Source of the DNA: Halolamina pelagica
GTDB taxonomy: Archaea; Halobacteriota; Halobacteria; Halobacteriales; Haloferacaceae
Assembly: GCF_900115675.1 (NCBI RefSeq)
Contig: NZ_FOXI01000001.1
Location: 1 to 64,000 of the forward strand
Reading direction: 5' to 3'
Length of the DNA: 64,000 bases
How positions within the stretch are numbered: the first letter of the stretch is position 1; the number at the start of each line of letters is the position of its first letter. The translations under genes were made by a program, and so were the position numbers. This document shows, piece after piece, positions 1-64,000 of this stretch. The notes below the pieces were generated by a model that was not told where the DNA came from, did not search any database, and saw only the letters and a list, made by a program, of their open reading frames with translations.

Positions 1-305
1 CACTCGATCGCGGCCTCGTCGCCGCGCTCGTCGAGATGGCGGTCGAGGCAGTTGGCCGAGGCGTTGAGTTCGCCGCCCGTGAACCACTCGAAGAACGGCG
101 GGTTCGAGCCGTCGAACGTCTGGTCGTACTCGGTCTCCCAGTCGAGCATCTCCGCCGCCCCCTCCCAGCAGTCGGGCCAGTTCTCCTCGAACTCCTCGTA
201 GACGCCCGGATCGGCGACGTTTGCCTGCTCGACGAACGATTCCGGCGGCTCGAACACGTCCTGCGCTTCGAGCCGCGCTTCGAGTTCAGTGTCTTCCTCT
301 CCCAT
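1..305 (-). CDS. acs: Acetyl-CoA synthetase, N-terminal part (cut by window edge)
   Basis: Acetate--CoA ligase, which makes acetyl-CoA from acetate, ATP and CoA in the cytoplasm. Only the first 101 codons lie in the window; the gene runs off the left edge. The residues seen (DWPDCW-like block read here as NWPDCWEG, then FFEWFTGGELNASANCLDRH) match the N-terminal cap of AMP-forming acetyl-CoA synthetases and align closely with the full-length copy at 2205-4145. The ATG at 303-305 is preceded by a haloarchaeal TATA-like element (CCGTTTATGG on the minus strand, 336-345), implying a short leader. It lies downstream of the Bat-like regulator on the same strand, so two acs paralogues flank that regulator. 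Confidence 0.9.
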   Translation of the reverse strand, partial: MGEEDTELEARLEAQDVFEPPESFVEQANVADPGVYEEFEENWPDCWEGAAEMLDWETEYDQTFDGSNPPFFEWFTGGELNASANCLDRHLDERGDEAAIE

Positions 306-335
306 GATCTACCATCAACGATCCCCCACCACCCA

Positions 336-345
336 CCATAAACGG
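336..345 (-). promoter_or_regulatory. TATA-type promoter element of the truncated acs gene
   Basis: On the minus strand the segment reads CCGTTTATGG, an archaeal box A pattern about 30 bases before the ATG at 305. This suggests the partial acs gene has its own promoter and does not depend on readthrough from the regulator gene upstream. Confidence 0.5.
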
Positions 346-391
346 ACGAGCTAATTATCCAAAGCCGACGGGTCAAATCATCCCGCGGGGG

Positions 392-2068
392 TCAGCGATC
401 GGCCTCGCCGGACGGGAGATCGTCGAAGAACGCAGTGAGCAGTTTCCCCTCCGCATTTCGGAGGTGGTTGTGGAGCGTGGGCGAGGAGACGCCGACGGAG
501 TCGGCGAGCTCCTCCGCGGTCGAGTCCCGGGGCCACTCGAAGTAGCCGGCGTGGTAGGCCGCCCGGAGCACGGTCGCCTGCCGGTCCGAGAGCCGGTCGG
601 CCAGGCGCTCCCGGAACCCGGCCGCGGTCTCGGCGGGGTGGTCCGTCCGGCGCTTCGCGAGCAGCGCCACGTCGGGGTGGACCGCGGTCACGGCGTCGAC
701 GGCCGCCCGCACGTCGGCGTCGCCCGCGAGTTCTCCCGTGAGCGTCGCCGTCCCGCCGGTCGCGACCAGCGAGTGCACCCGACCGCCGGCGTCGAGCAGC
801 GCCATCGCCGGGGTGTCGGTCACCACGACCTCGACGGTCGCGCCGTCGCCGTACTCCGCCAGCACCCGAACGTCGTCGACGCCGTCGGCGGCTTCGGCCC
901 GATCCATCACCGCCTCGGCGCCCGCTCCCTCCACGTCGAGGTAGTACAGCAGCAACCCGTCGTCCACCGGGACGACCCCGGAGAGTTCGACCCGGCAGTC
1001 GAGCGCCGCCGAGAGGTCGGCCACGACCGACGCGCTCGCCGGACAGCGGAAGTCGAGTTCGACGACCGCGTCGGCGAGCAGCAGGCGCTTGCGCTCGACG
1101 GCGGTCAGCGCGTGGCCGACCTGTCCGGCGAGCGCGGTCAGCGTGTCGGTGGTCCTCCCGTCGGACTCGACGGTCGTCCCGAGCGCCAGCACTCCCGCCG
1201 AATCGTCGGTCGGCACCGGAACGATCACCACCGGCCCGTTCCCCCCGTCGACCTGCCGGATCTCCCCGTCGGCGACGGCGGCGTCGACGGCGTCGCCGTG
1301 GTCGTCCAGATGGCGGCGGACCGTCCGTTCGGCGACGCCGGCGATCGCCTGCAGCGTGAACGCGTCGCCGACTCGTTCGGCCAGCCACGCGAACCGGACG
1401 CCGGTGACGCCGGCGAGGCGCTCACACGCCGTCGCCGCCACCGCCTCCTGGCGGTCGCCGTCGCCGAGTTCGCCCGCGAGGTCGACTGATGCGTCCAGGA
1501 GCCCGTTGGTCAGGCCAGCGGGATCCCCCGCTTGCGACGCCGAGCCGCTGGCCTCGGCGCCGGCGACCGCGTCGATCAGGTCGTCACGGTCGGGATCGGG
1601 GAGGACGGGGGCGAGACTGTCCAACCGCTCCCACCCCCCGAGTTCGACGACCGTTTCCGGGGAGACACCGTCTTCGAGCAACTGCGCGGCGAAGTGCCGG
1701 CGGAGGTCCGTCGCCGAGGCGTCGACACCGGTGGTGCGGTCGATCACCTCCCCGAGTAGCATCGACAGCCGGCGGCCCGACACCGGGAACAGCGCCTCGT
1801 CGTCGTCGATCCCGTTGCTCGCCGCGTACTGTCGCAGGTCGCGAGCCACGTCCGCCGGGAGCGCGGTCTCGCGGGTCTCGTCCGTCCGGTCCGTGTCGAA
1901 CACCGCGAGCAGGTGGCCGCCGCCGTGTTCGAACGCGTCGCCCGGCCGGACGCGCGCCTGCTCGGCCGGTCGGAGTCCGGCCTCGCCACAGAGGCGGACG
2001 ACCAACTCCTCGCGGTGGGTGCGCGCCGCCTGCCGGACGCGCCGGTAGTCCTCGGCGTCGAGCGACAT
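392..2068 (-). CDS. Bat-like transcriptional regulator (GAF plus HTH_10)
   Basis: A 558-residue bacterio-opsin-activator type regulator. Residues about 1-165 resemble the catalytic fold of tyrosine recombinases (LRRHFAAQLLEDGVSPETV corresponds to box II), but the final nucleophilic Tyr region is not recognisable, so this is probably a retained scaffold and not an integrase. A GAF-like sensor follows at about 230-340, then the Bat-associated GAF/HTH domain, and the C-terminal HTH_10 at about 505-550 (DSVGVSSPTLHNHLRNAE). The start is placed at the ATG of 2066-2068; the open frame upstream is arginine-rich and lacks haloarchaeal acidity. Lying between two acs genes on the same strand, it is a reasonable candidate for controlling acetate activation; that role is inferred. 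Confidence 0.85.
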   Translation of the reverse strand: MSLDAEDYRRVRQAARTHREELVVRLCGEAGLRPAEQARVRPGDAFEHGGGHLLAVFDTDRTDETRETALPADVARDLRQYAASNGIDDDEALFPVSGRRLSMLLGEVIDRTTGVDASATDLRRHFAAQLLEDGVSPETVVELGGWERLDSLAPVLPDPDRDDLIDAVAGAEASGSASQAGDPAGLTNGLLDASVDLAGELGDGDRQEAVAATACERLAGVTGVRFAWLAERVGDAFTLQAIAGVAERTVRRHLDDHGDAVDAAVADGEIRQVDGGNGPVVIVPVPTDDSAGVLALGTTVESDGRTTDTLTALAGQVGHALTAVERKRLLLADAVVELDFRCPASASVVADLSAALDCRVELSGVVPVDDGLLLYYLDVEGAGAEAVMDRAEAADGVDDVRVLAEYGDGATVEVVVTDTPAMALLDAGGRVHSLVATGGTATLTGELAGDADVRAAVDAVTAVHPDVALLAKRRTDHPAETAAGFRERLADRLSDRQATVLRAAYHAGYFEWPRDSTAEELADSVGVSSPTLHNHLRNAEGKLLTAFFDDLPSGEADR

Positions 2069-2168
2069 CGGTTTCGATCTCCTCGCCGTTCCGAAATAAG
2101 TCCACCGAACTATCGCTCCAGGGGGACCGACTATCCTCCGGTATCGGCGCAGTAGACGTAGTGAAACC

Positions 2169-2197
2169 CGTTTCGGATACTCACACAAACCGAAACG
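2169..2197 (-). terminator. Hairpin after acs (terminator or operator)
   Basis: Perfect 8-base inverted repeat (CGTTTCGG and CCGAAACG) with a 13-base spacer, beginning 8 bases past the acs stop. A terminator is the simplest reading, but lying upstream of the Bat-like gene it could also be a protein-binding site. There is no strong T tract. Confidence 0.45.
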
Positions 2198-2204
2198 AGT
2201 CGAG

Positions 2205-4145
<1,941 letters not shown>

Positions 4146-4258
4146 CGTGTGTCACTGCCGGGGTGAGGGAGATAAGTTTCCCGCTCGGGGTTGCCCTCGC
4201 CCGTTCCTCCACCGGCCGAGTAGCAACACCTATCGGGCGAGCGCCCCACGCCGCGACC

Positions 4259-5104
4259 ATGATCGACGAGACGGTCGCCGAGATCCGGGAGATGCGGAGC
4301 CACTCCTCCTCCGCGGTCGCGGTGAAGGCCGCCACCGCGCTCCGGGAACTGCTCGACCGCGAGTACGCCGCCGCCGACGCGTTCGACCGCGATCTGGAAC
4401 ACAACGCCGGCGCGCTCCGGCGGGCGAACCCCTCCCACGCCTCGCTGCACACCGCGATGCGGAGCATCACTGACGCGGTGCTGGGCGAGGCCGACACGCC
4501 CGAGGAGGCGAAGGAACTGCTCGAGGACGCCATCGAGGACGCCGTCGAGCGCGTCGACGCCGGGAAGCGCCGCGCGGCCGCCCACGCCGCCGAGACGTTC
4601 GAGGACGGCGAGACGATCCTGACCCACGACTACTCCTCGACGGTCCTCGAGGCGCTGGAGACCGCCTGCGCCGAGGGCTGTCACCTGACCGCCTACGTCA
4701 CCGAGGCCCGCCCGCGCTACCTCGGGCGCAAGACCGCCCGCACGCTGGCGGGGATGGACCGCGTCGAGTCCCACCTGCTGGTCGACAGCGCCGCCGGCTA
4801 CGTGATGGACGAGATCGACCGCGTCGTCGTCGGCATGGACTGCATCGTCGAGGACACGCTGTACAACCGGATCGGCACCTACCCCATCGCGGCCGTCGCC
4901 GACCGCGAGGACGTGCCCGTCACCGTCGTCGGCTCCTCGACGAAGGTGATCGACGAGTTCCGCTTCGAGAACGAGTTCCGCGCGGGCAGCGAGGTGATGC
5001 GCGAACCAGTCGAGGGCGTCGAGATCGAGAACCCCGCCTACGACGCGACGCCGGTGGAACTGGTGGACACGCTCATCACCGACGAGGGGGTCGGCGAGCC
5101 GTAA
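4259..5104 (+). CDS. eIF-2B alpha/beta/delta-family protein (R15P isomerase relative)
   Basis: A 281-residue member of the eIF-2B alpha/beta/delta superfamily, which in archaea includes ribose-1,5-bisphosphate isomerase of the AMP pathway, methylthioribose-1-phosphate isomerase relatives and true regulatory eIF-2B-like proteins. The conserved core is visible (TEARPRYLGRKTARTL, then DCIVEDTLYNRIGTYPIA and VVGSSTKVID). I cannot assign isomerase activity from sequence alone because the usual metabolic partners (AMP phosphorylase, type III RuBisCO) are not in the window. Start chosen at the ATG at 4259, where the family homology begins; the longer open frame upstream overlaps the acs promoter. 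Confidence 0.82.
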   Translation: MIDETVAEIREMRSHSSSAVAVKAATALRELLDREYAAADAFDRDLEHNAGALRRANPSHASLHTAMRSITDAVLGEADTPEEAKELLEDAIEDAVERVDAGKRRAAAHAAETFEDGETILTHDYSSTVLEALETACAEGCHLTAYVTEARPRYLGRKTARTLAGMDRVESHLLVDSAAGYVMDEIDRVVVGMDCIVEDTLYNRIGTYPIAAVADREDVPVTVVGSSTKVIDEFRFENEFRAGSEVMREPVEGVEIENPAYDATPVELVDTLITDEGVGEP

Positions 5105-5288
5105 GTCGGGGACTCCGGCGCTCTCGCTTCGCACACGACGGGGTGCCGAGACCCGTCCCGTCGCCTACGCGAGCCGTTGGGTGGGTTCCCGGTTCAGAGA
5201 GTCACTCCGATCCCCGATCCCGTGTTCTTCGAGCGCGGGTCGACCTGTGCGAGGCCGCGAACCACGGCACGGTGGCCTGATCGGACGG

Positions 5289-6266
5289 CTACCGTGCCGG
5301 ATACCGCGGCGTCTTCGGCGCCGCGATGCGTTCGACCTCCTCGTCGGTCAGGTCGACGTCGAGCGCGCCGAGGTTCTCCCGTAGCTGCTCGCTGCTCTTG
5401 GGGCCGATGATCGGGGCGGTCACGACGTCCTGCGCCAGCAGCCACGCGAGACTCACCTGTGCGGGCGTGGCGCCGTGGTCGTCGGCGACCGCGCGGATCT
5501 CCTCCAGGACCGCCCAGTTCGCCTCGATGAACTTGTCCCGGACGTGGTCGCTGACCTCGCCGCGGGACCCCTCGGGGGCGTCGGCGTCGCGCTCGTACTT
5601 CCCGGTGAGGAACCCGCCCGAGAGCGGCGACCACGGGATGACGCCCACGTCCTCGCCCTCGCAGACGGGCAGGAGGTTCGCCTCCTCGTGGCGCGCGACC
5701 GCGGAGTACTCCGGCTGCATGCAGGTGAAGCGGCTGTAGTCCTCGATGTCGCTCGTGTACAGTGCCTTCGTGAACTGGTAGGCCGACATCGTCGAGGCGC
5801 CGATGTAGCGCACCCGCCCGGTCTCGACGAGGTGGTCCAGCGCGGCGAGGGTCTCCTCGATCGGCGTGTCGTCGTCCCAGTGGTGGATCTGGTAGAGGTC
5901 GATGTAGTCGGTGCCGAGCCGGTCGAGGCTGGCCGCCACCTGATCGAGGACGTGCTTGCGGGAGAGGCCGGAGCCGTTCGGCCCGTCGTGCATCTCGCCG
6001 CGGACCTTCGTCGCCACGACCAGTTCCTCGCGGTTCCGGGAGTCGATGGCCTCGCCGACGATCTCCTCGCTCTCGCCGGTCGAGTAGACGTTCGCGGTGT
6101 CGAGGAAGTTGATCCCCGCGTCCATCGCCTCGTGGAGCAGGTCGAGGCTCCCGTCGCGGTCGTTCATCATCCACTCCGACCCGGAGCCGAAGTTCATACA
6201 GCCGAGACAGAGCCGTGAGACCTCCAGCCCGGTCGATCCGAGCCGGGTGTACTGCATATCGGTCAT
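5289..6266 (-). CDS. Aldo/keto reductase
   Basis: NAD(P)H-dependent oxidoreductase with the (beta/alpha)8 AKR fold, 325 residues. The catalytic tetrad is recognisable: Asp56 and Tyr61 in FLDTANVYSTGESE, Lys87 in VVATKVRG, and His128/129 in YQIHHWD. The C-terminal IIGPKSSEQLRENL block is the family's cofactor 2'-phosphate-binding loop. Its substrate cannot be inferred. A second ATG three codons in (MQYTRLG) is an equally plausible start. The SnoaL-like gene lies just upstream on the same strand (54-base gap), so the two may be co-transcribed. Confidence 0.9.
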   Translation of the reverse strand: MTDMQYTRLGSTGLEVSRLCLGCMNFGSGSEWMMNDRDGSLDLLHEAMDAGINFLDTANVYSTGESEEIVGEAIDSRNREELVVATKVRGEMHDGPNGSGLSRKHVLDQVAASLDRLGTDYIDLYQIHHWDDDTPIEETLAALDHLVETGRVRYIGASTMSAYQFTKALYTSDIEDYSRFTCMQPEYSAVARHEEANLLPVCEGEDVGVIPWSPLSGGFLTGKYERDADAPEGSRGEVSDHVRDKFIEANWAVLEEIRAVADDHGATPAQVSLAWLLAQDVVTAPIIGPKSSEQLRENLGALDVDLTDEEVERIAAPKTPRYPAR

Positions 6267-6320
6267 GCACGGGGGTTAGCGCGGTGGGGGGATAATGGTG
6301 AGCGTCGCCGCCCCGCCGGC

Positions 6321-6668
6321 TCAGACCGTGTCCCGATCGGTGTACGTGTAGCGCCGCGCGATCTCGCCGTCCTCGAACTCGTGGAAGTCCGCGAAGCCGA
6401 GTTCGACCGTTTCGCCGTCCTGCTCGCCGCGGAACGTCCCGCGGACCGCGACGGTGTCGCCGTCCGGAACGACGGCGTGGAGTTCGTGCGTGCCGTTCGA
6501 GAGCGGGCGCTCCTCCTCGTAGAACCGCCGGAGCGCCGCCTCCCCCTCGATCGACGCCTGCCCGGGGCGTTCGTAGACGACGTCCTCGGTGAACAGCGCG
6601 ACGAGTTCGTCGTAGTCGCCGGCGTCGACCAGGTCGTAGTAGCGTCGTGCGGTCGCTTCTGGGCTCAT
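6321..6668 (-). CDS. SnoaL/NTF2-like small protein
   Basis: A 115-residue protein of the NTF2/SnoaL-like alpha+beta barrel superfamily. Typical features are the N-terminal helix ARRYYDLVDAGDYDELVALF, the DVVYERP strand, and a C-terminal sheet with GTFRGEQDGETVELGFADFH. Members are ketosteroid-isomerase-like enzymes or binding proteins of varied function; no catalytic assignment is possible. The ATG at 6666-6668 is chosen because the domain starts there and the longer frame upstream is not acidic. Confidence 0.75.
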   Translation of the reverse strand: MSPEATARRYYDLVDAGDYDELVALFTEDVVYERPGQASIEGEAALRRFYEEERPLSNGTHELHAVVPDGDTVAVRGTFRGEQDGETVELGFADFHEFEDGEIARRYTYTDRDTV

Positions 6669-6771
6669 GTGTGGTCGTTGGTGGGCACGGAATTGAGTGT
6701 TGTCCCGCAAACGGGGTTGAAAGCGTGCCGCGGCGATCAGTCGGCCGCTCGGTAGACGGTCGCCGACGGGA

Positions 6772-8037
6772 TCAGTCGTCCACCGGAGCGGGCTCCCGGC
6801 CCGGGAACACCACACCCTCGCGACTCTCGACGAGCTTCCAGCCCGCGAGGGCAGCCGCGAGGAAGGCCATCGAGGAGCCGACGGCGAAGGCGGCCGCGTA
6901 GCCGACGACGCCCGCGAGCCCGCCGATCACGACCGGGCCGAACACGCCGCCGATGCCCTTCGCCGTCGAGCGCAGGCCCATCAGCTCCGACTCGCGCTCG
7001 TCGGGTGCCACGTCGCCGATGAACGCCAGCGCACCAGTCGTCATCGCCGAGAAGGCGGCGGCGATGACGACGAACGAGAGCCCGGCGATCACCAGCCGCA
7101 GCGGGCCGGAGAACAGCGTCGCCGCGGCCGCGACCAGCGCGAACAGCCCCGACCCCACCATCCCGACGACGACCAGCGGCTTGCGCCCCCAGGCGTCGGC
7201 GACCCGGCCGAACAGCAGCATGAACACCATCTGGCCGGCGGGGTTGATCGCCAGCAGCGTGCCCATCAGGAACTCGGAGATCCCCAGCGTCTCGGGGAGG
7301 TACACGGGCATCAGCCCCATCAGCCCCATGACCGTGCCGTTCCGGAGCGCGAGCGCGACGTAGAGCATCCAGAGCCCGTTCCGGCGCAGGTGGTCGCGGT
7401 CGTCGACGGCCGGCAGCAGGCGTCGGCGGACCTCCGCGAGCAGTTCGCCGACGGTCGGCTGGCTGTCGGGCTTGGGCGCGACGCTGTCGTCGAGGAAGAC
7501 GACCACGAGCGTCGACAGGAGGCTGACGGCGACGATGACCGAGTAGACGCCCTCGGGCGCGAGCAGGCCGAGCAGCATCCCAACCGCGAGCTGGCCGCCG
7601 GTGAAGCCGGTGGCCCGCGCGGCGTTGAAGAAGCCGAGCGAGCGCCCCCGGTCCTCGTCGCCGCCCCGGGCCGAGACCACCGCGAGCATTACCGGCGCGA
7701 AGCCGACCGCGAACACCGCGTAGAGCCCGCGGCTGAGGATGGGGACCCAGACGCCCGAGAACAGGAAGAGCGGGGCGAGCGCCAGCGTCGCGCCCAGCCC
7801 CGTCGCCACCAGTACCGTGCGACGCCGTCCCGTCACGTCGGCGACGGCGCCCCAGAACGGCGAGAAGACCGTCATCCCCAGGAAGTAGGCGGTGGTGACC
7901 AGCCCCACCACCAGCGCGGAGGCGTCGTTCCGCCCGAGGTAGAACGCCAGCCCCGTCCCCAGGAGGATGCCGGAGCCGAACCGCGTGGCGGCGGCGACGG
8001 CGATGAGCAGGCGCTGACGCGTGTCCGCGGAGAGCAC
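6772..8037 (-). CDS. MFS transporter
   Basis: Major facilitator superfamily permease, about 421 residues with some 12 hydrophobic segments. The cytoplasmic loop signature is seen after helix 2 (FWGAVADVTGRRRTV) and again in the second half (LLFGRVADAWGRKPLVV). It exports or imports an unknown small solute across the cytoplasmic membrane. The start is set at the GTG of 8035-8037 because a TATA-like TTTAGG lies about 25 bases upstream, suggesting a leaderless mRNA; another in-frame GTG at 8109 would add 24 residues. Divergent from the hydroxyacid dehydrogenase gene. Confidence 0.85.
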   Translation of the reverse strand: MLSADTRQRLLIAVAAATRFGSGILLGTGLAFYLGRNDASALVVGLVTTAYFLGMTVFSPFWGAVADVTGRRRTVLVATGLGATLALAPLFLFSGVWVPILSRGLYAVFAVGFAPVMLAVVSARGGDEDRGRSLGFFNAARATGFTGGQLAVGMLLGLLAPEGVYSVIVAVSLLSTLVVVFLDDSVAPKPDSQPTVGELLAEVRRRLLPAVDDRDHLRRNGLWMLYVALALRNGTVMGLMGLMPVYLPETLGISEFLMGTLLAINPAGQMVFMLLFGRVADAWGRKPLVVVGMVGSGLFALVAAAATLFSGPLRLVIAGLSFVVIAAAFSAMTTGALAFIGDVAPDERESELMGLRSTAKGIGGVFGPVVIGGLAGVVGYAAAFAVGSSMAFLAAALAGWKLVESREGVVFPGREPAPVDD

Positions 8038-8138
8038 AGTCGCGGTTGGGGGAGGGAGCCTAAAGCCCGACTGATCCCGGCCAGTTTCGGGCGGCGGAGA
8101 AGGGTACACTCTTTTCGCCCCCGCTCGGACTCGCGTCC

Positions 8139-9086
8139 ATGAGCGAGCCGGACATCCTCCTGTTGCGCCAGAAGATCCACGGGCTATCGGTCGACAACTA
8201 CGCCGACGCGATGCGCGAGCGCCTCCCCGACGCCGAGGTCGCCGTCGCCGAGACGCCCGAGCAGGAGCACGAACTGATCACCCACGCCCGGATCGTCGCC
8301 GGCTTCACCATCGACGACGACCTGCTGGACCGCGCCGAGAACCTCGAACTGTTCGCCTGTTCCTTCGCCGGCACCGGCCACCTCCCGATGAACGCGCTGG
8401 AGGAGGCCGGCGTCGCGGTCACCAACGCCTCGGGCGTCCACGGGCCGAACATCTCGGAGTACGTCATCGGCGCGCTGATCTCGCTGGCGCGGGACTTCCC
8501 CCGCGCGGCCCGCCAGCAGGAGGAACACGTCTGGCAGTCCTACGGCAGCCGGGAGCTCCAGGGTTCGACGGTGACCGTCGTGGGCCTCGGCGCGATCGGG
8601 CAGGCCGTCGTCGAGCGCCTCGAGCCGTTCGGCGTCGACACCATCGGCGTGCGCTACACCCCCGAGAAGGGCGGCCCGACCGACGAGGTGCTCGGCTTCG
8701 ACGAGATCCACGACGCGCTCCGGCGCACGGACGCGGTCGTGCTCGCCTGCCCGCTCACGGACGCGACCCGGAACCTGCTCGACGACGAGGCGTTCAAGAC
8801 GCTGCCGCCGCACGCCCACCTCGTCAACGTCGCCCGCGGGGGCGTCGTCGACACCGACGCGCTCGTGAACGCGCTCCGGAGCAACGACATCGACGCCGCG
8901 TTCCTCGACGTGACCGACCCCGAGCCGCTGCCGGCGGACCACCCGCTCTGGGGGTTCGACAACGTCCGGATCACGCCGCACAACGCGGGCCACTCGCCGG
9001 AGTACTTCGAGCGACTGGCCGCCATCGTGGCGGCGAACTACGAGGCGCTACAGGACGGCGACGCGATCGAGAACCGCGTCGTCTGA
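8139..9086 (+). CDS. D-2-hydroxyacid dehydrogenase
   Basis: NAD(P)-dependent dehydrogenase of the D-isomer-specific 2-hydroxyacid family (315 residues). The cofactor-binding loop VVGLGAIGQAVVERL sits at about residues 147-161. The catalytic residues are in place: Arg of NVARGGVVD near 233, Glu in TDPEPLPADHPLWG, and His in ITPHNAGHSPEY. Closest in character to glyoxylate/phosphoglycerate dehydrogenase-like archaeal proteins; the substrate is undetermined. The ATG at 8139 is followed directly by the first beta strand of the substrate domain. Confidence 0.92.
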   Translation: MSEPDILLLRQKIHGLSVDNYADAMRERLPDAEVAVAETPEQEHELITHARIVAGFTIDDDLLDRAENLELFACSFAGTGHLPMNALEEAGVAVTNASGVHGPNISEYVIGALISLARDFPRAARQQEEHVWQSYGSRELQGSTVTVVGLGAIGQAVVERLEPFGVDTIGVRYTPEKGGPTDEVLGFDEIHDALRRTDAVVLACPLTDATRNLLDDEAFKTLPPHAHLVNVARGGVVDTDALVNALRSNDIDAAFLDVTDPEPLPADHPLWGFDNVRITPHNAGHSPEYFERLAAIVAANYEALQDGDAIENRVV

Positions 9087-9096
9087 ACCGGTCGAC

Positions 9097-10131
9097 TCAG
9101 ACCCAGCCGTCCTCGACCAGCAGTTCGCCGTTGAGCACCGACGCCCCGGCGGCGCCGCGGATCGTGTTGTGGGCGAGACAGTTGTACCGGATCCCCTCGG
9201 CGGTCTCCCGCAGCCCGCCGGCCGAGATCTGCATCCCCTTGCCGCGCATCCGGTCGAGCCGCGGCTGCGGACGTTCGGGGTCGTCGAAGACGTGGATCGG
9301 CTGCCCGGGCGCCGACGGCAGGTCGGCGGCGTCGAGGCTTTCGAGCGCCTCGTGGACCTCCGCAGCACTGGGGTCCTCGTCGAGTTCGGCGAACACGTTC
9401 TCCAGGTGGCCGTCAAGTGACGGAACCCGGTTGCAGGACGCGGAGACGTCCACTTCGTGCAGCGAGAGCTCGCCGTCGTCGACGCTGCCGAGCAGCTTCC
9501 GGGACTCGGTCTCCATCTTCTCCTCCTCGCCGCCGATGTGGGGCAGGACGTTGTCGATGATCTCCATCGACGTGACCCCGGAGTAGCCGGCGCCGGAGAC
9601 CGCCTGCAGGGTGGCGACGTGGACGCGATCCAAGCCGAACTGATCGAGCGCGGCGAGGGTGGGAACCATCGTGATGGTCGAGCAGTTGGGGTTCTTGACG
9701 AGCGCGCCGTCCCAGCCGCGCTGCTCGCGCTGGGTCTCGATCAGGTCGAGGTGGTCGGGGTTGACCTCCGGGATCGTGAGGGGCACGTCCTCGGCCATGC
9801 GCTCGTTCGAGGAGTTCGAGGAGACGACGTAGCCCGCCTCACAGAGTTCGGGTTCGACCTCGGCGCCGACGCTCGAGGGCAGCGAGGAGAACAGCAGGTC
9901 CAGGTCGTCGGGGAGCGCGTCGGGGCTGGTCTCGCGGACGGTCATCTCGGCGATCCCCTCGGGGATCGGGGTGTCGACGCGCCACTTGGCGGCGTCGCGG
10001 TAGGACTCCCCGGCGCTGTCGGGGCTGGCGGTCACCGCGGCGATCTCGAACGTCGGGTGGTCGTCGAGCAGTTGGACGAATCGTTGCCCCACGGCGCCGG
10101 TGGCGCCGAGGAGGCCGACACGGACAGACAT
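9097..10131 (-). CDS. asd: Aspartate-semialdehyde dehydrogenase
   Basis: Reduces aspartyl phosphate to aspartate semialdehyde, the branch point to lysine, threonine and methionine. The 344-residue protein has the N-terminal Rossmann motif [17 protein letters not shown], the catalytic Cys150 in VKNPNCSTI, and the archaeal/fungal-type signature [16 protein letters not shown]. The start is the ATG at 10129-10131; a GTG two codons upstream is also in frame. It ends 10 bases from the convergent dehydrogenase gene. No lysine or threonine pathway gene adjoins it here. Confidence 0.95.
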
Positions 10132-10445
10132 TACCACGGCATCGGAGAGGCGTGCCTAAGTGCGTTCGGGTCCCCGCCGCGAGAGGGCGATAGCGGCGGG
10201 ATTTCGAGGGTTTCGGGGTAATCGTGGGTCGACGGTCACGGATCGTCGAAGCAGCGACCGTGTGGCTGATGGATCCTCGACGCGGCGACGATCGGGGGCG
10301 TCGTCCCCGGTGGAACACCCCGAACTCGGGTCCCCCGCCGCGTACAGTTCCCCAGCAGCGTTACCGGATGTACTACGCGCTCACGGTCGACGTCGACGCC
10401 ACAGGACGGTTCGGAGGCGCCGGACGACTGCGACGACCTCGGCGC

Positions 10446-10680
10446 TCCTTTTAACCCGCTGCGTCGAGTAGGTTCAGTTCGCGCCTCTAGTCCCCACCCG
10501 AGTACTCCCGTCAGGGAGCGATGACAGCGTGGCGAACCCGGGCGCGGCACACCGTCGCGAGAGCGACCGCCCGCCGGGGCGTACCCGGCCGCCCGGCACG
10601 AGGGTTAGCCAGCCGACGCGGCACGCAGCCCCGGAATGAGGCTGGCAGTTAGTGTTCCGGGCGACACTTTCGAACATCCT
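10446..10680. ncRNA. Possible structured RNA in a gene-free segment
   Basis: No convincing protein gene is seen between 10132 and 10908. Within it, 10446-10680 carries several hairpins: CTCCC/GGGAG with a 4-base loop (10505-10518), GTCGC/GCGAC closed by a GAGA tetraloop of GNRA type (10554-10567), and CCCGGAA/TTCCGGG (10630-10661). TATA-like elements face inward from both sides (TTTTAACC near 10447 on plus; TTTACGT near 10697 on minus). The only reading frame (67 codons, minus) is basic and Arg-rich, unlike haloarchaeal proteins. I do not recognise the conserved core of RNase P or SRP RNA, so identity and strand are open. Confidence 0.3.
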
Positions 10681-10908
10681 ATAGAAGATTGTACGTAAAG
10701 AACATGGACCACTTCAGCTACCGTCATCGTTGGACGGGATTCTTCCGTATCGACGCCTCTTTCCACCCGGATCTGTGACAACAGTCGATGATGACGAGCC
10801 CGGGAAGAGGTCTACCGGGAGTACTCACGTCCGTCGGGTTCGGCCGTCCATGCTGCATCCACCGTGCGAACGAACGGCGTCCTGTGTTTCAGGGTAAAAC
10901 GATACGTC

Positions 10909-11460
10909 TCAGCGTTCCTTCGTGGGGGATGCGGACTCCCCGTCCTGATGTGCTCGGACGAAGGCCCGGCGGAGGACCGTCAAGAGCACGTACGTTTCGT
11001 ATTTTTGGGTCCGACAGTGCTCGCAGGGTTGCATCTCTGTCGTGATCCCGTCGATCACGTCGTCGTACTCGTCGGTCAGCGTGGCGAGTACTCTCTCGAT
11101 CTGTGGCTGGACCGCGTCGATCATCTCCTCGATAGCAGGATCGGCTGATTCTGGCAGCGAGTACGAGAGGACGGTCGTGTTTGCCCCGTAGTATTTCGTT
11201 GTCCCACCCCGCCCCTCCTCGAATCGAACCACATCGACGAGGCCGGCGTCCCGAAGTTCGTTGATGTGGTGGCGCACGGTGTTTTCGGTCCGGTCGATCC
11301 CGCGGTCAGCGAGGCGCTCGTGTACGTCGCTCGCCGTCAGCGCTTCGTCAGCGAGAGCGTCGAGAATCATCGCCCGCATCGGTTCGTCGATGGCGTCAGA
11401 GACCCGCGTATCTCGAACGGCAATGTCCTCAAGGTCGTGACCGACATCGGACTCGCTCAT
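10909..11460 (-). CDS. HTH transcriptional regulator with C-terminal CxxC (metal-sensor-like)
   Basis: A 183-residue ArsR-like winged-helix regulator. The wHTH covers about residues 25-95 (MRAMILDALADEALTASDV, then the recognition helix RTENTVRHHINELRDAG and the wing EEGRGGTTKYY). A helical segment follows and then a CEHC motif (Cys146, Cys149) suited to binding a soft metal. It is divergent from the HMA/P-type ATPase genes and separated from them by an operator-like region, so it most likely represses or activates metal export. The metal cannot be told from the sequence. Confidence 0.83.
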   Translation of the reverse strand: MSESDVGHDLEDIAVRDTRVSDAIDEPMRAMILDALADEALTASDVHERLADRGIDRTENTVRHHINELRDAGLVDVVRFEEGRGGTTKYYGANTTVLSYSLPESADPAIEEMIDAVQPQIERVLATLTDEYDDVIDGITTEMQPCEHCRTQKYETYVLLTVLRRAFVRAHQDGESASPTKER

Positions 11461-11560
11461 ACGTGAACTAACGGCCTGTACACGCTAAGTAATAACGACC
11501 GCCGTTCGAACTTCGCTTGCCGCCCGCTCTCAGGGGACTTCTGAAAGCCCTCGACGGCTC

Positions 11561-11598
11561 GTTTGTCCGTTCAAACAGCTCGTATCTCCGCTCAAACA
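11561..11598. promoter_or_regulatory. Operator-like repeats upstream of the metal-export genes
   Basis: Two 12-base direct repeats of TCCG(T/C)TCAAACA at 11566-11577 and 11587-11598 are spaced 21 bases apart, two helical turns. The first copy also forms an inverted repeat, GTTTG-6-CAAAC (11561-11576). They lie just before an A-rich TATA-like stretch (TAAAAAATACTTAG, about 11606-11619) that would drive the HMA gene. This is a good candidate binding site for the divergent HTH regulator. Confidence 0.55.
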
Positions 11599-11647
11599 TA
11601 TCATCTAAAAAATACTTAGGGGGATCCGGGTGCTACGTTGAACTGCA

Positions 11648-11863
11648 ATGAGCGAAACGACGCAACTCCGCGTGATGGACTTCGACTGTCCGAGCTGTGC
11701 GAGCACCGTCGAACGCGCCCTGTCGAATCAGGAGGGCGTCGAAGACGTCGAGGTACACTACTCGACCGGTCGTGTCGAGATCGACTACGACGACAGCGTC
11801 GCCGACCCCGCCACGTTCGAACGGACCATCGAAAACCAGGGCTACACGCCCCAGCCCGCCTGA
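11648..11863 (+). CDS. Heavy-metal-associated (HMA) domain protein
   Basis: A 71-residue single-domain ferredoxin-fold metal-binding protein. The CxxC metal site is in MDFDCPSCASTVERAL (Cys14, Cys17), and the C-terminal GYTPQPA is typical of HMA domains. The MDCPSC-like form is common in Zn/Cd/Pb-type transport partners, while copper chaperones more often have MTCxxC, so the metal is uncertain. It ends 11 bases before the P-type ATPase, which has no HMA of its own, so this protein probably serves as its detached metal-delivery domain. Confidence 0.88.
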   Translation: MSETTQLRVMDFDCPSCASTVERALSNQEGVEDVEVHYSTGRVEIDYDDSVADPATFERTIENQGYTPQPA

Positions 11864-11874
11864 GGAGAAGAGCC

Positions 11875-13800
11875 ATGGATACCCAATCAGTCAAACGATA
11901 CTATCGCAAACGTCGGAAGGTCATCATCGTCGCGGTGAGCGGCCTGCTGTACGCCGGCGGCTGGACCCTCGGCTACCTCACCGCCCTCGATACCGCGAGT
12001 GCCGCCATACTCGTCCTCGCAGCTATCGTCGGCGGCTACGACATCGCCAAGACCGCCTACCACGAGGTCAAAAGCCGGACGCTCGGCATCAAGACGCTGG
12101 TGACGCTGGCCGCCGTCGGCGCGATCGGTATCGGCTCCTACTGGGAGGCCGCCGCGGTGGTCTTCCTGTTCGCGCTGGGGTCGTACCTCGAGGGGCGGAC
12201 GATGCGCAAGACGCGCAACGCCCTCGAAGAACTGCTGGAGATGACGCCCGACACGGCCACCGTGCGCCGCGGCGGCGAGCAACGGGAGGTGCCTGCCCGC
12301 GAGGTCGAAGCGGGCGAGGTCGTCATCGTCAAACCCGGCGAGAAGATCCCCGTTGACGGCGACGTCGTCGACGGGGAGAGCGCCGTCAACCAGGCCCCGG
12401 TCACCGGCGAGAGCGCGCCCGTCCACAAGGCCGACGGCGACGAAGTGTACGCCGGCACCATCAACCAGGAAGGCTCACTGGAGATCGAGACGACGGGCGC
12501 CGGGTCGGACACGACGCTCCAACGGATCATTCAGCGCGTCGAGGAGGCCCAGGAGGCCCAGTCCCCCACGGAAAGCCTCATCGACCGCTTCGCCAAGTAC
12601 TACACGCCCGGTGTGATCGCACTGTCCATCGGGGCCTACGCAGTCACGCAGAACGCGATCCTGTCGCTGACGCTGCTGGTCATCGGTTGTCCCGGGGCCC
12701 TGGTGATCGGGCCGCCGGTCAGCATCGTCTCCGCGATCGGCAACGCTGCCCGAAGCGGCGTTCTGATGAAGGGCGGCGAGCACCTCGAACGGGCCGGCAA
12801 GATCGACCTCGTCGCCTTCGACAAGACGGGCACGCTCACGAAGGGCGAGACGACCGTCGCCGACGTCGCCGGGTTCGACGCCGAAGTCAGCGAGGTGCTG
12901 GAGCTCGCAGCCGTCGCCGAGAAGAAGAGCGAACACCACCTCGGCGACGCCATCCTCGAGGCGGCACAGACCCGACAGGGCACCGTAACCGATGGCGGGA
13001 CGACGATCTCCCGGCCAGACGACGACTCAGCAACCACGGACGCGCGGTCGCTCCCTGACCCGGAGGATTTCGACGTGGTCGCCGGGAAGGGCGTCGTCGC
13101 TCACCACGACGGCCGCGAGATCGTCGTCGGGAACCGCGCACTCCTCGACGAGCGGGGGATCGAGCTCCCCGACGAGGTCGCGGAGTACGTTCGCAAGCGC
13201 GAGGAGCGCGGCGAAACTGCCGTCCACGTCGTCCGCGACGGCGTGGTCGTCGGTGCGATTGCGCTCCGGGACGAACTGCGCGAGGCCGCGCCCGGCGTCG
13301 CCGCCCAACTGCGAGACGCGGGCATCGAGACGGTGATGCTCACCGGCGACAACGAGCGCACCGCCCGCGCGGTCGCCGGGGAGGTCGGCATCGACGACTA
13401 CCGCGCGGAACTGCTCCCCGAAGACAAACAGGCGGTCATCGAGGAATACCGCGAGGCGGGTCACGTCGTGGCGATGGTCGGCGACGGCATCAACGACGCG
13501 CCGTCGCTGGCGACTGCCGACGTCGGCATCGCCATGGGCGCCGCCGGGACCGACACCGCCATCGAGACGGCGGATATGGCGCTGATGGCGGACGACCTCG
13601 AACGCATTCCCTACGCGGTGACACTCAGCAAGGCCACCAGATGGAACATCTACGAGAACGTCGGCCTCGCGGTGCTGACGGTGACGATCCTGCTGGCAGG
13701 GGTCCTGACGAGCTACGTCACGCTCGCGCTCGGGATGCTCGTCCACGAGGCAAGCGTCCTCGCCGTGATCGGCAACGGGATGCGGCTGCTGCGGTACTGA
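11875..13800 (+). CDS. Heavy-metal translocating P-type ATPase (P1B-like, CPG motif)
   Basis: A 641-residue cation exporter. The P-type signatures are complete: actuator TGE (residues 177-179), phosphorylation site DKTGT with Asp316, an HP dipeptide-like nucleotide-domain motif in KKSEHHLGDA, TGDN, and the hinge GDGIND (536-541). Membrane helices occur near 17-60, 75-115, 240-290 and 585-640. The transmembrane metal motif reads CPG (Cys272-Pro-Gly) where most P1B pumps have CPC, which should alter metal coordination. There is no N-terminal HMA domain. A linker of about 30 residues (around 365-395) is rich in Asp and Thr. The ATG at 11875 follows a purine-rich GAGGAGAAG. Confidence 0.93.
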   Translation: MDTQSVKRYYRKRRKVIIVAVSGLLYAGGWTLGYLTALDTASAAILVLAAIVGGYDIAKTAYHEVKSRTLGIKTLVTLAAVGAIGIGSYWEAAAVVFLFALGSYLEGRTMRKTRNALEELLEMTPDTATVRRGGEQREVPAREVEAGEVVIVKPGEKIPVDGDVVDGESAVNQAPVTGESAPVHKADGDEVYAGTINQEGSLEIETTGAGSDTTLQRIIQRVEEAQEAQSPTESLIDRFAKYYTPGVIALSIGAYAVTQNAILSLTLLVIGCPGALVIGPPVSIVSAIGNAARSGVLMKGGEHLERAGKIDLVAFDKTGTLTKGETTVADVAGFDAEVSEVLELAAVAEKKSEHHLGDAILEAAQTRQGTVTDGGTTISRPDDDSATTDARSLPDPEDFDVVAGKGVVAHHDGREIVVGNRALLDERGIELPDEVAEYVRKREERGETAVHVVRDGVVVGAIALRDELREAAPGVAAQLRDAGIETVMLTGDNERTARAVAGEVGIDDYRAELLPEDKQAVIEEYREAGHVVAMVGDGINDAPSLATADVGIAMGAAGTDTAIETADMALMADDLERIPYAVTLSKATRWNIYENVGLAVLTVTILLAGVLTSYVTLALGMLVHEASVLAVIGNGMRLLRY

Positions 13801-13836
13801 ATCGAATCACAGACCGGCGACTACGACCGACTCACA

Positions 13837-14496
13837 ATGTCAGAGAACACGACTCGGACCGGCACGAACCGTACCGACTCGAACATGGCCGTCGAATACG
13901 ACGTCGAACCGATTCGGATCCGTGACCCCGTCGCGGAAGCGCTCGCCGTCCTCGATCCCGGCGACCCGTTCATCGTCACCTACGAGGACGTGGTGACGGC
14001 GGCGGGCCACTCCTGCCCGACCGCGTCGGGAGCCTATCGCATCGCCCAGATGGGCCTCGACGCGCTGTACCCGGACGATCTCCCGGTCCGAAGCGAGGTC
14101 GAGGTACTCGCTGCGGGACCGCGTGACGACGCCACGTACGGCGTGATGGGACGCCTCATCTCGTACGTGACCGGCGCGGCCCAGGAAGACGGCTTCGGTG
14201 GGCTCGCCGGCGGCTACGGTGATCGCCGGAACATGCTGACGTTCGACGCGTTCGACCCCGATAGTGCTGCCCCGACGTTCCGCTTCCGCCGGACCGACAC
14301 TGACGAAACCGTCGAGGTGACCTACCACGTCGGCGACGTTCCGGATGGCGGGCCAGCACTCGGCAACCTCCAACGGATCATCGAGGGGACGGCGAGCAAC
14401 GAGGACCGCGAGCTGTTCGCCGACGTGTGGCACGGCCGCGTCCGGAGTGTCCTCTCCGACGACTCGCTGTTCACTGTAACGACCATCGAACACTAA
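13837..14496 (+). CDS. FmdE-like protein
   Basis: A 219-residue protein resembling the FmdE family named after formylmethanofuran dehydrogenase operons. The hallmark is AGHSCPTASGAYRI, in which His and Cys are likely metal ligands, followed by LYPDDLPVRSEVEVLAAG and the glycine-rich FGGLAGGYGDRRNML. Haloarchaea do not make methane, so this is a co-opted member of unknown role. It begins 36 bases after the ATPase stop and ends at a terminator-like hairpin, so it is probably the third gene of the metal operon; a metal-handling role is inferred from that. An internal ATG at 13885 is an alternative start. Confidence 0.75.
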   Translation: MSENTTRTGTNRTDSNMAVEYDVEPIRIRDPVAEALAVLDPGDPFIVTYEDVVTAAGHSCPTASGAYRIAQMGLDALYPDDLPVRSEVEVLAAGPRDDATYGVMGRLISYVTGAAQEDGFGGLAGGYGDRRNMLTFDAFDPDSAAPTFRFRRTDTDETVEVTYHVGDVPDGGPALGNLQRIIEGTASNEDRELFADVWHGRVRSVLSDDSLFTVTTIEH

Positions 14497-14542
14497 CCAC
14501 GGAACGCTCGTTTCTGGTTCCACCGGTCCTACCCGTAGAAAC

Positions 14543-14565
14543 TCGCCCGGTAGGGTTCCGGGCGA
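14543..14565 (+). terminator. Hairpin terminator after the FmdE-like gene
   Basis: Inverted repeat TCGCCCGG/CCGGGCGA with a 7-base loop, followed by CTCTTTAAACG. It lies 46 bases past the stop codon and probably closes the metal operon. Confidence 0.6.
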
Positions 14566-14625
14566 CTCTTTAAACGAAAAAGACACTGCTGAAAGAAAAC
14601 CGACTCGGTGCGAACAGGAAACGGT

Positions 14626-14645
14626 GGTTTCGACCGGCCGAAACC
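14626..14645. promoter_or_regulatory. 20-base palindrome upstream of dpsA
   Basis: GGTTTCGACCGGCCGAAACC is symmetric apart from one base pair. It lies about 30 bases before a TATA-like TTTAT (14676-14680), which itself sits 30 bases from the dpsA ATG. The position suits an activator or a redox/iron-responsive regulator. Confidence 0.5.
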
Positions 14646-14709
14646 CCGAGTATACGGGTTTTCACGGATACAAGATTTATCAGTGTCGCCGCCCTAGCTA
14701 CGGACAGCG

Positions 14710-15243
14710 ATGAGCACCCAGAAAACCGCCCGCCAGCAGGCCGGTACCGTCGAGGAGAATCCCGTCCGCATCGACGTCGAGAAGGCCGAGCAGATCGTCG
14801 ACGCGCTCAACCGCGACCTGGCGTCGACGTACGTCCTCTACCACCAGGTTCGCAAGCACCACTGGAACGTCGAGGGCGCCGAGTCCGGCGACCTGCACGA
14901 CTTCCTCGACCAGGCTGCGGCGACGCTCGAGGACCACGCGGACGCCATCGCCGAGCGCGCGCAGGCGCTCGGGGGCGTGCCCGTCGCGGGCCCGGCCGCA
15001 CAGGAGGAACACGCCTACGTCGAGTTCGAGGGCGAGGACGTCTACGGCATCCGTGACTCGCTCGAAGCGGACCTCGAGGCCTACGGCGACGTGATCGAGA
15101 ACGTCCGCGAACACGTCGGGCTCGCCACGGACCTCGGTGACTACGCGACCGCCGAACTCCTCCGCGAGGTGCTGGAGGACCTGGAGGACGACGCCCACGA
15201 CATCGACCACTACCTCGAGACCGACACGCTCGTCCAGGGGTAA
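14710..15243 (+). CDS. dpsA: Dps-type ferritin (DpsA)
   Basis: Dodecameric mini-ferritin that oxidises and stores iron and protects DNA from Fenton chemistry. The 177-residue protein keeps all ferroxidase ligands: His51 (KHHWNVEG), His63 and Asp67 (LHDFLD), Asp78 and Glu82 (DAIAERAQALGG). These positions coincide with those of Escherichia coli Dps. A TATA-like element about 30 bases upstream implies a very short leader. It is the first of three overlapping or abutting Dps-family genes, two bases before the GTG of the next. Confidence 0.94.
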   Translation: MSTQKTARQQAGTVEENPVRIDVEKAEQIVDALNRDLASTYVLYHQVRKHHWNVEGAESGDLHDFLDQAAATLEDHADAIAERAQALGGVPVAGPAAQEEHAYVEFEGEDVYGIRDSLEADLEAYGDVIENVREHVGLATDLGDYATAELLREVLEDLEDDAHDIDHYLETDTLVQG

Positions 15244-15245
15244 CC

Positions 15246-15818
15246 GTGTCCGAGCCCAAACGCGGACGGCTCGTCCGCGAGTTAGAGGGCGGGACCGTCC
15301 GACAGGACCGCGGGACGGTGGACGGGAACCCGGTCCGCCTCGACGCCGGGGCGGCCGCCGAGATGGTGGAGGCACTGAACGTCGTCCACGCGGGCACGTT
15401 CAACCTCTTCTATCTCGTCCGGAAACACTACTGGAGCGCCGAGGGCGCGGAGTCCGGAGCCGTCGCCGACTTCCTCGGGGAGGCCTACGGGCGACTCCGC
15501 GGGATCGACGACGCGGTCGCCGATCGAATCACGGCGCTGGGCGGCGTTCCGGTGAGCACGCCGCCGGAGATCCAGGAGTACGCCCCGGTCCACCTCGAGG
15601 CCGAGCACCTCTACGGTCTCCGCGCTTCCCTGGAGGGTGATCTGGCGGCGTACGCGACGCTGGCGGCGAGCATGCGCGACGCCGTCGACGTGGCGGCCGG
15701 GATCGACGACGAGGCCAGCCGCGAACTGCTGGAGGACCGGCTCGAAACCATCGAGGACGACGCCCACACCATCGAGCGCTTCGTCGAGGACGACTCGCTC
15801 GTGGAGGTGGACCGATGA
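15246..15818 (+). CDS. Dps paralogue 2, ferroxidase site degenerate
   Basis: A 190-residue Dps-family protein starting at a GTG two bases after the dpsA stop. The fold signature is clear (VRKHYWSAEGAESG, ITALGGVPV), but by alignment with DpsA the ferroxidase ligands are mostly lost: His51 becomes Tyr62, His63 becomes Ala74, Asp67 becomes Gly78 and Glu82 becomes Asp93; only Asp89 (equivalent to Asp78) remains. It has an N-terminal extension of about 10 residues relative to DpsA. It is unlikely to oxidise iron by the canonical mechanism. It may co-assemble with DpsA or act in DNA binding; both ideas are inferences. Confidence 0.88.
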   Translation: MSEPKRGRLVRELEGGTVRQDRGTVDGNPVRLDAGAAAEMVEALNVVHAGTFNLFYLVRKHYWSAEGAESGAVADFLGEAYGRLRGIDDAVADRITALGGVPVSTPPEIQEYAPVHLEAEHLYGLRASLEGDLAAYATLAASMRDAVDVAAGIDDEASRELLEDRLETIEDDAHTIERFVEDDSLVEVDR

Positions 15819-16360
15819 GCGCGCCACACCTTCGACGCCCGGCCGATTCGGAACTGCGCCGTGAGTGGAGCGAGGTCGGCGAGAACGAACTCCGCCTCGA
15901 CCCGGAGGCCGCCGCGGTGGTGATCGAGGACGTGAACCGGTGTCTCTCGGGGCTGTACATCCTGTTCAACCAGCTCCGAAAGCACTACTGGACCGTCGAG
16001 GGCGCCGAATTCAGGCAGGTCGAGCAGCGACTGCGGGACCGGGCCGACCGGCTCAGCGACCTGACCGACGACCTCGCGATCCGCGTCCACGCGCTGGGTG
16101 GCGTCCCGGTCAACGGCCCGATGGGTATCCGCGAGCACGCGCCGATGCAGATCGAGGCCGGTGACGTCTACGGCGTGCGCGACGCACTCGCGAACGACCT
16201 CGACGGCTACGCGACGCTCGCGGTCGTGTTCCGCGAGGCGATCGAGACCGCGCTCGAAGTCGGCGACGAGCGCACGGTCGAAACGCTGCAGGAAGGGCTA
16301 CTCGCTATCGAACAGGACGCACACGCCGTCGAACGCTACCTCGGGGACGACAGCCTCTAG
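15815..16360 (+). CDS. Dps paralogue 3, ferroxidase site degenerate
   Basis: A 181-residue third Dps-like protein whose ATG overlaps the previous stop by four bases (ATGA), indicating translational coupling. RKHYWTVEGAEF and HALGGVPVNG mark the family. The ferroxidase ligands are lost: His51 becomes Tyr58, His63 becomes Glu70, Asp67 becomes Arg74 and Glu82 becomes Ile89, while Asp85 persists. Sharing the KHYW replacement with paralogue 2 suggests these two diverged after an earlier duplication from the active form. Its stop overlaps the tail of a 50-residue gene on the other strand. Confidence 0.88.
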   Translation: MSAPHLRRPADSELRREWSEVGENELRLDPEAAAVVIEDVNRCLSGLYILFNQLRKHYWTVEGAEFRQVEQRLRDRADRLSDLTDDLAIRVHALGGVPVNGPMGIREHAPMQIEAGDVYGVRDALANDLDGYATLAVVFREAIETALEVGDERTVETLQEGLLAIEQDAHAVERYLGDDSL

Positions 16361-16509
16361 CGGCGGATTGTGACCGTCAGGTCCGTCGAGATCCAGCCGT
16401 CCTCGTTGCCCTCCTCGGTGAACACGGTCCGATCGGTCGAGAGACAGTGGGTGTTCACGACCGGCAGATCGTCGGCCGCCGCGTTCTGAACCCGCTCCTT
16501 GGTCGGCAT
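16357..16509 (-). CDS. 50-residue haloarchaeal small protein
   Basis: A short gene running convergent to the Dps cluster: MPTKERVQNAAADDLPVVNT at the start, a middle HCLSTDRTVFTEEGNEDGW, and the end STDLTVTIRR. Composition is acidic and typically haloarchaeal, with one Cys (22) and one His (21) adjacent. I do not recognise a named function. The ATG at 16507-16509 lies 8 bases from a perfect TTTAGG/CCTAAA palindrome, which could overlap its promoter. The tail overlaps dps paralogue 3 by four bases. Confidence 0.6.
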   Translation of the reverse strand: MPTKERVQNAAADDLPVVNTHCLSTDRTVFTEEGNEDGWISTDLTVTIRR

Positions 16510-16517
16510 CGACTCGA

Positions 16518-16533
16518 TTTAGGGCTGCCTAAA
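16518..16533. promoter_or_regulatory. DtxR-like palindrome TTTAGG-GCTG-CCTAAA
   Basis: Perfect 6-base arms with a 4-base spacer. The TTAGG...CCTAA arms recall binding sites of DtxR/SirR/Idr iron- or manganese-dependent repressors, though the spacing is shorter than the classical 19-base DtxR box. It lies just upstream of the 50-residue gene and between it and the membrane protein gene at 16563-16991. Confidence 0.5.
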
Positions 16534-16562
16534 GACAAAAGCCTTCGGATCGCGGCGGCGAG

Positions 16563-16991
16563 CTACATCGCCCCGTCGGGATCGCGCTGCTGGGTCATGA
16601 TGACGCCGCTGACCAGCATCAGGATCGCGAGCGCGACCATCCCCGCGTCCCAGCCCATGCCGGCCGTTCCGGCGGTGGTACCGCCCATGGTTCCGCCGTC
16701 CATCCCGCCGTTCATGCCGCCGCCCATCCCGCCGGTCACCCCCGTCCCGACCAGCACCTGGTTCAGCAGCATCAGAACCGAGTAGCCGATCATCAGCGGA
16801 CCGCTGGCGTCGCCGAGTCGGTCGGCCGAGCCGGTCAACAACACGGCGCCGTGGACGATCACGACCACCCCGAGGAGCGCCATCAGCCAGCCGCTCGTCC
16901 CCATCGCCGTCGCCGTCGACGCGCTCCACAGCGAGTAGCCGCCCGAGACGACCGCGATGGCGGCGCCGTACAGCCGCGTGTCCGAGACCAT
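16563..16991 (-). CDS. Four-helix membrane protein with Met/Gly-rich loop
   Basis: A 142-residue integral membrane protein with hydrophobic segments at about 8-28, 34-54, 64-82 and 116-133. Between helices 3 and 4 lies a loop (82-115) of repeated GGM units (GGMGGGMNGGMDGG, then TMGG and AGMGW) containing about six methionines. Met-rich extracytoplasmic loops can bind Cu(I) or Ag(I), but no such function is known for this protein. It is 53 bases upstream of the 50-residue gene on the same strand. Function unknown. Confidence 0.75.
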   Translation of the reverse strand: MVSDTRLYGAAIAVVSGGYSLWSASTATAMGTSGWLMALLGVVVIVHGAVLLTGSADRLGDASGPLMIGYSVLMLLNQVLVGTGVTGGMGGGMNGGMDGGTMGGTTAGTAGMGWDAGMVALAILMLVSGVIMTQQRDPDGAM

Positions 16992-17080
16992 ACGGGCGAT
17001 CGGGCCGGCAGTCGCTTAAACGCCCGCCCCGGCGTGCCGTCGCCGGCAGGGCTATTCCCGGCGCGCCCCCATGTGCGGCC

Positions 17081-17764
17081 ATGTCGTTCGACCCGAACCG
17101 CGTCACGACCGTCACGTTCGACTCCTACAGCACGCTCGTCGACGTCGAGGCCGCGGAGACCGCACTCGCCGACCGCGTGCCCGACCCCGAACCGGTCTCG
17201 GCACTGTGGCGCTCGCGCTCGCTGGCGTACACGTTCGTCGCGAACCAGATCGACGCGTACCAGCCGTTCTACGAGATGAACCGGGACGCGCTCCAGTACG
17301 CCCTCGACGCCCACGGGATCGAGATCTCGACCGAGGAGCGCGACGAGATCCTCGCGGTCTACCACGAACTCGACGTGTTCGACGACGTCCGCGCGGCGAT
17401 CGGGCGCCTCCGTGACGGCGGTTACGACACCTACGTCGTCTCGAACGGGAACCCGGAGATGCTGGCGTCGATGGTCGAACACGCCGACATCGCCGACCTG
17501 GTCGAGGACACCGTCAGCGCCGACGAGGTGGCCACGTTCAAGCCGGCCGCGGAACTCTACCGCCACGCCGCCGCCCGGACGGGGACGCCGATCGACGAGA
17601 TCGCCCACGCCACGGCGGGCTGGTTCGACGTGCTGGGCGCGAGCCACGCGGGGATGCAGGGGGTGTGGGTCGATCGGAAGGGCGACCCGTGGGACGGCTT
17701 CGCCGGCGACCCCGACCTGACGGTGGAGGGGCTTCACGACCTCGCCGACGAACTGGGCGTCTGA
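17081..17764 (+). CDS. Haloacid dehalogenase type II (HAD superfamily)
   Basis: A 227-residue HAD hydrolase, about the length of type II L-2-haloacid dehalogenases. The nucleophile is Asp14 in VTFDSYSTLVDV; motif II is VVSNGNPEML, and motif III is the lysine in TFKPAAELYRHA. The AGWFDVLGASHAGMQGVWVDRK block matches the family's C-terminal region. It could dehalogenate 2-halo acids or act on a phosphate ester; the second-position Ser of FDSY is unusual for phosphatases, which usually have DxD. A convergent ABC permease gene ends about 50 bases further on. Confidence 0.85.
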   Translation: MSFDPNRVTTVTFDSYSTLVDVEAAETALADRVPDPEPVSALWRSRSLAYTFVANQIDAYQPFYEMNRDALQYALDAHGIEISTEERDEILAVYHELDVFDDVRAAIGRLRDGGYDTYVVSNGNPEMLASMVEHADIADLVEDTVSADEVATFKPAAELYRHAAARTGTPIDEIAHATAGWFDVLGASHAGMQGVWVDRKGDPWDGFAGDPDLTVEGLHDLADELGV

Positions 17765-17814
17765 ACCGGGAGGAAAACGATCCGCGGGGCGAAGGGGAGG
17801 GCCGAAGCGGGGGA

Positions 17815-19059
17815 CTACTCGTGGCGCAGCGCGTCGATCGGGTCGGTACGGGCGGCGTCCCACGCCGGGTAGATCCCGGAGACGATGCCCACGCCGACGC
17901 CGACGGCGATCGCGATCGCGAACCACTCGGGCGCGAACGACACCGGGAGGTCGATCAGCTCCGCGGCCGCGTAGCCGCCGGCCAGCCCGACCACCGTCCC
18001 GAGTACCGAGCCGATGACGCCGAGGATGATGGACTCGACGAGGAACAGCTGGACGACGTCGCGGCGGGTGGCGCCGACGGCCTTCATGATCCCGATCTCG
18101 CGGGTGCGCTCGGTGACGCTGACGAGCATCATGTTCGCGATGCCGATGGCGCCCACGAGCAGCGAGATCACCGCGATCCCGGTGATGAAGTTGGTGAAGG
18201 TGCTGAGGATGCCCTGGATCTGCTCGACCAGCGCGTCGTTGGTCGTGAGCGAGACCTCGTAGGACGCCGGTTTGAGCTGGCTGGCGTCGGACTCGTTCCG
18301 CAGGTAGTCACGCGCCGGCCCCTCGACTGCGCCCACCTGCTCGTAGCTGGCCGCCCGGATCGTGAGCTGCGGGTAGGCCCGCTGGCGCTCGCCGGTCGCC
18401 GGGCTCTCGGCGGTGGTCGTGTAGAACGGGTCGGTCGGGACGTAGATCGCGGGCGTCCCGCCGCCCCCGCCGACGGCGGCGAAGCCGGTCGACTCGTTCA
18501 GCACGCCGGCGACGGTGAGCGTCCGGGAGTCGTTCTCGGCGAACTCGACGGTGATCTCGTCGCCCGCGGAGACGTTCCGCTCGAACATCCGCGCTGCGGC
18601 GGGGTTGAGCACGGTCTCGTTCGCCCCCGCCGTGAACGGGCCGCCGTCGGCGAACTCGTCCTCGTCGAAGGAGGCGGCGGTGGTGGCGGTCACCGCCGGC
18701 CACCTGATCCGGTCGTCCCGGTACTCGAGCCCCGCGATCCCGACTTGCCCGGTGGGGATGACGGCGTCGACGCCCTCGATGCCCTGTAGCTGCTCGATGT
18801 CGTGCTCGGTGAACACCGGGATCGACTCGGCGGAGCCGGGGCCGCCCTCGGGGCCGCCTGCCGGCCCGACCGTGGCGGCGATGTCCGGGCTGGAGGTGGC
18901 GACGTCGCCGACGATCGCGGCCTGCAGGCTCGCCCCCAGCGTGACGAAGGTGATGACCGAGCCGACGCCGATCACGACGCCGAGCACCGTCAGCACGGAG
19001 CGGAGCCGGTGGCCGGTGATCGCGCGCCAGCTCATCCGGACGCTCTCGAGGACGTTCAT
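17815..19059 (-). CDS. ABC transporter permease (MacB/FtsX type)
   Basis: A 414-residue permease of the MacB/LolCE/FtsX class. A single N-terminal helix (about 21-45, LRSVLTVLGVVIGVGSVITF), a large extracytoplasmic MacB periplasmic-core-like domain (50-285), then three C-terminal helices from about 290, with the signature ERTREIGIMKAVGATRRDVV between them. Such systems couple ATP hydrolysis to mechanical work on the exported substrate or lipoprotein. Its start overlaps the stop of the ATPase gene by four bases. Confidence 0.92.
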   Translation of the reverse strand: MNVLESVRMSWRAITGHRLRSVLTVLGVVIGVGSVITFVTLGASLQAAIVGDVATSSPDIAATVGPAGGPEGGPGSAESIPVFTEHDIEQLQGIEGVDAVIPTGQVGIAGLEYRDDRIRWPAVTATTAASFDEDEFADGGPFTAGANETVLNPAAARMFERNVSAGDEITVEFAENDSRTLTVAGVLNESTGFAAVGGGGGTPAIYVPTDPFYTTTAESPATGERQRAYPQLTIRAASYEQVGAVEGPARDYLRNESDASQLKPASYEVSLTTNDALVEQIQGILSTFTNFITGIAVISLLVGAIGIANMMLVSVTERTREIGIMKAVGATRRDVVQLFLVESIILGVIGSVLGTVVGLAGGYAAAELIDLPVSFAPEWFAIAIAVGVGVGIVSGIYPAWDAARTDPIDALRHE

Positions 19060-19775
19060 CGGTTCGCCTCCCCGGCGATCCGGCGCTCGGCGATCTCCTC
19101 GATCTCCTCGATCTCCCCGTCGAACAGGTGGACGATCCGCTCGGCGTGTTCGGCGACCAGGCGCTCGTGGGTCACCGTCAGGATCGTGTTGCCGGCGGCG
19201 TTGAGCTCCTCGAACAGCGCGAGGATGTCGGCCTCGGTGTCGCTGTCCAAGTTCCCCGTGGGCTCGTCGGCGAGGACGATCGCGGGGTCGTTCGCGAGCG
19301 CGCGGGCGATCGCGACCCGCTGGCGCTGGCCGCCCGAGAGCTCGTTGGGCTTGTGGTCCATCCGGTCGCCCAGTCCCACGCTCTCGAGCAGTTCGGTCGC
19401 GCGCTCGCGGCGCTCGCTCCGGCCGACGCCCTGGAACGTCATCGGGAGTTCGACGTTCTCGCGAGCGGTCTGTTGGGGCATGAGGTTGAACGTCTGGAAC
19501 ACGAACCCGATCTCGTCGCCCCGGAGGCCGGTGCGCTCGGCGTCGGAGAGTTCGGTCACGTCGACGCCGTCGACCTCGACGACGCCCTCGGTGGGGGTGT
19601 CCAGACAGCCGACGACGTTCATCAGCGTCGACTTCCCGGAACCGCTCGGACCCATCACGGCGGTGTAGGAGCCCCGCCCGATCGTGAGGGAGACACCGTC
19701 GAGCGCGTGGACCGTCTGGTCACCCATCCGGTAGGTCTTGCGAACGTCGTGCAGTTCGACGGCGGCGTCGGTCAC
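19056..19775 (-). CDS. ABC transporter ATP-binding protein (MacB/LolD type)
   Basis: A 239-residue ATPase with Walker A GPSGSGKSTLMNVVG, Q-loop FVFQTFNLMPQ, signature LSGGQRQRVAIARAL, Walker B IVLADEPTGNLD and the switch His in TVTHERLVAEHAERI. The LADEPTGNLDS form is typical of the MacB/LolD/FtsE branch and agrees with the permease downstream. It overlaps the TetR gene by four bases, so tetR, ATPase and permease form a single translationally coupled operon. Confidence 0.95.
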   Translation of the reverse strand: MTDAAVELHDVRKTYRMGDQTVHALDGVSLTIGRGSYTAVMGPSGSGKSTLMNVVGCLDTPTEGVVEVDGVDVTELSDAERTGLRGDEIGFVFQTFNLMPQQTARENVELPMTFQGVGRSERRERATELLESVGLGDRMDHKPNELSGGQRQRVAIARALANDPAIVLADEPTGNLDSDTEADILALFEELNAAGNTILTVTHERLVAEHAERIVHLFDGEIEEIEEIAERRIAGEANR

Positions 19776-20398
19776 GTGTCCGCCCCCGTGTCGTCGGCTA
19801 GCAGGACCTGTTCGACGTAGCTTTCGAGCGCGTCGCGGGCGGTCGTCGCGGCCCGATCGTCGCCGCCGGTGACCCGCCGCGTCATCGCGCCGGCGACGGT
19901 GGTGCCGACGAACTCGGCGACGCGCTCCGCGTCCACATCGCGGAACGTGCCCGCCTCGATCCCGTCCTCGATCACGTCGACGAGGTGGTCCTGGAACGCC
20001 CGGTCGTGCTCGGCGAACTGCTCGCTGTAGCGCTCGTCGTGGGCGGCCTGGGCCCGAAGCTCGACCATCGCGGCGGTGAACCCGCGGTGCTCCGCGGAGA
20101 GTTCGGGGGGAAGCATCGCGTCGACCAGGGCGTCGAGGCGCTCGCGAGGGTCGTCGTCGGCCGTCTCGGGGACCGACGACTCGTGTTCCTCGAGCATGAA
20201 CTGCAGGAAGGCGAGCAGCAGCTCGTCCTTGTCGTCGTAGTGGTGATAGAGCAGCGACTTGCTCTTCCCGAAGGACTCGGCGATGCGCTGGATCGTCAGC
20301 CCGGCGTAGCCGTGTTCACACAGTGCGAGGTACGTCGCCCGCATGATCGACTCCCGGGTAGTCTCGGGGTTCGCCAGGAACGGCGGTGTCTCCCCCAT
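19772..20398 (-). CDS. TetR/AcrR family transcriptional regulator
   Basis: A 208-residue TetR-family repressor. The HTH lies at about residues 30-60 (GLTIQRIAESFGKSKSLLYHHYDDKDELLLAF read in two pieces), and the ligand-binding C-terminal domain carries the usual TetR_C helices. The ATG at 20396-20398 is chosen since it follows a palindrome and TATA element. The first gene of an exporter operon, it probably represses that operon and responds to the exported compound. A related palindrome precedes the RND gene at 21089, so it may regulate that too. Confidence 0.92.
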   Translation of the reverse strand: MGETPPFLANPETTRESIMRATYLALCEHGYAGLTIQRIAESFGKSKSLLYHHYDDKDELLLAFLQFMLEEHESSVPETADDDPRERLDALVDAMLPPELSAEHRGFTAAMVELRAQAAHDERYSEQFAEHDRAFQDHLVDVIEDGIEAGTFRDVDAERVAEFVGTTVAGAMTRRVTGGDDRAATTARDALESYVEQVLLADDTGADT

Positions 20399-20400
20399 AC

Positions 20401-20418
20401 TGATCGAACGTTCAGTCA
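20401..20418. promoter_or_regulatory. Palindrome at the tetR promoter
   Basis: TGATCGAACGTTCAGTCA is an imperfect 18-base palindrome with core GAACGTTC and matching TGA/TCA ends, two bases upstream of the tetR start codon and downstream of a TATA-like ATATCTAT. It probably mediates autoregulation. Confidence 0.6.
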
Positions 20419-20476
20419 GATAGATATGCGTGTCGGTTCGCGGACTACTCGAGTCGGGGGGCGGTTCCCGGCCCAC

Positions 20477-20911
20477 TCAGGCCGAGTCGGAGTCGGCCGT
20501 CGCGAACTCGGTGGTACACCAGTGACAGAACTCGAGGTCGGCGTCGACCTCCTTCCCGCAGTTGGGGCAGGTGACCGTGTTCGCCTCGCCCTCGGAGACG
20601 ATCGGCACGTCGATATCGGGATCGACGCCGGTCCCGGTGTTCTCACGGTACGCGAGTAGGAACGCGTCGAGGGCGCCGATCAACTGGACGACCATCGCGG
20701 GGTAGAGGTCGGCCCGGTCGGCCACCGCCTCGCCGGCGCTGATCGTCTGCAGGGTTCCCTCCGGCACGAACGCGACGGTCGCGGCGAACGCCAGCGCGAT
20801 CCAGCCCAGCCCGCGCAGCCAGCGGCGCAGGTAGAAGTGGCCGAAGCCGGTCGCGAGCGTGCCGAGCACCCCGGCCAGATACGGGCGTAAGCGCTCCGGA
20901 ACCAGCGACAT
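20477..20911 (-). CDS. Membrane protein with C-terminal zinc ribbon
   Basis: A 144-residue haloarchaeal protein with two or three hydrophobic segments (about 10-28, 34-52 and 72-90) followed by a C-terminal zinc ribbon with two CxxC pairs (CPNCGKEV and FCHWCTTEF). This arrangement is common in small haloarchaeal membrane proteins; its function is unknown. The ATG at 20909-20911 was chosen over a long upstream frame that crosses the RND promoter. It is convergent with nothing and lies upstream of tetR on the same strand. Confidence 0.75.
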   Translation of the reverse strand: MSLVPERLRPYLAGVLGTLATGFGHFYLRRWLRGLGWIALAFAATVAFVPEGTLQTISAGEAVADRADLYPAMVVQLIGALDAFLLAYRENTGTGVDPDIDVPIVSEGEANTVTCPNCGKEVDADLEFCHWCTTEFATADSDSA

Positions 20912-20985
20912 ACCGTCGTGGAACGGCCGGTCGGCAAAAGGGGTTCCGTCTGTGACCGCCGCCGTCGGGCCGGTCTCCTCCCCGA

Positions 20986-21001
20986 CTGAACGACCGTTCA
21001 G
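20986..21001. promoter_or_regulatory. Palindrome at the RND exporter promoter
   Basis: CTGAACGACCGTTCAG has perfect 7-base arms with a 2-base spacer. It shares the GAACG/CGTTC half-sites of the palindrome at the tetR promoter (20401-20418), suggesting that the same TetR protein binds both. It lies 87 bases before the RND start. Confidence 0.6.
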
Positions 21002-21088
21002 CGAAGTCGGAAGGGTTAACCACAAGCTGTTAGTACGAGAGTACAGACAGATGTCCAGCCAGAGTGCGGCGAGCGATCGGAGGTGCGG

Positions 21089-24000
21089 ATGAGGGGGGTC
21101 GACACCGTCGTCGACGCCGTGATGGACCACAGCAAGGTGGTCATCGCGGTGATGCTGGTGCTGACCGTCGTACTGGGTAGCGGGGCCGCGATGGTCGAGC
21201 AGACCTCCTCGCTGGATCAGTTCCAGAGCGAGTCGCCGGAGGGCGACGCGCTCGACTACGCCGAGGAGAACTTCTCGACCGGCGACGAGGCCACCACGAC
21301 CGCGCAGGTGATCCAGCGCGACGACGACGTGTTGGACGAGGGGTCGCTGGTCGGCTTACTCGAGTACCAGCAGTCACTCCACGACAACGAAACCGTCAAC
21401 GCGACGCTCTCGGGCGATCGGCCCACCTCGAGCATCGCGAACGTGATCGCGATCGCGTCGATCACCGCCGAGGAGGGCGAGGACGTGCAGCGGACCGCCG
21501 CCGAACTGCAGGCGCTCAACGAGAGCGTGAGCGAGGAACGCGCGGCGATCGAGCAGCGCAACGAGACGTTGACTCGGACCGCCGGCCTCCTCCGTACGGG
21601 GCTGACGACGCTGCGGGAGAACCCTAACGCGAGCGTCGACGCCGTCTTCGCGGACGTGCAGGCGAACACGAGCGTCGAGTTCACCGACGAGGACGCCGCG
21701 ACGTTCGAGCAGGCGGCCCAACAGCTCCGGAACGCCGAGTCCGAGGAGGAGGTCCAGCAGGCGTACCGGCTCGGGACGCGTGGCGTCCTCGAGGACCAGT
21801 ACGCTACGCTGCAGGAGCGCTCGCAGGAGCTCCAGGCGGACGCCGAGCGCCTGCAGGAGTTGGCTGACGAACTCGAGACCGAGCGACAGCAGTACCGCAA
21901 CGCCTCCAACGCGACGCTCGCTGAGCAGCAGGAGGAGATCCGCTCGATGAACGAGTCGGAGCTCCACGACACCATCCAGCTAGTGCTCGGTGAGGACGCC
22001 GGGAACGACGGCGGCGAGGGCGTGGGGACGTTCGCGCTCATGCCGACCGACTACGAGCCCGGCTCGACCGAGGCCGAGGCCACGATGCTGATCGTGACGA
22101 TGGAGGGCGAGGGCTCGGCCTCGCAGGGGACCGCCGGCGAGGACGTGACCGACGCCCAGCTCGCGATGCAGGAGCTCGGTGAGGACGCCGAGGGCGGCGA
22201 GTACCTCGTCTTCGGCGCCGGGATCATCTTCGACGAGATCAACAACTCGATGGCCGACAGCCTCCTGATCGTCGGGCCGCTGGCGATCGTCTTCGTGCTG
22301 ATCGCGCTGATCGTCGCCTACCGCGACGTGCTCGACATCCTGCTGGGGCTGTTCGGCATCGGCGCGGTGCTCGCGTGGACGTTCGGCTTCATGGGCTGGA
22401 CGGGGATCGCGTTCAACCAGATCTTCATCGCCGTCCCGGTGCTGTTGATCGGGCTCAGCATCGACTACGCCATCCACATCTTCATGCGCCACCGCGAGGA
22501 GCGCGGGAACGCCGGCGGGAGCGCCCCCCGCGGCTCGATGCGGACCGCGCTGGTCGGCGTCGGGATCGCGCTGCTGTACGTCACGGCGACGACCGTGATC
22601 GGCTTCCTCTCGAACCTCACCAGCCCGGTGCCGCCGATCCGCGAGTTCGGCATCGTCAGCGCCGCGGGGATCACCGCGGCGCTGCTGGTGTTCGGCCTGC
22701 TGATCCCGGCACTCAAGGTCGAACTCGACGAGTTCCTCGAAGCCCGCGGCATCGACCGACGGAAGCAAGCCTTCGGCACCGGCGGCGGCGCGTTCTCGTC
22801 GGTGCTCGCCGTCGGCGCGACCGCCGCGCGCAAGAGCCCGTACCTGGTCATCGTCGCCGCGCTGCTGCTCAGCGCCGGCGGCGGCTACGGCGCGACCCAG
22901 GTCGACACCTCCTTCGACCAGACCGACTTCATCGCGGAGGACCCCGACGACTGGATGAAGGACCTCCCCGAACCGTTCGCCCCGAGCACGTACACCGCGA
23001 AGGCGAACCTGGAGTACGTCAACGACAACTTCGTCCGGCAGGACTCGCAGGCACAGATCCTGATACGCCAGAACAGCTCCGGCGCGCTCACACAAGACGA
23101 CGTGTTGGAACGCGTCGCCGCCGCCGAGCGCGAGGCCGCCGCCCAGGAGAACGTCACCCAGACGCTCTCGAACGGTGAGGCACGGATCGAGAGCCCGCTG
23201 TCGGTGATGGAGTCGGTGGCCGCCGAGAACGAGTCGTTCAACGAGAGCTTCGTCGCCGCCGACACCGACGGCGACGGCGTGCCCGACCGGAACCTCGGCG
23301 TGCTGTACGACGACCTCTACGAGGCCGCGCCGGACCGCGCCGCGGGCGTGATCGAGCGCGACGACGGCGAGTACACCGCCATGCGGATCGTGGTCTCCGT
23401 GCAGGGCGGCGCCGGCGGCGACGCGGTGACCGAGTCGATGCGGTCGGTCGCCGACGAAGTCCGTGGCGACGGGCTGGACGCGACCGCCACCGGCAGCGCA
23501 GTCCTGAACAAGATCGTCCAGGACCAGCTGCTCGAGACGGTCGTCGAGAGCCTGCTCATCACGCTCGTGGCGACGTTCGTCTTCCTGATGATCGCCTACC
23601 GGATCACCGAGGGCAGCGCGACGCTGGGCGCGGTGACGCTGCTTCCCGTCGCGTTCAGCGTGACGTGGATCCTGGGGACGATGCACCTGCTGGAGATCCC
23701 GTTCAACGTCATCACGGGGATGATCACCAGCCTCACCGTCGGGCTCGGGGTCGCCTACAGCATCCACCTCTCCGAGCGCTACAACCAGGAGCTCGAGCGC
23801 ACCGGCGAGATCTGGACGGCGATGGAGCGCGCGGTCACCGGCACCGGCGGCGCGCTGCTCGGCTCGGCGGCCACCACGGTCGGCGGCTTCGGCGTGCTGG
23901 TGTTCGCGATCCTGCCGCCGCTCCAGCAGTTCGGGCAGATCACCGGGCTCACGATCGTCTACGCGTTCCTCGCGAGCGTGCTGGTGTTGCCCTCGCTGCT

Positions 24001-24577
24001 CGCAGTCTGGACCAAGTACGTCGGGCCCGACGGCGTGTTCCCCGCGCCCGACGACGGTGACGCGCCGACGGGCGCCGGCGCCGCTGTGGCGGGCGACGGC
24101 CCGCGAGCGGAACGACGCCTCGACCGCCGCGTCGTCGCGCCCGGCGAGCGGGTCACGGTGACCCTCGAGACCGCCGGCGTCGACGGCCGCGCAGTGCTCT
24201 ACGAGCGCGCCGGCGAGGGTCCGACCGTCGAGTCAGCCAGCCCGGAGCCGGTCCGGACGGCCGAAACCGACGAGGTGGTCTCGGTCGCGTTCGACGACGA
24301 GAACCCGACGCTGCGGTACACGACCGGCGTGCCCGCGGAGGCGGGCGACGGCGACCGGCTCGGCTTCGACGGCGCGCTGGTGGTCGACGGCGAGTACTAC
24401 CCGGTCGACGGCGCCGAGGCGGTTGAGGTCGTGGCGGACGTGTTCGAGCGCGTGACCGCATCCGGGACGGTCTCGGCGGCGGACCTCGACGACGCCTACG
24501 AGAGCTTCGACCAGGGCACGCTGAGCGAGGGACAGCTCAACCGCGTAAACCAGGCCTGGACCCGCGAGGAGGAGTGA
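21089..24577 (+). CDS. RND superfamily (MMPL/HAE3-type) exporter
   Basis: A 1162-residue proton-driven exporter. TM1 is at about 17-38; a large extracytoplasmic domain follows with a predicted coiled coil (about 145-290, rich in Glu, Gln and Arg), then TM2-6 from about 391, with GLSIDYAIHIFMRHREER near 460. The second half repeats this layout, with helices from about 813 and the matching GLGVAYSIHLSERYNQELE. After the last helix (near 980) comes an unusual soluble C-terminal domain of about 180 residues. A GGAGGTG Shine-Dalgarno sequence precedes the ATG at 21089. The TrmB gene overlaps its stop by one base. Confidence 0.92.
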   Translation: MRGVDTVVDAVMDHSKVVIAVMLVLTVVLGSGAAMVEQTSSLDQFQSESPEGDALDYAEENFSTGDEATTTAQVIQRDDDVLDEGSLVGLLEYQQSLHDNETVNATLSGDRPTSSIANVIAIASITAEEGEDVQRTAAELQALNESVSEERAAIEQRNETLTRTAGLLRTGLTTLRENPNASVDAVFADVQANTSVEFTDEDAATFEQAAQQLRNAESEEEVQQAYRLGTRGVLEDQYATLQERSQELQADAERLQELADELETERQQYRNASNATLAEQQEEIRSMNESELHDTIQLVLGEDAGNDGGEGVGTFALMPTDYEPGSTEAEATMLIVTMEGEGSASQGTAGEDVTDAQLAMQELGEDAEGGEYLVFGAGIIFDEINNSMADSLLIVGPLAIVFVLIALIVAYRDVLDILLGLFGIGAVLAWTFGFMGWTGIAFNQIFIAVPVLLIGLSIDYAIHIFMRHREERGNAGGSAPRGSMRTALVGVGIALLYVTATTVIGFLSNLTSPVPPIREFGIVSAAGITAALLVFGLLIPALKVELDEFLEARGIDRRKQAFGTGGGAFSSVLAVGATAARKSPYLVIVAALLLSAGGGYGATQVDTSFDQTDFIAEDPDDWMKDLPEPFAPSTYTAKANLEYVNDNFVRQDSQAQILIRQNSSGALTQDDVLERVAAAEREAAAQENVTQTLSNGEARIESPLSVMESVAAENESFNESFVAADTDGDGVPDRNLGVLYDDLYEAAPDRAAGVIERDDGEYTAMRIVVSVQGGAGGDAVTESMRSVADEVRGDGLDATATGSAVLNKIVQDQLLETVVESLLITLVATFVFLMIAYRITEGSATLGAVTLLPVAFSVTWILGTMHLLEIPFNVITGMITSLTVGLGVAYSIHLSERYNQELERTGEIWTAMERAVTGTGGALLGSAATTVGGFGVLVFAILPPLQQFGQITGLTIVYAFLASVLVLPSLLAVWTKYVGPDGVFPAPDDGDAPTGAGAAVAGDGPRAERRLDRRVVAPGERVTVTLETAGVDGRAVLYERAGEGPTVESASPEPVRTAETDEVVSVAFDDENPTLRYTTGVPAEAGDGDRLGFDGALVVDGEYYPVDGAEAVEVVADVFERVTASGTVSAADLDDAYESFDQGTLSEGQLNRVNQAWTREEE

Positions 24578-25323
24578 TGGACGACGCCGACGCCGCGGCG
24601 GCGCTGACCGAACTCGGGCTGTCGACGTACGCGGCCCGGACGTTCGTCGGCCTCCAGAAGCTCGGCGTCGCGAGCGCCAGCGAGATCGCGCAGGTCGCGG
24701 ACGTGCCCCGGTCGCAGGTGTACGGCGCGGCCGACGAACTGGAGGAACTCGGCCTGATCGACGTCCAGGAGGGCTCGCCCACGCGCTACCGCCCGGTCGA
24801 CATCGACGAGGCCCGGGAACTGCTGTACGACCGGCTGCACTCGACCACCGAGGGCGCGTTCGATCACCTGGAGACCGTGCGCGGCCAGCAGGCCCCCACC
24901 GACGACCGGGAGGCCATCTGGACGACCGAGGGCCGGGAGAACGTCACCGCCCGGGTCACCTCGCTGGTCGCGGGCGCGGACGAACGGGTGCTGTTCGCGA
25001 CCAGCCGCCCCTCGCTGCTGTCCGGCGACGTGGCCGACGGGCTCGCCGACGCCGACGCGGCGGGCGTGGACGTGATCGTCGCCAGCGCCGACGCGGCCGT
25101 GCGCGAGGCCGCCAGCGAGGCCGGGCTCTCGGCGGTCGCGGTGGCGGACGCGACGCCCGAACTCAGCGTCGGCCGCGTGCTGCTCGTCGACGACGACACG
25201 GTGTTGCTGAGCGTCCGACCGACCGCCGAGATGCAGTCGGTCGCCGACGAGTCGGCGTTCTGGAGCGACGGGACGGGGTTTGCGCGCGTGCTGGCGGCGG
25301 TGATCCGCCAGGCGTTCGTCTGA
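24577..25323 (+). CDS. TrmB family transcriptional regulator
   Basis: A 248-residue regulator. The N-terminal TrmB wHTH spans about 5-70 (LTELGLSTYAARTFVGLQKLG, then ADVPRSQVYGAADELEELGLI), followed by a dimerisation segment and a C-terminal PLD-like sensor domain (REAIWTTEGRENVTARV, VLFATSRPSLL). TrmB proteins usually sense sugars, but this one sits with an RND exporter. Its ATG overlaps the exporter stop (TGATG), so the two are translationally coupled. Confidence 0.88.
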   Translation: MDDADAAAALTELGLSTYAARTFVGLQKLGVASASEIAQVADVPRSQVYGAADELEELGLIDVQEGSPTRYRPVDIDEARELLYDRLHSTTEGAFDHLETVRGQQAPTDDREAIWTTEGRENVTARVTSLVAGADERVLFATSRPSLLSGDVADGLADADAAGVDVIVASADAAVREAASEAGLSAVAVADATPELSVGRVLLVDDDTVLLSVRPTAEMQSVADESAFWSDGTGFARVLAAVIRQAFV

Positions 25324-25334
25324 ACCTGAACCTC

Positions 25335-25380
25335 TTTTAGGAGGGTCCTCCCTCGCTTCGCTCGGTCGAACCCCCTAAAA
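25335..25380 (+). terminator. Inverted repeat after the TrmB gene
   Basis: TTTTAGGAGGGT and ACCCCCTAAAA form a long stem with one bulged base, enclosing a CCTCGCTTCGCTCGG palindrome of a kind common between haloarchaeal genes. It begins 12 bases past the TrmB stop and probably ends the RND-TrmB transcript. The rest of the gap to 25833 holds no gene I can support; a CTTTATACTG TATA-like element near 25524 is the only other notable signal. Confidence 0.5.
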
Positions 25381-25833
25381 CCCGTTCATGCCAAAAAGCC
25401 GGCCTCGCCCGCTCGGCCGGGGAACCGCTCGCTTCGCTCGCGGATGCTCACATCCTCCCGACAGTAGTAGTCGCAATCGTTTCGATGATTCCCGGCACGT
25501 CGTACGTTACCAACCCCTACTCAGCTTTATACTGTCGTCTCGACTACCAGTGGGTGAGGTGACGACGACGTGCCATCACGCATCCCCACGAGCGCGCTTC
25601 TCCCCGGCCAGGGGACCCAGTCGCGCGACCGATATCCGGTCGTAGACCCGCGGTCCCCTGCCCGGATCGCGCGCGTCGTCGTTCCCGCCGTCCGGTGGGC
25701 GATCTGACGCAGTTCGTCCCCGACGGACCCGTCCCGATCCCGACTTCTTCGGGCTCGTACGCTCGGATACAGTGGATACGGCGACGTGGCTCGTATCGCC
25801 CCGCTGACGCACGACGCAACCCCTCCACAGACG

Positions 25834-26007
25834 ATGTACGTTCCAACCCCGAACACGGACCACCGACCGTATCGCCACCCACCCACCCTCGGTATGATGC
25901 TGCCGTTCGCCGCCCTGCCGCTGGCTGTGCTGTTCGCGGCGGCGTTCCCGACGGCCACCGCCGGCTTGCTCGTCGGCGTGGCGACGGGGATGGCGCTGGG
26001 GCGATAG
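25834..26007 (+). CDS. Small membrane protein (57 residues)
   Basis: A possible 57-residue protein: a polar head of about 20 residues (MYVPTPNTDHRPYRHPP) and then a strongly hydrophobic stretch of about 36 residues (MLPFAALPLAVLFAAAFPTA and onward), long enough for a tight two-helix hairpin. No function is recognised. The ATG at 25834 follows a purine-poor region with no clear ribosome site. The gene is convergent with the KAS-III-like gene, 13 bases apart. The hydrophobicity pattern supports it, but codon evidence is limited by its length. Confidence 0.5.
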   Translation: MYVPTPNTDHRPYRHPPTLGMMLPFAALPLAVLFAAAFPTATAGLLVGVATGMALGR

Positions 26008-26020
26008 CTCCCTCCCCCGC

Positions 26021-27034
26021 TCAGTCGACCCAGCGCAGCACACTCGCCGCCCACGTGTAGCCCGTCCCCGCGGCGAGGAACAGAACCACGTCGCCGTCCT
26101 CGACCAACCCGCGATCCAGCCCTTCGTCGAGTGCGAGCACCTGATCGACGCTCTGGACGTGCCCGTACCCGTCGAGGTAGTGGTGGCCGTCGCCGACGCC
26201 CAGTTCGTCGGTGAGGTAGTCGTGGAACGAGCGCTTCATGTGGGTGAGCGCGACGAAGTCGATATCCTCGCGGGTCAACCCCGCCTCGGCGAGCGCGTCG
26301 TCGGCGACTTCGAGGAAGTTCGCGAGGCTCACCTCGCCCAGCCGTTCCTTCATCCCCTCGGGGTCCGGCACCGTCAGCCTGTGGAGCCCCTCGTCGACGG
26401 TCGCCGGGCTGGGCGGGCGCTCGGAACCGCCGGCGGGCATGATCACGTCCCGGGAGAACGAGCCGTCGGTCTTCGCGGCGTGGCCGTGGACGGTCGCCCG
26501 CGCGCGGTCGCCGGCGTCGCGTTCGAGGACGGTCGCACACGCGCCCGACCCGAAGTTGAACATGAAGGAGGCGTCGGCGTCCGTGTAGTCCACGAGGTCC
26601 TCCTCGCGGCTGGCGCCCACGAGCAGCGCGGTGTCCACATCTCCCGTCCGGATCTGTGCGGCCACCTGCCGGAACGCGATCGGCTGGCCGGCACACAGCG
26701 AGTAGCTCTCGGTCGCGAACGCGTTCTCGGCGCCGAGGCGCTCGGCGATGTCCGCCGCCGCCGACCAGACGACGTGGTCCTTGTACTCCGAGCCGTGGTA
26801 CAGCACCAGATCGACCGCGCTCGCGTCGACGCCGGCGTCGGCGAGCGCCTCGCGGGCCGCGGCCACGCCCATGTCGGTGACGTGGTCGCCGTCGGGCGGA
26901 CAGACGTGTTTCCCGGCGACGCCCATCTTCTCGACGACCACCGACTCGGGGACGCCCGAGCGGTCGGCGATCGCCTCGCCGGTGATCGTTTCCTGCGGTA
27001 CGTCGCGCCCGTAGCCAGTGAGTGAGACGGTCAT
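26021..27034 (-). CDS. KAS-III (FabH)-like thiolase-fold protein
   Basis: A 337-residue beta-ketoacyl-ACP-synthase-III-like protein. The nucleophile is Cys114 in ESYSLCAGQPIAFRQ and the first catalytic His is 265 in ALTHMKRSFH. At the site where FabH has Asn in YGNTS, this protein reads YGHVQS, putting His292 there. Archaea lack bacterial fatty-acid synthesis, so a CoA-ester condensing or acyl-transfer role is more likely. It starts 31 bases after livM on the same strand and is likely the last gene of the Liv operon. The ATG at 27032-27034 was chosen as the family start. Confidence 0.83.
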   Translation of the reverse strand: MTVSLTGYGRDVPQETITGEAIADRSGVPESVVVEKMGVAGKHVCPPDGDHVTDMGVAAAREALADAGVDASAVDLVLYHGSEYKDHVVWSAAADIAERLGAENAFATESYSLCAGQPIAFRQVAAQIRTGDVDTALLVGASREEDLVDYTDADASFMFNFGSGACATVLERDAGDRARATVHGHAAKTDGSFSRDVIMPAGGSERPPSPATVDEGLHRLTVPDPEGMKERLGEVSLANFLEVADDALAEAGLTREDIDFVALTHMKRSFHDYLTDELGVGDGHHYLDGYGHVQSVDQVLALDEGLDRGLVEDGDVVLFLAAGTGYTWAASVLRWVD

Positions 27035-27065
27035 AGCGTTGTCGTCGAAAGGGAGCCTCGACCGA

Positions 27066-28265
27066 TCAGTCGCGCCGGTAGCGGTCGAGGTAGTCGGGGA
27101 GCTGTTTCGCGACCGTGCCGCCGAGGCGGTCACGGACGGTGCCGAGCAGGCCGTTCGGGACGTAGAGCACGAACAGCACGAAGATCACGCCGACGTAGAG
27201 GCTGGCGTGGCCGTTGAGGAACGTCTCGATGGCGCCGCCGACGGTGAGGCCGCCGACGAGGTCGGCCTCGATCACGCTCGCCGGGAGGTGGTCCCGGAGG
27301 TACGGCAGCAACCCGCCGCCGGAGCCGCGTTTCGAGAGGAACTCCCGGACGGTCTCGTCGAACAGTCGGCCGTACAGCGGCCCGGCCAGCGTGCCGAAGC
27401 CGCCGATGATCGACGCCAACAGCGCGTCGCCGGTCACGAGGAAGTACATCGAGCTGTCGGGCGCGACCGAGCGGCCGTAGCCGCCGCTCAGTCCGCCCGC
27501 GACCGCGGCGAAGAACCCGCTGATCGCGAACGCCGCGAGCTTGAACTGGAACGGCTCGTAGCCGACCGCCTCGGCGCGCTCCTCGTTCTCCCGGATCGCC
27601 AGCAGCACCGTGCCGAACGGGGAGTGGATCAGGCGCTGCATCGCGAGGTAGCAGACGAGCACCACCAGCCCGACCATGTAGTACGACACCTCCGTCCCGG
27701 AGAGCGAGACGAACAGGAACTCCACGGTGTCGCCCGTCAGTCGGCCGATCTCGAGGTTGAGCGCGTCGATCCACGGGATCCCGACGTCGAACCCGTCGGG
27801 GTGGACGTCCGTCGACACCGCGGCGCCGTCCTTCGGGTTCTCGCTCACGTAGTCCCAGCCGCGGACGAACACGTACGCGACCTGGGCGAAGCCGAGGGTG
27901 ATCATCGCGAAGTACACCCCCGAGAGCCGGAAGGAGAGCGCGCCGATGGCCAGCGCGATGGCGACCGCCAGCAGCCCCGCCAGCAGCAGCATGAGCATGA
28001 ACGGCGTCCCCGGCGCGAGCAGCGGCACCTGTCCGTTGGCCGCGAGCACGACGAAGTACGCGCCCGTGCCGTAGAAGATCGCGTGGCCGAAGGAGAGGTA
28101 GCCGGTGTAGCCCGAGACGAAGTCGAACGACATCGCGAACAGGCCGAAGTAGAACACCCCGACCATCGTGTCGACCCGCGGCAGCAGCGTCTCGGCCTCG
28201 GTGCCCAGCGGCGACGCCACGAGCAGCGCGTAGACGAACGGGTACAGCGCCAGCGCCGCGACCAC
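27066..28265 (-). CDS. livM: Branched-chain amino acid-type ABC permease (LivM)
   Basis: Second permease of a Liv-type uptake system: about 399 residues from this GTG with some ten hydrophobic segments and the LivM signature FDFVSGYTGYLSFGHAIFYG at about 47-66. The QIAGVSG-like EAA loop is represented by RENEERAEAVGYEPFQFKL. The frame continues upstream for 55 codons to an ATT at 28428-28430 that overlaps the livH stop; that extension is acidic, ends in GTEWWRRYLREHT and looks coding, so the true start may be that ATT. The C-terminal part contains a family-unusual insert of about 70 residues. Confidence 0.9.
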   Translation of the reverse strand: MVAALALYPFVYALLVASPLGTEAETLLPRVDTMVGVFYFGLFAMSFDFVSGYTGYLSFGHAIFYGTGAYFVVLAANGQVPLLAPGTPFMLMLLLAGLLAVAIALAIGALSFRLSGVYFAMITLGFAQVAYVFVRGWDYVSENPKDGAAVSTDVHPDGFDVGIPWIDALNLEIGRLTGDTVEFLFVSLSGTEVSYYMVGLVVLVCYLAMQRLIHSPFGTVLLAIRENEERAEAVGYEPFQFKLAAFAISGFFAAVAGGLSGGYGRSVAPDSSMYFLVTGDALLASIIGGFGTLAGPLYGRLFDETVREFLSKRGSGGGLLPYLRDHLPASVIEADLVGGLTVGGAIETFLNGHASLYVGVIFVLFVLYVPNGLLGTVRDRLGGTVAKQLPDYLDRYRRD

Positions 28266-28425
28266 GAGCGCGTGCGCGGTGTGCTCGCGAAGGTAGCGAC
28301 GCCACCACTCGGTCCCGCTGGTGGCCGCGAGCGTGTCGCTCTCCGGGACGGTCGGATCGGCCTCGTCGGGCGGATGGGCGCCCCCCTCGTGCGCGTCGTT
28401 TTCCCTGGGCGGGTCGACAGGGTCG

Positions 28426-29439
28426 CTAATGGCCCCCCACCTCCTCGACGCCGAACAGTCCCTGCGGCCGTACGATCAGCGTCAGTACCAGTACGAGGAA
28501 GATCATCATCTCTGGGAGCCCGGTGAAGGTGATCGCGTTCTGGAACCACCACGTCATCGTCGCGTCGACCAGGCCGACGAGCCCCGCCGCGACGACGGTG
28601 CCACGGAACGTGCCGAGGCCGCCGACGATCACGACGACGAACGCGGGCAGCAGCGTCTCGTGGGCCAGCGGGAGGCTCGCGCCCCAGACGGGGTCCCACA
28701 TCAGCAGCATGCCGGCGACGCCGGCGACCGCGGAGCCGAGCGCGAACACGGTGGTGAACACGCGGTTCACGTCGATCCCCAGCGCGGCGGTCATCTCGTC
28801 GTCCTCGCTGCCGGCCCGGACCACCATCCCGTAGCGGGTCCGGGTGAGGAACAGCCAGACGGCGCCGATGGTGACGACGCCGAAGACGATCTGGAACAGC
28901 GCGAGGGGTGCGACCGTGAGCCCGGCGACCTCCAGGTTCTCGGCCATGAAGCCGGGCTTGGTGCCCAGCGCGTCCCGCCAGTCGGTGATCGGCTGGAGCC
29001 CGTAGAACGCGACGACGATGCGGGCCCCCTCGTCGAGTACGAGCGCCAGCCCGAACGTCAGCAGGATCTGGTAGATCGGCGGCCGGTCGTAGAGCTGGCG
29101 GATCAGCCCCACCTCGACGGCGCCGCCCAGCGCGCCGATGGCGGCGAAGACGACCAGCGTCCCGACGAGGAAGAAGAGCACGCGGGCGAGGTCGCCCGTC
29201 GCGCTCCCGACCAGCACCACCATCACCAGCCCGCCGAGGTAGGCGCCGAGCATGGTGAACGAGCCGTGGGCGAAGTTGAGCACGCCGAGCAGCCCGAACA
29301 CGAGCGTCAGGCCGCTGGCGATCATCGCGTACAGCGCGGCCTTCGAGAGCCCGTTCAGGAGCACCTCCGACAGCGTCCCCGGCCGGAAGAACTCCCCCAG
29401 CGCGTCGACGAACAGCGGTGCGAGTACGGTCCCCGTCAT
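28426..29439 (-). CDS. livH: Branched-chain amino acid-type ABC permease (LivH)
   Basis: First permease of the Liv system, 337 residues with eight or so hydrophobic segments. LivH features include GLTLVFGLLGVLNFAHGSFTM near residue 40-60 and the cytoplasmic coupling loop RTRYGMVVRAGSEDDEMTAALG followed by INVNRVF-like residues. It imports amino acids or other carboxylates delivered by the binding protein. Its ATG overlaps the livF stop by four bases. The loop between helices 4 and 5 is longer than in bacterial LivH. Confidence 0.92.
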   Translation of the reverse strand: MTGTVLAPLFVDALGEFFRPGTLSEVLLNGLSKAALYAMIASGLTLVFGLLGVLNFAHGSFTMLGAYLGGLVMVVLVGSATGDLARVLFFLVGTLVVFAAIGALGGAVEVGLIRQLYDRPPIYQILLTFGLALVLDEGARIVVAFYGLQPITDWRDALGTKPGFMAENLEVAGLTVAPLALFQIVFGVVTIGAVWLFLTRTRYGMVVRAGSEDDEMTAALGIDVNRVFTTVFALGSAVAGVAGMLLMWDPVWGASLPLAHETLLPAFVVVIVGGLGTFRGTVVAAGLVGLVDATMTWWFQNAITFTGLPEMMIFLVLVLTLIVRPQGLFGVEEVGGH

Positions 29440-30134
29440 GCCGAGAGGTGCCTCCTGAGCCGTTCCGAGTCGGTCGACACCTCGTCGGCGTCGCCGCTGT
29501 CGACGACGACGCCGTGGTCCAGTACGTAGAAGCGGTCCGCCAAGTCGAGCGCCATGGGGAGGTTCTGCTCGACGAGCAGGATCGTGGTCTCGCCGGCCAC
29601 CGCCTCGAGCGCGTCGTGGACGGCCTCGACGATCAGCGGCGCCAGCCCCTCGCTGGGCTCGTCGACAAGCAGCAGATCGTTCTCACCCACGAGCCCGCGG
29701 GCGATGGCGAGCATCTGCTGTTGCCCGCCGGAGAGGTCGCCGGCGTCGCGGTCGCGGATCTCCTCGAGGTCGGGGAACGCGTCCCACGCGAGTTCGAGCC
29801 CCGCCTCGACGTCCGAGCCCTTCGGGACGGCGATGCGGACGTTCTCCTCGACGGTGAGCTGGCTGAACATCCGGCGGTCCTCCGGGATCCACCCCACGCC
29901 GGCGTCGGCGACCTCGTGGGTCTCCTTGCCGACCAGCTCCTCGCCCCGGTAGCGGATCGACCCTTCGCGGGGCGGGGTGAGCTGGAGGATGCTCCGCAGC
30001 GTGGTGGTCTTGCCGACGCCGTTGCGACCCATCAGCGCGACCACCTCGCCCTCCTCGATCTCGAGGTCGACGCCCTCGAGGATGTGGCTCTCGCCGTAGT
30101 ACGTCTCGACGCCGTCGAGTTCGAGCAGGCTCAC
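29436..30134 (-). CDS. livF: Liv-type ABC transporter ATP-binding protein (LivF)
   Basis: A 232-residue ATPase of the HAAT (hydrophobic amino acid) class. Walker A is GRNGVGKTTTLRSI, signature LSGGQQQMLAIARGL, Walker B LLLVDEPSEGLAP, and ETTILLVEQNLPMALDLADR holds the switch region with the LivF-typical Gln-Asn in place of His. The start is a GTG at 30132-30134 whose GTGA overlaps the livG stop by three bases, a coupling seen throughout this operon. Confidence 0.93.
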   Translation of the reverse strand: MSLLELDGVETYYGESHILEGVDLEIEEGEVVALMGRNGVGKTTTLRSILQLTPPREGSIRYRGEELVGKETHEVADAGVGWIPEDRRMFSQLTVEENVRIAVPKGSDVEAGLELAWDAFPDLEEIRDRDAGDLSGGQQQMLAIARGLVGENDLLLVDEPSEGLAPLIVEAVHDALEAVAGETTILLVEQNLPMALDLADRFYVLDHGVVVDSGDADEVSTDSERLRRHLSA

Positions 30135-30970
30135 GGCTCGGCCCCCTCGCCGGCATCCGTTCCGTCGTCCGCACTGTCGCCCGTCGTCGCCCCACTGGTC
30201 GTGGGTGCCTCCCTGCCGTCCTCGCCGTAGCCGCCGAGATACGCCCGCTGGACCGCGGGATCGTCCTGCACGGCCTCGGGCTCGTCGTCGGCGATGACGG
30301 CGCCCTGGTTCAGCACGACGATCCGATCGGAGACGTTCATCACGATGTCCATGTTGTGCTCGACCAGCAACACCGCGTGGTCGCGGGCCACGTCGACGAT
30401 CAGGTCGATGATGTCGTCGACGCTCTCGCTGGAGACGCCGGCGTTCGGCTCGTCGAGCAGCAACACGTCGGGGTCGCCCGCGAGCGCGATGCCGACCTCG
30501 AGTTGGCGCTTCTCGCCGTGGGAGAGCGCGCTCGCGGGGCGATCGGCCAGCGCGTCGAGCCCCACGCGGTCGAGGATGCGGTAGGCCTCCTCGACGTGTT
30601 CCTCGAACGCGGCGGCGTTCCGCCACCCCTTCCAGTCGTTCGGGCCGGCCGCCTGCGCGGCCACGCGGACGTTCTCCAGCACGGTCCGTTCGGGGAAGAC
30701 GTTCGTGATCTGGTAGGATCGGTGGACCCCCGCCTGCGCGACCTCGGCCGGGGAGGCGTCGGTGAGCGGTTCCCACTCGCCGTCCCGGCGGAGTTCGATA
30801 CTGCCGGCGGTGGGTTCGAGCGCACCGGTCAGGAGGTCGAAGAACGTCGTCTTGCCGGCGCCGTTGGGGCCGATCAGCGAGCAGAGTTCCCCGTCACGAA
30901 GCTGGAAGTCGACGCTGTCGACGGCGGTGAGCCCGCCGAAGCGTTTGGTCAGTCCGGCGGTGCGGAGCAT
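30131..30970 (-). CDS. livG: Liv-type ABC transporter ATP-binding protein (LivG)
   Basis: A 279-residue ATPase partner of LivF. Walker A is GPNGAGKTTFFDLLTG, signature LSHGEKRQLEVGIAL (with His replacing the usual second Gly, as in most LivG proteins), Walker B LLLDEPNAGVS and switch LLVEHNMDIVMN. A Ser/Thr/Asp/Gly tail of about 30 residues follows the LivG end (YLGGYG). It abuts the livK stop directly, so it belongs to the same transcript. Confidence 0.93.
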   Translation of the reverse strand: MLRTAGLTKRFGGLTAVDSVDFQLRDGELCSLIGPNGAGKTTFFDLLTGALEPTAGSIELRRDGEWEPLTDASPAEVAQAGVHRSYQITNVFPERTVLENVRVAAQAAGPNDWKGWRNAAAFEEHVEEAYRILDRVGLDALADRPASALSHGEKRQLEVGIALAGDPDVLLLDEPNAGVSSESVDDIIDLIVDVARDHAVLLVEHNMDIVMNVSDRIVVLNQGAVIADDEPEAVQDDPAVQRAYLGGYGEDGREAPTTSGATTGDSADDGTDAGEGAEP

Positions 30971-32314
30971 CTAGAGCGAGCAGTTCATCCCCGGCGCGTC
31001 GGCGGGGATCGTGGTCTCGTCCTTCCCGATCGTCGCGAGCGGCTCGCCGGGCTGGATCGCGGCCTGCCAGCTGTCGCTCCACTCGTCGCTGGTGGGTGCG
31101 AGGTCCGCGACAGTCATCGCCGATCGGGCCTGGTTGTTGTACTCCTGGAACGTGTACCCGTCCTCGCCTTTCGGCGTGTCCGTCACGGTCATCCCACGGA
31201 GCGCCTCGGCCACGTCGCTGCCGCTCGTGGAACCGGCGGACTGGACGGCCTGGACGATCGCGGAGGCGGCGGTGAACGTCCCCGAGGAGAAGAGGTCGGG
31301 CACGGTGCCGTAGGCGTCGGTGTAGCTCTCGACGAAGGAGCTGTTGATGTCGTTGTCGTACTGGTTCCAGTGGTAGCGAGTCGTGAACGGTCCGAGCCCG
31401 GAGTTGTCGATCTTCTCCTGTGTCAGGGGCTCCCCCAGCGCCTGCTGGAGCGTCTGGCCCACGACCGCGTTGGTGATACGGGTCGCGAGGCCGCCGAACA
31501 CCGAGTAGCTGTAGTCGCCCTGCAGGTAGGAGGTGAACATGGCGGGCAGCGTCGCGACGGTGAAACCGCCGACCACGCCGTCGGCGCCGGCCTCCTCGGC
31601 GTTGTCGAGCAGCCCCTCCCACTCGCTGTACCCCTGCGGGACGAAGCGCTTGCCGGCGATCTCGACGCCGTTGTTCGACAGCACCTGCTCGTAGTTGTTG
31701 ACGACCGCGCGGCCGAAGGAGTAGTCGGCGCCGAACAGGTACACCGAGGAGATGTCGGTCTCCTGGGCGACGTACTTCCCGCCCGAGCGGGCGTCCATCG
31801 CGGTGTTCTCGGAGGCCCGGAACACGATGTCCGAACAGGTCCCCTCGTTCGAGGAGATCCCGGCCGACGCCGCGGGGCCGGCCATGAACGGCACGTCGGC
31901 GGTGTCGACGACCGTGTCGATCACCCGGCCGGCCGCGCCCGAGGACGCGGTGCCGAACAGCATGTCCACGCTCTCGTTCTCGACGAGGTCCGTCGCCGCC
32001 GACTGCGCGGTGTCCGCGCTGAACTGCGTGTCACGTACCAGCAGTTCGTAGTCGGTGTCGCCGGCGGTGACGGTGTAGCTCCCCGTGGTCGACTCCTCGA
32101 CGGGGTCGGTGTCGCCCTTGTAGGCGAGCCCGGAGAAGAACCCCCAGAGCGCCTGTTTCCCGTAGTAACCGAGGTCGCCCGATACCGGCTGGAGCACGCC
32201 GATCTTCATCGACCCGCCGCCCCCTCCGAGTGCGTCTGTACAACCTGCGAGTCCGGCGACGCCGGCCGCGCCGGTCGCTCGAAGCATTCCGCGTCGGGAT
32301 AGCTTTCGCGCCAT
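30971..32314 (-). CDS. Liv-type substrate-binding lipoprotein
   Basis: Periplasmic-binding-protein-like lipoprotein of the Leu/Ile/Val/urea/amide class, 447 residues. The N-terminus has a twin-arginine signal (SRRGMLR, Arg7-Arg8) and a lipobox ending in AGC with Cys25, so it is Tat-exported and lipid-anchored, as is usual in haloarchaea. The mature part begins KIGVLQPVSGDLGYYGKQAL and keeps the type-1 PBP pattern FGTASSGAAGRVIDTV. The ligand is not deducible, but neighbouring acyl-CoA genes suggest a carboxylate. A GTG six codons upstream (32332) is an alternative start. First gene of the Liv operon. Confidence 0.92.
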   Translation of the reverse strand: MARKLSRRGMLRATGAAGVAGLAGCTDALGGGGGSMKIGVLQPVSGDLGYYGKQALWGFFSGLAYKGDTDPVEESTTGSYTVTAGDTDYELLVRDTQFSADTAQSAATDLVENESVDMLFGTASSGAAGRVIDTVVDTADVPFMAGPAASAGISSNEGTCSDIVFRASENTAMDARSGGKYVAQETDISSVYLFGADYSFGRAVVNNYEQVLSNNGVEIAGKRFVPQGYSEWEGLLDNAEEAGADGVVGGFTVATLPAMFTSYLQGDYSYSVFGGLATRITNAVVGQTLQQALGEPLTQEKIDNSGLGPFTTRYHWNQYDNDINSSFVESYTDAYGTVPDLFSSGTFTAASAIVQAVQSAGSTSGSDVAEALRGMTVTDTPKGEDGYTFQEYNNQARSAMTVADLAPTSDEWSDSWQAAIQPGEPLATIGKDETTIPADAPGMNCSL

Positions 32315-32354
32315 ATCCTCATCGTGAGACACTCTCTCCCTATGGATGGGTGGG

Positions 32355-32366
32355 TTAACATGTGAA
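32355..32366. promoter_or_regulatory. Regulon palindrome, site A (Liv operon)
   Basis: TTAACATGTGAA, one mismatch from the perfect palindrome TTCACATGTGAA found at 36553-36564. It lies 40 bases upstream of the livK ATG. See sites at 33179 and 36553. Confidence 0.65.
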
Positions 32367-32395
32367 TAATCCGGCCGTGGGCGGCCCTCCGGGCG

Positions 32396-33097
32396 CTACT
32401 CCAGGTCCCCCAGGGCGTCGACGACCCGCTCGATCAGCTTCCGCTCGGCCCGTCGGAGGTTCTTCGAAGCTGCGGGCTTGGAGACGTCGAACTCGTCGGC
32501 GAGATCGCCCAACGTCGCGTCACGTGGGCTCTCGAAGTAGCCGCCCTCCACCGCGGTTTCGAGCGTCTCGCGCTCGGTCTCCGAGAGCTCCCGGCAGCCG
32601 TCGATCAGCGTCATCGCGGCACCCGCGTTGCTCATCAGTTCGGAGACCTCCGGGATGCTGGTGTCCTCACGGGAGAGGACGGAGAAGTCGTTGTTGCGTT
32701 CCAACCCCGCGAGCGCGCCGTCGGCGAGCCCGTCGTTGTCGAACCCGACGTGCCACGTCTCGCGGCCGTCCTCGATGTAGAACGGGCCGGTGACGTAGCC
32801 GTCGTTCTGGCGGATCGTGCGCATCGCGCTCGTCTCCTCGATCGTGGTCCGTATCCGCGCGGCGCCGTCGCGCTTGGCCAGCAGGTCGAACCCCTGCATC
32901 CCCCGGTGGTCACGGAGCTCCGACAGCCCCTGATCGAGTTCGTGGCGGTCGGGCGCCTCCACGACCATCCGGGTCTCGAGCTCCCCGGCCGCGGGGTTGA
33001 ACTCCCAGTACGACGCCGCGAAGCTCAGCTCGGCGTCGTCGGTCGTGTCGATGAAGGGGCAGTCGTACTGCCGCATATCGAGTGCGATGTCGATCAT
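32396..33097 (-). CDS. HTH_10 (Bat-type) transcriptional regulator
   Basis: A 233-residue regulator of the haloarchaeal HTH_10 class: an N-terminal sensor domain of about 165 residues (with VVEAPDRHELDQGLSEL and YIEDGRETWHVGFDNDG) and a C-terminal HTH_10 (LSETERETLETAVEGGYF, then LADEFDVSKPAASKNLRRAE). Placed between the Liv operon and the SDR gene, it is the natural candidate to act on the shared TTCACATGTGAA-type palindromes. The ATG at 33095-33097 is chosen; a TATA-like CTTAACACGATATA precedes it. The longer TTG frame would overlap this element. Confidence 0.88.
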   Translation of the reverse strand: MIDIALDMRQYDCPFIDTTDDAELSFAASYWEFNPAAGELETRMVVEAPDRHELDQGLSELRDHRGMQGFDLLAKRDGAARIRTTIEETSAMRTIRQNDGYVTGPFYIEDGRETWHVGFDNDGLADGALAGLERNNDFSVLSREDTSIPEVSELMSNAGAAMTLIDGCRELSETERETLETAVEGGYFESPRDATLGDLADEFDVSKPAASKNLRRAERKLIERVVDALGDLE

Positions 33098-33178
33098 GGG
33101 GGGTGGGACTGCACTGTCATGAACGATCCGCCTATATCGTGTTAAGGGTTTCCGTGGGGCATTCAAGTCCGGTACGGG

Positions 33179-33190
33179 TTCACACCTGAA
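33179..33190. promoter_or_regulatory. Regulon palindrome, site B (SDR promoter)
   Basis: TTCACACCTGAA, within the perfect inverted repeat GGTTCA-CACC-TGAACC. It ends exactly 38 bases before the SDR ATG, the same spacing as site C to its two flanking genes. Confidence 0.65.
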
Positions 33191-33228
33191 CCCTCCCTTA
33201 TTGGGTCGTCCGGCAACTCCCGTCGGCC

Positions 33229-34089
33229 ATGTCGGACGACTCCATCCCGGGTGCGGACGGGCCGGACCTCACCGCCGCGAACGTACTCGACGTCGACGAC
33301 GACCGCTACGCCGCCGGTTCGGTCGCACTGGTCACCGGCGCGGCCTCGGGGATCGGCCGGGCCACCGCCGTCGCGCTCGCGGTCAACGGCTGTACCGTCG
33401 CCGCGACCGACGTGGACGCCGACGGGCTCGCCGGGACGGTCGACCGCGCGGCCGAGCTCGACGCCGACGGGACGGTCCACCCGATCGAGGGCGACCTGAC
33501 CGACGACGGCGATATCGAGGACGTCGTCGACACGGCTGCCGAGTACGGGGATCTACGGTTCCTGGCCAACGTCGCCGGCCTCCAGCACGTCGCGCCGATC
33601 GAGGAGTTCCCGGCCGAGCAGTACGACCTGATGCAGGAGGTGATGCTCCGGGCGCCCACGCTCCTGTCCAAGCACGCCGTCCCCCACATCCGCGAGGCCG
33701 GCGGCGGCGCCGTCGGCAACATGGCGTCGGTCCACGGCCACTACACCACGAGCGACAAGGTGGCGTACAACGTCTGCAAGTTCGGGGTCCGCGGCCTCAC
33801 CCAGTCGCTGGCCGCCGAGGGCGACGGCACCGTCCGGGCGTTCTCGGTGTCGACGGGCTACGTCTCGACGCCGCTGGTGACGGCCCAGATCCCCGACACG
33901 GCCGAACAGCGCGGCCTGACCGAGCAGGAGGTGGTCGAGGACGTGATGCTGGGCCAGTCCCGAACCGAGCGGATGATGAGCCCCGTCGAGGTGGCGAACC
34001 TGTTCGTCTTCGGCTTCTCCCGACACGCGAAACACCTCAACGGCGGGGATCTGCTGTTCGACGGCGGGATGACGAACACCTACGAGTAG
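33229..34089 (+). CDS. SDR oxidoreductase, 3-hydroxybutyrate dehydrogenase-like
   Basis: A 286-residue short-chain dehydrogenase. The NAD-binding motif TGAASGIG is at 36-43 with Asp61 after beta-2 pointing to NAD(H) preference. The catalytic residues are Ser167, Tyr180 and Lys184 (AYNVCK). The block GYVSTPLVTAQIPDTAEQRG closely resembles the signature of D-3-hydroxybutyrate dehydrogenases (GYVxTPLVxxQI). It would oxidise a 3-hydroxy acid to the 3-keto acid. The N-terminal 28 residues are an acidic extension. Convergent with the acyl-CoA ligase gene. Confidence 0.88.
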   Translation: MSDDSIPGADGPDLTAANVLDVDDDRYAAGSVALVTGAASGIGRATAVALAVNGCTVAATDVDADGLAGTVDRAAELDADGTVHPIEGDLTDDGDIEDVVDTAAEYGDLRFLANVAGLQHVAPIEEFPAEQYDLMQEVMLRAPTLLSKHAVPHIREAGGGAVGNMASVHGHYTTSDKVAYNVCKFGVRGLTQSLAAEGDGTVRAFSVSTGYVSTPLVTAQIPDTAEQRGLTEQEVVEDVMLGQSRTERMMSPVEVANLFVFGFSRHAKHLNGGDLLFDGGMTNTYE

Positions 34090-34125
34090 CCCGCCGCGGG
34101 CGGTACTCGGCCGGTCCCGAACCGC

Positions 34126-35715
34126 TCACTCCCCGAACCGGTCGTCGACCGCGCCGCGGTCGATCTTCGAGGGGCCGGAGGTCGGCATCTCGTCGACGAA
34201 CGCGAGCGCCTTCGGGTGCTTGAACCGTGCCAGCCGACCGTCGAGGAAGTCGTTCAGCTCCTCGAGCGTCAGTGACTCGTCGCCGACGACGACGGCCTTC
34301 CCCACTTCGCCCCACGTCTCGTCGGGGATCGGCACCACGACCGCCTCCTCGACCTTCGCGTGGTCGGTGAGGGCGTTCTCGACGGCGGCGGGGTAGACGT
34401 TCTCGCCGCCGGAGACGAACATGTTCTTTTTGCGACCCTCGATGTAGTAGTACCCCTCGTCGTCGACGCGGACGAGGTCACCCGTCGAGACCCAGCCGTC
34501 GTCGGCGTCGCCCGTCGGCCCGAACGTCCCGCGCGTCTCGGACTCGTTCCCCCAGTAGCGGTCGGCGGCGTGGGGCGAGGCGAGTTCGAGTTCGCCGACC
34601 TCGCCCCGGTCGACCACCTCGCCGGCGTCGTCGACGACCCGGGCGTCGACGTGCATCGCCGGCACGCCGACGCTGTCAGCCTTCTCTCGGGGCCAGCCCT
34701 CCGGCATGGTGAAGTTGTTCGGGCCGCACTCGGTCAGCCCGTACCCCTGCGAGAGGTCGACGCCGCGGTCCCACCACGTCCGGAGCACCGCGTCGCGACA
34801 GGGGCCGCCGCCGGATTTCGCGAACCGCAGCGACGACAGGTCGGTGTCGGCCCAGTCGTCGTGTTCGGTCATCATCCGCAGGACGGCGGGCACCGCGACG
34901 AGCACCGTCGCGCCCGTGCGTTCGACCAGGTCCAGCACCTCCGCGGGGTCGAACTCCCGGGCGATCACCACCTCGCCGCCCATGTGGAACAGCGGGAGGG
35001 TGAGCACGTTCCAGCCGCCGGTGTGGAACATCGGGAACACCATCGGCGTGGTGTCGTCCTCGCGCAGCCCCCACGCCGTGATGGTGTTGAACGAGTTCCA
35101 GAGCAGCCCGCCGTGGGTCAGCACCGTCTCCTTCGGGGTCCCGGTCGAGCCGCCGGTGTGGAGAAGGAGGGCGGGGTCGTCCATCGAGAGGTCGGCCGTC
35201 TCGACTGGCGAGTCGTCGTCGGGGCGCTCGTCGAGGAGGGAGGGGTGGTCGACCGCCCGCTCGCCCTCGGCCGGCAGCGACCGGACCGTCGTCGCCACGT
35301 CGACGTGATCGAGCGCGTCGTCGACGGCGTCGGCGAACGGCGCTTCGACGACCAGCAGTTCGGGGTCCACGTTCCCGAGCAGCTCGCCCAGTTCCCGCGC
35401 CGCGAGTCGGTGCGAGAGCGGCGCGAGCACGCCGCCGGTCTTCCCGCAGGCGAAGAAGAGGTCGACCAGCGCCGGGCGGTTCCGCGAGACAACCGCGACG
35501 CGCTCGCCGTCGTCCACGCCGTGTTCGCGGAGCAGGCGCGCGGTCCGGTTCGCCCGGGCGTCGAGGTCGGCGTACGTGAACTCCCGCCCCGTGGTGTCGT
35601 CGACGAGGCCGACGCGGTCGGGGGAGAGCTCGGTGCGCTTCTCGCTCCAGGCGCCCACCCAGTCGTAGGGGCGCGAGCTGTGGCTGTGGACCGGCGTGAA
35701 CTCGCTACCGGGCAT
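34126..35715 (-). CDS. Acyl-CoA ligase (AMP-binding)
   Basis: A 529-residue ANL-superfamily ligase of the medium/long-chain acyl-CoA synthetase type. The adenylation motif is LLLHTGGSTGTPKETVLTHG near 190; QGYGLTECGPNNFTM holds the A5 motif; GDLVRVDDEGYYYIEGRKK the A7/A8 hinge; and the C-terminal lysine is in PTSGPSKIDRGAV. It activates a carboxylic acid with ATP and CoA. The start lies inside the end of the hydrolase gene (overlap of 11 bases; an ATG two codons further upstream is also possible), so the pair forms one operon. Confidence 0.92.
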   Translation of the reverse strand: MPGSEFTPVHSHSSRPYDWVGAWSEKRTELSPDRVGLVDDTTGREFTYADLDARANRTARLLREHGVDDGERVAVVSRNRPALVDLFFACGKTGGVLAPLSHRLAARELGELLGNVDPELLVVEAPFADAVDDALDHVDVATTVRSLPAEGERAVDHPSLLDERPDDDSPVETADLSMDDPALLLHTGGSTGTPKETVLTHGGLLWNSFNTITAWGLREDDTTPMVFPMFHTGGWNVLTLPLFHMGGEVVIAREFDPAEVLDLVERTGATVLVAVPAVLRMMTEHDDWADTDLSSLRFAKSGGGPCRDAVLRTWWDRGVDLSQGYGLTECGPNNFTMPEGWPREKADSVGVPAMHVDARVVDDAGEVVDRGEVGELELASPHAADRYWGNESETRGTFGPTGDADDGWVSTGDLVRVDDEGYYYIEGRKKNMFVSGGENVYPAAVENALTDHAKVEEAVVVPIPDETWGEVGKAVVVGDESLTLEELNDFLDGRLARFKHPKALAFVDEMPTSGPSKIDRGAVDDRFGE

Positions 35716-36514
35716 GTGCATCGAGGAACGTCCGGAGTCGGTCGGCCACGGCGTCGGGCTGTTCGACGAAGAAGAGGTGCGGGCCGCCCTCGAACAGTTC
35801 GAGTTCGGCGTGCGGGAGTCGCTCCGCGAGCGCGTGGGCGTTCTCGACGGGGAGCACCTCGTCGTCGGTGCCGTGCATGATCAGCGTCGGCACGGAAAGC
35901 TCGTCGAGTTCGTCGCTGGCGTCGAACGCCTGTACCGCGGCGGCCTGCGCGGTCCGGCCGGCTTCGCTGGCGTCGGAGTCGAGCCGCCAGTCCACGATCC
36001 GCTCGACGAGGTCGGGGTGTTCCTCGGCGAAACCGTCGGAGATCGCGGGCGTCATCTTGTACCGGATCGCCTCGCGCTCGTCGGCGTCCTCCGGCACGTC
36101 GAACATGAACGCCTGCGTCTCCTCGGGAACCGGGACGGCGTCCTCGCCGCCGTGGGAGGTACACAGCAGCGCGAGCGACCGGGCGCGGTCGTCGTCCAGC
36201 GCGAAGCGCTGGGCGATCATCCCGCCCATGCTGGCGCCGACGACGTGGGCCTCCTCGACGCCGGCGTCGTCGAGGACGGCCGCCAGGTCGCCGGCCATCT
36301 CCGCGATGGTGTAGGGTCCCTCCGGACAGTCCGAGTCCCCGGTCCCGCGGTTGTCGAAGACGATGGTGTCGTAGGTCTCCGAGAGCGGGTCGCGTTGGAA
36401 CTGCCACATCCACGTCCCGTAGCCCAGGCCCTCCACGAAGACGACCGTCGGCGCCGACTTCGGCCCCTCCCGGTCGTAGGAGAGCGCCACGTCGCCGTTG
36501 TGCGCGGTTGGCAT
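35705..36514 (-). CDS. Alpha/beta hydrolase
   Basis: A 269-residue alpha/beta-fold hydrolase. The nucleophile elbow is GASMGG (serine near 105) in HVVGASMGGMIAQRFAL, the acid is in LIMHGTDDEVLPVENA, and the His in FEGGPHLFFVEQPD. The oxyanion region FVEGLGYGTWMW is typical of enol-lactone hydrolase/esterase-like members. It could release an acid that the overlapping ligase then activates. The ATG at 36512-36514 is exactly 38 bases from palindrome C. Confidence 0.88.
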   Translation of the reverse strand: MPTAHNGDVALSYDREGPKSAPTVVFVEGLGYGTWMWQFQRDPLSETYDTIVFDNRGTGDSDCPEGPYTIAEMAGDLAAVLDDAGVEEAHVVGASMGGMIAQRFALDDDRARSLALLCTSHGGEDAVPVPEETQAFMFDVPEDADEREAIRYKMTPAISDGFAEEHPDLVERIVDWRLDSDASEAGRTAQAAAVQAFDASDELDELSVPTLIMHGTDDEVLPVENAHALAERLPHAELELFEGGPHLFFVEQPDAVADRLRTFLDAHAR

Positions 36515-36552
36515 ACCCCTACCGTGTTTCGCCCCGTCTATCAAGGGCCGTA

Positions 36553-36564
36553 TTCACATGTGAA
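36553..36564. promoter_or_regulatory. Regulon palindrome, site C (divergent promoter)
   Basis: A perfect 12-base palindrome, TTCACATGTGAA, lying exactly midway between divergent start codons: 38 bases to the hydrolase ATG on one side and 38 to the MaoC-like ATG on the other. The symmetry suggests one bound regulator controls both directions. Confidence 0.75.
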
Positions 36565-36602
36565 CCGGGGAGGCTACGGTGCCGCCGTGACTGGATCAGG
36601 AT

Positions 36603-37007
36603 ATGCCTGTCGCGGCCGCCGGCGACGACGCCGAGGTAGCGCGCGAAGTGACCCGAGAGACCATCGACCGGTACGCCGATCTCACCGGCGACGAGAACCG
36701 GCTCCACACCGACGAGGCGTACGCCGCCGAGGGGTTCTTCGGCGGCGTCGTCGCCCACGGGATGCTGGGGGCGGGGCTGATCAGCGCCGCGCTCGCGGCG
36801 CTGCCGGGCGATATCGTCTACCTCTCCCAGGACCTCGATTTCGAGGCGCCGGTCAGACCCGGCGACACGGTCCGGGCGACCGTCGAGGTCGTCGAGGAGC
36901 TGGGGGACGACCGCGTGCGCGTCGAGACGGTGGCCGAGGTCGTCGACGACGCGACCACCGTGATCGACGGCGAGGCGGTCGTGCTCTCGGTCCCGCACGG
37001 GGAGTAA
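36603..37007 (+). CDS. MaoC-like (R)-enoyl-CoA hydratase
   Basis: A 134-residue hot-dog-fold hydratase resembling PhaJ-type (R)-specific enoyl-CoA hydratases. The hydratase motif is TGDENRLHTDEAYA (Asp and His catalytic), followed by FFGGVVAHGMLGAGL. It converts trans-2-enoyl-CoA to (R)-3-hydroxyacyl-CoA, or the reverse. With the 3-hydroxybutyrate-type SDR and the acyl-CoA ligase it makes a plausible short oxidation or PHA-precursor route; no PHA synthase is in the window. Confidence 0.9.
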   Translation: MPVAAAGDDAEVAREVTRETIDRYADLTGDENRLHTDEAYAAEGFFGGVVAHGMLGAGLISAALAALPGDIVYLSQDLDFEAPVRPGDTVRATVEVVEELGDDRVRVETVAEVVDDATTVIDGEAVVLSVPHGE

Positions 37008-37048
37008 GCCGTCTCAGGGCCGGCGGAACGCGCGCAGTTCCGCGGCGA

Positions 37049-37672
37049 CTACGGCCGCCGGAACGCGCGCAGCGTGTCCCGGCGTTTGCTCGATTCCGAG
37101 AGCAGTTGGGCGAACCCCCGATCCTCGAAGATCGCCTTCCAGTCGCGGTGGTACAGCGGGAACTCGTCGTTGACGTACGAGACCTCGGCGTCCTCGCGGG
37201 CCCCCGCGCCCCGGGCGGACTCGTTCTCGACGGTGATCAGCAGGTCGCCCGTCACCCGGGCCACCTGGTCGAACACCGTCTCCGCCTCGTCGGGGTGGAT
37301 GTGCTGGAGCGTCTCGACGGAGTAGACCGCGTCGAAGGCGCGGTCGTCGAACTCGGGCAGGATCTCCCTGGCGTCGCCGACGTGGAACTCGGCGTCGGCA
37401 GCGAGGTCGGGGTACTCCTCCCGCAGCACGTCGATCGCGTCCGCGTTGATCTCGATCCCGTGGAGGCTCTCGAAGCCGCCGTCGTGGAGGTGGGCGAGGT
37501 GGCGCCCGGAGCTACAGCCGATCTCCAGGACGCGCGCCGAGGGGTCGAGGAAGTGCTCCAGCAGGTCGCGGACCGACTCGCTGGCCTCGTTGGGGCCCTT
37601 GTGGGCGTAGTACGTCGGGGAGAACTCGCCGGTTCGCTCGGCCCACTCCTCGCGCACGTCCTCTGGGTTCAC
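37049..37672 (-). CDS. Class I SAM-dependent methyltransferase
   Basis: A 207-residue methyltransferase. Motif I is VLEIGCSSGRHLAHL near residue 46, the acidic residue at the end of beta-2 is in LHGIEINADAIDVL, and motif IV is FDAVYSVETLQHI. The N-terminus (EEWAERTGEFSPTYYAHKG) resembles small-molecule methyltransferases. The substrate is unknown. The chosen start is a GTG at 37670-37672, where the acidic haloarchaeal N-terminus begins; upstream sequence is proline- and arginine-rich. Confidence 0.82.
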   Translation of the reverse strand: MNPEDVREEWAERTGEFSPTYYAHKGPNEASESVRDLLEHFLDPSARVLEIGCSSGRHLAHLHDGGFESLHGIEINADAIDVLREEYPDLAADAEFHVGDAREILPEFDDRAFDAVYSVETLQHIHPDEAETVFDQVARVTGDLLITVENESARGAGAREDAEVSYVNDEFPLYHRDWKAIFEDRGFAQLLSESSKRRDTLRAFRRP

Positions 37673-37814
37673 TGCCCCCAGGTCGTGGACGGGCGAGTAA
37701 AGACCCGTCGGCCCGGGCCCGGGGTCGGTTCCGGAACTCGCCGGTCGAAACCCGCGGTTCTCGCGAGAACGGACCGAAGGGGTTAACATCCATCGGCAGG
37801 TTTGTAGGAACGTA

Positions 37815-38009
37815 ATGGCGACTGGTACGGTTGATTTCTTCAACGACACGGGCGGTTACGGATTCATCGAGACTGAGGACGCGGACGACGACGTGTTCTT
37901 CCACATGGAAGACGTCGGCGGTCCCGACCTGGAGGAGGGCCAGGAGGTCGAGTTCGACATCGAACAGGCCGATAAGGGCCCCCGCGCGACGAACCTGACC
38001 CGCCTGTAA
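37815..38009 (+). CDS. cspA: Cold-shock protein (CspA family)
   Basis: A 64-residue single cold-shock domain that binds single-stranded nucleic acid. The RNP1 motif GGYGFIE and RNP2 DVFFHMED are intact and the protein is acidic overall, as in haloarchaeal CspA proteins. A GGGGTTAACATCC TATA-like region lies about 30 bases upstream of the ATG. It stands alone between a methyltransferase and hisD. Confidence 0.95.
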   Translation: MATGTVDFFNDTGGYGFIETEDADDDVFFHMEDVGGPDLEEGQEVEFDIEQADKGPRATNLTRL

Positions 38010-38186
38010 GTCGGATTCGGTTCTTCGCAGCGCAGTAACTATTCGGGCGTCCGCACGCGCGGACCCCTGAACTCACACGTTCGAGCGGCGGCGCTACCGA
38101 CCCGCGGTTTCTCGCTGCTCGCGTTCCCAACCACGGAGCGTCGGCTATCCGCAACCGCCTTAGGCCGCGCCGCGCAACCCCGAGCC

Positions 38187-39530
38187 ATGCAACCACGATC
38201 GATCGCGGACCTCTCGACGGCCGAGCGCCGGGCGTTCTTCGATCGGGACGCCGGCGTCGAGAGCGCCCGCGAGGACGTTCGCGAGATTCTGCCCCGGGTG
38301 CGCGAGGAGGGTGACGTCGCGCTCCGGGAGTTCTCTTCGGAGTTCGACGGCGTGGAAGTCGCCAACGTCGACGTGACCGCCGAGGCCGAGCGCGCCGTCG
38401 ACGAGGTGGACGACGACACCCTCGAGGCCATCCGTGACGCCATCGGGAACGTCCGGGCGTTCCACGAGCGACAGCTCCCCGAGGACTGGCGCGAGGAGTT
38501 CGAGGGCCGCGAACTGGGCCGCCGGTTCCGGCCGATCGACCGCGTCGGCGTCTACGTCCCCGGCGGTACCGCGGCCTACCCCTCGAGTGCGATCATGGGC
38601 GTCGTGCCCGCGAAGGTCGCGGGCGTCGATCACGTCGCCGTCGCCACGCCGCCCGCGGAGGAGATCAACCCGGTCACGCTGGCGGCGATCCACGAGGCCG
38701 GCGCCGACGCGGTCTACTCCGTGGGGGGCGCACAGGCCATCGGTGCGCTCGCGTACGGCACCGAGACCGTCGACGCCGTCCAGAAGGTCGTCGGCCCGGG
38801 CAACCCCTGGGTCACTGCCGCGAAGGCCGAGGTCCGGGGCGAAGTCGAGATCGACTTCCTCGCGGGGCCGAGCGAGATCCTCGTCCTGGCTGACGACACT
38901 GCCGATCCCGAGTACGTCGCGGCCGACCTGCTCGCGCAGGCCGAACACGACCCCGAGGCCAGCGCCGTCGCCGTCACCGACGACGAGGCACTGGCCGAGG
39001 CGATCGTCGCCGAAGTGGACCGACAGGCGAGCGATCGCGAGCGCGAGGAGATCATCCGCGGCGCGCTGGACAACGACGCCTCGGGCGTGCTGGTCGCGCG
39101 CTCGATGCCCGAGGCGGTGCTGTTCACCGAGGAGTACGCCGCCGAGCACCTCTCGATCCAGGCCGAGAACGACGAGGCGCTGCTCGACCGCGTCGACAAC
39201 GCCGGCAGCGTGTTCCTCGGCGGGTACGCGCCCGTCGCCGCCGGCGACTACGGCACCGGGACGAACCACGTGCTCCCGACCGGCGGCGGCGCGAAGGTCC
39301 ACGGCGGCCTCTCGGTCGACGAGTTCCTGCGCTCCTCGACGGTCCAGCGACTCGACCGCGACGCGCTCGACGACCTCGCGCCGACGGTCACCACGCTGGC
39401 CGAGGCTGAGGGGCTGGAGGCCCACGCCGAGAGCGTCCGGGTGCGGCTGCGTGAGGAGGACGCCGACGGCGAGGGGTCGGACGCGTCCGGCGACGGCACC
39501 GAGGATGCCGGCCACGCCGGGGACACGTAG
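38187..39530 (+). CDS. hisD: Histidinol dehydrogenase
   Basis: Catalyses the last two steps of histidine synthesis, L-histidinol to L-histidine with NAD. The 447-residue protein carries the conserved blocks GVYVPGGTAAYPSSAIMG, GNPWVTAAKAEV, DFLAGPSEILVLAD and the zinc/catalytic region FLGGYAPVAAGDYGTGTNH. The last 25 residues are an acidic tail rich in Asp, Gly and Glu that is not part of the enzyme core. hisF is elsewhere in the window (57577-58392), so the his genes are scattered, as usual in haloarchaea. Confidence 0.97.
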   Translation: MQPRSIADLSTAERRAFFDRDAGVESAREDVREILPRVREEGDVALREFSSEFDGVEVANVDVTAEAERAVDEVDDDTLEAIRDAIGNVRAFHERQLPEDWREEFEGRELGRRFRPIDRVGVYVPGGTAAYPSSAIMGVVPAKVAGVDHVAVATPPAEEINPVTLAAIHEAGADAVYSVGGAQAIGALAYGTETVDAVQKVVGPGNPWVTAAKAEVRGEVEIDFLAGPSEILVLADDTADPEYVAADLLAQAEHDPEASAVAVTDDEALAEAIVAEVDRQASDREREEIIRGALDNDASGVLVARSMPEAVLFTEEYAAEHLSIQAENDEALLDRVDNAGSVFLGGYAPVAAGDYGTGTNHVLPTGGGAKVHGGLSVDEFLRSSTVQRLDRDALDDLAPTVTTLAEAEGLEAHAESVRVRLREEDADGEGSDASGDGTEDAGHAGDT

Positions 39531-40292
39531 ATGCCCCGGCCCGCGGCACCCACGTTCGCCGACGCCTGCGAGCGGCTCCTTCGGAACCCGGAAGGAGATC
39601 ACTCGCTGTACACCTCGCTCGCCCCCGTCTTCGACCGCCTGACCGACGAGGAGCGCGTCGCCGGCGACTTCGAGGCCGTCCGGGCGTTCGCCCCCGAGTC
39701 CGGCGACGCGCTCGAACTCGGCTGTGGCGTCGGCGCGCTCCTCGCTCACCTGACCGACCGCTTCGACCGCGCGCTGGGCGTCGACGGCCACCACGACCTG
39801 CTCAGGTTCACGGCCCACCGCGCGCCGGCGGCCGAGGTCACGGTCGGCGACCCGCTACAGCCGCCGACCGAGACGGCGTTCGACGCCGTCGTCGCGATGG
39901 CCGGGCCGGCGGCGCCGCCGGCCGTCGACGATCCCGCGGCGCTGATCGAGACCGCAGCCGACCGACTCGCACCCGAGGGGACCTTCCTCCTGCGGGCGGT
40001 CACGGACGCGGGAGCGGTCCGCGACGCCGTCGAGTCCGTCGGCGTACTCACCGGCAGCGGCTACCGGCTCGAACGCTCGGTGACGGACCTGCCGGCCGAC
40101 GGCGGCGTCGGCCTCCGGATGGGCTACCGCGCGACCGACGAGTCGAGCGGCGACGCCGCGACGACGAGCGAGACGGTCCAGGTCCCGGTCCACGACGCCG
40201 AATCGCTTCGAGCGGCCGCCGAGGGCGCCGGGCTGTCCGACGTGCGACTGCTCGGCGGGGGCGCGACGACGCTGCTGGTCGCGCGGAACTGA
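39531..40292 (+). CDS. Class I SAM-dependent methyltransferase
   Basis: A 253-residue methyltransferase whose ATG directly abuts the hisD stop, so it is probably co-transcribed. Motif I is ALELGCGVGALLAHLTD near residue 63, the beta-2 acidic end is ALGVDGHHDLLRF, and the DAVVAMAGPAAPP segment stands for motif IV. Substrate unknown. The unusual middle (TAHRAPAAEVTVGDPLQPP) is specific to haloarchaeal relatives as far as I can tell. Confidence 0.8.
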   Translation: MPRPAAPTFADACERLLRNPEGDHSLYTSLAPVFDRLTDEERVAGDFEAVRAFAPESGDALELGCGVGALLAHLTDRFDRALGVDGHHDLLRFTAHRAPAAEVTVGDPLQPPTETAFDAVVAMAGPAAPPAVDDPAALIETAADRLAPEGTFLLRAVTDAGAVRDAVESVGVLTGSGYRLERSVTDLPADGGVGLRMGYRATDESSGDAATTSETVQVPVHDAESLRAAAEGAGLSDVRLLGGGATTLLVARN

Positions 40293-40344
40293 GTGCTGGA
40301 ACGTCGCCGACGGTCGGGTTTGAAAACGCGCTCGCGGGAACGGC

Positions 40345-41697
40345 TCAGTCGTCCGTCCCTGACTTCTCGTCGTTCCCGCCGTCCGCGTCGCGCTCGGAGA
40401 TCCGGACGGTGTCGATCCGGGTGCCGTCGACGCCCGTCACCTCGGCGACGTAGCCGTCGATATCGACGCTGTCGCCGCGCTCGGGGGCACGGTCGAGCTG
40501 GCTGAGGATCAGCCCCGCGATGGTCTCGACGGCGTCGTGGTCGCGGTCGGTCCCGAGCGCGTCGTTGACCGCGGAGATGGTGACGCCGCCGTCCACGTCG
40601 AACTCGCCGGCGTCGCCTTGGCGGATCGAGTGCTCGCGGTCCGCGGCGTCGAACTCGTCCCGGAGGTCGCCGACGACGGCTTCGACCACGTCCTCGACGG
40701 TGGCCATCCCCTCGAAGGCGCCCCACTCGTCGATGACGGCGGCCATCTGTTGGCTGTCGGCCTGGAACTGCAACAGGAGGTCGTTGATCGTCGTCGTCTC
40801 GGGCACGACGAGCACCTCCCGTGCGATGTCGGCGGCCGTCGTCCCCTCGTCACGGTCGGCCTCGCTCGCCCGAAGCACGTCTTTCACGTCGACGAACCCG
40901 ACGACCTGCGTCGAGTCTTCGGCCGCGACGACGGGATAGCGGGTGTGCTCCCACTCGAAGACGGTCTCTCGCAGTTCGGGGAGCGTGGCGTCGGCCGGCA
41001 CGCTGATCACGTCCGGCAGCGGCACCATCACCTCCCGCACGGCGGTGTCGTCGAGTTCGAACACGCGCTCGATCATCGCGACCTCCGCCACGTCGACGTC
41101 GCCTTCCTCGCCGGAGCGCGCCAGCACGCGGCGGATCTCTCGCTCCCCCAGCGTCTCGTCGGACTCCGAGGCCGGCGCGACGCCGAGCAGATTCGTGAAC
41201 GCGTTGGCCGCGCCGTTGAAGACGACGATGCCGGGGTAGAGCACGTAGTAGCACAGCTTCATCGGCGGCGCGAGCAGCAGCGAGAGGCGTTCGGTCCGGG
41301 CGATGGCGAACGTCTTCGGCGCGAGCTCGCCGAACACGACGTGGAGGAACGTGATGATGGAGAAGCCGATCGCGATGGCGACGAGGTGGACCATTCCCGG
41401 CGGCAGTAGAGAGCCCAGAACGGGCTCGAGTAGCGACGCGATGGCGGGTTCGCCGGCCCACCCCAGCCCCAGCGAGGCGAGGGTGATGCCGAGTTGGGTG
41501 GTCGCCAGGTAGTTGTCGAGGTCGGTCATCACGTCCTGGAGCGCCCCCGCGCCGGTACGGCCCTCGTCGACGAGCTGTTCGACCGAGGTGGCGCGAACCC
41601 TGACGAAGGCGAACTCCGCGGCGACGAAGAAGCCGTTCACCGCGACCAGTACCAGTGCGACGGCGAGCCGGCCCAGCGACAGCGCGAGGTCTACCAT
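40345..41697 (-). CDS. CNNM/CorC-type transporter-associated protein
   Basis: A 450-residue protein of the HlyC/CorC (CNNM) family: an N-terminal DUF21 membrane domain with four helices (about 5-150; NGFFVAAEFAFVRVRAT and TTQLGITLASLGLGWAGEP), a CBS pair (about 205-330; VREVMVPLPDVISVPADATL, TQVVGFVDVKDVL), and a C-terminal CorC_HlyC domain (about 345-435). Members are linked to Mg2+/Co2+ efflux or regulation; the old hemolysin name does not imply toxicity. Start chosen at the ATG of 41695-41697 where the first helix begins. Confidence 0.92.
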   Translation of the reverse strand: MVDLALSLGRLAVALVLVAVNGFFVAAEFAFVRVRATSVEQLVDEGRTGAGALQDVMTDLDNYLATTQLGITLASLGLGWAGEPAIASLLEPVLGSLLPPGMVHLVAIAIGFSIITFLHVVFGELAPKTFAIARTERLSLLLAPPMKLCYYVLYPGIVVFNGAANAFTNLLGVAPASESDETLGEREIRRVLARSGEEGDVDVAEVAMIERVFELDDTAVREVMVPLPDVISVPADATLPELRETVFEWEHTRYPVVAAEDSTQVVGFVDVKDVLRASEADRDEGTTAADIAREVLVVPETTTINDLLLQFQADSQQMAAVIDEWGAFEGMATVEDVVEAVVGDLRDEFDAADREHSIRQGDAGEFDVDGGVTISAVNDALGTDRDHDAVETIAGLILSQLDRAPERGDSVDIDGYVAEVTGVDGTRIDTVRISERDADGGNDEKSGTDD

Positions 41698-41841
41698 CGT
41701 TCGCCCGGACCGACGATGTTCGTGTGCGAGTCCATACGGATATCTCCGGCGCGTCGGACAAAAAGGGTCGTGTGCGGGCGGCGTCGACGGCCGTCGGCGA
41801 TACCGGGAGGGTTTTTCCGCCGCCACCCCCGTCTTCCCAGT

Positions 41842-43158
41842 ATGTACCACGTCGTCGGCGGCGGTATCGCCGGACTCGCGGCCGCGTACAGCCTCCAACA
41901 GCGCGGCCACGAGGTGGAGATCTTCGAGGGTAGCAGCGACCTCGGCGGCCTCGCCGCGAGCTACGAGACCGCCGGCGACCCGATCGAGAAGTTCTACCAC
42001 CACCTCTCGAAGTCCGAGGAGACGATCGTCCGCCTCGCGGACGAACTCGGCGCGGGCAGCCGGATCGAGTGGCTGGTCGGGGAGAACGCCTACCACATCG
42101 AGGGGGAGACGTACCCGATGGACACGCCGTGGCAGATCCTCGCGTTCCCCCACTGGAGCGTCTACGACAAGTTCCGGCTCGGGATGCTCACGCTGGACAT
42201 CGACGTGCGCGGCGGGATCCCCTCGTTCGACACCTACGAGCGGCTCGAGGACTTCGAGGACCAGTCGGCCGTCGAGTTCGCGAAGGAACACACCACCGAG
42301 AACGTCTACGACACGTTCTTCGAGCCGCTGCTCGACGCGAAGTTTGGCGACCGGAAGGAGGACGTGAGCGCGGCGTGGCTGCTCGCCCGCATCAAGTTCC
42401 GCGGCGAGCGCGACCTGCTCCGCGGCGAGATCCTCGGCTACCCGAAGGGCGGGTTCGAGGCACTCCTCGACCCCCTGGTCGAGTCGGTGGGCCGCGATAC
42501 GGTCCGGACCGAGACCCGCGTCACCGGCCTCGGGATCGAGAACGGGGAAGTCACGACCGTCACCACGGAGACCGCCGGCGAGACGACCACCCACGACACC
42601 GACGGCGTCGTCGTCGCGACGATGCCGAACGTGCTCGAGGAGCTCGCGGGTTACACCTGCGAGATCGACTTCCAGGGCGCCGTCTGTGCGGTGGTGACGA
42701 TGGACCGACCGCTGACGGACACCTACTGGCTCAACATCGCCGACGAGGCCCCCTTCGGCGCGCTGATCGAGCACACGAACTTCGTCCCCCCGGCGCGCTA
42801 CGGCGGCGACCACCTGCTCTACGTCGCCTCCTACGTCCAGAGCGACGAGGAGTGGCTGGCGACGGCCGACGACGACGAGATCGAGGACCGCTGGCTCGAC
42901 GCCATCGCCGGAATGTTCCCCGATTTCGACCGGGACCACGTCGAGCAGTTCCGCCTCGCGAAGGCGCCGCGGGCGGCGCCGATCTACGAGCGGGGGTACC
43001 TCGACATGGTTGTTCCCTACGACCTGCAGGACGACGTGGCGGACGGGCTCTACTACGCCGGGATGGCGAGCGAGGCCCAGTACCCGGAGCGCTCCCTCGA
43101 CGGCGGCATCGTCGCCGGCTTCGAGTGCGCGAAGCGGATCGACCGGAAGGCGGACTGA
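41842..43158 (+). CDS. NAD(P)/FAD-dependent oxidoreductase (protoporphyrinogen-oxidase-like)
   Basis: A 438-residue flavoprotein of the amine-oxidase/protoporphyrinogen-oxidase/UDP-galactopyranose mutase-like group. The dinucleotide motif GGGIAGLAAAYSLQQRG is at 6-22, followed by the acidic FEGSSDLGGLAASY. The C-terminal FAD motif is YYAGMASEAQYPERSLDGGI. The HLSKSEETIVRLADELG block and DTPWQILAFPHWSVYDKF are shared with haloarchaeal and bacterial proteins of unproven function, often linked to polysaccharide or lipid metabolism. Start at the ATG at 41842. Confidence 0.88.
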   Translation: MYHVVGGGIAGLAAAYSLQQRGHEVEIFEGSSDLGGLAASYETAGDPIEKFYHHLSKSEETIVRLADELGAGSRIEWLVGENAYHIEGETYPMDTPWQILAFPHWSVYDKFRLGMLTLDIDVRGGIPSFDTYERLEDFEDQSAVEFAKEHTTENVYDTFFEPLLDAKFGDRKEDVSAAWLLARIKFRGERDLLRGEILGYPKGGFEALLDPLVESVGRDTVRTETRVTGLGIENGEVTTVTTETAGETTTHDTDGVVVATMPNVLEELAGYTCEIDFQGAVCAVVTMDRPLTDTYWLNIADEAPFGALIEHTNFVPPARYGGDHLLYVASYVQSDEEWLATADDDEIEDRWLDAIAGMFPDFDRDHVEQFRLAKAPRAAPIYERGYLDMVVPYDLQDDVADGLYYAGMASEAQYPERSLDGGIVAGFECAKRIDRKAD

Positions 43159-43330
43159 CTGGGGGCCGGAACTCGAGTAGAAGAGCGGGACCTGCCTCCC
43201 CGTGACCTAATGTACCGTGACGGGCCTCGGGGGTGTGAATTCGTCCGCCGTAGCCGTCGTCGCGGCGCTCACCGACTTGCGGCTCCCGTTCGCTCCCTCT
43301 CAGGGACTGCCGAGCGACGTGCGACCTTAC

Positions 43331-43882
43331 TCAGTTCATCGACTCCTGGATCTCGTCGCCCCGGTCACCGGCGACGACGCCGTCCCCGGTCTCGACGTAC
43401 ACGTCGTCGGCGAACCCCTCCGCGGCGTGGGGGTGCTCCGGATCGTCGAGTTTCCCCGGCGTCGAGGGCGCGTCGGGGATCTCGCGGTCGCGGAACTCCC
43501 CCAGCGGCTCGTCGATGGTGATGTCGTGGGCCTCGAAGAACTCGGCGTAGCGGTCGTAGTGCTCCGCCACCTCGTCGACCGGGAACTCCATCATCTCCGT
43601 CCAGCCGTGGTTGTAGAAGTCGAAGTTCGCCTGCAGGTGGGTGATCTCGCGGGCCTCGGCCTCGGGGTAGCCGGCCGAGAGCGCGGCGAGGTAGGTCGCC
43701 ATCGTGCAGTCGAAGAAGGCCTCCATGTGGGGCTCGCGCTCCTCGCGGGCGCCCTCCTCGGCGCGGTCGCCGAACACGTCGACGTGGAGATCGACCAGTT
43801 TCTCGTTCATCTTCTCCCCGACGACCGGCATGGTCAGCGCCTGCTTCGCCGCGAAGTGGCGAACGTTCTGGCGGAGCTTCAT
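43331..43882 (-). CDS. Haloarchaeal conserved protein (DUF6149-like)
   Basis: A 183-residue protein that I recognise only as a haloarchaeal conserved family, probably DUF6149. It is predicted helical in the first 120 residues (KLRQNVRHFAAKQALTMPVV; THLQANFDFYNHGWTEMMEF) and disordered and acidic at the end. No signal peptide or membrane helix is seen. A function cannot be suggested. It is divergent from the FAD oxidoreductase at 44002. Confidence 0.8.
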   Translation of the reverse strand: MKLRQNVRHFAAKQALTMPVVGEKMNEKLVDLHVDVFGDRAEEGAREEREPHMEAFFDCTMATYLAALSAGYPEAEAREITHLQANFDFYNHGWTEMMEFPVDEVAEHYDRYAEFFEAHDITIDEPLGEFRDREIPDAPSTPGKLDDPEHPHAAEGFADDVYVETGDGVVAGDRGDEIQESMN

Positions 43883-44001
43883 CGATCGAACGTCGCGGCG
43901 CGACGGCCTTCAACCCTCCGAGAGTGCGAGATGTGGGTACGGTTCCCCTACCGAAAACCGTATGGCAACCCACATTAACCCCCACTGCCAAACTGGTGGC
44001 C

Positions 44002-45246
44002 ATGAGCGAATCGTTCGTGATCATCGGCGATGGGGTCGCTGGGAGTTCGGCGGCGGAGACGTTACGGGAGAACGCTCCGGACGCCGACATCACGGTCATC
44101 ACCGACGAGGGGGAAGCTCTCTACAACCGCATCCTGATCAAGGAGTTCGCGAAGGGGAAGCTCCCCGAAGCCCCAATCTCCATCCACGACGAGGAGTGGT
44201 ACGCCGAGCGGGACATCGACCTCCGGCTCAACACGCTCGTCGTCGACATCGACACCGACGGCCACTCCGTCACGAGCCACCAGGGCGACACCTACGAGTA
44301 CGACAAACTCCTGATCGCCACCGGCGGGACGCCCGCGCAGCTCCCGGTCGACAACTCCGACGCCGAGGGCGTCCACCACTTCTGGACGTTCGAGGACGCC
44401 CGGGGTATCAAGGCCGACGTGGAGGCGGCCGACACCGGCGTCATCGTCGGCGCGGGGCTACTGGGCATCGACTTCGCGGCCATCTGTGGCGCGCAGGACG
44501 TCGACGCCAACTACCTGATGCGGGGCAACGCGTGGTGGCGCTACGCGCTGAGCGAGGACGGTGCCGAGATCATCCACGACGCGCTGCGGGAGCGGGGTGT
44601 CACGCCCGTCTTCGACTCCGGCGTCGACCACTTCGAGGTCGACGACGACGGCCACGTCGACAGCGCGATCGACCCCAACGGCGAGGAGTACGACGCCGAC
44701 TTCGTCGGGGTCGCGATCGGGCTGGACATCAACACCGAGATCCTCCGCGGGACCGGCCTGGAGTACGACGGCCAGGGAATCGTCGTCGACGAGTACATGC
44801 GGACCAACCTCGACGACGTGTACGCGGCGGGGGACTGCACCAAGTTCGACGACCTAATCCTGGGCGAGCAGGCCCAGAACGGCGCGTGGGGCTCGGCGAA
44901 GGCCCAGGGCGAGTGCGCGGCGAAGAACATGCTCGACTACGGCGACGACGAGTTCCGCTGGGTCTCCTCGTACTCGATCACGCACTTCGACTTCCCGTTC
45001 CTCTCCTTCGGTCACCCGACGATGGGCGACGACAGCGTCGAGCGGAAGTACTCCGACACGGAGTGGCGCCGCCTGGCGCTCAAGGACGGCCGCATCGTCG
45101 GCGGCGTCCTGATCGGCGACCTCGCGCCCCAGTCGGCGTACAAGCAGCTGATGCGTGAGGGCACCCACGTCGGCAACGAGAAGGAGACGCTGGTCGAGAA
45201 GTCCTTCAGCGTCGACGATCTGGAAGCCCCCGTCGCGGACGACTGA
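44002..45246 (+). CDS. NAD(P)/FAD-dependent pyridine nucleotide-disulfide-type oxidoreductase
   Basis: A 414-residue flavoprotein resembling rubredoxin reductases and the N-terminal half of nitrite reductase large subunits. FAD motif GDGVAGSSAAETLREN (residue 9 on), ATGG at about 110, NAD motif VIVGAGLLGIDFAAIC near 152, and the second FAD motif VYAAGDCTKFDD. The GEALYNRILIKEFAKGKL segment is typical of the NirB/Nasd-like group. No CxxC redox pair is present, so electrons probably go to a separate acceptor protein. ATG at 44002 selected, following ACATTAACCC. Confidence 0.9.
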   Translation: MSESFVIIGDGVAGSSAAETLRENAPDADITVITDEGEALYNRILIKEFAKGKLPEAPISIHDEEWYAERDIDLRLNTLVVDIDTDGHSVTSHQGDTYEYDKLLIATGGTPAQLPVDNSDAEGVHHFWTFEDARGIKADVEAADTGVIVGAGLLGIDFAAICGAQDVDANYLMRGNAWWRYALSEDGAEIIHDALRERGVTPVFDSGVDHFEVDDDGHVDSAIDPNGEEYDADFVGVAIGLDINTEILRGTGLEYDGQGIVVDEYMRTNLDDVYAAGDCTKFDDLILGEQAQNGAWGSAKAQGECAAKNMLDYGDDEFRWVSSYSITHFDFPFLSFGHPTMGDDSVERKYSDTEWRRLALKDGRIVGGVLIGDLAPQSAYKQLMREGTHVGNEKETLVEKSFSVDDLEAPVADD

Positions 45247-45306
45247 TCCTCACGGTGAGGGCTACCGTGACGGACGACTGATACACCGATCGCGGATCGC
45301 GACCGC

Positions 45307-45344
45307 GAGCGACCTCCGTGTCGCCCGTCGGAGCCTTTGCCGTG
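45307..45344 (+). repeat. Imperfect direct repeat, copy 1
   Basis: Begins GAGCGACCTCCGTGTCGC, identical for 18 bases to copy 2 at 45905-45942, and ends TTGCCGTG against TGCCGTG. The GCGAC...GTCGC part can form a small hairpin. The two copies flank the gene at 45464-45883. Confidence 0.6.
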
Positions 45345-45463
45345 ATCGCGTCGCAACGCTATTCCTTCCGTCACGGCGACGACTTCTCCGGCGAACGACT
45401 GCCTGCCAACTCGCGCGCTGACGACACCGAAGTCGTTTTGCGGAGACCGCCCCCAGTGCGGGT

Positions 45464-45883
45464 ATGGACTCCGGCGGCTCCTCCGACATGACGCTCGCGT
45501 TCGAACTGGACGCGCTGAAGTCGCTCGTCGACCCCAACGCGGTGTTCAACGACGCCCGCGGGTGGACGAGCTACGTCGGCGTGGTGAGCGACAAACCCAC
45601 CTACGTCGTCACCAACTTCACGCGAAAGGAGCGCATCCGACAGGACTTCTTCTCGGGCCCCCGCGGCGTCGAGGAGAGCCTGGAGAACGTGAAACGCCAG
45701 TTCGACACCGAGCGCCACGTGTTCGTCGGTACCGACGAGGCGCACCGCGAGCAGGCGGAGGCGACCGGCTGGGAGTACCTCCCGCTCGACGACGCCGCCG
45801 AGGCGGCGGGGTGGGAGCGGGCCGAGGAGGGGGACGAGACCGACCACTTCGAGGAAGGCGAGCAGCGCGACGACTGGCCATAG
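45464..45883 (+). CDS. Haloarchaeal conserved protein of unknown function
   Basis: A 139-residue acidic protein. The first 100 residues look folded (LAFELDALKSLVDPNAVFND, TSYVGVVSDKPTYVVTNFTR, RQFDTERHVFVGTDEAHREQ) and resemble a haloarchaeal DUF family whose number I cannot recall with certainty; the last 35 residues are Glu/Asp-rich and probably disordered. No catalytic motif is seen. An internal ATG at residue 9 (MTLAFELD) is an equally likely start because homologous regions begin there. It is flanked by direct repeats. Confidence 0.72.
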   Translation: MDSGGSSDMTLAFELDALKSLVDPNAVFNDARGWTSYVGVVSDKPTYVVTNFTRKERIRQDFFSGPRGVEESLENVKRQFDTERHVFVGTDEAHREQAEATGWEYLPLDDAAEAAGWERAEEGDETDHFEEGEQRDDWP

Positions 45884-45904
45884 CCAGCCACGGCTCACGA
45901 ACTG

Positions 45905-45942
45905 GAGCGACCTCCGTGTCGCTCCCACGAGCCTGTGCCGTG
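45905..45942 (+). repeat. Imperfect direct repeat, copy 2
   Basis: Second copy of the 38-base repeat at 45307-45344. It is followed by further short repeats of the CCGTGGC / GCCACGG type (45888-46020) and a GCGCGC-rich stretch, giving a repeat-dense gap before mptA. Confidence 0.6.
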
Positions 45943-46117
45943 GCTGTGCCGTAGCCAATCACGGCTCTCGACCGACGCCGACGACGGTCGGCGTCTGGGA
46001 GACTTGCCGTGGCTTGGTCGTAGCTAACGACCGCTCGCGGCACTCCTTACACGCGCGTGCGCCGCGCGCGTGCCGCTTTCAACAACACTAATCGCCCCGG
46101 GGGACAGAGTGCTGGTA

Positions 46118-47041
46118 ATGAGTCACCAGCTTCCGGACGTGCAGGCCGACGAGCCCGACGTGACCGTGGGGCTGAGTCAGGTCGGCGTCACCGGAGTCGA
46201 GAAGCTCGTCGAACTCGAGGGCGACGACCGACCGTACGTGCTGACCGCGGAGTTCTCCGTCTACGTCGACCTCCCCAGCCGTCGCAAGGGGATCGACATG
46301 AGCCGGAACATGGAGGTCATCGACGAGGTGCTCGAGGACGCCGTCGACGGGGAGACCGACCGCGTCGAGGCGCTCTGTGGCGAGGCGGCCGAGCGCCTGC
46401 TGGCCAAACACGAGTACACCACCACCGCCGAAGTGCAGATGGAGGCGGAGTGGATGCTCAAGGAGGAGACGCCCGCAAGCGGCCGGCCCACCCAGAGCAC
46501 CGTCGACATCATCGCCTCCGCGACCGCCACCGAGGAGGGGATCGAGGAGGAGATCGGCTGCCGCGTCACGGGGATGACGGTCTGTCCCTGCTCGCAGGGG
46601 ATGTCCGAGTCCCGTGCCCGAGACACGCTCGCGGAGCTGGGCGTCGACGACGAGACCGCCGAGGCGTTCCTCGACGAGGTGCCCCAGCCCGGCCACTCCC
46701 AGCGCGGCCACGCGACGCTGACGGTCACCCAGGACACCGAGCCCGAGGTCGACCTGATGGAGCTGATCGAGATCGCGCGGGACAGCATGAGCGCCCGGAT
46801 CTACAACATGGCCAAGCGCCCGGACGAGGACCACATGACCTACGCGGCTCACGCGAACGCGAAGTTCGTCGAGGACTGCGTGCGCTCGCTGGCCGAGGGG
46901 GTCGTCGACGCCTACCCCGACCTCGACGACGAGGCGGTCATCCACGTGAAGCAGGAGAACGACGAGTCGATCCACCAGCACGACGCCGTCGCCGAGCGCG
47001 AGGTCGCGATGGCGCGGCTCCGCGAGGAGCTCGCGGCCTAA
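46118..47041 (+). CDS. mptA: GTP cyclohydrolase MptA (archaeal type)
   Basis: Iron-dependent GTP cyclohydrolase that makes 7,8-dihydroneopterin 2',3'-cyclic phosphate, the first step of archaeal pterin/folate synthesis; in haloarchaea it also supplies the archaeosine route. The 307-residue protein has the family blocks [35 protein letters not shown] (Cys and Glu ligands region) and [17 protein letters not shown] at 46118, where the family N-terminus starts. Its tail overlaps the convergent TrmB gene by four bases. Confidence 0.95.
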
Positions 47042-47844
47042 TCCGTCGTCAACGGCTCCGCGTCGTCCCACCGCGGGTCGAACGTCTCCCGAACGTCGGC
47101 GGTGAACGCCCGATCCTTCAGGTCGAGCATCGCGAACGGGTCACGCGGCGTCAGCGGGTTGGGGATCTCGATGCACGCCTCCACGCCGTCGATCAGGTGG
47201 AACGAGCCGCTGACCTGCTCGGTCGTGCGCACCTCGAAGGCCGGGTGGTCGGCCAGTTCCTTCTCGTAGCGTTTCAACACCGTGTTCGGCAGCGTCTCGA
47301 TCAGCTCCGGGCCGAGCAGCACGTCGACCTCGGCGCCCCGTTCGAGCGCGCGCTGGAGCGCCGCCGCCACCTCGTCGCCGTACTCGCCCACGTCGAACTG
47401 CGGGGTCGGGCCGCCCGCGACGGTGATCACGTGCTCGCTGGCGGTGTCGAGACGCTCCAGCAGGAGATCGGCGCTCTCCTCGGGGCCGACGACGGCGGTC
47501 CAGAACCCCTCCTCGGTGGGGACGCCGGCCTCGAGGTCGCCCTCCAGTTCGTCGACGGCGGCCTCGTACTGGGACTCCTGCTCCGATAACTCGTCGCGTT
47601 TGGCCTCCAGCAGGCGGTCCAGCGCGGCCTCGGGCTCGACGGCGACGTACTTCTTGGGCCGGCTCGCGGCCTGACTCCGTGCCAGCCCCCGCCGTTCCAG
47701 ATCCTTCAGCACGTCGTACACCCGGCCCATGGGGACGTCACTGGACTTCGAGAGCTCCTTCGCCGTACTGGGAGAGTCGTCCAGCAGCGCCCGGTAGGCC
47801 CGGGCTTCGTACTCCGAGAGCCCGAGATCACGCAAGCTTGCCAT
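47038..47844 (-). CDS. TrmB family transcriptional regulator
   Basis: A 268-residue TrmB-type regulator. Wing-HTH at about 1-70 ([20 protein letters not shown], then [20 protein letters not shown]), a coiled-coil dimer segment about 90-120 ([20 protein letters not shown]), and a C-terminal effector domain with [15 protein letters not shown]. The target genes are not evident; it is convergent with mptA and upstream of no transporter here. The ATG at 47842-47844 was taken; a GTG two codons upstream is possible. Confidence 0.9.
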
Positions 47845-47922
47845 GACCACCTCTCACACGCCGGTACCTCAAAAACTCACCGGACGTTTACTCGTGAAGA
47901 CTGTTTCGTCGAGTTTTCTTAA

Positions 47923-49554
47923 CTACTCCCGCTGGGCGACGCGCTCCATCAGCGCCTCGGGGTCGCTCGCGGTCCCGTCGACGCCGACGACGCGTGCGGT
48001 CCCACGGTCGAGATCCGGCGCGATCGACTCGTCGGCGTCGGGGACGACCACCTTCTCGTGGTCCGCGACCCGGAGCGCAGCGCGGTGGAGGTCGCTCCCG
48101 GGGTCGTCGGCGACGGCGACGGTCAGTGGATCGTGGACGAGTCGGCTCGCCGCCGTTCCGTACTCCGCGACCTGCACGCCGACGCGGTGGGAGGCGCCGG
48201 CGAAGGCGCCGACGGTCTCGCGGGCGATCTCGCGGTACGACTCCTCGCCGGTCAGCGTCGCGAGGTCGACCAGCGCGTTCGCCATCGCGGCGTTGCCGTC
48301 CAGCGGCCGCAGCGGGCGGTCGAGAAGTCCGGGGCCCTCGATGGGCCCGTCGCGGAACGAGCCGTCCGCGTGGAGCGTCTCGATCGCGTGGTCGGCGACC
48401 GTGCTGGCCACGTCGGCGCCGTAGCCGAGGACCTGCTCGGCGCGGGTGAACGCGCCGACGACGGCGGCGATGTCGGAGAGTACGTCACGCGGGCCGGTCC
48501 GTCCGCGCTCCCGGAAGTGGACCACGGACCCGTGTTCGAGCAGGTCGCGCTCGAGGTAGTCGAGCACGCGGTCGGCGTACTCGCGGGCCCGCTCGTCGTC
48601 GGTGTAGCCGTGGTAGGTGAGCAGCGCGTCGGCCGCGAGCGCGTTGCCGCCGGCGTAGGCCGTGAGGTCGGTCCGGGGCGAGCGGTCGTTCGCCCGTTCC
48701 GCGGCGTCCTTCCGCCAGTACTCCGCGCCCTCGCCAGGCCCCTGACTGCCGCCGACCGCGACGCCGGCCCAGAGGTCGTCGGTGAGGAACTCGACGGTCG
48801 ACGCTGCGGGTTCCCGGTAGACCTCCTCGCCGGTGTAGACGTAGGCGTGAGCGAACGCCCGGAGCAGGGTCGCGTTCGTGTCCAGCAGTTTCGCGTGGTG
48901 GATGTCGCCCCAGTCCTGGCGGCCAGCGTAGCGGAAGAAGCCGCCGGCGACCTCGTCGTGGAGGTGATCCCGGACGGCGTCGAGGCTGCGGAGCGCTTGG
49001 TCGCGCTCGCGTTTGAGCGCGAACTCGACGGTGCGGGCCAGGGGGAACTTCGCGTTCTGCCCCCACCCGGCGAACCGCTCGTCGAACTTCTCGCCGAGCT
49101 GGCCGGCCAGCTGCTCCTCGATCGCGGCGTCGACCTCGCCCGCGGGCGGGAGGTCGCCCGAGAGCGCGCGCGGGACGCGGCCGGCGTCGTCGCCCTTCTC
49201 GGCGTAGTTCTCGGCGACGCGATCCAGCACCTGGCGCATCCCGTCCGGCGCGAGCGCGGTGGCCGTCGAGAGCACCTCGCCGTCCGGGGTGAGGAACACG
49301 GTGGAGGGGAAGCCGCCGGCGGCGTAGCGCTCGCGCACCCGCGGGTGGCGGTCGGCGTCGACGCGGATCGGGACGAACCGGTCGTTGACGTTGGCCGCGA
49401 TGTTGGGGTCGGCGTAGGTGGTGGCGTCCATCTCGTGGCAGTCCACACACCACGTCGTCGAGAGCGAGAGCAGTACGGGAACGGCGCGCTCGCGGGCCTC
49501 GTCGAAGGCGTCCTGGCCCCACTGACGCCACTCGACGCGGGTCTCCTCTTGCAT
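47923..49554 (-). CDS. DUF255 thioredoxin-like protein (YyaL family)
   Basis: A 543-residue protein of the YyaL/spermatogenesis-associated-20 family. The N-terminal thioredoxin-like domain (about 1-120) has a WCVDCHEMD motif with Cys36 and Cys39, and the cis-proline region GGFPSTVFL. The rest is an (alpha/alpha)6-barrel-like glycosidase-fold region (RYAGRQDWGDIHHAKLLDTN). It is shorter than the usual 650-700 residues of the family. Role unknown; a redox function for the CxxC is suggested by similarity only. Confidence 0.9.
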   Translation of the reverse strand: MQEETRVEWRQWGQDAFDEARERAVPVLLSLSTTWCVDCHEMDATTYADPNIAANVNDRFVPIRVDADRHPRVRERYAAGGFPSTVFLTPDGEVLSTATALAPDGMRQVLDRVAENYAEKGDDAGRVPRALSGDLPPAGEVDAAIEEQLAGQLGEKFDERFAGWGQNAKFPLARTVEFALKRERDQALRSLDAVRDHLHDEVAGGFFRYAGRQDWGDIHHAKLLDTNATLLRAFAHAYVYTGEEVYREPAASTVEFLTDDLWAGVAVGGSQGPGEGAEYWRKDAAERANDRSPRTDLTAYAGGNALAADALLTYHGYTDDERAREYADRVLDYLERDLLEHGSVVHFRERGRTGPRDVLSDIAAVVGAFTRAEQVLGYGADVASTVADHAIETLHADGSFRDGPIEGPGLLDRPLRPLDGNAAMANALVDLATLTGEESYREIARETVGAFAGASHRVGVQVAEYGTAASRLVHDPLTVAVADDPGSDLHRAALRVADHEKVVVPDADESIAPDLDRGTARVVGVDGTASDPEALMERVAQRE

Positions 49555-49706
49555 GGCTTAGGGTGGGGGTGTTCCGGGGTAAAGCGTGTCGGAGGCGGGA
49601 CCGGGGAACCCGAAGGAGCGGAGGCAAGCAGCCTCGGTACGTCGACCGGTGGGCGGAGCGACCCGCGAACGGCGGCCTTTTAGCCCGCCAGCCCCCTCCC
49701 TCGACC

Positions 49707-50222
49707 ATGTCGAACGCAGGCGTCGGGCGGCTGGAGCTCCCGTGTGGCCAGACGGTCGCGCTCACGTCGCTCGACCTCGGGATGCGCGAACTCGACTGTG
49801 ACTGCGGGGACTCCCACGGCGTCGTGATGGACATGCACCCCCCGACACGGTTCTTCCCGGAGTTCCTGGTGGAGACCCTCGACGACGTGGTCGAGACGAC
49901 CAGCGAGGAGATGCCGGACTTCGGGACCCCCCACCTGATGGGAATGGTGATGGAGGAGTTCCCCGAACGGATCGCCGTCGCCGACGCGACGGACGAGGGC
50001 GACGTGGGCTTCGCGATGGTGTGGATCACCGACTTCGACGCCCGGCGGCTCCACGAGGTGATCGTGGAACTGGTCGTCGAGATGATGGAGCACGCCGTCT
50101 CCCACGCCGAGAGCGACCGCGCGCTGACCGAGTTCGAGGAGCAGATGCTGGAGTTCGACGTGACCGAGTTCGTCGACCAGTACCGCGACGAGCGTGACCT
50201 CGATCCGGAACCGTACGTCTAA
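49707..50222 (+). CDS. Haloarchaeal conserved protein (DUF5815-like)
   Basis: A 171-residue acidic haloarchaeal protein, probably DUF5815. An N-terminal Cys-rich element (ELPCGQTVALTSLD, then ELDCDCGDSHGVVMD) may bind zinc. The middle is FGTPHLMGMVMEEFPERIAV, and the C-terminal helices HEVIVELVVEMMEHAVSHAES are amphipathic. No known function. ATG at 49707; the frame upstream is arginine-rich and excluded. Confidence 0.78.
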   Translation: MSNAGVGRLELPCGQTVALTSLDLGMRELDCDCGDSHGVVMDMHPPTRFFPEFLVETLDDVVETTSEEMPDFGTPHLMGMVMEEFPERIAVADATDEGDVGFAMVWITDFDARRLHEVIVELVVEMMEHAVSHAESDRALTEFEEQMLEFDVTEFVDQYRDERDLDPEPYV

Positions 50223-50348
50223 CTGATCGCGGTACTGCCCCACGGGCGATGCTGCCCCCGCGATGGATACTCACGGTCCGCAGCCGGGCTTTCTTACTCC
50301 GCGGGAATCGCCACAACCGCTTTGCGCTCGCTCTGCCTCCTCCCGACC

Positions 50349-50672
50349 ATGCAGCTCGGACTGATCCTGGAGACGAACGATCCGGAACGGGTTTGGAACG
50401 CGTTTCGACTGGCGAACACGGCGCTCGACGCGGGCCACTCGGTGGAGACGTTCCTCCTCGGGGACGGCGTCGACGCGCCCGACCTCGACCACGAGAAGTT
50501 CAACCCCCACGGGGTGATGCGCAAGTACACGAACGACGGCGGAACGCTGTTGGCGTGTGGCACCTGCCTGGACTCGCGGGACATCGAACCGGACGACCTC
50601 CGACCGCGGTCGACGATGGCGGACTGCTTACGAGTCGTCGAGGACGCCGACGAACTGCTCACGATCGGGTGA
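50349..50672 (+). CDS. DsrE/TusD-like sulfur-relay family protein
   Basis: A 107-residue DsrE-family protein. Beta-1 is MQLGLILETNDPERVWNAFR, followed by the ANTALDAGHSVETFLLGDGV helix-strand pair and the cysteine motif LACGTCLDSRDI. DsrE/TusD proteins pass sulfur as persulfide on a conserved Cys; here two Cys lie in CGTC. It stands alone, without the DsrF/DsrH partners, so a role in tRNA thiolation or sulfur oxidation is only a possibility. The ATG at 50349 follows the start of the family's first strand. Confidence 0.85.
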   Translation: MQLGLILETNDPERVWNAFRLANTALDAGHSVETFLLGDGVDAPDLDHEKFNPHGVMRKYTNDGGTLLACGTCLDSRDIEPDDLRPRSTMADCLRVVEDADELLTIG

Positions 50673-50802
50673 CCGACGCCGGTGCCGCTGATGAGGACGT
50701 CCGAACGGTACGCAACCGAACCGAGGGAGTCACCGAAAACGGTGGGCCACGGGCTACATCACTCGAGTGAGCAGACTTCGACAGGTACCACGAGTTCTTC
50801 GT

Positions 50803-50813
50803 CCACGTTTATG
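50803..50813 (+). promoter_or_regulatory. TATA-type promoter of the transport cluster
   Basis: CCACGTTTATGC resembles an archaeal TATA box and lies about 70 bases before the CNNM-type gene at 50878. No strong ribosome-binding site follows; the leader is A-rich near the start codon. Confidence 0.4.
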
Positions 50814-50877
50814 CAAAGATGGGCCGCCGCCGTTCGAACGCGAAAAGTCTTGGAACTTCGAAATGAAGCGATGACCC

Positions 50878-51942
50878 ATGAACGGGCTTGAACTAGCGCT
50901 CCGCCTGTCTGCGGGCCTCTTGCTCATCCTGGCGAACGGGTTTTTCGTCGCGATCGAGTTCGCACTCACCCGCGTCCGACAGTACTCGGAATCGGAGTTC
51001 GATACGCCGGGACTACGGCGGGCATGGGCAATGACCGACGACCTCGAGATCTATCTCACGAGCTGTCAGGTCGGGATCTCCGCGACGAGCATCGCCGTCG
51101 GCATCGTGGCGGAACCAGCATTGGCGACACTGATCGCCCCGTTTTTCGAGAACACGGTGCTCGCGTCGATCGGTGCCGGTGGCATTCTCGGATTCCTCAT
51201 CATTAACCTCCTTCACCTGACTCACGGGGAACAGACCCCGACGTATCTCGGCGTCGAACGAACGAAGTTCGTCGCTCGTTACGGTGCAACACCACTCTAT
51301 TGGTTTGCCAAGGCCCTCTACCCGGTCATCTGGATCGGGGACGGCGTCGCCAAGTGGACGCTCCGACTCTTCGGCATCGAGATGACCGGCGCGTGGCTTG
51401 AAACCGAGGGCGACCGTGTCGAATCCCGGGCCGACCTCCGCCATCGGCTCGGTTCCACGCTCGAAAAGGGGGGGATAGCCGAGGAACGGAGATCGGAGAT
51501 CATCAACGCCTTCACGGTGGGTGAGCGGCCCGTGAGCGAGGTCATGACCGACCGGGAGAGCATCGTCTTCCTCTCGACGACCGCGTCCGTCGAGACCAAC
51601 CTCGAACGGATCGGTAATAGCCCCCACACGCGGTTTCCAGTGATCGGGGAGGACCCGGAGGACTTTCGCGGCATCGTCTATGTCGCAGCGGTCGTCGACA
51701 AGATAGACGAGTTGCGACGTGGCGACGTGACGTTTGAAGACGTCGCCGCAGCCCCGATGACCATCCCCAAGGACACGTACATCAGCGAAGCGGTCGATCG
51801 GTTCCAGGACGAACATCAGGAACTCGCTCTCGTGTCCGAGGAAACCGAGGGGGACATCGTCGGGTTGATCACCGCGACGGATGCTCTGGAAGCGGTGATG
51901 GGGGAAATCGAGGATCCCCTGGATCTCGAACTACGGGAGTGA
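50878..51942 (+). CDS. CNNM-type DUF21/CBS protein
   Basis: A 354-residue CNNM-family protein with a DUF21 domain (NGFFVAIEFALTRVRQYSES, then TSCQVGISATSIAVGIVAEP) and a CBS pair (VSEVMTDRESIVFLSTTASV; GDIVGLITATDALEAVMGEI). It lacks the C-terminal CorC_HlyC domain found in the paralogue at 40345-41697. The membrane segment reads LIINLLHLTHGEQTPTYLG where the usual HVVFGELAPKTFA is expected, so the conserved E-x-x-P-K is replaced by EQTPT. Probably a divalent-cation transport-associated protein. First gene of a four-gene transport neighbourhood. Confidence 0.88.
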   Translation: MNGLELALRLSAGLLLILANGFFVAIEFALTRVRQYSESEFDTPGLRRAWAMTDDLEIYLTSCQVGISATSIAVGIVAEPALATLIAPFFENTVLASIGAGGILGFLIINLLHLTHGEQTPTYLGVERTKFVARYGATPLYWFAKALYPVIWIGDGVAKWTLRLFGIEMTGAWLETEGDRVESRADLRHRLGSTLEKGGIAEERRSEIINAFTVGERPVSEVMTDRESIVFLSTTASVETNLERIGNSPHTRFPVIGEDPEDFRGIVYVAAVVDKIDELRRGDVTFEDVAAAPMTIPKDTYISEAVDRFQDEHQELALVSEETEGDIVGLITATDALEAVMGEIEDPLDLELRE

Positions 51943-52029
51943 CTCGATGCTTCGTAGTCCAACTCCCCCGTTTTCGGACGGTGGGAACGCGGCCAACTGA
52001 TTAAGTGGAAGGCTGACGGACCGGAACGT

Positions 52030-52287
52030 ATGGGCGCTCCGAGTAGCCGTCGAGTCGATGGGCACGCACTCGGGAAAGCAGTGGGTTCGCTCTGGGCCGG
52101 AGCCGTCGTCGTGCTCGGGTTGACCGCGCGTCGGGGGTGGGGTGATGAGTGGCGGGACCTCCTCTCCGACGTGTATCTGGGGTATGACCCGACGAATCAA
52201 GGATTGCTGGTCGGTGCTGTCTGGGCGTTCGCGGAGGGGTTCGTGGGGGCGTCCCTCCTCGCATGGCTGTATAACCTGTTCCGGTAA
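52030..52287 (+). CDS. Holin-like small membrane protein
   Basis: An 85-residue protein with two hydrophobic segments (about 17-32 and 58-80) around a YLGYDPTNQG loop. Its plan, W-L-L-DVYLGYDPT and a terminal FVGASLLAWLYNLF, matches a family annotated as bacteriophage holin in archaea and bacteria, though those genes sit in transport contexts and not in prophages. No phage gene is nearby, so it is more likely a small subunit or membrane protein of unknown role. Confidence 0.78.
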   Translation: MGAPSSRRVDGHALGKAVGSLWAGAVVVLGLTARRGWGDEWRDLLSDVYLGYDPTNQGLLVGAVWAFAEGFVGASLLAWLYNLFR

Positions 52288-52324
52288 TCCGAGGAGTAGA
52301 CCGAACGACTGACCAGGACATCCT

Positions 52325-53671
52325 ATGGCTTCGCTTCGCTCCCTACTACGGCGAAACCGTTCGGAGAAGCTCGGTCTCGTGGAGGTCGTCGCGATGGGCG
52401 TCGGGGGCATGGTCTCGGGGGGGATCTATGCCGTGCTGGGTGTCGCGATGAGCCAAGCGGGCAACGCCGTCCCGCTCTCGTATCTCATCGCGGGCGTCAT
52501 CACGCTCCTCACCGCGTACTCGTATCTCAAACTCACGTTGCACTACGAGGAACACGGTGGGGCGTTCACGTTCGTCGAACACGCGACGGACAACGTGCAT
52601 ATCGCAGGCTTCGTTGGCTGGGTGCTCGTCGTCGGGTACGTCGGCGTGATGGCGATGTACGCGTTCGCCTTCGGTGCGTACACGCTCACTGCTGTACAGG
52701 CTATCGTCGGAAACGAACTGCCACAGTTGCTTCGGCCGATCATATCGGTTCTCATGGTCGGGGCCTTCGTCGGGCTGAATCTCTCCGGGGTTCACGAGAC
52801 CGGCCTGTTCGAGGACATCGCGGTCTATGTCAAGATCGTCATCCTGCTCTCGCTCGCCACGCTCGGGATCGCCTTCTACGGGGGTGATCCCGTCTCGGTT
52901 GACTTCTTCAATAGAGGACATCTCAGTCCCATCACGGCCTTTGCAATCATTTTCGTCTCGTACGAAGGCTTTCAGCTGCTGGTCTACGACTACGACGACA
53001 TCGAAAACGTCGAACAGACCCTCCCGGTCGGGATGTACATCTCGATCGCGATCGCCATCCTGATCTACGTCTCGGTGTCGTTCATGGCTACGCTCCAGCT
53101 GTCCCCCGAACAACTCATGGCCCACGAGGAGACGGCACTCGCAGCCGCCGTCTCGAACATTCCACTCCTGGGCGCCGTCGGGTTCGTGCTCGTGATCCTC
53201 TCGGCGATGAAAAGCACGTCTTCGGGGATCAACGCAACGCTCTTTGGCACCTCCCGGCTCGTCCACGAGATCGCAACGGAAGGTGCCATTCCCCGGTTAT
53301 TCTCCTTCCGTAACCGGGAGGGGATCCCCGTCTATGCCCTGCTGCTGATGGGGGGGTTGACTGCGGCGTTCGCCGCACTCGGGACGCTCAAGCAGATCAC
53401 CGAGTTCGGCTCTGTCGCCTTCCTGATCGCGGATGCCGTGACGAACTTCGTCAACCTCCGACTCGCCGACGAAACGGGATCGAACCGCCTCGTTCCCGTC
53501 CTCGGCCTGGTCGGTACCGTGGCCGCGATACCGATCGTCCTCTATCATCTCTATCGGACTGATATCGAAATACTGCTCTGGATCGTCGGCATTTTCAGCT
53601 CCCTCCTGCTGCTCGAGTTCCTCTATATAGAGCGACATCCGTTTGACACTGAGCCCCCGAGCGAGGGGTGA
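52325..53671 (+). CDS. APC-family amino acid permease
   Basis: A 448-residue cation/amino-acid-type permease with 12 hydrophobic segments. The APC helix-1 loop is MGVGGMVSGGIYAVLGVAMS and helix 6 region FVSYEGFQLLVYDYDDIEN, with an acidic cluster on the cytoplasmic side. It imports or exchanges an amino acid or related compound, substrate unknown. It follows the holin-like gene by 37 bases and is probably part of the same transcript. The C-terminus ends ERHPFDTEPPSEG. Confidence 0.9.
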   Translation: MASLRSLLRRNRSEKLGLVEVVAMGVGGMVSGGIYAVLGVAMSQAGNAVPLSYLIAGVITLLTAYSYLKLTLHYEEHGGAFTFVEHATDNVHIAGFVGWVLVVGYVGVMAMYAFAFGAYTLTAVQAIVGNELPQLLRPIISVLMVGAFVGLNLSGVHETGLFEDIAVYVKIVILLSLATLGIAFYGGDPVSVDFFNRGHLSPITAFAIIFVSYEGFQLLVYDYDDIENVEQTLPVGMYISIAIAILIYVSVSFMATLQLSPEQLMAHEETALAAAVSNIPLLGAVGFVLVILSAMKSTSSGINATLFGTSRLVHEIATEGAIPRLFSFRNREGIPVYALLLMGGLTAAFAALGTLKQITEFGSVAFLIADAVTNFVNLRLADETGSNRLVPVLGLVGTVAAIPIVLYHLYRTDIEILLWIVGIFSSLLLLEFLYIERHPFDTEPPSEG

Positions 53672-54157
53672 TCGGTCTCAGATCCACCCAGTGCGGCTGA
53701 GGCGGAGGTTCAGCACGACGTACCCCCCATCCAGTAAGCCTGTGCTGCCGATCGTCGAACATGTCGCCACCGTTGGGGCTCTCGTCCACCGATTACGCAC
53801 TGTTGAACTCGTTCCCCGTATTCAGCGCGCTGCCCGTGACCATCGCTCGTCTCTCCCTCACGAACGACTGTACTCTCCGCTTCGATGATCACGCTGTTTT
53901 GCTACTTCAGTCGGGATCGACGAGGAACGGTATCGGGCCCCTGTACGCTGATGTACCGTCGGCCGATCGTTGATCGAACCGGATTTATCGAACACCGACC
54001 GGGGAACCGTTCTCCCTCTCGTCGATCTCTCCTGTTCGGAAGGAAGAGTAACTCGTCCACTTTTGGCTATCTACTCTCTTTGCTCCACCCTGGTCAGATG
54101 GACGAAGTCCACCATACCCGCGGTTCGAACGATCTGTGGGGATGACTTTCGACACGT
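53672..54157. other. Gene-free gap after the APC permease
   Basis: About 490 bases without a gene I can support. Several short frames exist (the longest 96 codons), but they are Ser/Thr- and Arg-rich, and none has a start with a promoter or family resemblance. Some AT-richer segments (around 53950-54090) could hold promoter or terminator elements. Confidence 0.5.
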
Positions 54158-54967
54158 TCAGCCCCCACCACGAACGACGTGCCCGTACTTCAGTAGGCTC
54201 ACAAAGACGCCCCCACCAACCACGTTCCCGACAGTCGCGAACCCGAGGAACGTGACGTAGTCGAGTACCGTTATCTCGGTAGAAATAAACACCCCGAACA
54301 GCACCTCGACGTTGCCGGCGATCGAGTGCGGGAGGTGGAGGAGACCGATCGAGGCGGTGACGAGCCAGATGATGAGCAGGCGACTTGTGGTCTCTTTCGC
54401 GGCGGTAATCAGCCACGCTAACAGACCCATGAGCCACCCCGCGAGGATGCCTGCAACGAACAGCCATCTGGGCCCGTGAGAAATCATCTTTCCGGCGATG
54501 GTGACGAACGCCTCCGCGTTCGCGACCCCGAGATCCGGCAGCAACGTGACGACGAACACGACGAACACGGCGCCCCCCAGCACGTTACTGAGCCAAATCA
54601 GTCCCCAGAGGCGCCCTAGATTCCCGAGCGACTCCCGCTTGTCAAGGACTGGCATCACTGCGAGCGTCGTGTGTTCGGTGAACAGTTCCGAGCGTGCGAT
54701 GATGACGAAGATGAACCCGACGGAGTAGGCACTCGCCAGCAGTAGTTCCGTCCCGAGATCACCGTACCCGCTTTCGCTGACCGTGAGCACCACTGCCATC
54801 AGCAGCGGCCCGAAACCGATATCGAGACCCGCTGAAAACCCTGAAAGTAACAGCCCAGCAGTTCCGCGCTCCATCTCGTGCTGGGCGGATTCGATTACAG
54901 ATCCGAGTATCTCCGGTGCCGTGGCTTGCTCTCCTGCGATTTCCACCTCCGAATCTGAGTCGCCCAC
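54158..54967 (-). CDS. Formate/nitrite transporter family channel
   Basis: A 269-residue FNT-family pentameric channel for formate, nitrite or related monoanions, with six hydrophobic segments. The FNT features are LLLSGFSAGLDIGFGPLLMA at the first helix pair, the ELFTEHTTLAVMPVLDK segment, and NVLGGAVFVVFV. Haloarchaea use such proteins with nitrate or formate pathways, but neither pathway gene is nearby. Start is a GTG at 54965-54967 behind a GGGGGAGG ribosome-binding site; a TTG ten codons earlier is less likely. Confidence 0.88.
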   Translation of the reverse strand: MGDSDSEVEIAGEQATAPEILGSVIESAQHEMERGTAGLLLSGFSAGLDIGFGPLLMAVVLTVSESGYGDLGTELLLASAYSVGFIFVIIARSELFTEHTTLAVMPVLDKRESLGNLGRLWGLIWLSNVLGGAVFVVFVVTLLPDLGVANAEAFVTIAGKMISHGPRWLFVAGILAGWLMGLLAWLITAAKETTSRLLIIWLVTASIGLLHLPHSIAGNVEVLFGVFISTEITVLDYVTFLGFATVGNVVGGGVFVSLLKYGHVVRGGG

Positions 54968-55060
54968 GTCAAACCTCCCCCTTCTCGGGAGTCCCAAGGC
55001 TACCGAGACGATGCATGCGAACCACTACGAGAAGAGGCTCAAAAAGTAGCGTGCTAACAG

Positions 55061-55351
55061 CTAGCGAGACTCGCGTTGTTCGACCTTGTTCAGTTCGATC
55101 AGCAACCGGAAGATCGCCTTCACGAGGTTCGAGTCCACGTCGAAGCGCTCGGCGTTCTCGCCGGCGCGGTCCATCACCGCCTGTTCCTGGTCCTCGTCGG
55201 TCGTCGGCAGCCCCTGTTCCTCCTTCACGTCGGCGATGGTGTCGGCGACGTAGGTGCGTTGGGCGATGAGTTCGACCAGCTCGCGGTCGATCTGCTGGAT
55301 CTCCTCGCGCAGTTCCTCCAGGGTCATGTCGTCGGGTGTCCGGTCGGTCAT
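55061..55351 (-). CDS. Chorismate mutase (AroQ type)
   Basis: A 96-residue all-helical AroQ-class chorismate mutase that turns chorismate into prephenate for Phe/Tyr synthesis. The family pattern is ELREEIQQIDRELVELIAQR, then YVADTIADVKEEQGLP and the C-terminal FRLLIELNKVEQ. It overlaps the shikimate kinase gene by four bases (ATGA), so the two shikimate-pathway enzymes are translationally coupled. Confidence 0.94.
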   Translation of the reverse strand: MTDRTPDDMTLEELREEIQQIDRELVELIAQRTYVADTIADVKEEQGLPTTDEDQEQAVMDRAGENAERFDVDSNLVKAIFRLLIELNKVEQRESR

Positions 55352-56232
55352 AGGTATCGGCCTCCAGTCGGTCGCGTCGCCGTCCGCAGCGTCTCGCCCG
55401 GTCGCTCGGCCCACCGCTCCTCGACGCGCTCCAACCCGTCGCGGTCGCCGACGGCCACGACGCTCGGTCCCGTCCCGGAGAGCGAGACGCCCGCGGCGTG
55501 GGGCATCGCTTCGACGGCCGGGTCGGTCGAGAAGCCGAGCGCCGCCGAGAACGCGAGGCCGTTGACGGTCATCGCGCGACCGTACGCGCCGTCGAGCGCG
55601 AGTTCCGCCACGAGGCGGGCCATCGGCGCCACCAGTTCACAGCGTTCCGCGTCGGCGTCGGCCGAGTAGGCCCGCTCCGGCGGCGTCCAGACGAGCGCGT
55701 CCCAGTCGACCTCCTCGCGGACGAGCAGTTCGTCCTCGGTGTTGTCGGTGACGGTGAGTCCGCCCAGCATCGACGCGCTGGCGTCGTCGAACGCGCCGGT
55801 GACGGTGACGCCCGCCTCGCGGGCAGCCTGCACGCCGACTCGACAGGCGTCCTCGTGGTCGACGATGCCCGCGAGGCCGAGCGCGTCGACGGTCGCCAGC
55901 ACCGTCGCGTTCGCCGCCGCGGAGGAACTCTTCAGCCCCGCGGCGGTCGGCACCTCGCTCTCGGTCCGGACCGTGCCACCGACGGCGTCCGGATCAGGCA
56001 GCTCGGCGGCCGCCGGGTCGTCGCCCCACCGCTCGACGGTGCGGGACACACAGTGCTCGATCAGTTCGGTGTCGGCGTCGGGCTGGCCGCCGATCTCGCC
56101 GACGATCTCGCCCGAGCCGTCGAGCTCGACGTGCGCGTCGGTCTCGAAGTCGAGTGCGAACGCCGACCCCCGACCGGTGGCGAGCGCGTTGAGCACCGTC
56201 CCCGCGCCGGGGGCCGCGGCGTGGCCGTCCAT
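55348..56232 (-). CDS. aroK: Shikimate kinase, archaeal GHMP type
   Basis: A 294-residue GHMP-superfamily kinase that phosphorylates shikimate at the 3-OH; it is unrelated to the bacterial P-loop AroK. The ATP-binding motif is PTAAGLKSSSAAANATVLAT at about residue 95-115, and the C-terminal GHMP motif is VSLSGTGPSVVAVGD. Downstream chorismate mutase is co-translated. The start ATG is at 56230-56232, and a second GHMP kinase gene (pantoate kinase) is 60 bases upstream on the same strand. Confidence 0.95.
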   Translation of the reverse strand: MDGHAAAPGAGTVLNALATGRGSAFALDFETDAHVELDGSGEIVGEIGGQPDADTELIEHCVSRTVERWGDDPAAAELPDPDAVGGTVRTESEVPTAAGLKSSSAAANATVLATVDALGLAGIVDHEDACRVGVQAAREAGVTVTGAFDDASASMLGGLTVTDNTEDELLVREEVDWDALVWTPPERAYSADADAERCELVAPMARLVAELALDGAYGRAMTVNGLAFSAALGFSTDPAVEAMPHAAGVSLSGTGPSVVAVGDRDGLERVEERWAERPGETLRTATRPTGGRYL

Positions 56233-56292
56233 GCCCCTACTGGGTCGGGTCCGGGGCTTGAAGGTGGTGGTCCCGGCGGTTCGGGCGGCGAT

Positions 56293-57072
56293 CTACAGCA
56301 GCCGCGCGCCCGTCGCCGACACTCGCGTCCGGTTGGGGAGGACGCCGTCGCAGTCGACGGCGACCACCGTCTCGCCGAGCATCGCCATCGTCGCGGCCCC
56401 ACCCGCGTCCTCGACGCGCCCGACGGTCTCGACGACGCGCTCGGTCGGGAGGTCGAGCGCCCGCGCGAACGGCCACGAGCGCTCGATCACCGCCCGCACT
56501 GTCGGCCGCTCGGGCAGTGAATCGAGCACGGCCCCGCCCTCCTCGCGGACCCGATCCATCAGTTCCTCGTCCGCGAGCGCGTCGGCGGTCGAGAGCTCGC
56601 CGTAGCCGGCGTACCCGACGGGTTCGTCGGTGTCGACGCGCTCCCGGCCGTCGCCGACGTTGTACACCAGCCCGCCGGCGTCCTGGACGAACACGTCTCC
56701 CAGCCCGGTCCCGGCGGCGACTTCGGCCTCGTGGCTGTGCTCGACGAGTCGTTCGCGGGCGTGCCCGAGTTCGAACCGTTCGTTCGCGGCGAGCGCCGTC
56801 GCGAGCGTCGCGGCGCCGCTGGCGCCGAAGCCCGCGCCGAGCGGCACCTGCGGCCGCACGTCGACGCTGGCCGCGACGCCGAGTCGGTCCAGCACGCGAC
56901 TCACCGGCTCGAAGTCGGCCGGGTCGCCGTCGACGGCGACCGTGGTCCCCGCCGCTTCCTCGATCGAGACTGTCACGCCGTCCTCGAGCGCCACGCTGGC
57001 GCCGCGGGAGCCGGCGTCGACGTGATCGGGCGCGAACACCGCCGTCACGCTGGCCGGGGCAAACGCGTCCAT
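56293..57072 (-). CDS. Pantoate kinase
   Basis: A 259-residue GHMP kinase of the archaeal pantoate kinase group, which together with phosphopantothenate synthetase replaces bacterial PanK in CoA synthesis. The ATP motif is [18 protein letters not shown] near 92; the N-terminal substrate region [20 protein letters not shown] and [17 protein letters not shown] are typical of the family. The ATG at 57070-57072 was chosen where similarity begins. No phosphopantothenate synthetase gene is in the window. Confidence 0.9.
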
Positions 57073-57207
57073 GGCTCGGGGGAGGGCAGCGCCGTAGTTG
57101 AGTCGTGTGGTTCCGCGGCGTCGACCCCCGGCGTTCGGGACTCGATCGCCGAGCGACCGCGTCCCGGTCCCGAAACACTCAAACGCGGACCCCGACAAGC
57201 CGAAGAC

Positions 57208-57495
57208 ATGGAACTGCGGGTCATCGAGAAAACCGAGGAGGAACTCCGCATCGAGGTCGCCGGCGAGGGGCACACGTTCATGAACGTCCTGAAGGGGACG
57301 CTGCTGGAGAACGACGACGTGGCCGCCGCGACCTACGACGTGAACCCCGAGCAGTCGGGGGGCCAGACCGAACCGATCCTCTCGATCACGACCGAGGGCG
57401 GCGCCGACCCGCTCGACGTGCTCGAGGACGCGGCCGGCGACGTGAGCCGGAAGACCGACGAGCTCCGCAGCGCGTTCAAAGCGGCGTCCGCCTAA
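57208..57495 (+). CDS. rpoL: DNA-directed RNA polymerase subunit L (Rpo11)
   Basis: A 95-residue subunit of the archaeal RNA polymerase that pairs with subunit D, like RPB11 with RPB3. The conserved core is [18 protein letters not shown], with the archaeal/eukaryotic RPB11 pattern HTFxNxLK. It lies alone on the plus strand between pantoate kinase and the convergent hisF. ATG at 57208. Confidence 0.95.
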
Positions 57496-57576
57496 CCCCG
57501 TTCTCTCTCCCGGCGTTCGACGGGCTCGAAACCCGTTTCCTCACGGACCGCCGATCGGCGAGCGACGCGGCTCCCG

Positions 57577-58392
57577 TCAGATCCGGATCGGGATCCCGCG
57601 CTCGGCGAGGTACTGTTTGACCTCCCGGATCGTGTACTCCTCGTAGTGGAAGATCGAGGCCGCCAGCCCCGCGTCGGCGTCGGCCTCGGTGAACACCTCG
57701 TACATGTCCGCGGGCGAGCCACAGCCCGAGGAGGCGATCACCGGCGTCGAGACGGCGTCACACACCGCGGAGGTCAGCGGGATGTCGTAGCCGTCCTTCG
57801 TGCCGTCCTTGTCGATCGAGTTGACGAACAGTTCGCCGGCGCCGCGGGACTCGGCTTCCTCCGACCACTCGACGGCGTCGATACCGGTCCCCTCGCGACC
57901 CCCCTTGACGGTGCACTCGAACCAGCAGGACTCGCCGTCGATGCGTTCGTAGTGTTCGCCCTGTTCGTCGTAGCGCCGGCGGGCGTCGAGCGAGATGACG
58001 ATGCACTGCGAGCCGAAGGCTTCGGCGCCGCGGTCGATCAGGTCGGGGTTCTCGATGGCGCCGGAGTTGATGCTGACCTTGTCCGCGCCGGCGCGCAGCG
58101 TCTCCTTGATGTCGTCGGTGGTGCGGATGCCGCCGCCGACGGTCAGCGGGATGAACACCTCGTCGGCGACCGCCGAGACGGTGTCGAGCATCGTCTCCCG
58201 TCCCTCCGCGCTGGCGGTGATGTCGAGGAAGACGAACTCGTCGGCGCCGGCCTCGTTGTAGCGCTTGGCCATCTCCACCGGATCGCCGGTGTACTCCAGA
58301 TCCTCGAAGTTGACGCCGGTGTACACCGCCGGTTCGCCGTCCTCGTCCACGTCCACGTCGATGCAGGGGATGACCCGTTTGGTGAGCGTCAT
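57577..58392 (-). CDS. hisF: Imidazole glycerol phosphate synthase subunit HisF
   Basis: Cyclase subunit that makes imidazole glycerol phosphate and AICAR from PRFAR and HisH-derived ammonia. The (beta/alpha)8 protein has 271 residues; catalytic Asp12 ([12 protein letters not shown]) and the phosphate loops [11 protein letters not shown] and [12 protein letters not shown] are in place. A 5-10 residue insert near [13 protein letters not shown] (155-170) is seen in haloarchaeal HisF proteins. The start ATG is at 58390-58392. Confidence 0.96.
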
Positions 58393-58563
58393 TGTGTGGG
58401 CTGGGCGGAATCGGTGGGCGCTCCGCGCATACGCTCGCTCGGCGGGCCACCCATTTGCACGTTACGGAAGGAGCGACCGCGCGGACGACGACGCGCACGG
58501 GCCGCGGGCACGGACGTGACACTCGCCGGAAGCGATTTACGGTATCCGACCCCACGTCCGGAC

Positions 58564-58698
58564 ATGGTCGACGCCACGGAACGCGACGGGATGACGTGGT
58601 ACCAGTGTGAGAACTGCGGCCTGCTGTTCGACGACGAGAGCGACGCGATCCAGCACGAGGAGAACTGCGCCGGCGACGAACCGGATTACCTGCAGTAG
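58564..58698 (+). CDS. Small zinc-finger protein (44 residues)
   Basis: A very short gene encoding one C2H2/C2HC-like finger: Cys15 and Cys18 in WYQCENCGLLF, then His31 and Cys35 in AIQHEENCAGDEP. Acidic and typical of the many haloarchaeal mini-proteins with a CPxCG-like motif. The ATG at 58564 follows a TATA-like GATTTACGG about 20-30 bases upstream, suggesting a nearly leaderless mRNA. Function unknown; too short for the usual gene-length cut-off. Confidence 0.82.
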   Translation: MVDATERDGMTWYQCENCGLLFDDESDAIQHEENCAGDEPDYLQ

Positions 58699-58722
58699 GC
58701 CGGCGCCGACGGGCCCGTCCCG

Positions 58723-59166
58723 CTACTCGCTCTCCGGCGCCGCGCTCACGATCTCGAAGCTCTGCTCCCCCCAGTCGTCCTCGACGAAGACGAACACGCG
58801 GCCGCGGGCCTCCTCCGGGTCGGCTTCGACCTCGATGCGCCGGCCCTCGACGTGCCGGGCGACCACGCCCGGGAACACCTCCTCCTCCTCGCCGGCATCG
58901 AGCATCACCCGGCCGACGCCGGTGTCCTCGAGGATCTCGTCTTCGGTCTTCAGGTCGTTGATGTAGAGCATCACCCCCTCGCTCTCGGTGGGATCGGTCA
59001 CGAGCAGGTGACACTCCTTCCCCGGGCCGGTCCGGACCGACCCCGTCTCGGCACTGGGGACGCCCCGGTAGAGCGTGTCGCGGCCGTCGTCGTACTCGAC
59101 GACCACGCCCTCATCGCGGAGGTCGACGCCGACGGTGCCGGGAGCTACGTCGTTCCGGTTGGACAT
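58723..59166 (-). CDS. Haloarchaeal conserved protein (DUF5796-like)
   Basis: A 147-residue beta-rich acidic protein, very likely DUF5796. Recognisable blocks are NDVAPGTVGVDLRDEGVVVE, KECHLLVTDPTESEGVM and DLKTEDEILEDTGVGRVMLD. No motif suggests catalysis. It is divergent from nothing in its own operon and lies near the TFE-DUF2110 cluster, on the same strand as those genes. Confidence 0.85.
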   Translation of the reverse strand: MSNRNDVAPGTVGVDLRDEGVVVEYDDGRDTLYRGVPSAETGSVRTGPGKECHLLVTDPTESEGVMLYINDLKTEDEILEDTGVGRVMLDAGEEEEVFPGVVARHVEGRRIEVEADPEEARGRVFVFVEDDWGEQSFEIVSAAPESE

Positions 59167-59230
59167 ACTCGCCGTAGCGTCCGCGGGCGCAAAAGCGCCG
59201 CGTCCCGCGGTCGGGAGCGACGGGCCGGAC

Positions 59231-60013
59231 TCAGCCCATCCCCGGCGGCGGCCCCTCGTCGTCGTCGTCCTGGTCGATGTCGACGTTCAGGCCCATCTCC
59301 TCGCGGCGCTCCCGGAGCTCGCCGATCTTCCGGCGGTAGTAGCCGACGCCGGCGATGGCGACGCCCACCAGGCCCGCCAGGAGCCCGGCGAACAGCTGCA
59401 CGTCACGCGGGAGGTAGAACCGCACCGAGAGCGAGTTCCTGGTGATCTCGGCCCACTCGATCGTGAGGTGGCCGTCGACGACCGTCTTCGCGTCCGGTGC
59501 CGGGACGATGCGCCCGAACAGCGGCACCGACGCCTCGCGGTTCTCGGGGAGGACGACGGTGTAGTTCCCGCCCTCGACGGCGACGGGGTGGGTGAACTGC
59601 TTGGGTGTGCTCTCGCCGGAGTAGGCGAGTCGGCCGTCCTCGCCCGGCGGTTCGATCACCAGCTGGTTGTTCCGGGTCCGCACGTCGCCGCCGTGGTCGC
59701 CGAACGCCGAGCCGTTGACGACGGTCCCGTTGGGGTAGCGATACCGCAGCGAACTGACCGTGAGCGGCTCGTCGGTGCCGAGGAAGCCGGGCCGGGAGAG
59801 CTCGATGCTGTCGTTGACCGCCGACACGTCGTACACCGCGCGGTAGGTGACGTTGTCGGTGACGGTGACGTGCACGTCGCCCTCGGCGTCCCAGTCGTAG
59901 GGCTGTGCGGGCGGCTCGTCGAGCCGGTCGGCGCTGGTGGGGCCGCCGCCGAGGCAGCCGCTGAGCGCCAGTATCCCGACCAGCGCCAGCAGCGCGAGGT
60001 GTCGACGGTTCAT
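59231..60013 (-). CDS. Haloarchaeal lipoprotein (DUF5803-like)
   Basis: A 260-residue lipoprotein-like protein: signal MNRRHLALLALVGILALSG followed by a lipobox Cys (LSGC), an extracytoplasmic beta-rich domain, and a single C-terminal helix (FAGLLAGLVGVAIAGVGYYR) with a charged cytosolic tail. Probably DUF5803. It directly follows the DUF2110 gene by two bases, so the tfe transcript includes it. Its role is unknown. Confidence 0.85.
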   Translation of the reverse strand: MNRRHLALLALVGILALSGCLGGGPTSADRLDEPPAQPYDWDAEGDVHVTVTDNVTYRAVYDVSAVNDSIELSRPGFLGTDEPLTVSSLRYRYPNGTVVNGSAFGDHGGDVRTRNNQLVIEPPGEDGRLAYSGESTPKQFTHPVAVEGGNYTVVLPENREASVPLFGRIVPAPDAKTVVDGHLTIEWAEITRNSLSVRFYLPRDVQLFAGLLAGLVGVAIAGVGYYRRKIGELRERREEMGLNVDIDQDDDDEGPPPGMG

Positions 60014-60015
60014 CC

Positions 60016-60708
60016 TTACGGCACGACGGCTTTCAGTTCGGCCGGGAGGTACTCGCCGACGCTGGCGAGCAGCCCCGGCGGGTCGGTACCCTCGGCGCAG
60101 ACGACGCTCTGTTCGAGCAGGCCGAGTCGCTCGACGGTGATCACGTCCCGGGCGTGGCCCGCGCGGTTGAGCGTCGCGCGCACCTCGCCGCGGGTCGCGG
60201 AGTTGACGTTGAGCCGGCCGCCCGAATCGGCGCCGTCGTCGTCGCTGCGGGTCCAGTCGTACAGCATGTCCCGGCTCCCGTCGGCGAGCCGGTGGTCGCC
60301 GTCGGCGTCGTAGACGAACCGCAGCGGGGTGTGCTGGACGACGCCGAAGCGATCCCGGATCTGCGAGGCGTCGCCCGGCCCGAGGCCGAGCTCGTCCCGG
60401 TCGATCTCGATCGGCTTCCCGGCGTCGAGGGTCCAGCCCCCGTCGTCCCAGTAGCGAAGGGTGCCGACGTAGGTCTCGCCGTCCTCGAAGTGGTCGGTGA
60501 TCTCGCCCCAGCGCTCCCGGAGGAGGTTCCGGGCGGCCGTCTCGTCGTTGCCCTCGACGGTGACCGAGACGAACTCGTCGTCCAGCACGCCGATCGTCCA
60601 CTCCACGTCGAGGTCGGCGAGGTCGTTGGCGACCAGCGAGTCGAGGCTGTCGAGCGCACGCTCGCGGGCGTCGCCCTCGACGTAGCACTTGGTTGCGAGG
60701 ACGACCAT
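60016..60708 (-). CDS. DUF2110 family protein
   Basis: A 230-residue archaeal protein of the DUF2110 family. It starts MVVLATKCYVEGDARERALD and contains VSVTVEGNDETAARNLLRER and the C-terminal RLGLLEQSVVCAEGTDPPGL. Function unknown, but in many archaeal genomes it follows the gene for transcription factor E, as here, where the TFE stop and this ATG share one base. That fixed order suggests a role near transcription or RNA, which is an inference. Confidence 0.9.
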   Translation of the reverse strand: MVVLATKCYVEGDARERALDSLDSLVANDLADLDVEWTIGVLDDEFVSVTVEGNDETAARNLLRERWGEITDHFEDGETYVGTLRYWDDGGWTLDAGKPIEIDRDELGLGPGDASQIRDRFGVVQHTPLRFVYDADGDHRLADGSRDMLYDWTRSDDDGADSGGRLNVNSATRGEVRATLNRAGHARDVITVERLGLLEQSVVCAEGTDPPGLLASVGEYLPAELKAVVP

Positions 60709-61229
60709 CAGGCGGCCTCGAGGTTGAGTTCGTCGCGGAGCTGGTCCAGGCGCCACTCCATGGCCTCGACCATGCGGGTGTTCTCCATCGCCTCGAGCTG
60801 GGTGCCACACTCGGGGCACTCGAAGCCGAACTCCATCGCCTCCTCGAACTCGAAGCGCAGCGAGCAGTTCTCACACAGGTAGAACTGGTGTTCGCTCTCG
60901 TACTGCAGTCGCTGCTCCAGGGCGTCCGCGAGGCGGTGCATCTCCTCCTCGAGGTTATCCGGGATGTTCTCGTAGTGGAACGTCCAGAGGTAGGTGAGCC
61001 ACCCCGAGTCCTCGTCGCGGACCCGGCGGTAGGCCGCCAGGTCGTTCTCGTAGAGGATGAACAGCGCGCGGCGAACGTCGTTGAGTTCGAGGCCGAGTTC
61101 CTCGGCCAGTTCCTCGTCGGTCACTTCGCCGTCCGGCGGGGCGGCGGCGACGGGCATCCCCGTCGGACCGACCAGGTCGTGGAGGTACTTCTGAATCACC
61201 GGGTCCTCCAAGAGTTCCTCAAAAGCCAT
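60708..61229 (-). CDS. tfe: Transcription factor E (TFE)
   Basis: The archaeal homologue of the TFIIE alpha subunit, which stabilises promoter opening by RNA polymerase. A winged helix covers about residues 1-95 (ELLEDPVIQKYLHDLVG; LAEELGLELNDVRRALFILY), a coiled-coil helix about 90-113, and a zinc ribbon with Cys119, Cys122, Cys138 and Cys141. The 173-residue length is normal. It is upstream of the DUF2110 and DUF5803 genes in a tight operon. Confidence 0.96.
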   Translation of the reverse strand: MAFEELLEDPVIQKYLHDLVGPTGMPVAAAPPDGEVTDEELAEELGLELNDVRRALFILYENDLAAYRRVRDEDSGWLTYLWTFHYENIPDNLEEEMHRLADALEQRLQYESEHQFYLCENCSLRFEFEEAMEFGFECPECGTQLEAMENTRMVEAMEWRLDQLRDELNLEAA

Positions 61230-61331
61230 TGCGGTGACGTAAAAGGGGCACCCGCTTCAACGTTGTGGGTTCCAGGTGCCCGTTCGCGCCGTTTCGGGGG
61301 CTCGACGATCGGACTCCGCTCGGTTCCGGCG

Positions 61332-61913
61332 TTACCCGTCGTCGATGGCGTCGTCGACGGTCCCGTCCGCGTTCACGTCGTCCGGGTCCACCACGCGCTT
61401 GCCCGTCTCCATCGGGAGCACGCGCTGCTCGCCGCCCGCCCACTCGCGGTCGAGTTCGTCGCCGTCGAACAGGCGGTCGAGGAAGACGGCGAGCCCGGCG
61501 ACCTCGGAGTGGGGCTGGTTGGTGACGCCGACGTTCCAGTCCGCGTGCTCGTACACCTCGAACGGTACCTTCTCGCCGCCGACGACGATCAGGATCGGCT
61601 CCTCGGCGTGGACCTCGCGGATCTCCTCCTGAACGGTCTGGACCTCCTCGCCGTACATCGTGAGGTGGACGACCGTCCCCTCCCAGTTCCGGATGGTCGC
61701 GCGCTGCTCCCCGTCGAGTTCGACCTCGAAGGGGCCGCCGAAGCGCGCGGTGATGTCCCGCACCGTCTCCGCGGACTGGCCGGCGTTGTCCGGGAAGACC
61801 ACGCGGTCGGCACCCAGCGCGCGGGCGGTGAGCCCGACGTGGGTCGTCATGCGGTCGTCCCGGCCTGGCCGGTGGCCGAACCGTAACACGCAGCACTCCG
61901 GGGTGTCTTGCAT
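61332..61913 (-). CDS. trm56: tRNA (cytidine(56)-2'-O)-methyltransferase
   Basis: Archaeal SPOUT methyltransferase that 2'-O-methylates C56 in the T-loop of tRNA. The 193-residue protein has the start VLRFGHRPGRDDRMTTHVGL, the family motif VVHLTMYGEEVQTV and the knotted SPOUT C-terminal region PILIVVGGEKVPFEVYEHAD, WNVGVTNQPHSEVAGLAVFL. The ATG at 61911-61913 was chosen from the family start. It lies upstream of tfe on the same strand, an order often seen in archaea. Confidence 0.95.
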   Translation of the reverse strand: MQDTPECCVLRFGHRPGRDDRMTTHVGLTARALGADRVVFPDNAGQSAETVRDITARFGGPFEVELDGEQRATIRNWEGTVVHLTMYGEEVQTVQEEIREVHAEEPILIVVGGEKVPFEVYEHADWNVGVTNQPHSEVAGLAVFLDRLFDGDELDREWAGGEQRVLPMETGKRVVDPDDVNADGTVDDAIDDG

Positions 61914-62020
61914 ACTCCGGCGAACTGGGGGCGGAAGGGTGGCGCTTTCGGTTCCCGACCGGCGACGGCGCCGCCGGCGGTGACCGGAACGCACTTCCCC
62001 GAACCCGAACACGCGCCGAC

Positions 62021-62959
62021 ATGGACCTCAGCGGCAAGAACGTGGTCGTGACGGGCGGCGCAGGACTCGTCGGCTCCCACCTCGCGGGCGTACTGGCCGA
62101 CGAGAACGACGTGTTGGCCGTCGACGATCTCTCGAAGGGCGACCGCGAGGCGATCCCCGACGGCGTCGAGTTCGAACGCGCCGACGTGCTCGACCCCGAC
62201 GACGTGGCGCGGGTCATCGACGGGGGGACGGACGTGGTGTTCCACTTCGCGGCCCACACCGACGTGCGCGTCGACGACCCCGCCGAGGAGCGCCGCGTGT
62301 TCGAGGAGAACACCGAGATGACGTACAACGTCCTCGAACGGATGCGCGAGGTCGGCTGTGACGCACTCGCTTTCACCTCCTCCTCGACGGTGTACGGCGA
62401 GGCCCCCCGACCGACGCCGGAGGACTACGGGCCCCTCGAACCGATCAGCATCTACGGCGCCTCGAAGCTCTCCGACGAGGGTGTGGTGTCGACGTTCGCC
62501 AACTCCTACGGCATCCAGTCGTGGGTGTTCCGGTTCGCGAACATCGTCGGCCCGCGCCAGCGCGGCAACGTGATCCCGGACTTCATCCAGAAGCTTCAGG
62601 CCGACCCGGAGACGCTCACCATCCTCGGCGACGGCCGACAGGAGAAGTCCTACCTCCACGTCGCCGACTGCGCGGCCGCGATCCGGGACGTCGTGGAGAA
62701 CGCCGGGGACGACTACAACGTCTACAACCTCGGCTCGGAGACGACCACCTCCGTCGTCGACATCGCCGACATCGTCGCCGACGTGATGGGACTCGACCCC
62801 GAGTACGAGTTCACGGGCGGCGACCGGGGCTGGACCGGCGACGTGCCGAAGATGCGACTCGACACGAGCAAGCTCGCGGGACTGGGTCACGACGTGCCCG
62901 CGGACAGCGACGCGGCGGTCCGGCGGGCGACCGAACAGCTCTACGACGAACTCAGCTAG
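62021..62959 (+). CDS. NAD-dependent epimerase/dehydratase
   Basis: A 312-residue extended SDR of the UDP-glucose 4-epimerase-like group. The NAD motif GGAGLVG is at 12-18, the Ser/Thr region is SSSTVYGEA and the catalytic pair is Tyr145 and Lys149 in IYGASK. The substrate is likely a nucleotide sugar, for surface-layer glycan or polysaccharide synthesis, but no glycosyltransferase is in view. The ATG at 62021 begins the first beta strand at once. Confidence 0.92.
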   Translation: MDLSGKNVVVTGGAGLVGSHLAGVLADENDVLAVDDLSKGDREAIPDGVEFERADVLDPDDVARVIDGGTDVVFHFAAHTDVRVDDPAEERRVFEENTEMTYNVLERMREVGCDALAFTSSSTVYGEAPRPTPEDYGPLEPISIYGASKLSDEGVVSTFANSYGIQSWVFRFANIVGPRQRGNVIPDFIQKLQADPETLTILGDGRQEKSYLHVADCAAAIRDVVENAGDDYNVYNLGSETTTSVVDIADIVADVMGLDPEYEFTGGDRGWTGDVPKMRLDTSKLAGLGHDVPADSDAAVRRATEQLYDELS

Positions 62960-62980
62960 CCGGGACGGCGACGAACGCGG

Positions 62981-63325
62981 TCAGACCAGCACCGTCTCCT
63001 CGGCGCTGAGCTCGCGGTCACGACACGTCAGTTCGGCGACGACGAAGTACTCGCCCGGATCGGGGTCCTCCCACGCGGCGTCGAACGTCCGGCTGCCGCC
63101 CGCGGGCACCGTCTCCGAGCCCGTCACCTGGGCGAACATCCGGTCGGCGTCCGACTGCCAGACGGGCGCCGCCTCGTCGTCGGCGCCGGCGGGGTACACC
63201 GAGACGCGGACCCGCTGTGCGTCCGCGAACGATAGCTCGACGGGCCCGTCGTCGGTGTTCTCCACGGTGAGTTCGAACGCAAGCGCGTCCCCGCGTTGCC
63301 GACTCTCGAGGGAGGTTTCGAGCAC
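62981..63325 (-). CDS. BsuPI-domain-like protein
   Basis: A 114-residue beta-sandwich protein resembling the BsuPI (intracellular proteinase inhibitor) domain: ALAFELTVENTDDGPVELSF, then AQRVRVSVYPAG, VWQSDADRMFAQVTG and TFDAAWEDPDPGEYFVVAEL. In archaea and bacteria the domain occurs in proteins of unknown role and inhibitor function is not proven here. Start is the GTG at 63323-63325, since the frame upstream turns basic and Pro-rich. Confidence 0.8.
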   Translation of the reverse strand: MLETSLESRQRGDALAFELTVENTDDGPVELSFADAQRVRVSVYPAGADDEAAPVWQSDADRMFAQVTGSETVPAGGSRTFDAAWEDPDPGEYFVVAELTCRDRELSAEETVLV

Positions 63326-63363
63326 GTCTGCAGGTTCGTGGACGCGCAGCAAAAGCTTCCCGC

Positions 63364-63552
63364 CTACGCCCCGTCGCGCATGTCCGGCGGCAGCAGGTTC
63401 GGGATCCCGTCCTCGATGGGGTAGGACTCGCCGCAGTCGGTGCAGGTCAGCGTCCCCGAGATGATCTCGCCGTCGTCGCGCTCGTCGGCGTCGAGCTCGA
63501 GGTCGTGTTTGTCCATCGGGCAGCAGACGATCTCCATCAGCGACTCCTTCAT
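63364..63552 (-). CDS. Trm112-like zinc protein
   Basis: A 62-residue Trm112-family protein with four Cys (10, 11, 37 and 40): EIVCCPMDKHDLEL and TCTDCGESYPIEDGIPNLLP. Trm112 activates several methyltransferases (tRNA, rRNA and translation factor) in eukaryotes and archaea. In Haloferax volcanii the orthologue is known to partner with several methyltransferases. ATG at 63550-63552 chosen. Confidence 0.9.
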   Translation of the reverse strand: MKESLMEIVCCPMDKHDLELDADERDDGEIISGTLTCTDCGESYPIEDGIPNLLPPDMRDGA

Positions 63553-63601
63553 ACGCCCCAACTGGGGTCGGATGGGGCAAAAGGCTGCGGGTTCCGTGGG
63601 C

Positions 63602-64000
63602 CTACTCGAGGAAGCGCTCGTAGGCGGAGGTGAAGGCGCCGGACTCCTCGGTGAGTTCGTCCCACTCGTCGAGGCCGCGCTCGGCGCGCGTCCCCTCGAC
63701 CGTGTTGTCGAGCACGAACGCGACGATGCCGCCGACGGCCATCCCCGTGCCGCCGACCACGTAGACGGTGTCGGCGACGATCTGGAGCGTCGCGTCGGGG
63801 AGCACCGAGGCCGTGAGCACCGGGCCGACGACGGGGGTGTTCGCGACGCCCTCGGCGAAGGCGGCCGCGCTCCCGACGTTGCCCATGTACGCCGGGAGCG
63901 CGAGGCCGAGGAACAGCGAGATGCCGACGATGAACGAGTTCCGCGAGGAGTCGAGGTCGACGTGTTTCAGGTTCGAGAGGCCGACCGCGGCGATCTGGCC
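63602..64000 (-). CDS. NCS2 uracil/xanthine permease, C-terminal part
   Basis: The last 132 codons of a nucleobase:cation symporter-2 permease; the 5' part lies beyond the window. The sequence seen has the FIVGISLFLGLALPAYMGN helix, VLTASVLPDATLQIVADTVY and the last membrane helix GGTGMAVGGIVAFVLDNTVE, then an acidic cytosolic tail. It transports uracil or a purine; the substrate cannot be told from the fragment. Confidence 0.88.
   Translation of the reverse strand, partial: GQIAAVGLSNLKHVDLDSSRNSFIVGISLFLGLALPAYMGNVGSAAAFAEGVANTPVVGPVLTASVLPDATLQIVADTVYVVGGTGMAVGGIVAFVLDNTVEGTRAERGLDEWDELTEESGAFTSAYERFLE

Follow-up and report, generated by a model that had tools for sequence, protein, structure and literature searches.

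Why should a haloarchaeon carry, next to a Dps gene with an intact ferroxidase site, two further Dps genes in which this site is missing? The question is raised by positions 14710-16360 of the window (the 64,000-nucleotide stretch of Halolamina pelagica DNA analysed here), where three Dps genes, Dps1, Dps2 and Dps3, follow each other on the plus strand (Table 1). Dps cages are regarded as homododecamers, with the ferroxidase site as their core. The initial annotation of the locus had suggested that the co-translation of one active and two inactive subunits leads to a mixed-subunit cage, or to sequestering proteins specialised for DNA or other metals. From the comparative data presented below we infer that the matched, ferroxidase-dead Dps pair of haloarchaea points to a mixed-subunit cage, a type which is undescribed for Dps.

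The Dps genes of the window

All three gene products match the ferritin-like domain PF00210 (E values of 3e-31, 2e-17 and 1e-16 for Dps1, Dps2 and Dps3, respectively), and the scores of Dps2 (64.1 bits) and Dps3 (61.3 bits) are well above the cut-off of 24.5 bits. The haloarchaeal DpsA equivalog model NF041388 has a curated cut-off of 170 bits; Dps1 scored 276.6 bits against it, and Dps2 (168.5 bits) and Dps3 (166.9 bits) of the window were both slightly below the cut-off. In Halarchaeum, Dps2 (195.5 bits) and Dps3 (191.0 bits) both exceeded it without having a ferroxidase site. NF041388 fails to tell the Dps1, Dps2 and Dps3 subfamilies apart. The annotation may miss the distinction as well: in the one annotated record that was checked, the 603 kb plasmid pCBA1220-01 of Halarchaeum sp. 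CBA1220 (NZ_CP054708.1, trio at L117:3454-5136), all three genes are labelled dpsA.

The stop codon of Dps1 and the GTG start of Dps2 are separated by 2 nt, and the latter gene overlaps with Dps3. The TATA-like element upstream of Dps1 is a possible candidate promoter, from which a single mRNA of dps1, dps2 and dps3 could be transcribed; its placing relative to the Dps1 start agrees with that of a haloarchaeal TATA box.

Table 1. Positions of the Dps genes and of associated elements in the window.
Feature	Position	Strand	Properties
dps1	14710..15243	+	177 aa, ATG start; ferroxidase ligands intact (H51, H63, D67, D78, E82)
dps2	15246..15818	+	190 aa, GTG start; putative ferroxidase-dead Dps subunit (Y62/A74/G78/D89/D93)
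dps3	15815..16360	+	181 aa, ATG start; putative ferroxidase-dead Dps subunit (Y58/E70/R74/D85/I89)
ATGA overlap of the Dps2 stop (TGA) and the Dps3 start	15815..15818	+	4 nt common to both genes
TATA-like ATTTAT	14675..14680	+	about 30 nt 5' of the Dps1 start; spotted by eye

On the 5' side of the Dps genes, the region 10909-14496 contains the minus-strand gene of an HTH_20/ArsR-type regulator. It also codes for a heavy-metal ATPase of the P1B type and for a protein of 219 aa, whose match to FmdE (GHSCPTASG) is weak and below the cut-off. It is possibly a metal-stress island, and it is not conserved beside the pair elsewhere. Two more ferritin-like genes, closely related, are present at other contig positions of the same genome (L002:1474-1953, minus strand, and L003:356-832, plus strand); both are above the PF00210 cut-off and are not close to Dps1-3.

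The ferroxidase site is kept in Dps1 and lost in Dps2 and Dps3

The ligand positions were read by alignment to E. coli Dps and H. salinarum DpsA. In E. coli Dps the high-affinity site is made up of H51 and H63 of one subunit and E82' of the partner, and the low-affinity site of K48 and D67 with D78' (PMC9140674). The five ligands that the initial annotation had claimed for Dps1 were all found, with numbering identical to that of E. coli. The residues given for Dps2 and Dps3 were also all correct; however, the statement that only the D78 equivalent is retained does not hold strictly, since D93 of Dps2 is, in this genome, a conservative E82-to-D change. The replacement of D67, which had been counted as a sign of loss, is not diagnostic in haloarchaea, because H. 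salinarum DpsA has Gly at this position and the Dps1 proteins are variable there (G/E/D/Q).

The loss of the ligands goes beyond chance, as it is conserved in 38 Dps2 and 38 Dps3 orthologues. The complete set of H51, H63, D78 and E82 was present in none of the 38 Dps2 and in none of the 38 Dps3 proteins. H63 is absent in all 76 sequences, position 51 is Tyr in most of them and position 82 is mostly hydrophobic (V in 13, I in 10 and E in 10 of the 38 Dps2 proteins), and D78 is retained in 75 of the 76. Since H63 is part of the high-affinity site in E. coli, its disappearance means that both Dps2 and Dps3 have lost this site. At the sequence level the idea of two inactive subunits is thus well supported over the 38 loci, and Dps2 and Dps3 appear to be Dps proteins by descent which are not Dps-type ferroxidases. 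A half-site arrangement, in which Dps2 would lend D78 and E82 to a Dps1 site, was discarded as not general, because position 82 is not kept in the Dps2 orthologues.

It could be supposed that iron or another metal is still bound or oxidised in Dps2 and Dps3 at a re-built site consisting of D79, Glu68, Tyr52 and the His164 of a third subunit (H. salinarum numbering). D79 is found in 75 of the 76 sequences, Glu68 in 60-68% and His164 in 76-84%, and in Nostoc Dps4 a third subunit contributes its His164 as a ligand (PMC6675082). However, the full set is conserved nowhere (position 68 is occupied by Gly and Arg in the window pair) and both high-affinity His residues are lost, His63 in 76 of 76 sequences. 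The re-built site was rejected as very improbable, since the alignment columns contain no conserved replacement first shell; the specialisation for other metals, proposed earlier, is likewise not borne out, as these columns offer no conserved replacement ligand set. In the same column table of Dps2 and Dps3, the conserved ExxH of a Bfr-type intrasubunit centre was not found in helices B and D.

Distribution and gene order of the pair

A sample of 392 genomes across the order was searched, together with a 392-genome draw of the phylum. In the order sample at least one Dps match was obtained in 365 of the 392 genomes. Clear Dps2 orthologues were detected in 37 genomes, spanning five family codes, and precisely these genomes also had a clear Dps3 orthologue; there was no case of Dps2 without Dps3 or the reverse among the 392 genomes. 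A lone Dps3-like match in genome G304 turned out to be an ordinary Dps1. In the phylum draw Dps2 was confined to the order.

The 37 genomes and Halolamina rubra (L036), which was obtained from a contig scan with Dps2, provided 38 loci. Dps2 and Dps3 are adjacent and in constant order in all 38, and their junction is between -4 and +2 nt in 36, with a 4-nt overlap in 19 of these. Close or overlapping starts had been taken as a mark of co-translation, and the conservation of tight or overlapping junctions in 36 of the 38 loci is in line with such a coupling. Two loci look damaged, where an assembly error is possible: in L072:8540-9208 Dps2 is divided over two frames, and in L066:8779-10669 the gap between Dps2 and Dps3 is about 400 nt and Dps3 has no tail. 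No conserved neighbours beyond the Dps genes were found around the pair loci; what looked like neighbour clusters consisted of scattered P-type ATPases or of ORFs shadowing the Dps genes.

Dps1 is present in every pair-bearing genome, which says little, since most haloarchaea have Dps1 anyway. It is directly upstream of the pair in 25 of the 38 loci, with a gap of 0-13 nt in most of them, and elsewhere in the genome for the other 13; the linkage of catalytic and non-catalytic paralogues therefore involves the pair in all loci and an upstream Dps1 in these 25. The co-translation of one active and two inactive subunits is thus supported as far as Dps2 and Dps3 are concerned, which form an invariant unit, but it cannot be extended as a rule to Dps1, which is located elsewhere in 13 of the 38 loci and is phylogenetically interchangeable. 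The obligate unit is Dps2 plus Dps3, not the trio.

This distribution bears on the possibility that Dps2 and Dps3 form separate homododecamers with distinct functions, their adjacency being due to tandem duplication and shared regulation. Known Dps proteins are homododecamers, Dps proteins that lack ferroxidase activity have been mentioned (PMC3613396), and each of the two subfamilies has invariant residues of its own. The co-occurrence in 37 of 37 genomes with zero single-gene losses and the conserved tight junctions are, however, hard to explain without a joint function, and the Dps2 homodimer would be like-charged in 25 of the 38 loci, a weak argument in the same direction. Separate homododecamers are considered unlikely.

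Phylogeny, co-variation and selection

Dps2 and Dps3 each form a single clade and the two clades are sisters of each other (SH-aLRT 99, 98 and 100); in a second tree the bootstrap/aLRT values of the Dps2 and Dps3 clades were 100/99 and 98/96. A single clade of the pair-adjacent Dps1 proteins was rejected (AU p=0.0002, for a group defined after the first tree had been seen), and in family f7 the pair-adjacent Dps1 groups with the local solo Dps1 lineage. The distance matrices of Dps2 and Dps3 from 23 trios correlated with r=0.96, and with 0.93 when Dps1 was controlled, values to which shared inheritance contributes. In the same 23 trios the Dps1-Dps2 and Dps1-Dps3 correlations, with the third protein controlled, were 0.20 and 0.08.

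Both Dps2 and Dps3 are under purifying selection, the dN/dS values being 0.16-0.33 for Dps2/Dps3 versus 0.05-0.16 for Dps1. Their evolutionary rate is about twice that of Dps1, which, together with the two damaged-looking loci, could be read as the decay of functionless duplicates. However, the pair is intact in 36 of the 38 loci over five families and has subfamily-invariant residues; this conservation and the dN/dS values contradict a pseudogene interpretation, which is hardly credible.

The invariant residues differ between the subfamilies (Dps2 has Arg75, for example, and Dps3 has Asp72), as does the signature of a loop, which is TPPxxQ in Dps2 and GPMGIR in Dps3. A tail motif, RQEW[G/D]T, is common to Dps2 and Dps3 and absent from Dps1; the copies in the window have diverged. 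In about two thirds of the Dps3 proteins the B-C loop (CGPMGIR) contains a lone conserved Cys at position 94 of the H. salinarum numbering, which is Asn in the window, and the pair-adjacent Dps1 proteins have no Cys at all. Outside the Dps2 and Dps3 clades, a solo Dps1-type gene of genome G130 (family f17, genus g37; L081:4466-5035, minus strand) has Y/D/G/D/R at positions 51/63/67/78/82, an independent loss of the ligands.

Predicted fold, interface and tails

AlphaFold models of Dps2 and Dps3 were made from six-sequence alignments, since the contig scan with Dps2 gave one locus only; the mean pLDDT was 76, and the tails and part of the B-C loop were poor. Both models are four-helix bundles, which superposed on H. 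salinarum DpsA (1MOJ) with Z scores of 20.3 (Dps2) and 21.5 (Dps3) over 153 residues; because bacterioferritins score nearly as high, these values support the fold only. Structure prediction of the subunits had been proposed as a check in the initial annotation, and it assigns a Dps-type four-helix fold to Dps2 and Dps3.

When the ferroxidase partners of helix B are numbered as in E. coli, the two positions of each pair add up to 145 (63+82', 67+78'). This suggests an antiparallel register of helix B, where 71 lies opposite 74' (corresponding to 72 and 75' of H. salinarum). The invariant Arg75 of Dps2 would then face Asp72 of Dps3 across the two-fold axis in 36 of the 38 loci, and in a Dps2:Dps2 homodimer like charges would meet at the same facing position in 25 of the 38. 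This pairing is taken as a hint only, since the residues were picked after inspection and real Dps1 homodimers also score repulsive.

The tails of Dps2 and Dps3 contain about 4-5 K/R in 30 residues, with a net charge of about -0.4 to -1. They are not basic; the suggested specialisation for DNA is therefore not supported, and DNA binding through a basic tail was rejected.

A proposed mixed Dps cage

In the explanation which we tentatively prefer, the coupled Dps2/Dps3 pair and Dps1 would build a mixed 12-subunit cage, in which Dps1 oxidises and the pair is non-catalytic. As the junctions imply, translational coupling would probably keep the synthesis of Dps2 and Dps3 balanced; the two would then act as an obligate heteromeric pair, as their obligate pairing in the genomes suggests. 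Dps1, whether encoded in their operon or at another locus, would join them, and the oxidation of Fe(II) would take place at the two-fold interfaces between Dps1 subunits. By analogy with ferritin L chains and the ferroxidase-poor subunit of hetero-bacterioferritins, Dps2 and Dps3 may serve as non-catalytic wall and storage subunits. The proposal is built on the ligand loss, the fixed pairing, the tight junctions, the one clade for each protein, the purifying selection and the predicted four-helix fold; against it, the fixed gene order can be explained by co-inheritance alone.

The steps of this explanation differ in strength. Dps2 and Dps3 probably do co-assemble physically, judging from their genes. 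The inclusion of Dps1 in the same cage is the weaker step, plausible but held with some reserve: it is strengthened by the arrival of Dps1 at the upstream position in more than one lineage, and weakened by the 13 loci without an adjacent Dps1 and by the interchangeability of the Dps1 proteins.

The latter two points would favour a heteromer of Dps2 and Dps3 alone, with heterodimers formed over the former ferroxidase interface, unmixed with Dps1, which would merely be co-regulated when adjacent. The task of such a heteromer would be other than ferroxidation, e.g. DNA or ligand binding or keeping iron that was oxidised elsewhere. The invariance of the pair, the small residual correlations of Dps1 with Dps2 and Dps3 and the facing Arg75 and Asp72 are in accordance with this alternative. 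However, it does not account for the repeated placing of Dps1 directly upstream, a DNA role is at odds with the tails, and two subunit types at 6:6 have no equivalent arrangement in 23 symmetry, as the group A4 lacks a subgroup of order 6. We regard a cage of Dps2 and Dps3 only as rather unlikely.

An exact fit to 23 symmetry is obtained when three subunit types are present at 4:4:4, with all copies of one type in equivalent positions. In such a mixed cage (D2 layout) the two-fold dimers would be homotypic, the four Dps1 ferroxidase sites would remain intact and each three-fold would join Dps1, Dps2 and Dps3. This 4:4:4 cage, or one in which some of the catalytic dimers give way to obligate Dps2:Dps3 heterodimers, is a doubtful though conceivable form of the preferred mixed assembly. 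To our knowledge, a hetero-oligomeric cage of either form, if real, would be without precedent in Dps; a search of the openly accessible literature for haloarchaeal Dps paralogues or Dps hetero-oligomers gave no description of a mixed cage.

Comparison with known systems

H. salinarum DpsA (PDB 1MOJ/1TJO; NF041388), a known active cage, belongs to the same family and has the same fold, and Dps1 is its orthologue-like member. DpsA keeps H52/H64/D79/E83, whereas Dps2 and Dps3 are without the ligand set and are obligately paired. Lactococcus lactis DpsA and DpsB are examples of Dps proteins without ferroxidase activity. Such proteins share with Dps2 and Dps3 the Dps fold without a working centre, but they are treated as homododecamers and not as a coupled pair beside an active paralogue.

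The closest parallels come from other cages, and these precedents favour a hetero-cage. In the hetero-bacterioferritins Bfr1/Bfr2 of Magnetospirillum and SoBfr12 of Shewanella, the genes are adjacent, one subunit is without a ferroxidase centre and the subunits co-assemble in one cage (PMC6529640, PMC12120770). The likeness lies in the linked paralogues and in the centre missing from some subunits; however, those are haem-containing 24-mers of the Bfr subfamily and not Dps 12-mer-type subunits, and in haloarchaea both members of the pair appear dead, the active protein is a third paralogue and co-assembly is deduced from the genes. In H/L ferritins isostructural catalytic and non-catalytic chains are combined in mixed cages (PMC7762939); the animal proteins differ in being 24-mers with an intrasubunit centre, two chains instead of three and unlinked evolution. 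The conserved, obligate pair of ferroxidase-dead Dps subunits suggests that hetero-assembly has evolved in mini-ferritins too, as in ferritin and bacterioferritin, and it provides a compact gene set for asking why cages need non-catalytic walls.

Follow-up and report, generated by a model that had tools for sequence, protein, structure and literature searches.

A conserved palindrome before haloarchaeal import and acyl-CoA genes and its probable HTH_10 regulator

Genes and palindromes of the cluster

The window (the whole stretch of Halolamina pelagica DNA that was analysed, 64 kb in length) carries a cluster of import and acyl-CoA genes with an HTH_10 regulator gene in its midst (Table 1). 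The import operon runs from 32314 to 26021 in the order livK-livG-livF-livH-livM-KASIII-like synthase, and the livK protein begins, from its ATG, with MARKLSRRGMLRATGAAGVAGLAGC. Across the loci compared below, the livG, livF and livH region (28426-30970) corresponds to conserved families F1, F3 and F7, and livM and the KASIII-like synthase belong to conserved families F8 and F9; the synthase recurs in 19 of the loci. The hydrolase, which is esterase/enol-lactonase-like, overlaps by 17 bp the acyl-CoA ligase with which it forms one operon, and the solved structure nearest to the ligase is a fatty-acyl/feruloyl-CoA synthetase. The SDR scores 225.5 bits against TIGR01963, below the curated cut-off of 307, and thus falls short of membership in that family; its best PDB matches, and so the best of its solved relatives, are 3-hydroxybutyrate dehydrogenases. 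We also considered an OleABCD-like olefin pathway, composed of the KASIII, hydrolase, ligase and SDR genes, and set it aside because the SDR has the character of a classical 3-hydroxybutyrate dehydrogenase.

Table 1. Features of the 64-kb window, with the ATG positions used for measuring operator distances
Feature	Positions	Strand	ATG	Remarks
Second, larger HTH_10 gene	392-2068	-		At the window start
MMPL transporter, then TrmB-family regulator	21089-25323	+
KASIII-like 3-oxoacyl synthase	26021-27034	-		NCBIfam PRK06840, above cut-off; last in livK operon
livM	27066-28265	-		LivM/UrtC-like matches; livK operon
livH, ABC transporter gene	28426-29439	-		Pfam ABC_tran/BPD_transp_2 (livG and livH)
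livF, ABC transporter gene	29436-30134	-		livK operon
livG, ABC transporter gene	30131-30970	-		Pfam ABC_tran/BPD_transp_2 (livG and livH)
livK, Peripla_BP_6 solute-binding lipoprotein	30971-32314	-	32314	Pfam PF13458; first import-operon gene
Putative operator 1, TTAACATGTGAA	32355-32366			Reads TTCACATGTTAACC towards livK; 40 bp before livK ATG
HTH_10 (Bat-like) regulator, HVO_2525_N sensor domain	32396-33097	-		Pfam PF04967 and PF24279; proposed activator
Putative operator 2, GGG-TTCACACCTGAA-CCC	33179-33190			38 bp before SDR ATG
SDR	33229-34089	+	33229	Nearest family 3-hydroxybutyrate dehydrogenase; stands alone
AMP-dependent acyl-CoA ligase	34126-35721	-		Pfam PF00501
Alpha/beta hydrolase	35705-36514	-	36514	Pfam Abhydrolase_1; first of two-gene operon
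Putative operator 3, TTCACATGTGAA	36553-36564			One site for the divergent promoters of hydrolase and MaoC, each ATG 38 bp away
MaoC-like (R)-enoyl-CoA hydratase	36603-37007	+	36603	Pfam PF01575; stands alone

An earlier, sequence-only reading of this DNA had claimed three palindromes of the TTCACATGTGAA type, the first two flanking the HTH_10 gene and the third lying at equal distances from the two genes that diverge from it. All three are present as described, the four spacings proved correct when re-measured, and both the placement of the regulator gene and the symmetry of the third site were borne out. With up to two mismatches allowed, the window contains three matches to the motif; shuffled sequence would give 0.30 on average, and none of 100 window shuffles gave three.

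Conservation of sites, spacing and target genes

In the whole genome the motif has 17 matches at up to two mismatches, against 18 for the reversed control; the genome-wide count therefore resembles chance, whereas the clustering and placement of the sites do not. The cluster holds the single exact match in the genome and, of the two that differ at one position, one. Twelve of the 14 other copies were inspected, and none of these has a credible gene start 36-43 bp downstream, credibility being judged by eye from the listed frames. A wider genome-wide regulon was therefore rejected, no further placed copies having been found among those examined, and the regulon in this genome is local, with three operators, four promoters and about ten genes. 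The sequence-only reading had named random positions genome-wide as the outcome that would refute a regulon; this outcome holds for the degenerate matches of this genome only and not for the conserved sites. A match count equal to the control is what functionless short palindromes, lying near starts by chance, might give, but across genera the site, its spacing and the identity of the genes that follow are all conserved, which refutes this explanation and leaves it with a negligible probability.

Across the order the footprint of the motif is strong. A search blind to gene content, for TTMACATGTKAA followed by a start 34-44 bp later, matched 100 of 392 genomes, compared with 13 for a reversed-pattern control. 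Of the matching loci, 30 belonging to other families of this order were retrieved, and in 29 of them the downstream gene is livK, the hydrolase, MaoC or the SDR (the exception is L098). We also scanned the surroundings of 76 named HTH_10 orthologues (from Halolamina, Haloarcula, Halorussus, Haladaptatus, Halobaculum, Halobacterium and others), where TTNACATGTNAA occurs in 63 copies and the reversed control motif is absent from 1.36 Mb; for 62 of the 63, a long frame opens with its ATG at a distance of 36-44 bp, which is true of 5.3% of random positions.

The spacing is characteristic of each target. Within the same family the hydrolase start usually has TTAACATGTGAA or TTCACATGTGAA at 38 bp, and the divergent MaoC gene shares the hydrolase's site at 37-38 bp. 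Counted over distinct promoters, the distance is 38 bp for the hydrolase in 38 of 44 and 37-38 bp for MaoC in 28 of 29. The livK gene keeps TTCACATGTTAAC at about 40 bp, and in many genera an operator precedes it by 38-43 bp. Relatives of the same genus, Halolamina, keep TTCAYACCTGAA before the SDR; both there and in other families the SDR operator stands at 38-40 bp. In some genomes (G249, G185 and G020) the hydrolase/MaoC and livK gene sets lie far apart or on different contigs (about 300 kb apart in G249, on two contigs in G020), and the operator is kept at both, as is predicted of a regulon acting in trans. The proposal of a single regulon, which had been drawn from the window alone, thus gains support from a pattern that recurs in many genera of haloarchaea and in independent genomes, including those in which the gene set is split: these four genes are preceded, at a fixed distance, by one and the same operator.

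At position 1501 of two further loci, L047 and L049, the former from another family, an exact TTCACATGTGAA stands 38 bp before acyl-CoA-ligase-like genes.

The HTH_10 protein and the promoters

The C-terminal domain of the regulator belongs to the HTH_10 family (PF04967, 65.6 bits against a cut-off of 23.1), and its N-terminus is an HVO_2525_N domain, predicted to be a beta/alpha sensor with two similar halves. In the structure model this domain has pLDDT values mostly above 90; its matches to PDB structures are weak, the best sensible one being Ta1207 (TM 0.43). The HTH part of the model resembles sigma region 4, and a sequence search of the PDB with the protein gave nothing significant. To our knowledge, few of the many haloarchaeal HTH_10 regulators have known operators.

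No regulator family other than HTH_10 is conserved in the loci of the cluster, and HTH_10 is present in 91 of the 100 motif genomes compared with 124 of the 292 others (Fisher p about 7e-19, uncorrected for ancestry). The residues that open its recognition helix mostly appear to track the operator variants, in classes whose rules were written after viewing the sequences: where the hydrolase operator is of the TTMACATGTKAA type the helix starts with KP in 28 of 30 loci, with TA in all nine loci with TTGAAACGTTAAC-type operators and with DT in all six with TTGATA-type operators. Two loci, L090 and L091, are exceptions, with a TA helix and a TTCACATGTGAA or TTCATATATGAA operator, and in 17 of 61 KP loci the retrieved flank, about 9 kb long, lacks a motif of this kind placed before a start. 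The KP association in the 76 named loci is biased, as these were selected by recognition-helix patterns, and both the co-occurrence and the helix covariation owe part of their strength to shared ancestry. In one genus, g13 (L069, L071, L073, L075, L078, L079, L084 and L086), TTGAAACGTTAAC stands 38 bp before the hydrolase and TA replaces KP.

Synteny, co-occurrence and the covariation of the helix favour the HTH_10 protein as the regulator. The regulon might nonetheless be real and its palindrome be bound by another protein, with the adjacent HTH_10 gene a co-inherited passenger; the binder could be a different HTH_10 paralogue, as the genome carries 20 HTH_10 domains, or a winged-helix dimer of the TetR, IclR or Lrp type encoded elsewhere. 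This would accord with the nine of the 100 motif genomes in which an HTH_10 orthologue was missing at the cut-off used, and with the promoter of the HTH_10 gene itself, which has no operator at the target-gene spacing (-38), here or in other genera. It accords poorly with the conservation of no other regulator family in the loci, with the covariation of helix and operator, and with the presence of HTH_10 beside the operators even in loci reduced to HTH_10, the SDR and a different transporter, and we regard it as unlikely. Autoregulation of the HTH_10 gene through operator 2 is likewise unsupported, its ATG lying 81 bp away on the opposite side of that site and such an arrangement being absent in other genera.

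The promoters themselves bear on the sign of the regulation. When hydrolase promoters are aligned on the operator, TTGA appears from 9 bp past it, at the position of the TATA box; in livK promoters a cTTG lies 2-3 bp further on, and the start codons are displaced by the same 2-3 bp. The general layout is an operator, an interval of 8-11 bp with the BRE region, a weak TATA-like element and the start codon. This spacing fits leaderless promoters; most haloarchaeal transcripts lack a leader, in Haloferax volcanii 72% of them (PMC4983044). That both sides of operator 3 measure 38 bp, which had seemed striking, follows from such a geometry and is no separate curiosity. With weak core elements and an operator just upstream, an activator would suit these promoters.

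A protein bound next to the BRE region could also block assembly, and the HTH_10 protein might accordingly be a repressor that denies TFB and TBP access to the promoter until the substrate releases it. We consider this less probable still than a different binder, since TTGA replaces the TATA box in the weak core promoters of the targets and a better TATA-like element is often seen before the HTH_10 gene, a pattern suited to activation, and since the described Bat-like relatives are activators (PMC11218638).

On balance, we estimate the probability at about three in four that an HTH_10 dimer binds the palindromes as the activator of one conserved haloarchaeal import/acyl-CoA regulon, both binding and activation being what we infer from these comparisons. 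The palindromes, with a consensus near GGTTnACATGTnAACC, would be the operators of this small and deeply conserved regulon; most likely the dimer of the neighbouring HTH_10 protein would bind each of them immediately before the BRE/TATA region and, once bound, would activate transcription from weak leaderless core promoters. Its targets would be livKGFHM with the KASIII-like synthase, the hydrolase/acyl-CoA-ligase operon and MaoC, with the SDR in some lineages, and the one symmetric operator between hydrolase and MaoC would drive both directions. The common substrate proposed in the sequence-only reading may be a carboxylic acid or a hydroxy acid that is activated to its CoA ester. The N-terminal domain of the regulator probably senses either this acid, once imported, or the CoA ester as the signal.

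Relation to known regulators and a possible sister regulon

Among known systems, Bat at the bop upstream activating sequence of Halobacterium is, like the proposed regulator, an HTH_10-type activator whose site immediately precedes the TATA box; unlike the present regulator it has PAS and GAF domains, and its site is of different sequence. The bacterial FadR and PsrA are acyl-CoA-responsive local regulators that likewise use a palindromic operator common to genes of acyl-CoA metabolism, but they belong to unrelated protein families and act on bacterial promoters.

The sequence of the palindrome resembles a haloarchaeal denitrification motif. In Haloferax mediterranei the promoter motif CGAAYATDKTYG, including CGAACATGTTCG, lowers the activity of the nor and nos promoters when mutated; NarO, which is Bat-like, is the regulator proposed in Haloferax volcanii, and NarO and DmsR are the described Bat-like regulators of this kind, without PAS/GAF domains (PMC10062603, PMC11218638). 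The link between the CGAA motif and an HTH_10 protein is indirect in Haloferax mediterranei itself, as the authors found no NarO homologue there (PMC10062603). The two motifs have in common a 12-bp palindrome with an ACATGT core (CGAACATGTTCG in the nor and nos promoters); the arms are TTnA...TnAA here and CGAA...TTCG there, so that the present sites share the core alone with the NarO/DmsR type. The targets differ as well, being acyl-CoA and import genes here and respiration there, as does the distance to the ATG, which is 37-43 bp here and 66-79 bp in nir, nor and nos. In the open literature searched, no relevant paper contained the motif.

We entertain, at somewhat less than even odds, the broader idea of an undescribed order-wide regulon whose operator has diversified together with a single HTH_10 subfamily, with KP, TA and DT matched to the operator arms in a readable recognition code. 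As sequence comparison over a whole order reveals the operator, its promoter position, the targets and a candidate code, the function of the regulator is directly testable in relatives that carry it, Haloarcula among them. An uncharacterised set of importer, ligase, hydrolase, hydratase and dehydrogenase would also be tied to one pathway.

In five other loci (L158, L162, L164, L166 and L179) HTH_10 paralogues adjoin an SDR, most of them with a different Liv-type transporter, and the SDR is preceded by the related palindromes TATACATGTCAAC, TTGATATGTTAAC and TTGTACATGTTAAC. These loci are possibly a sister regulon.
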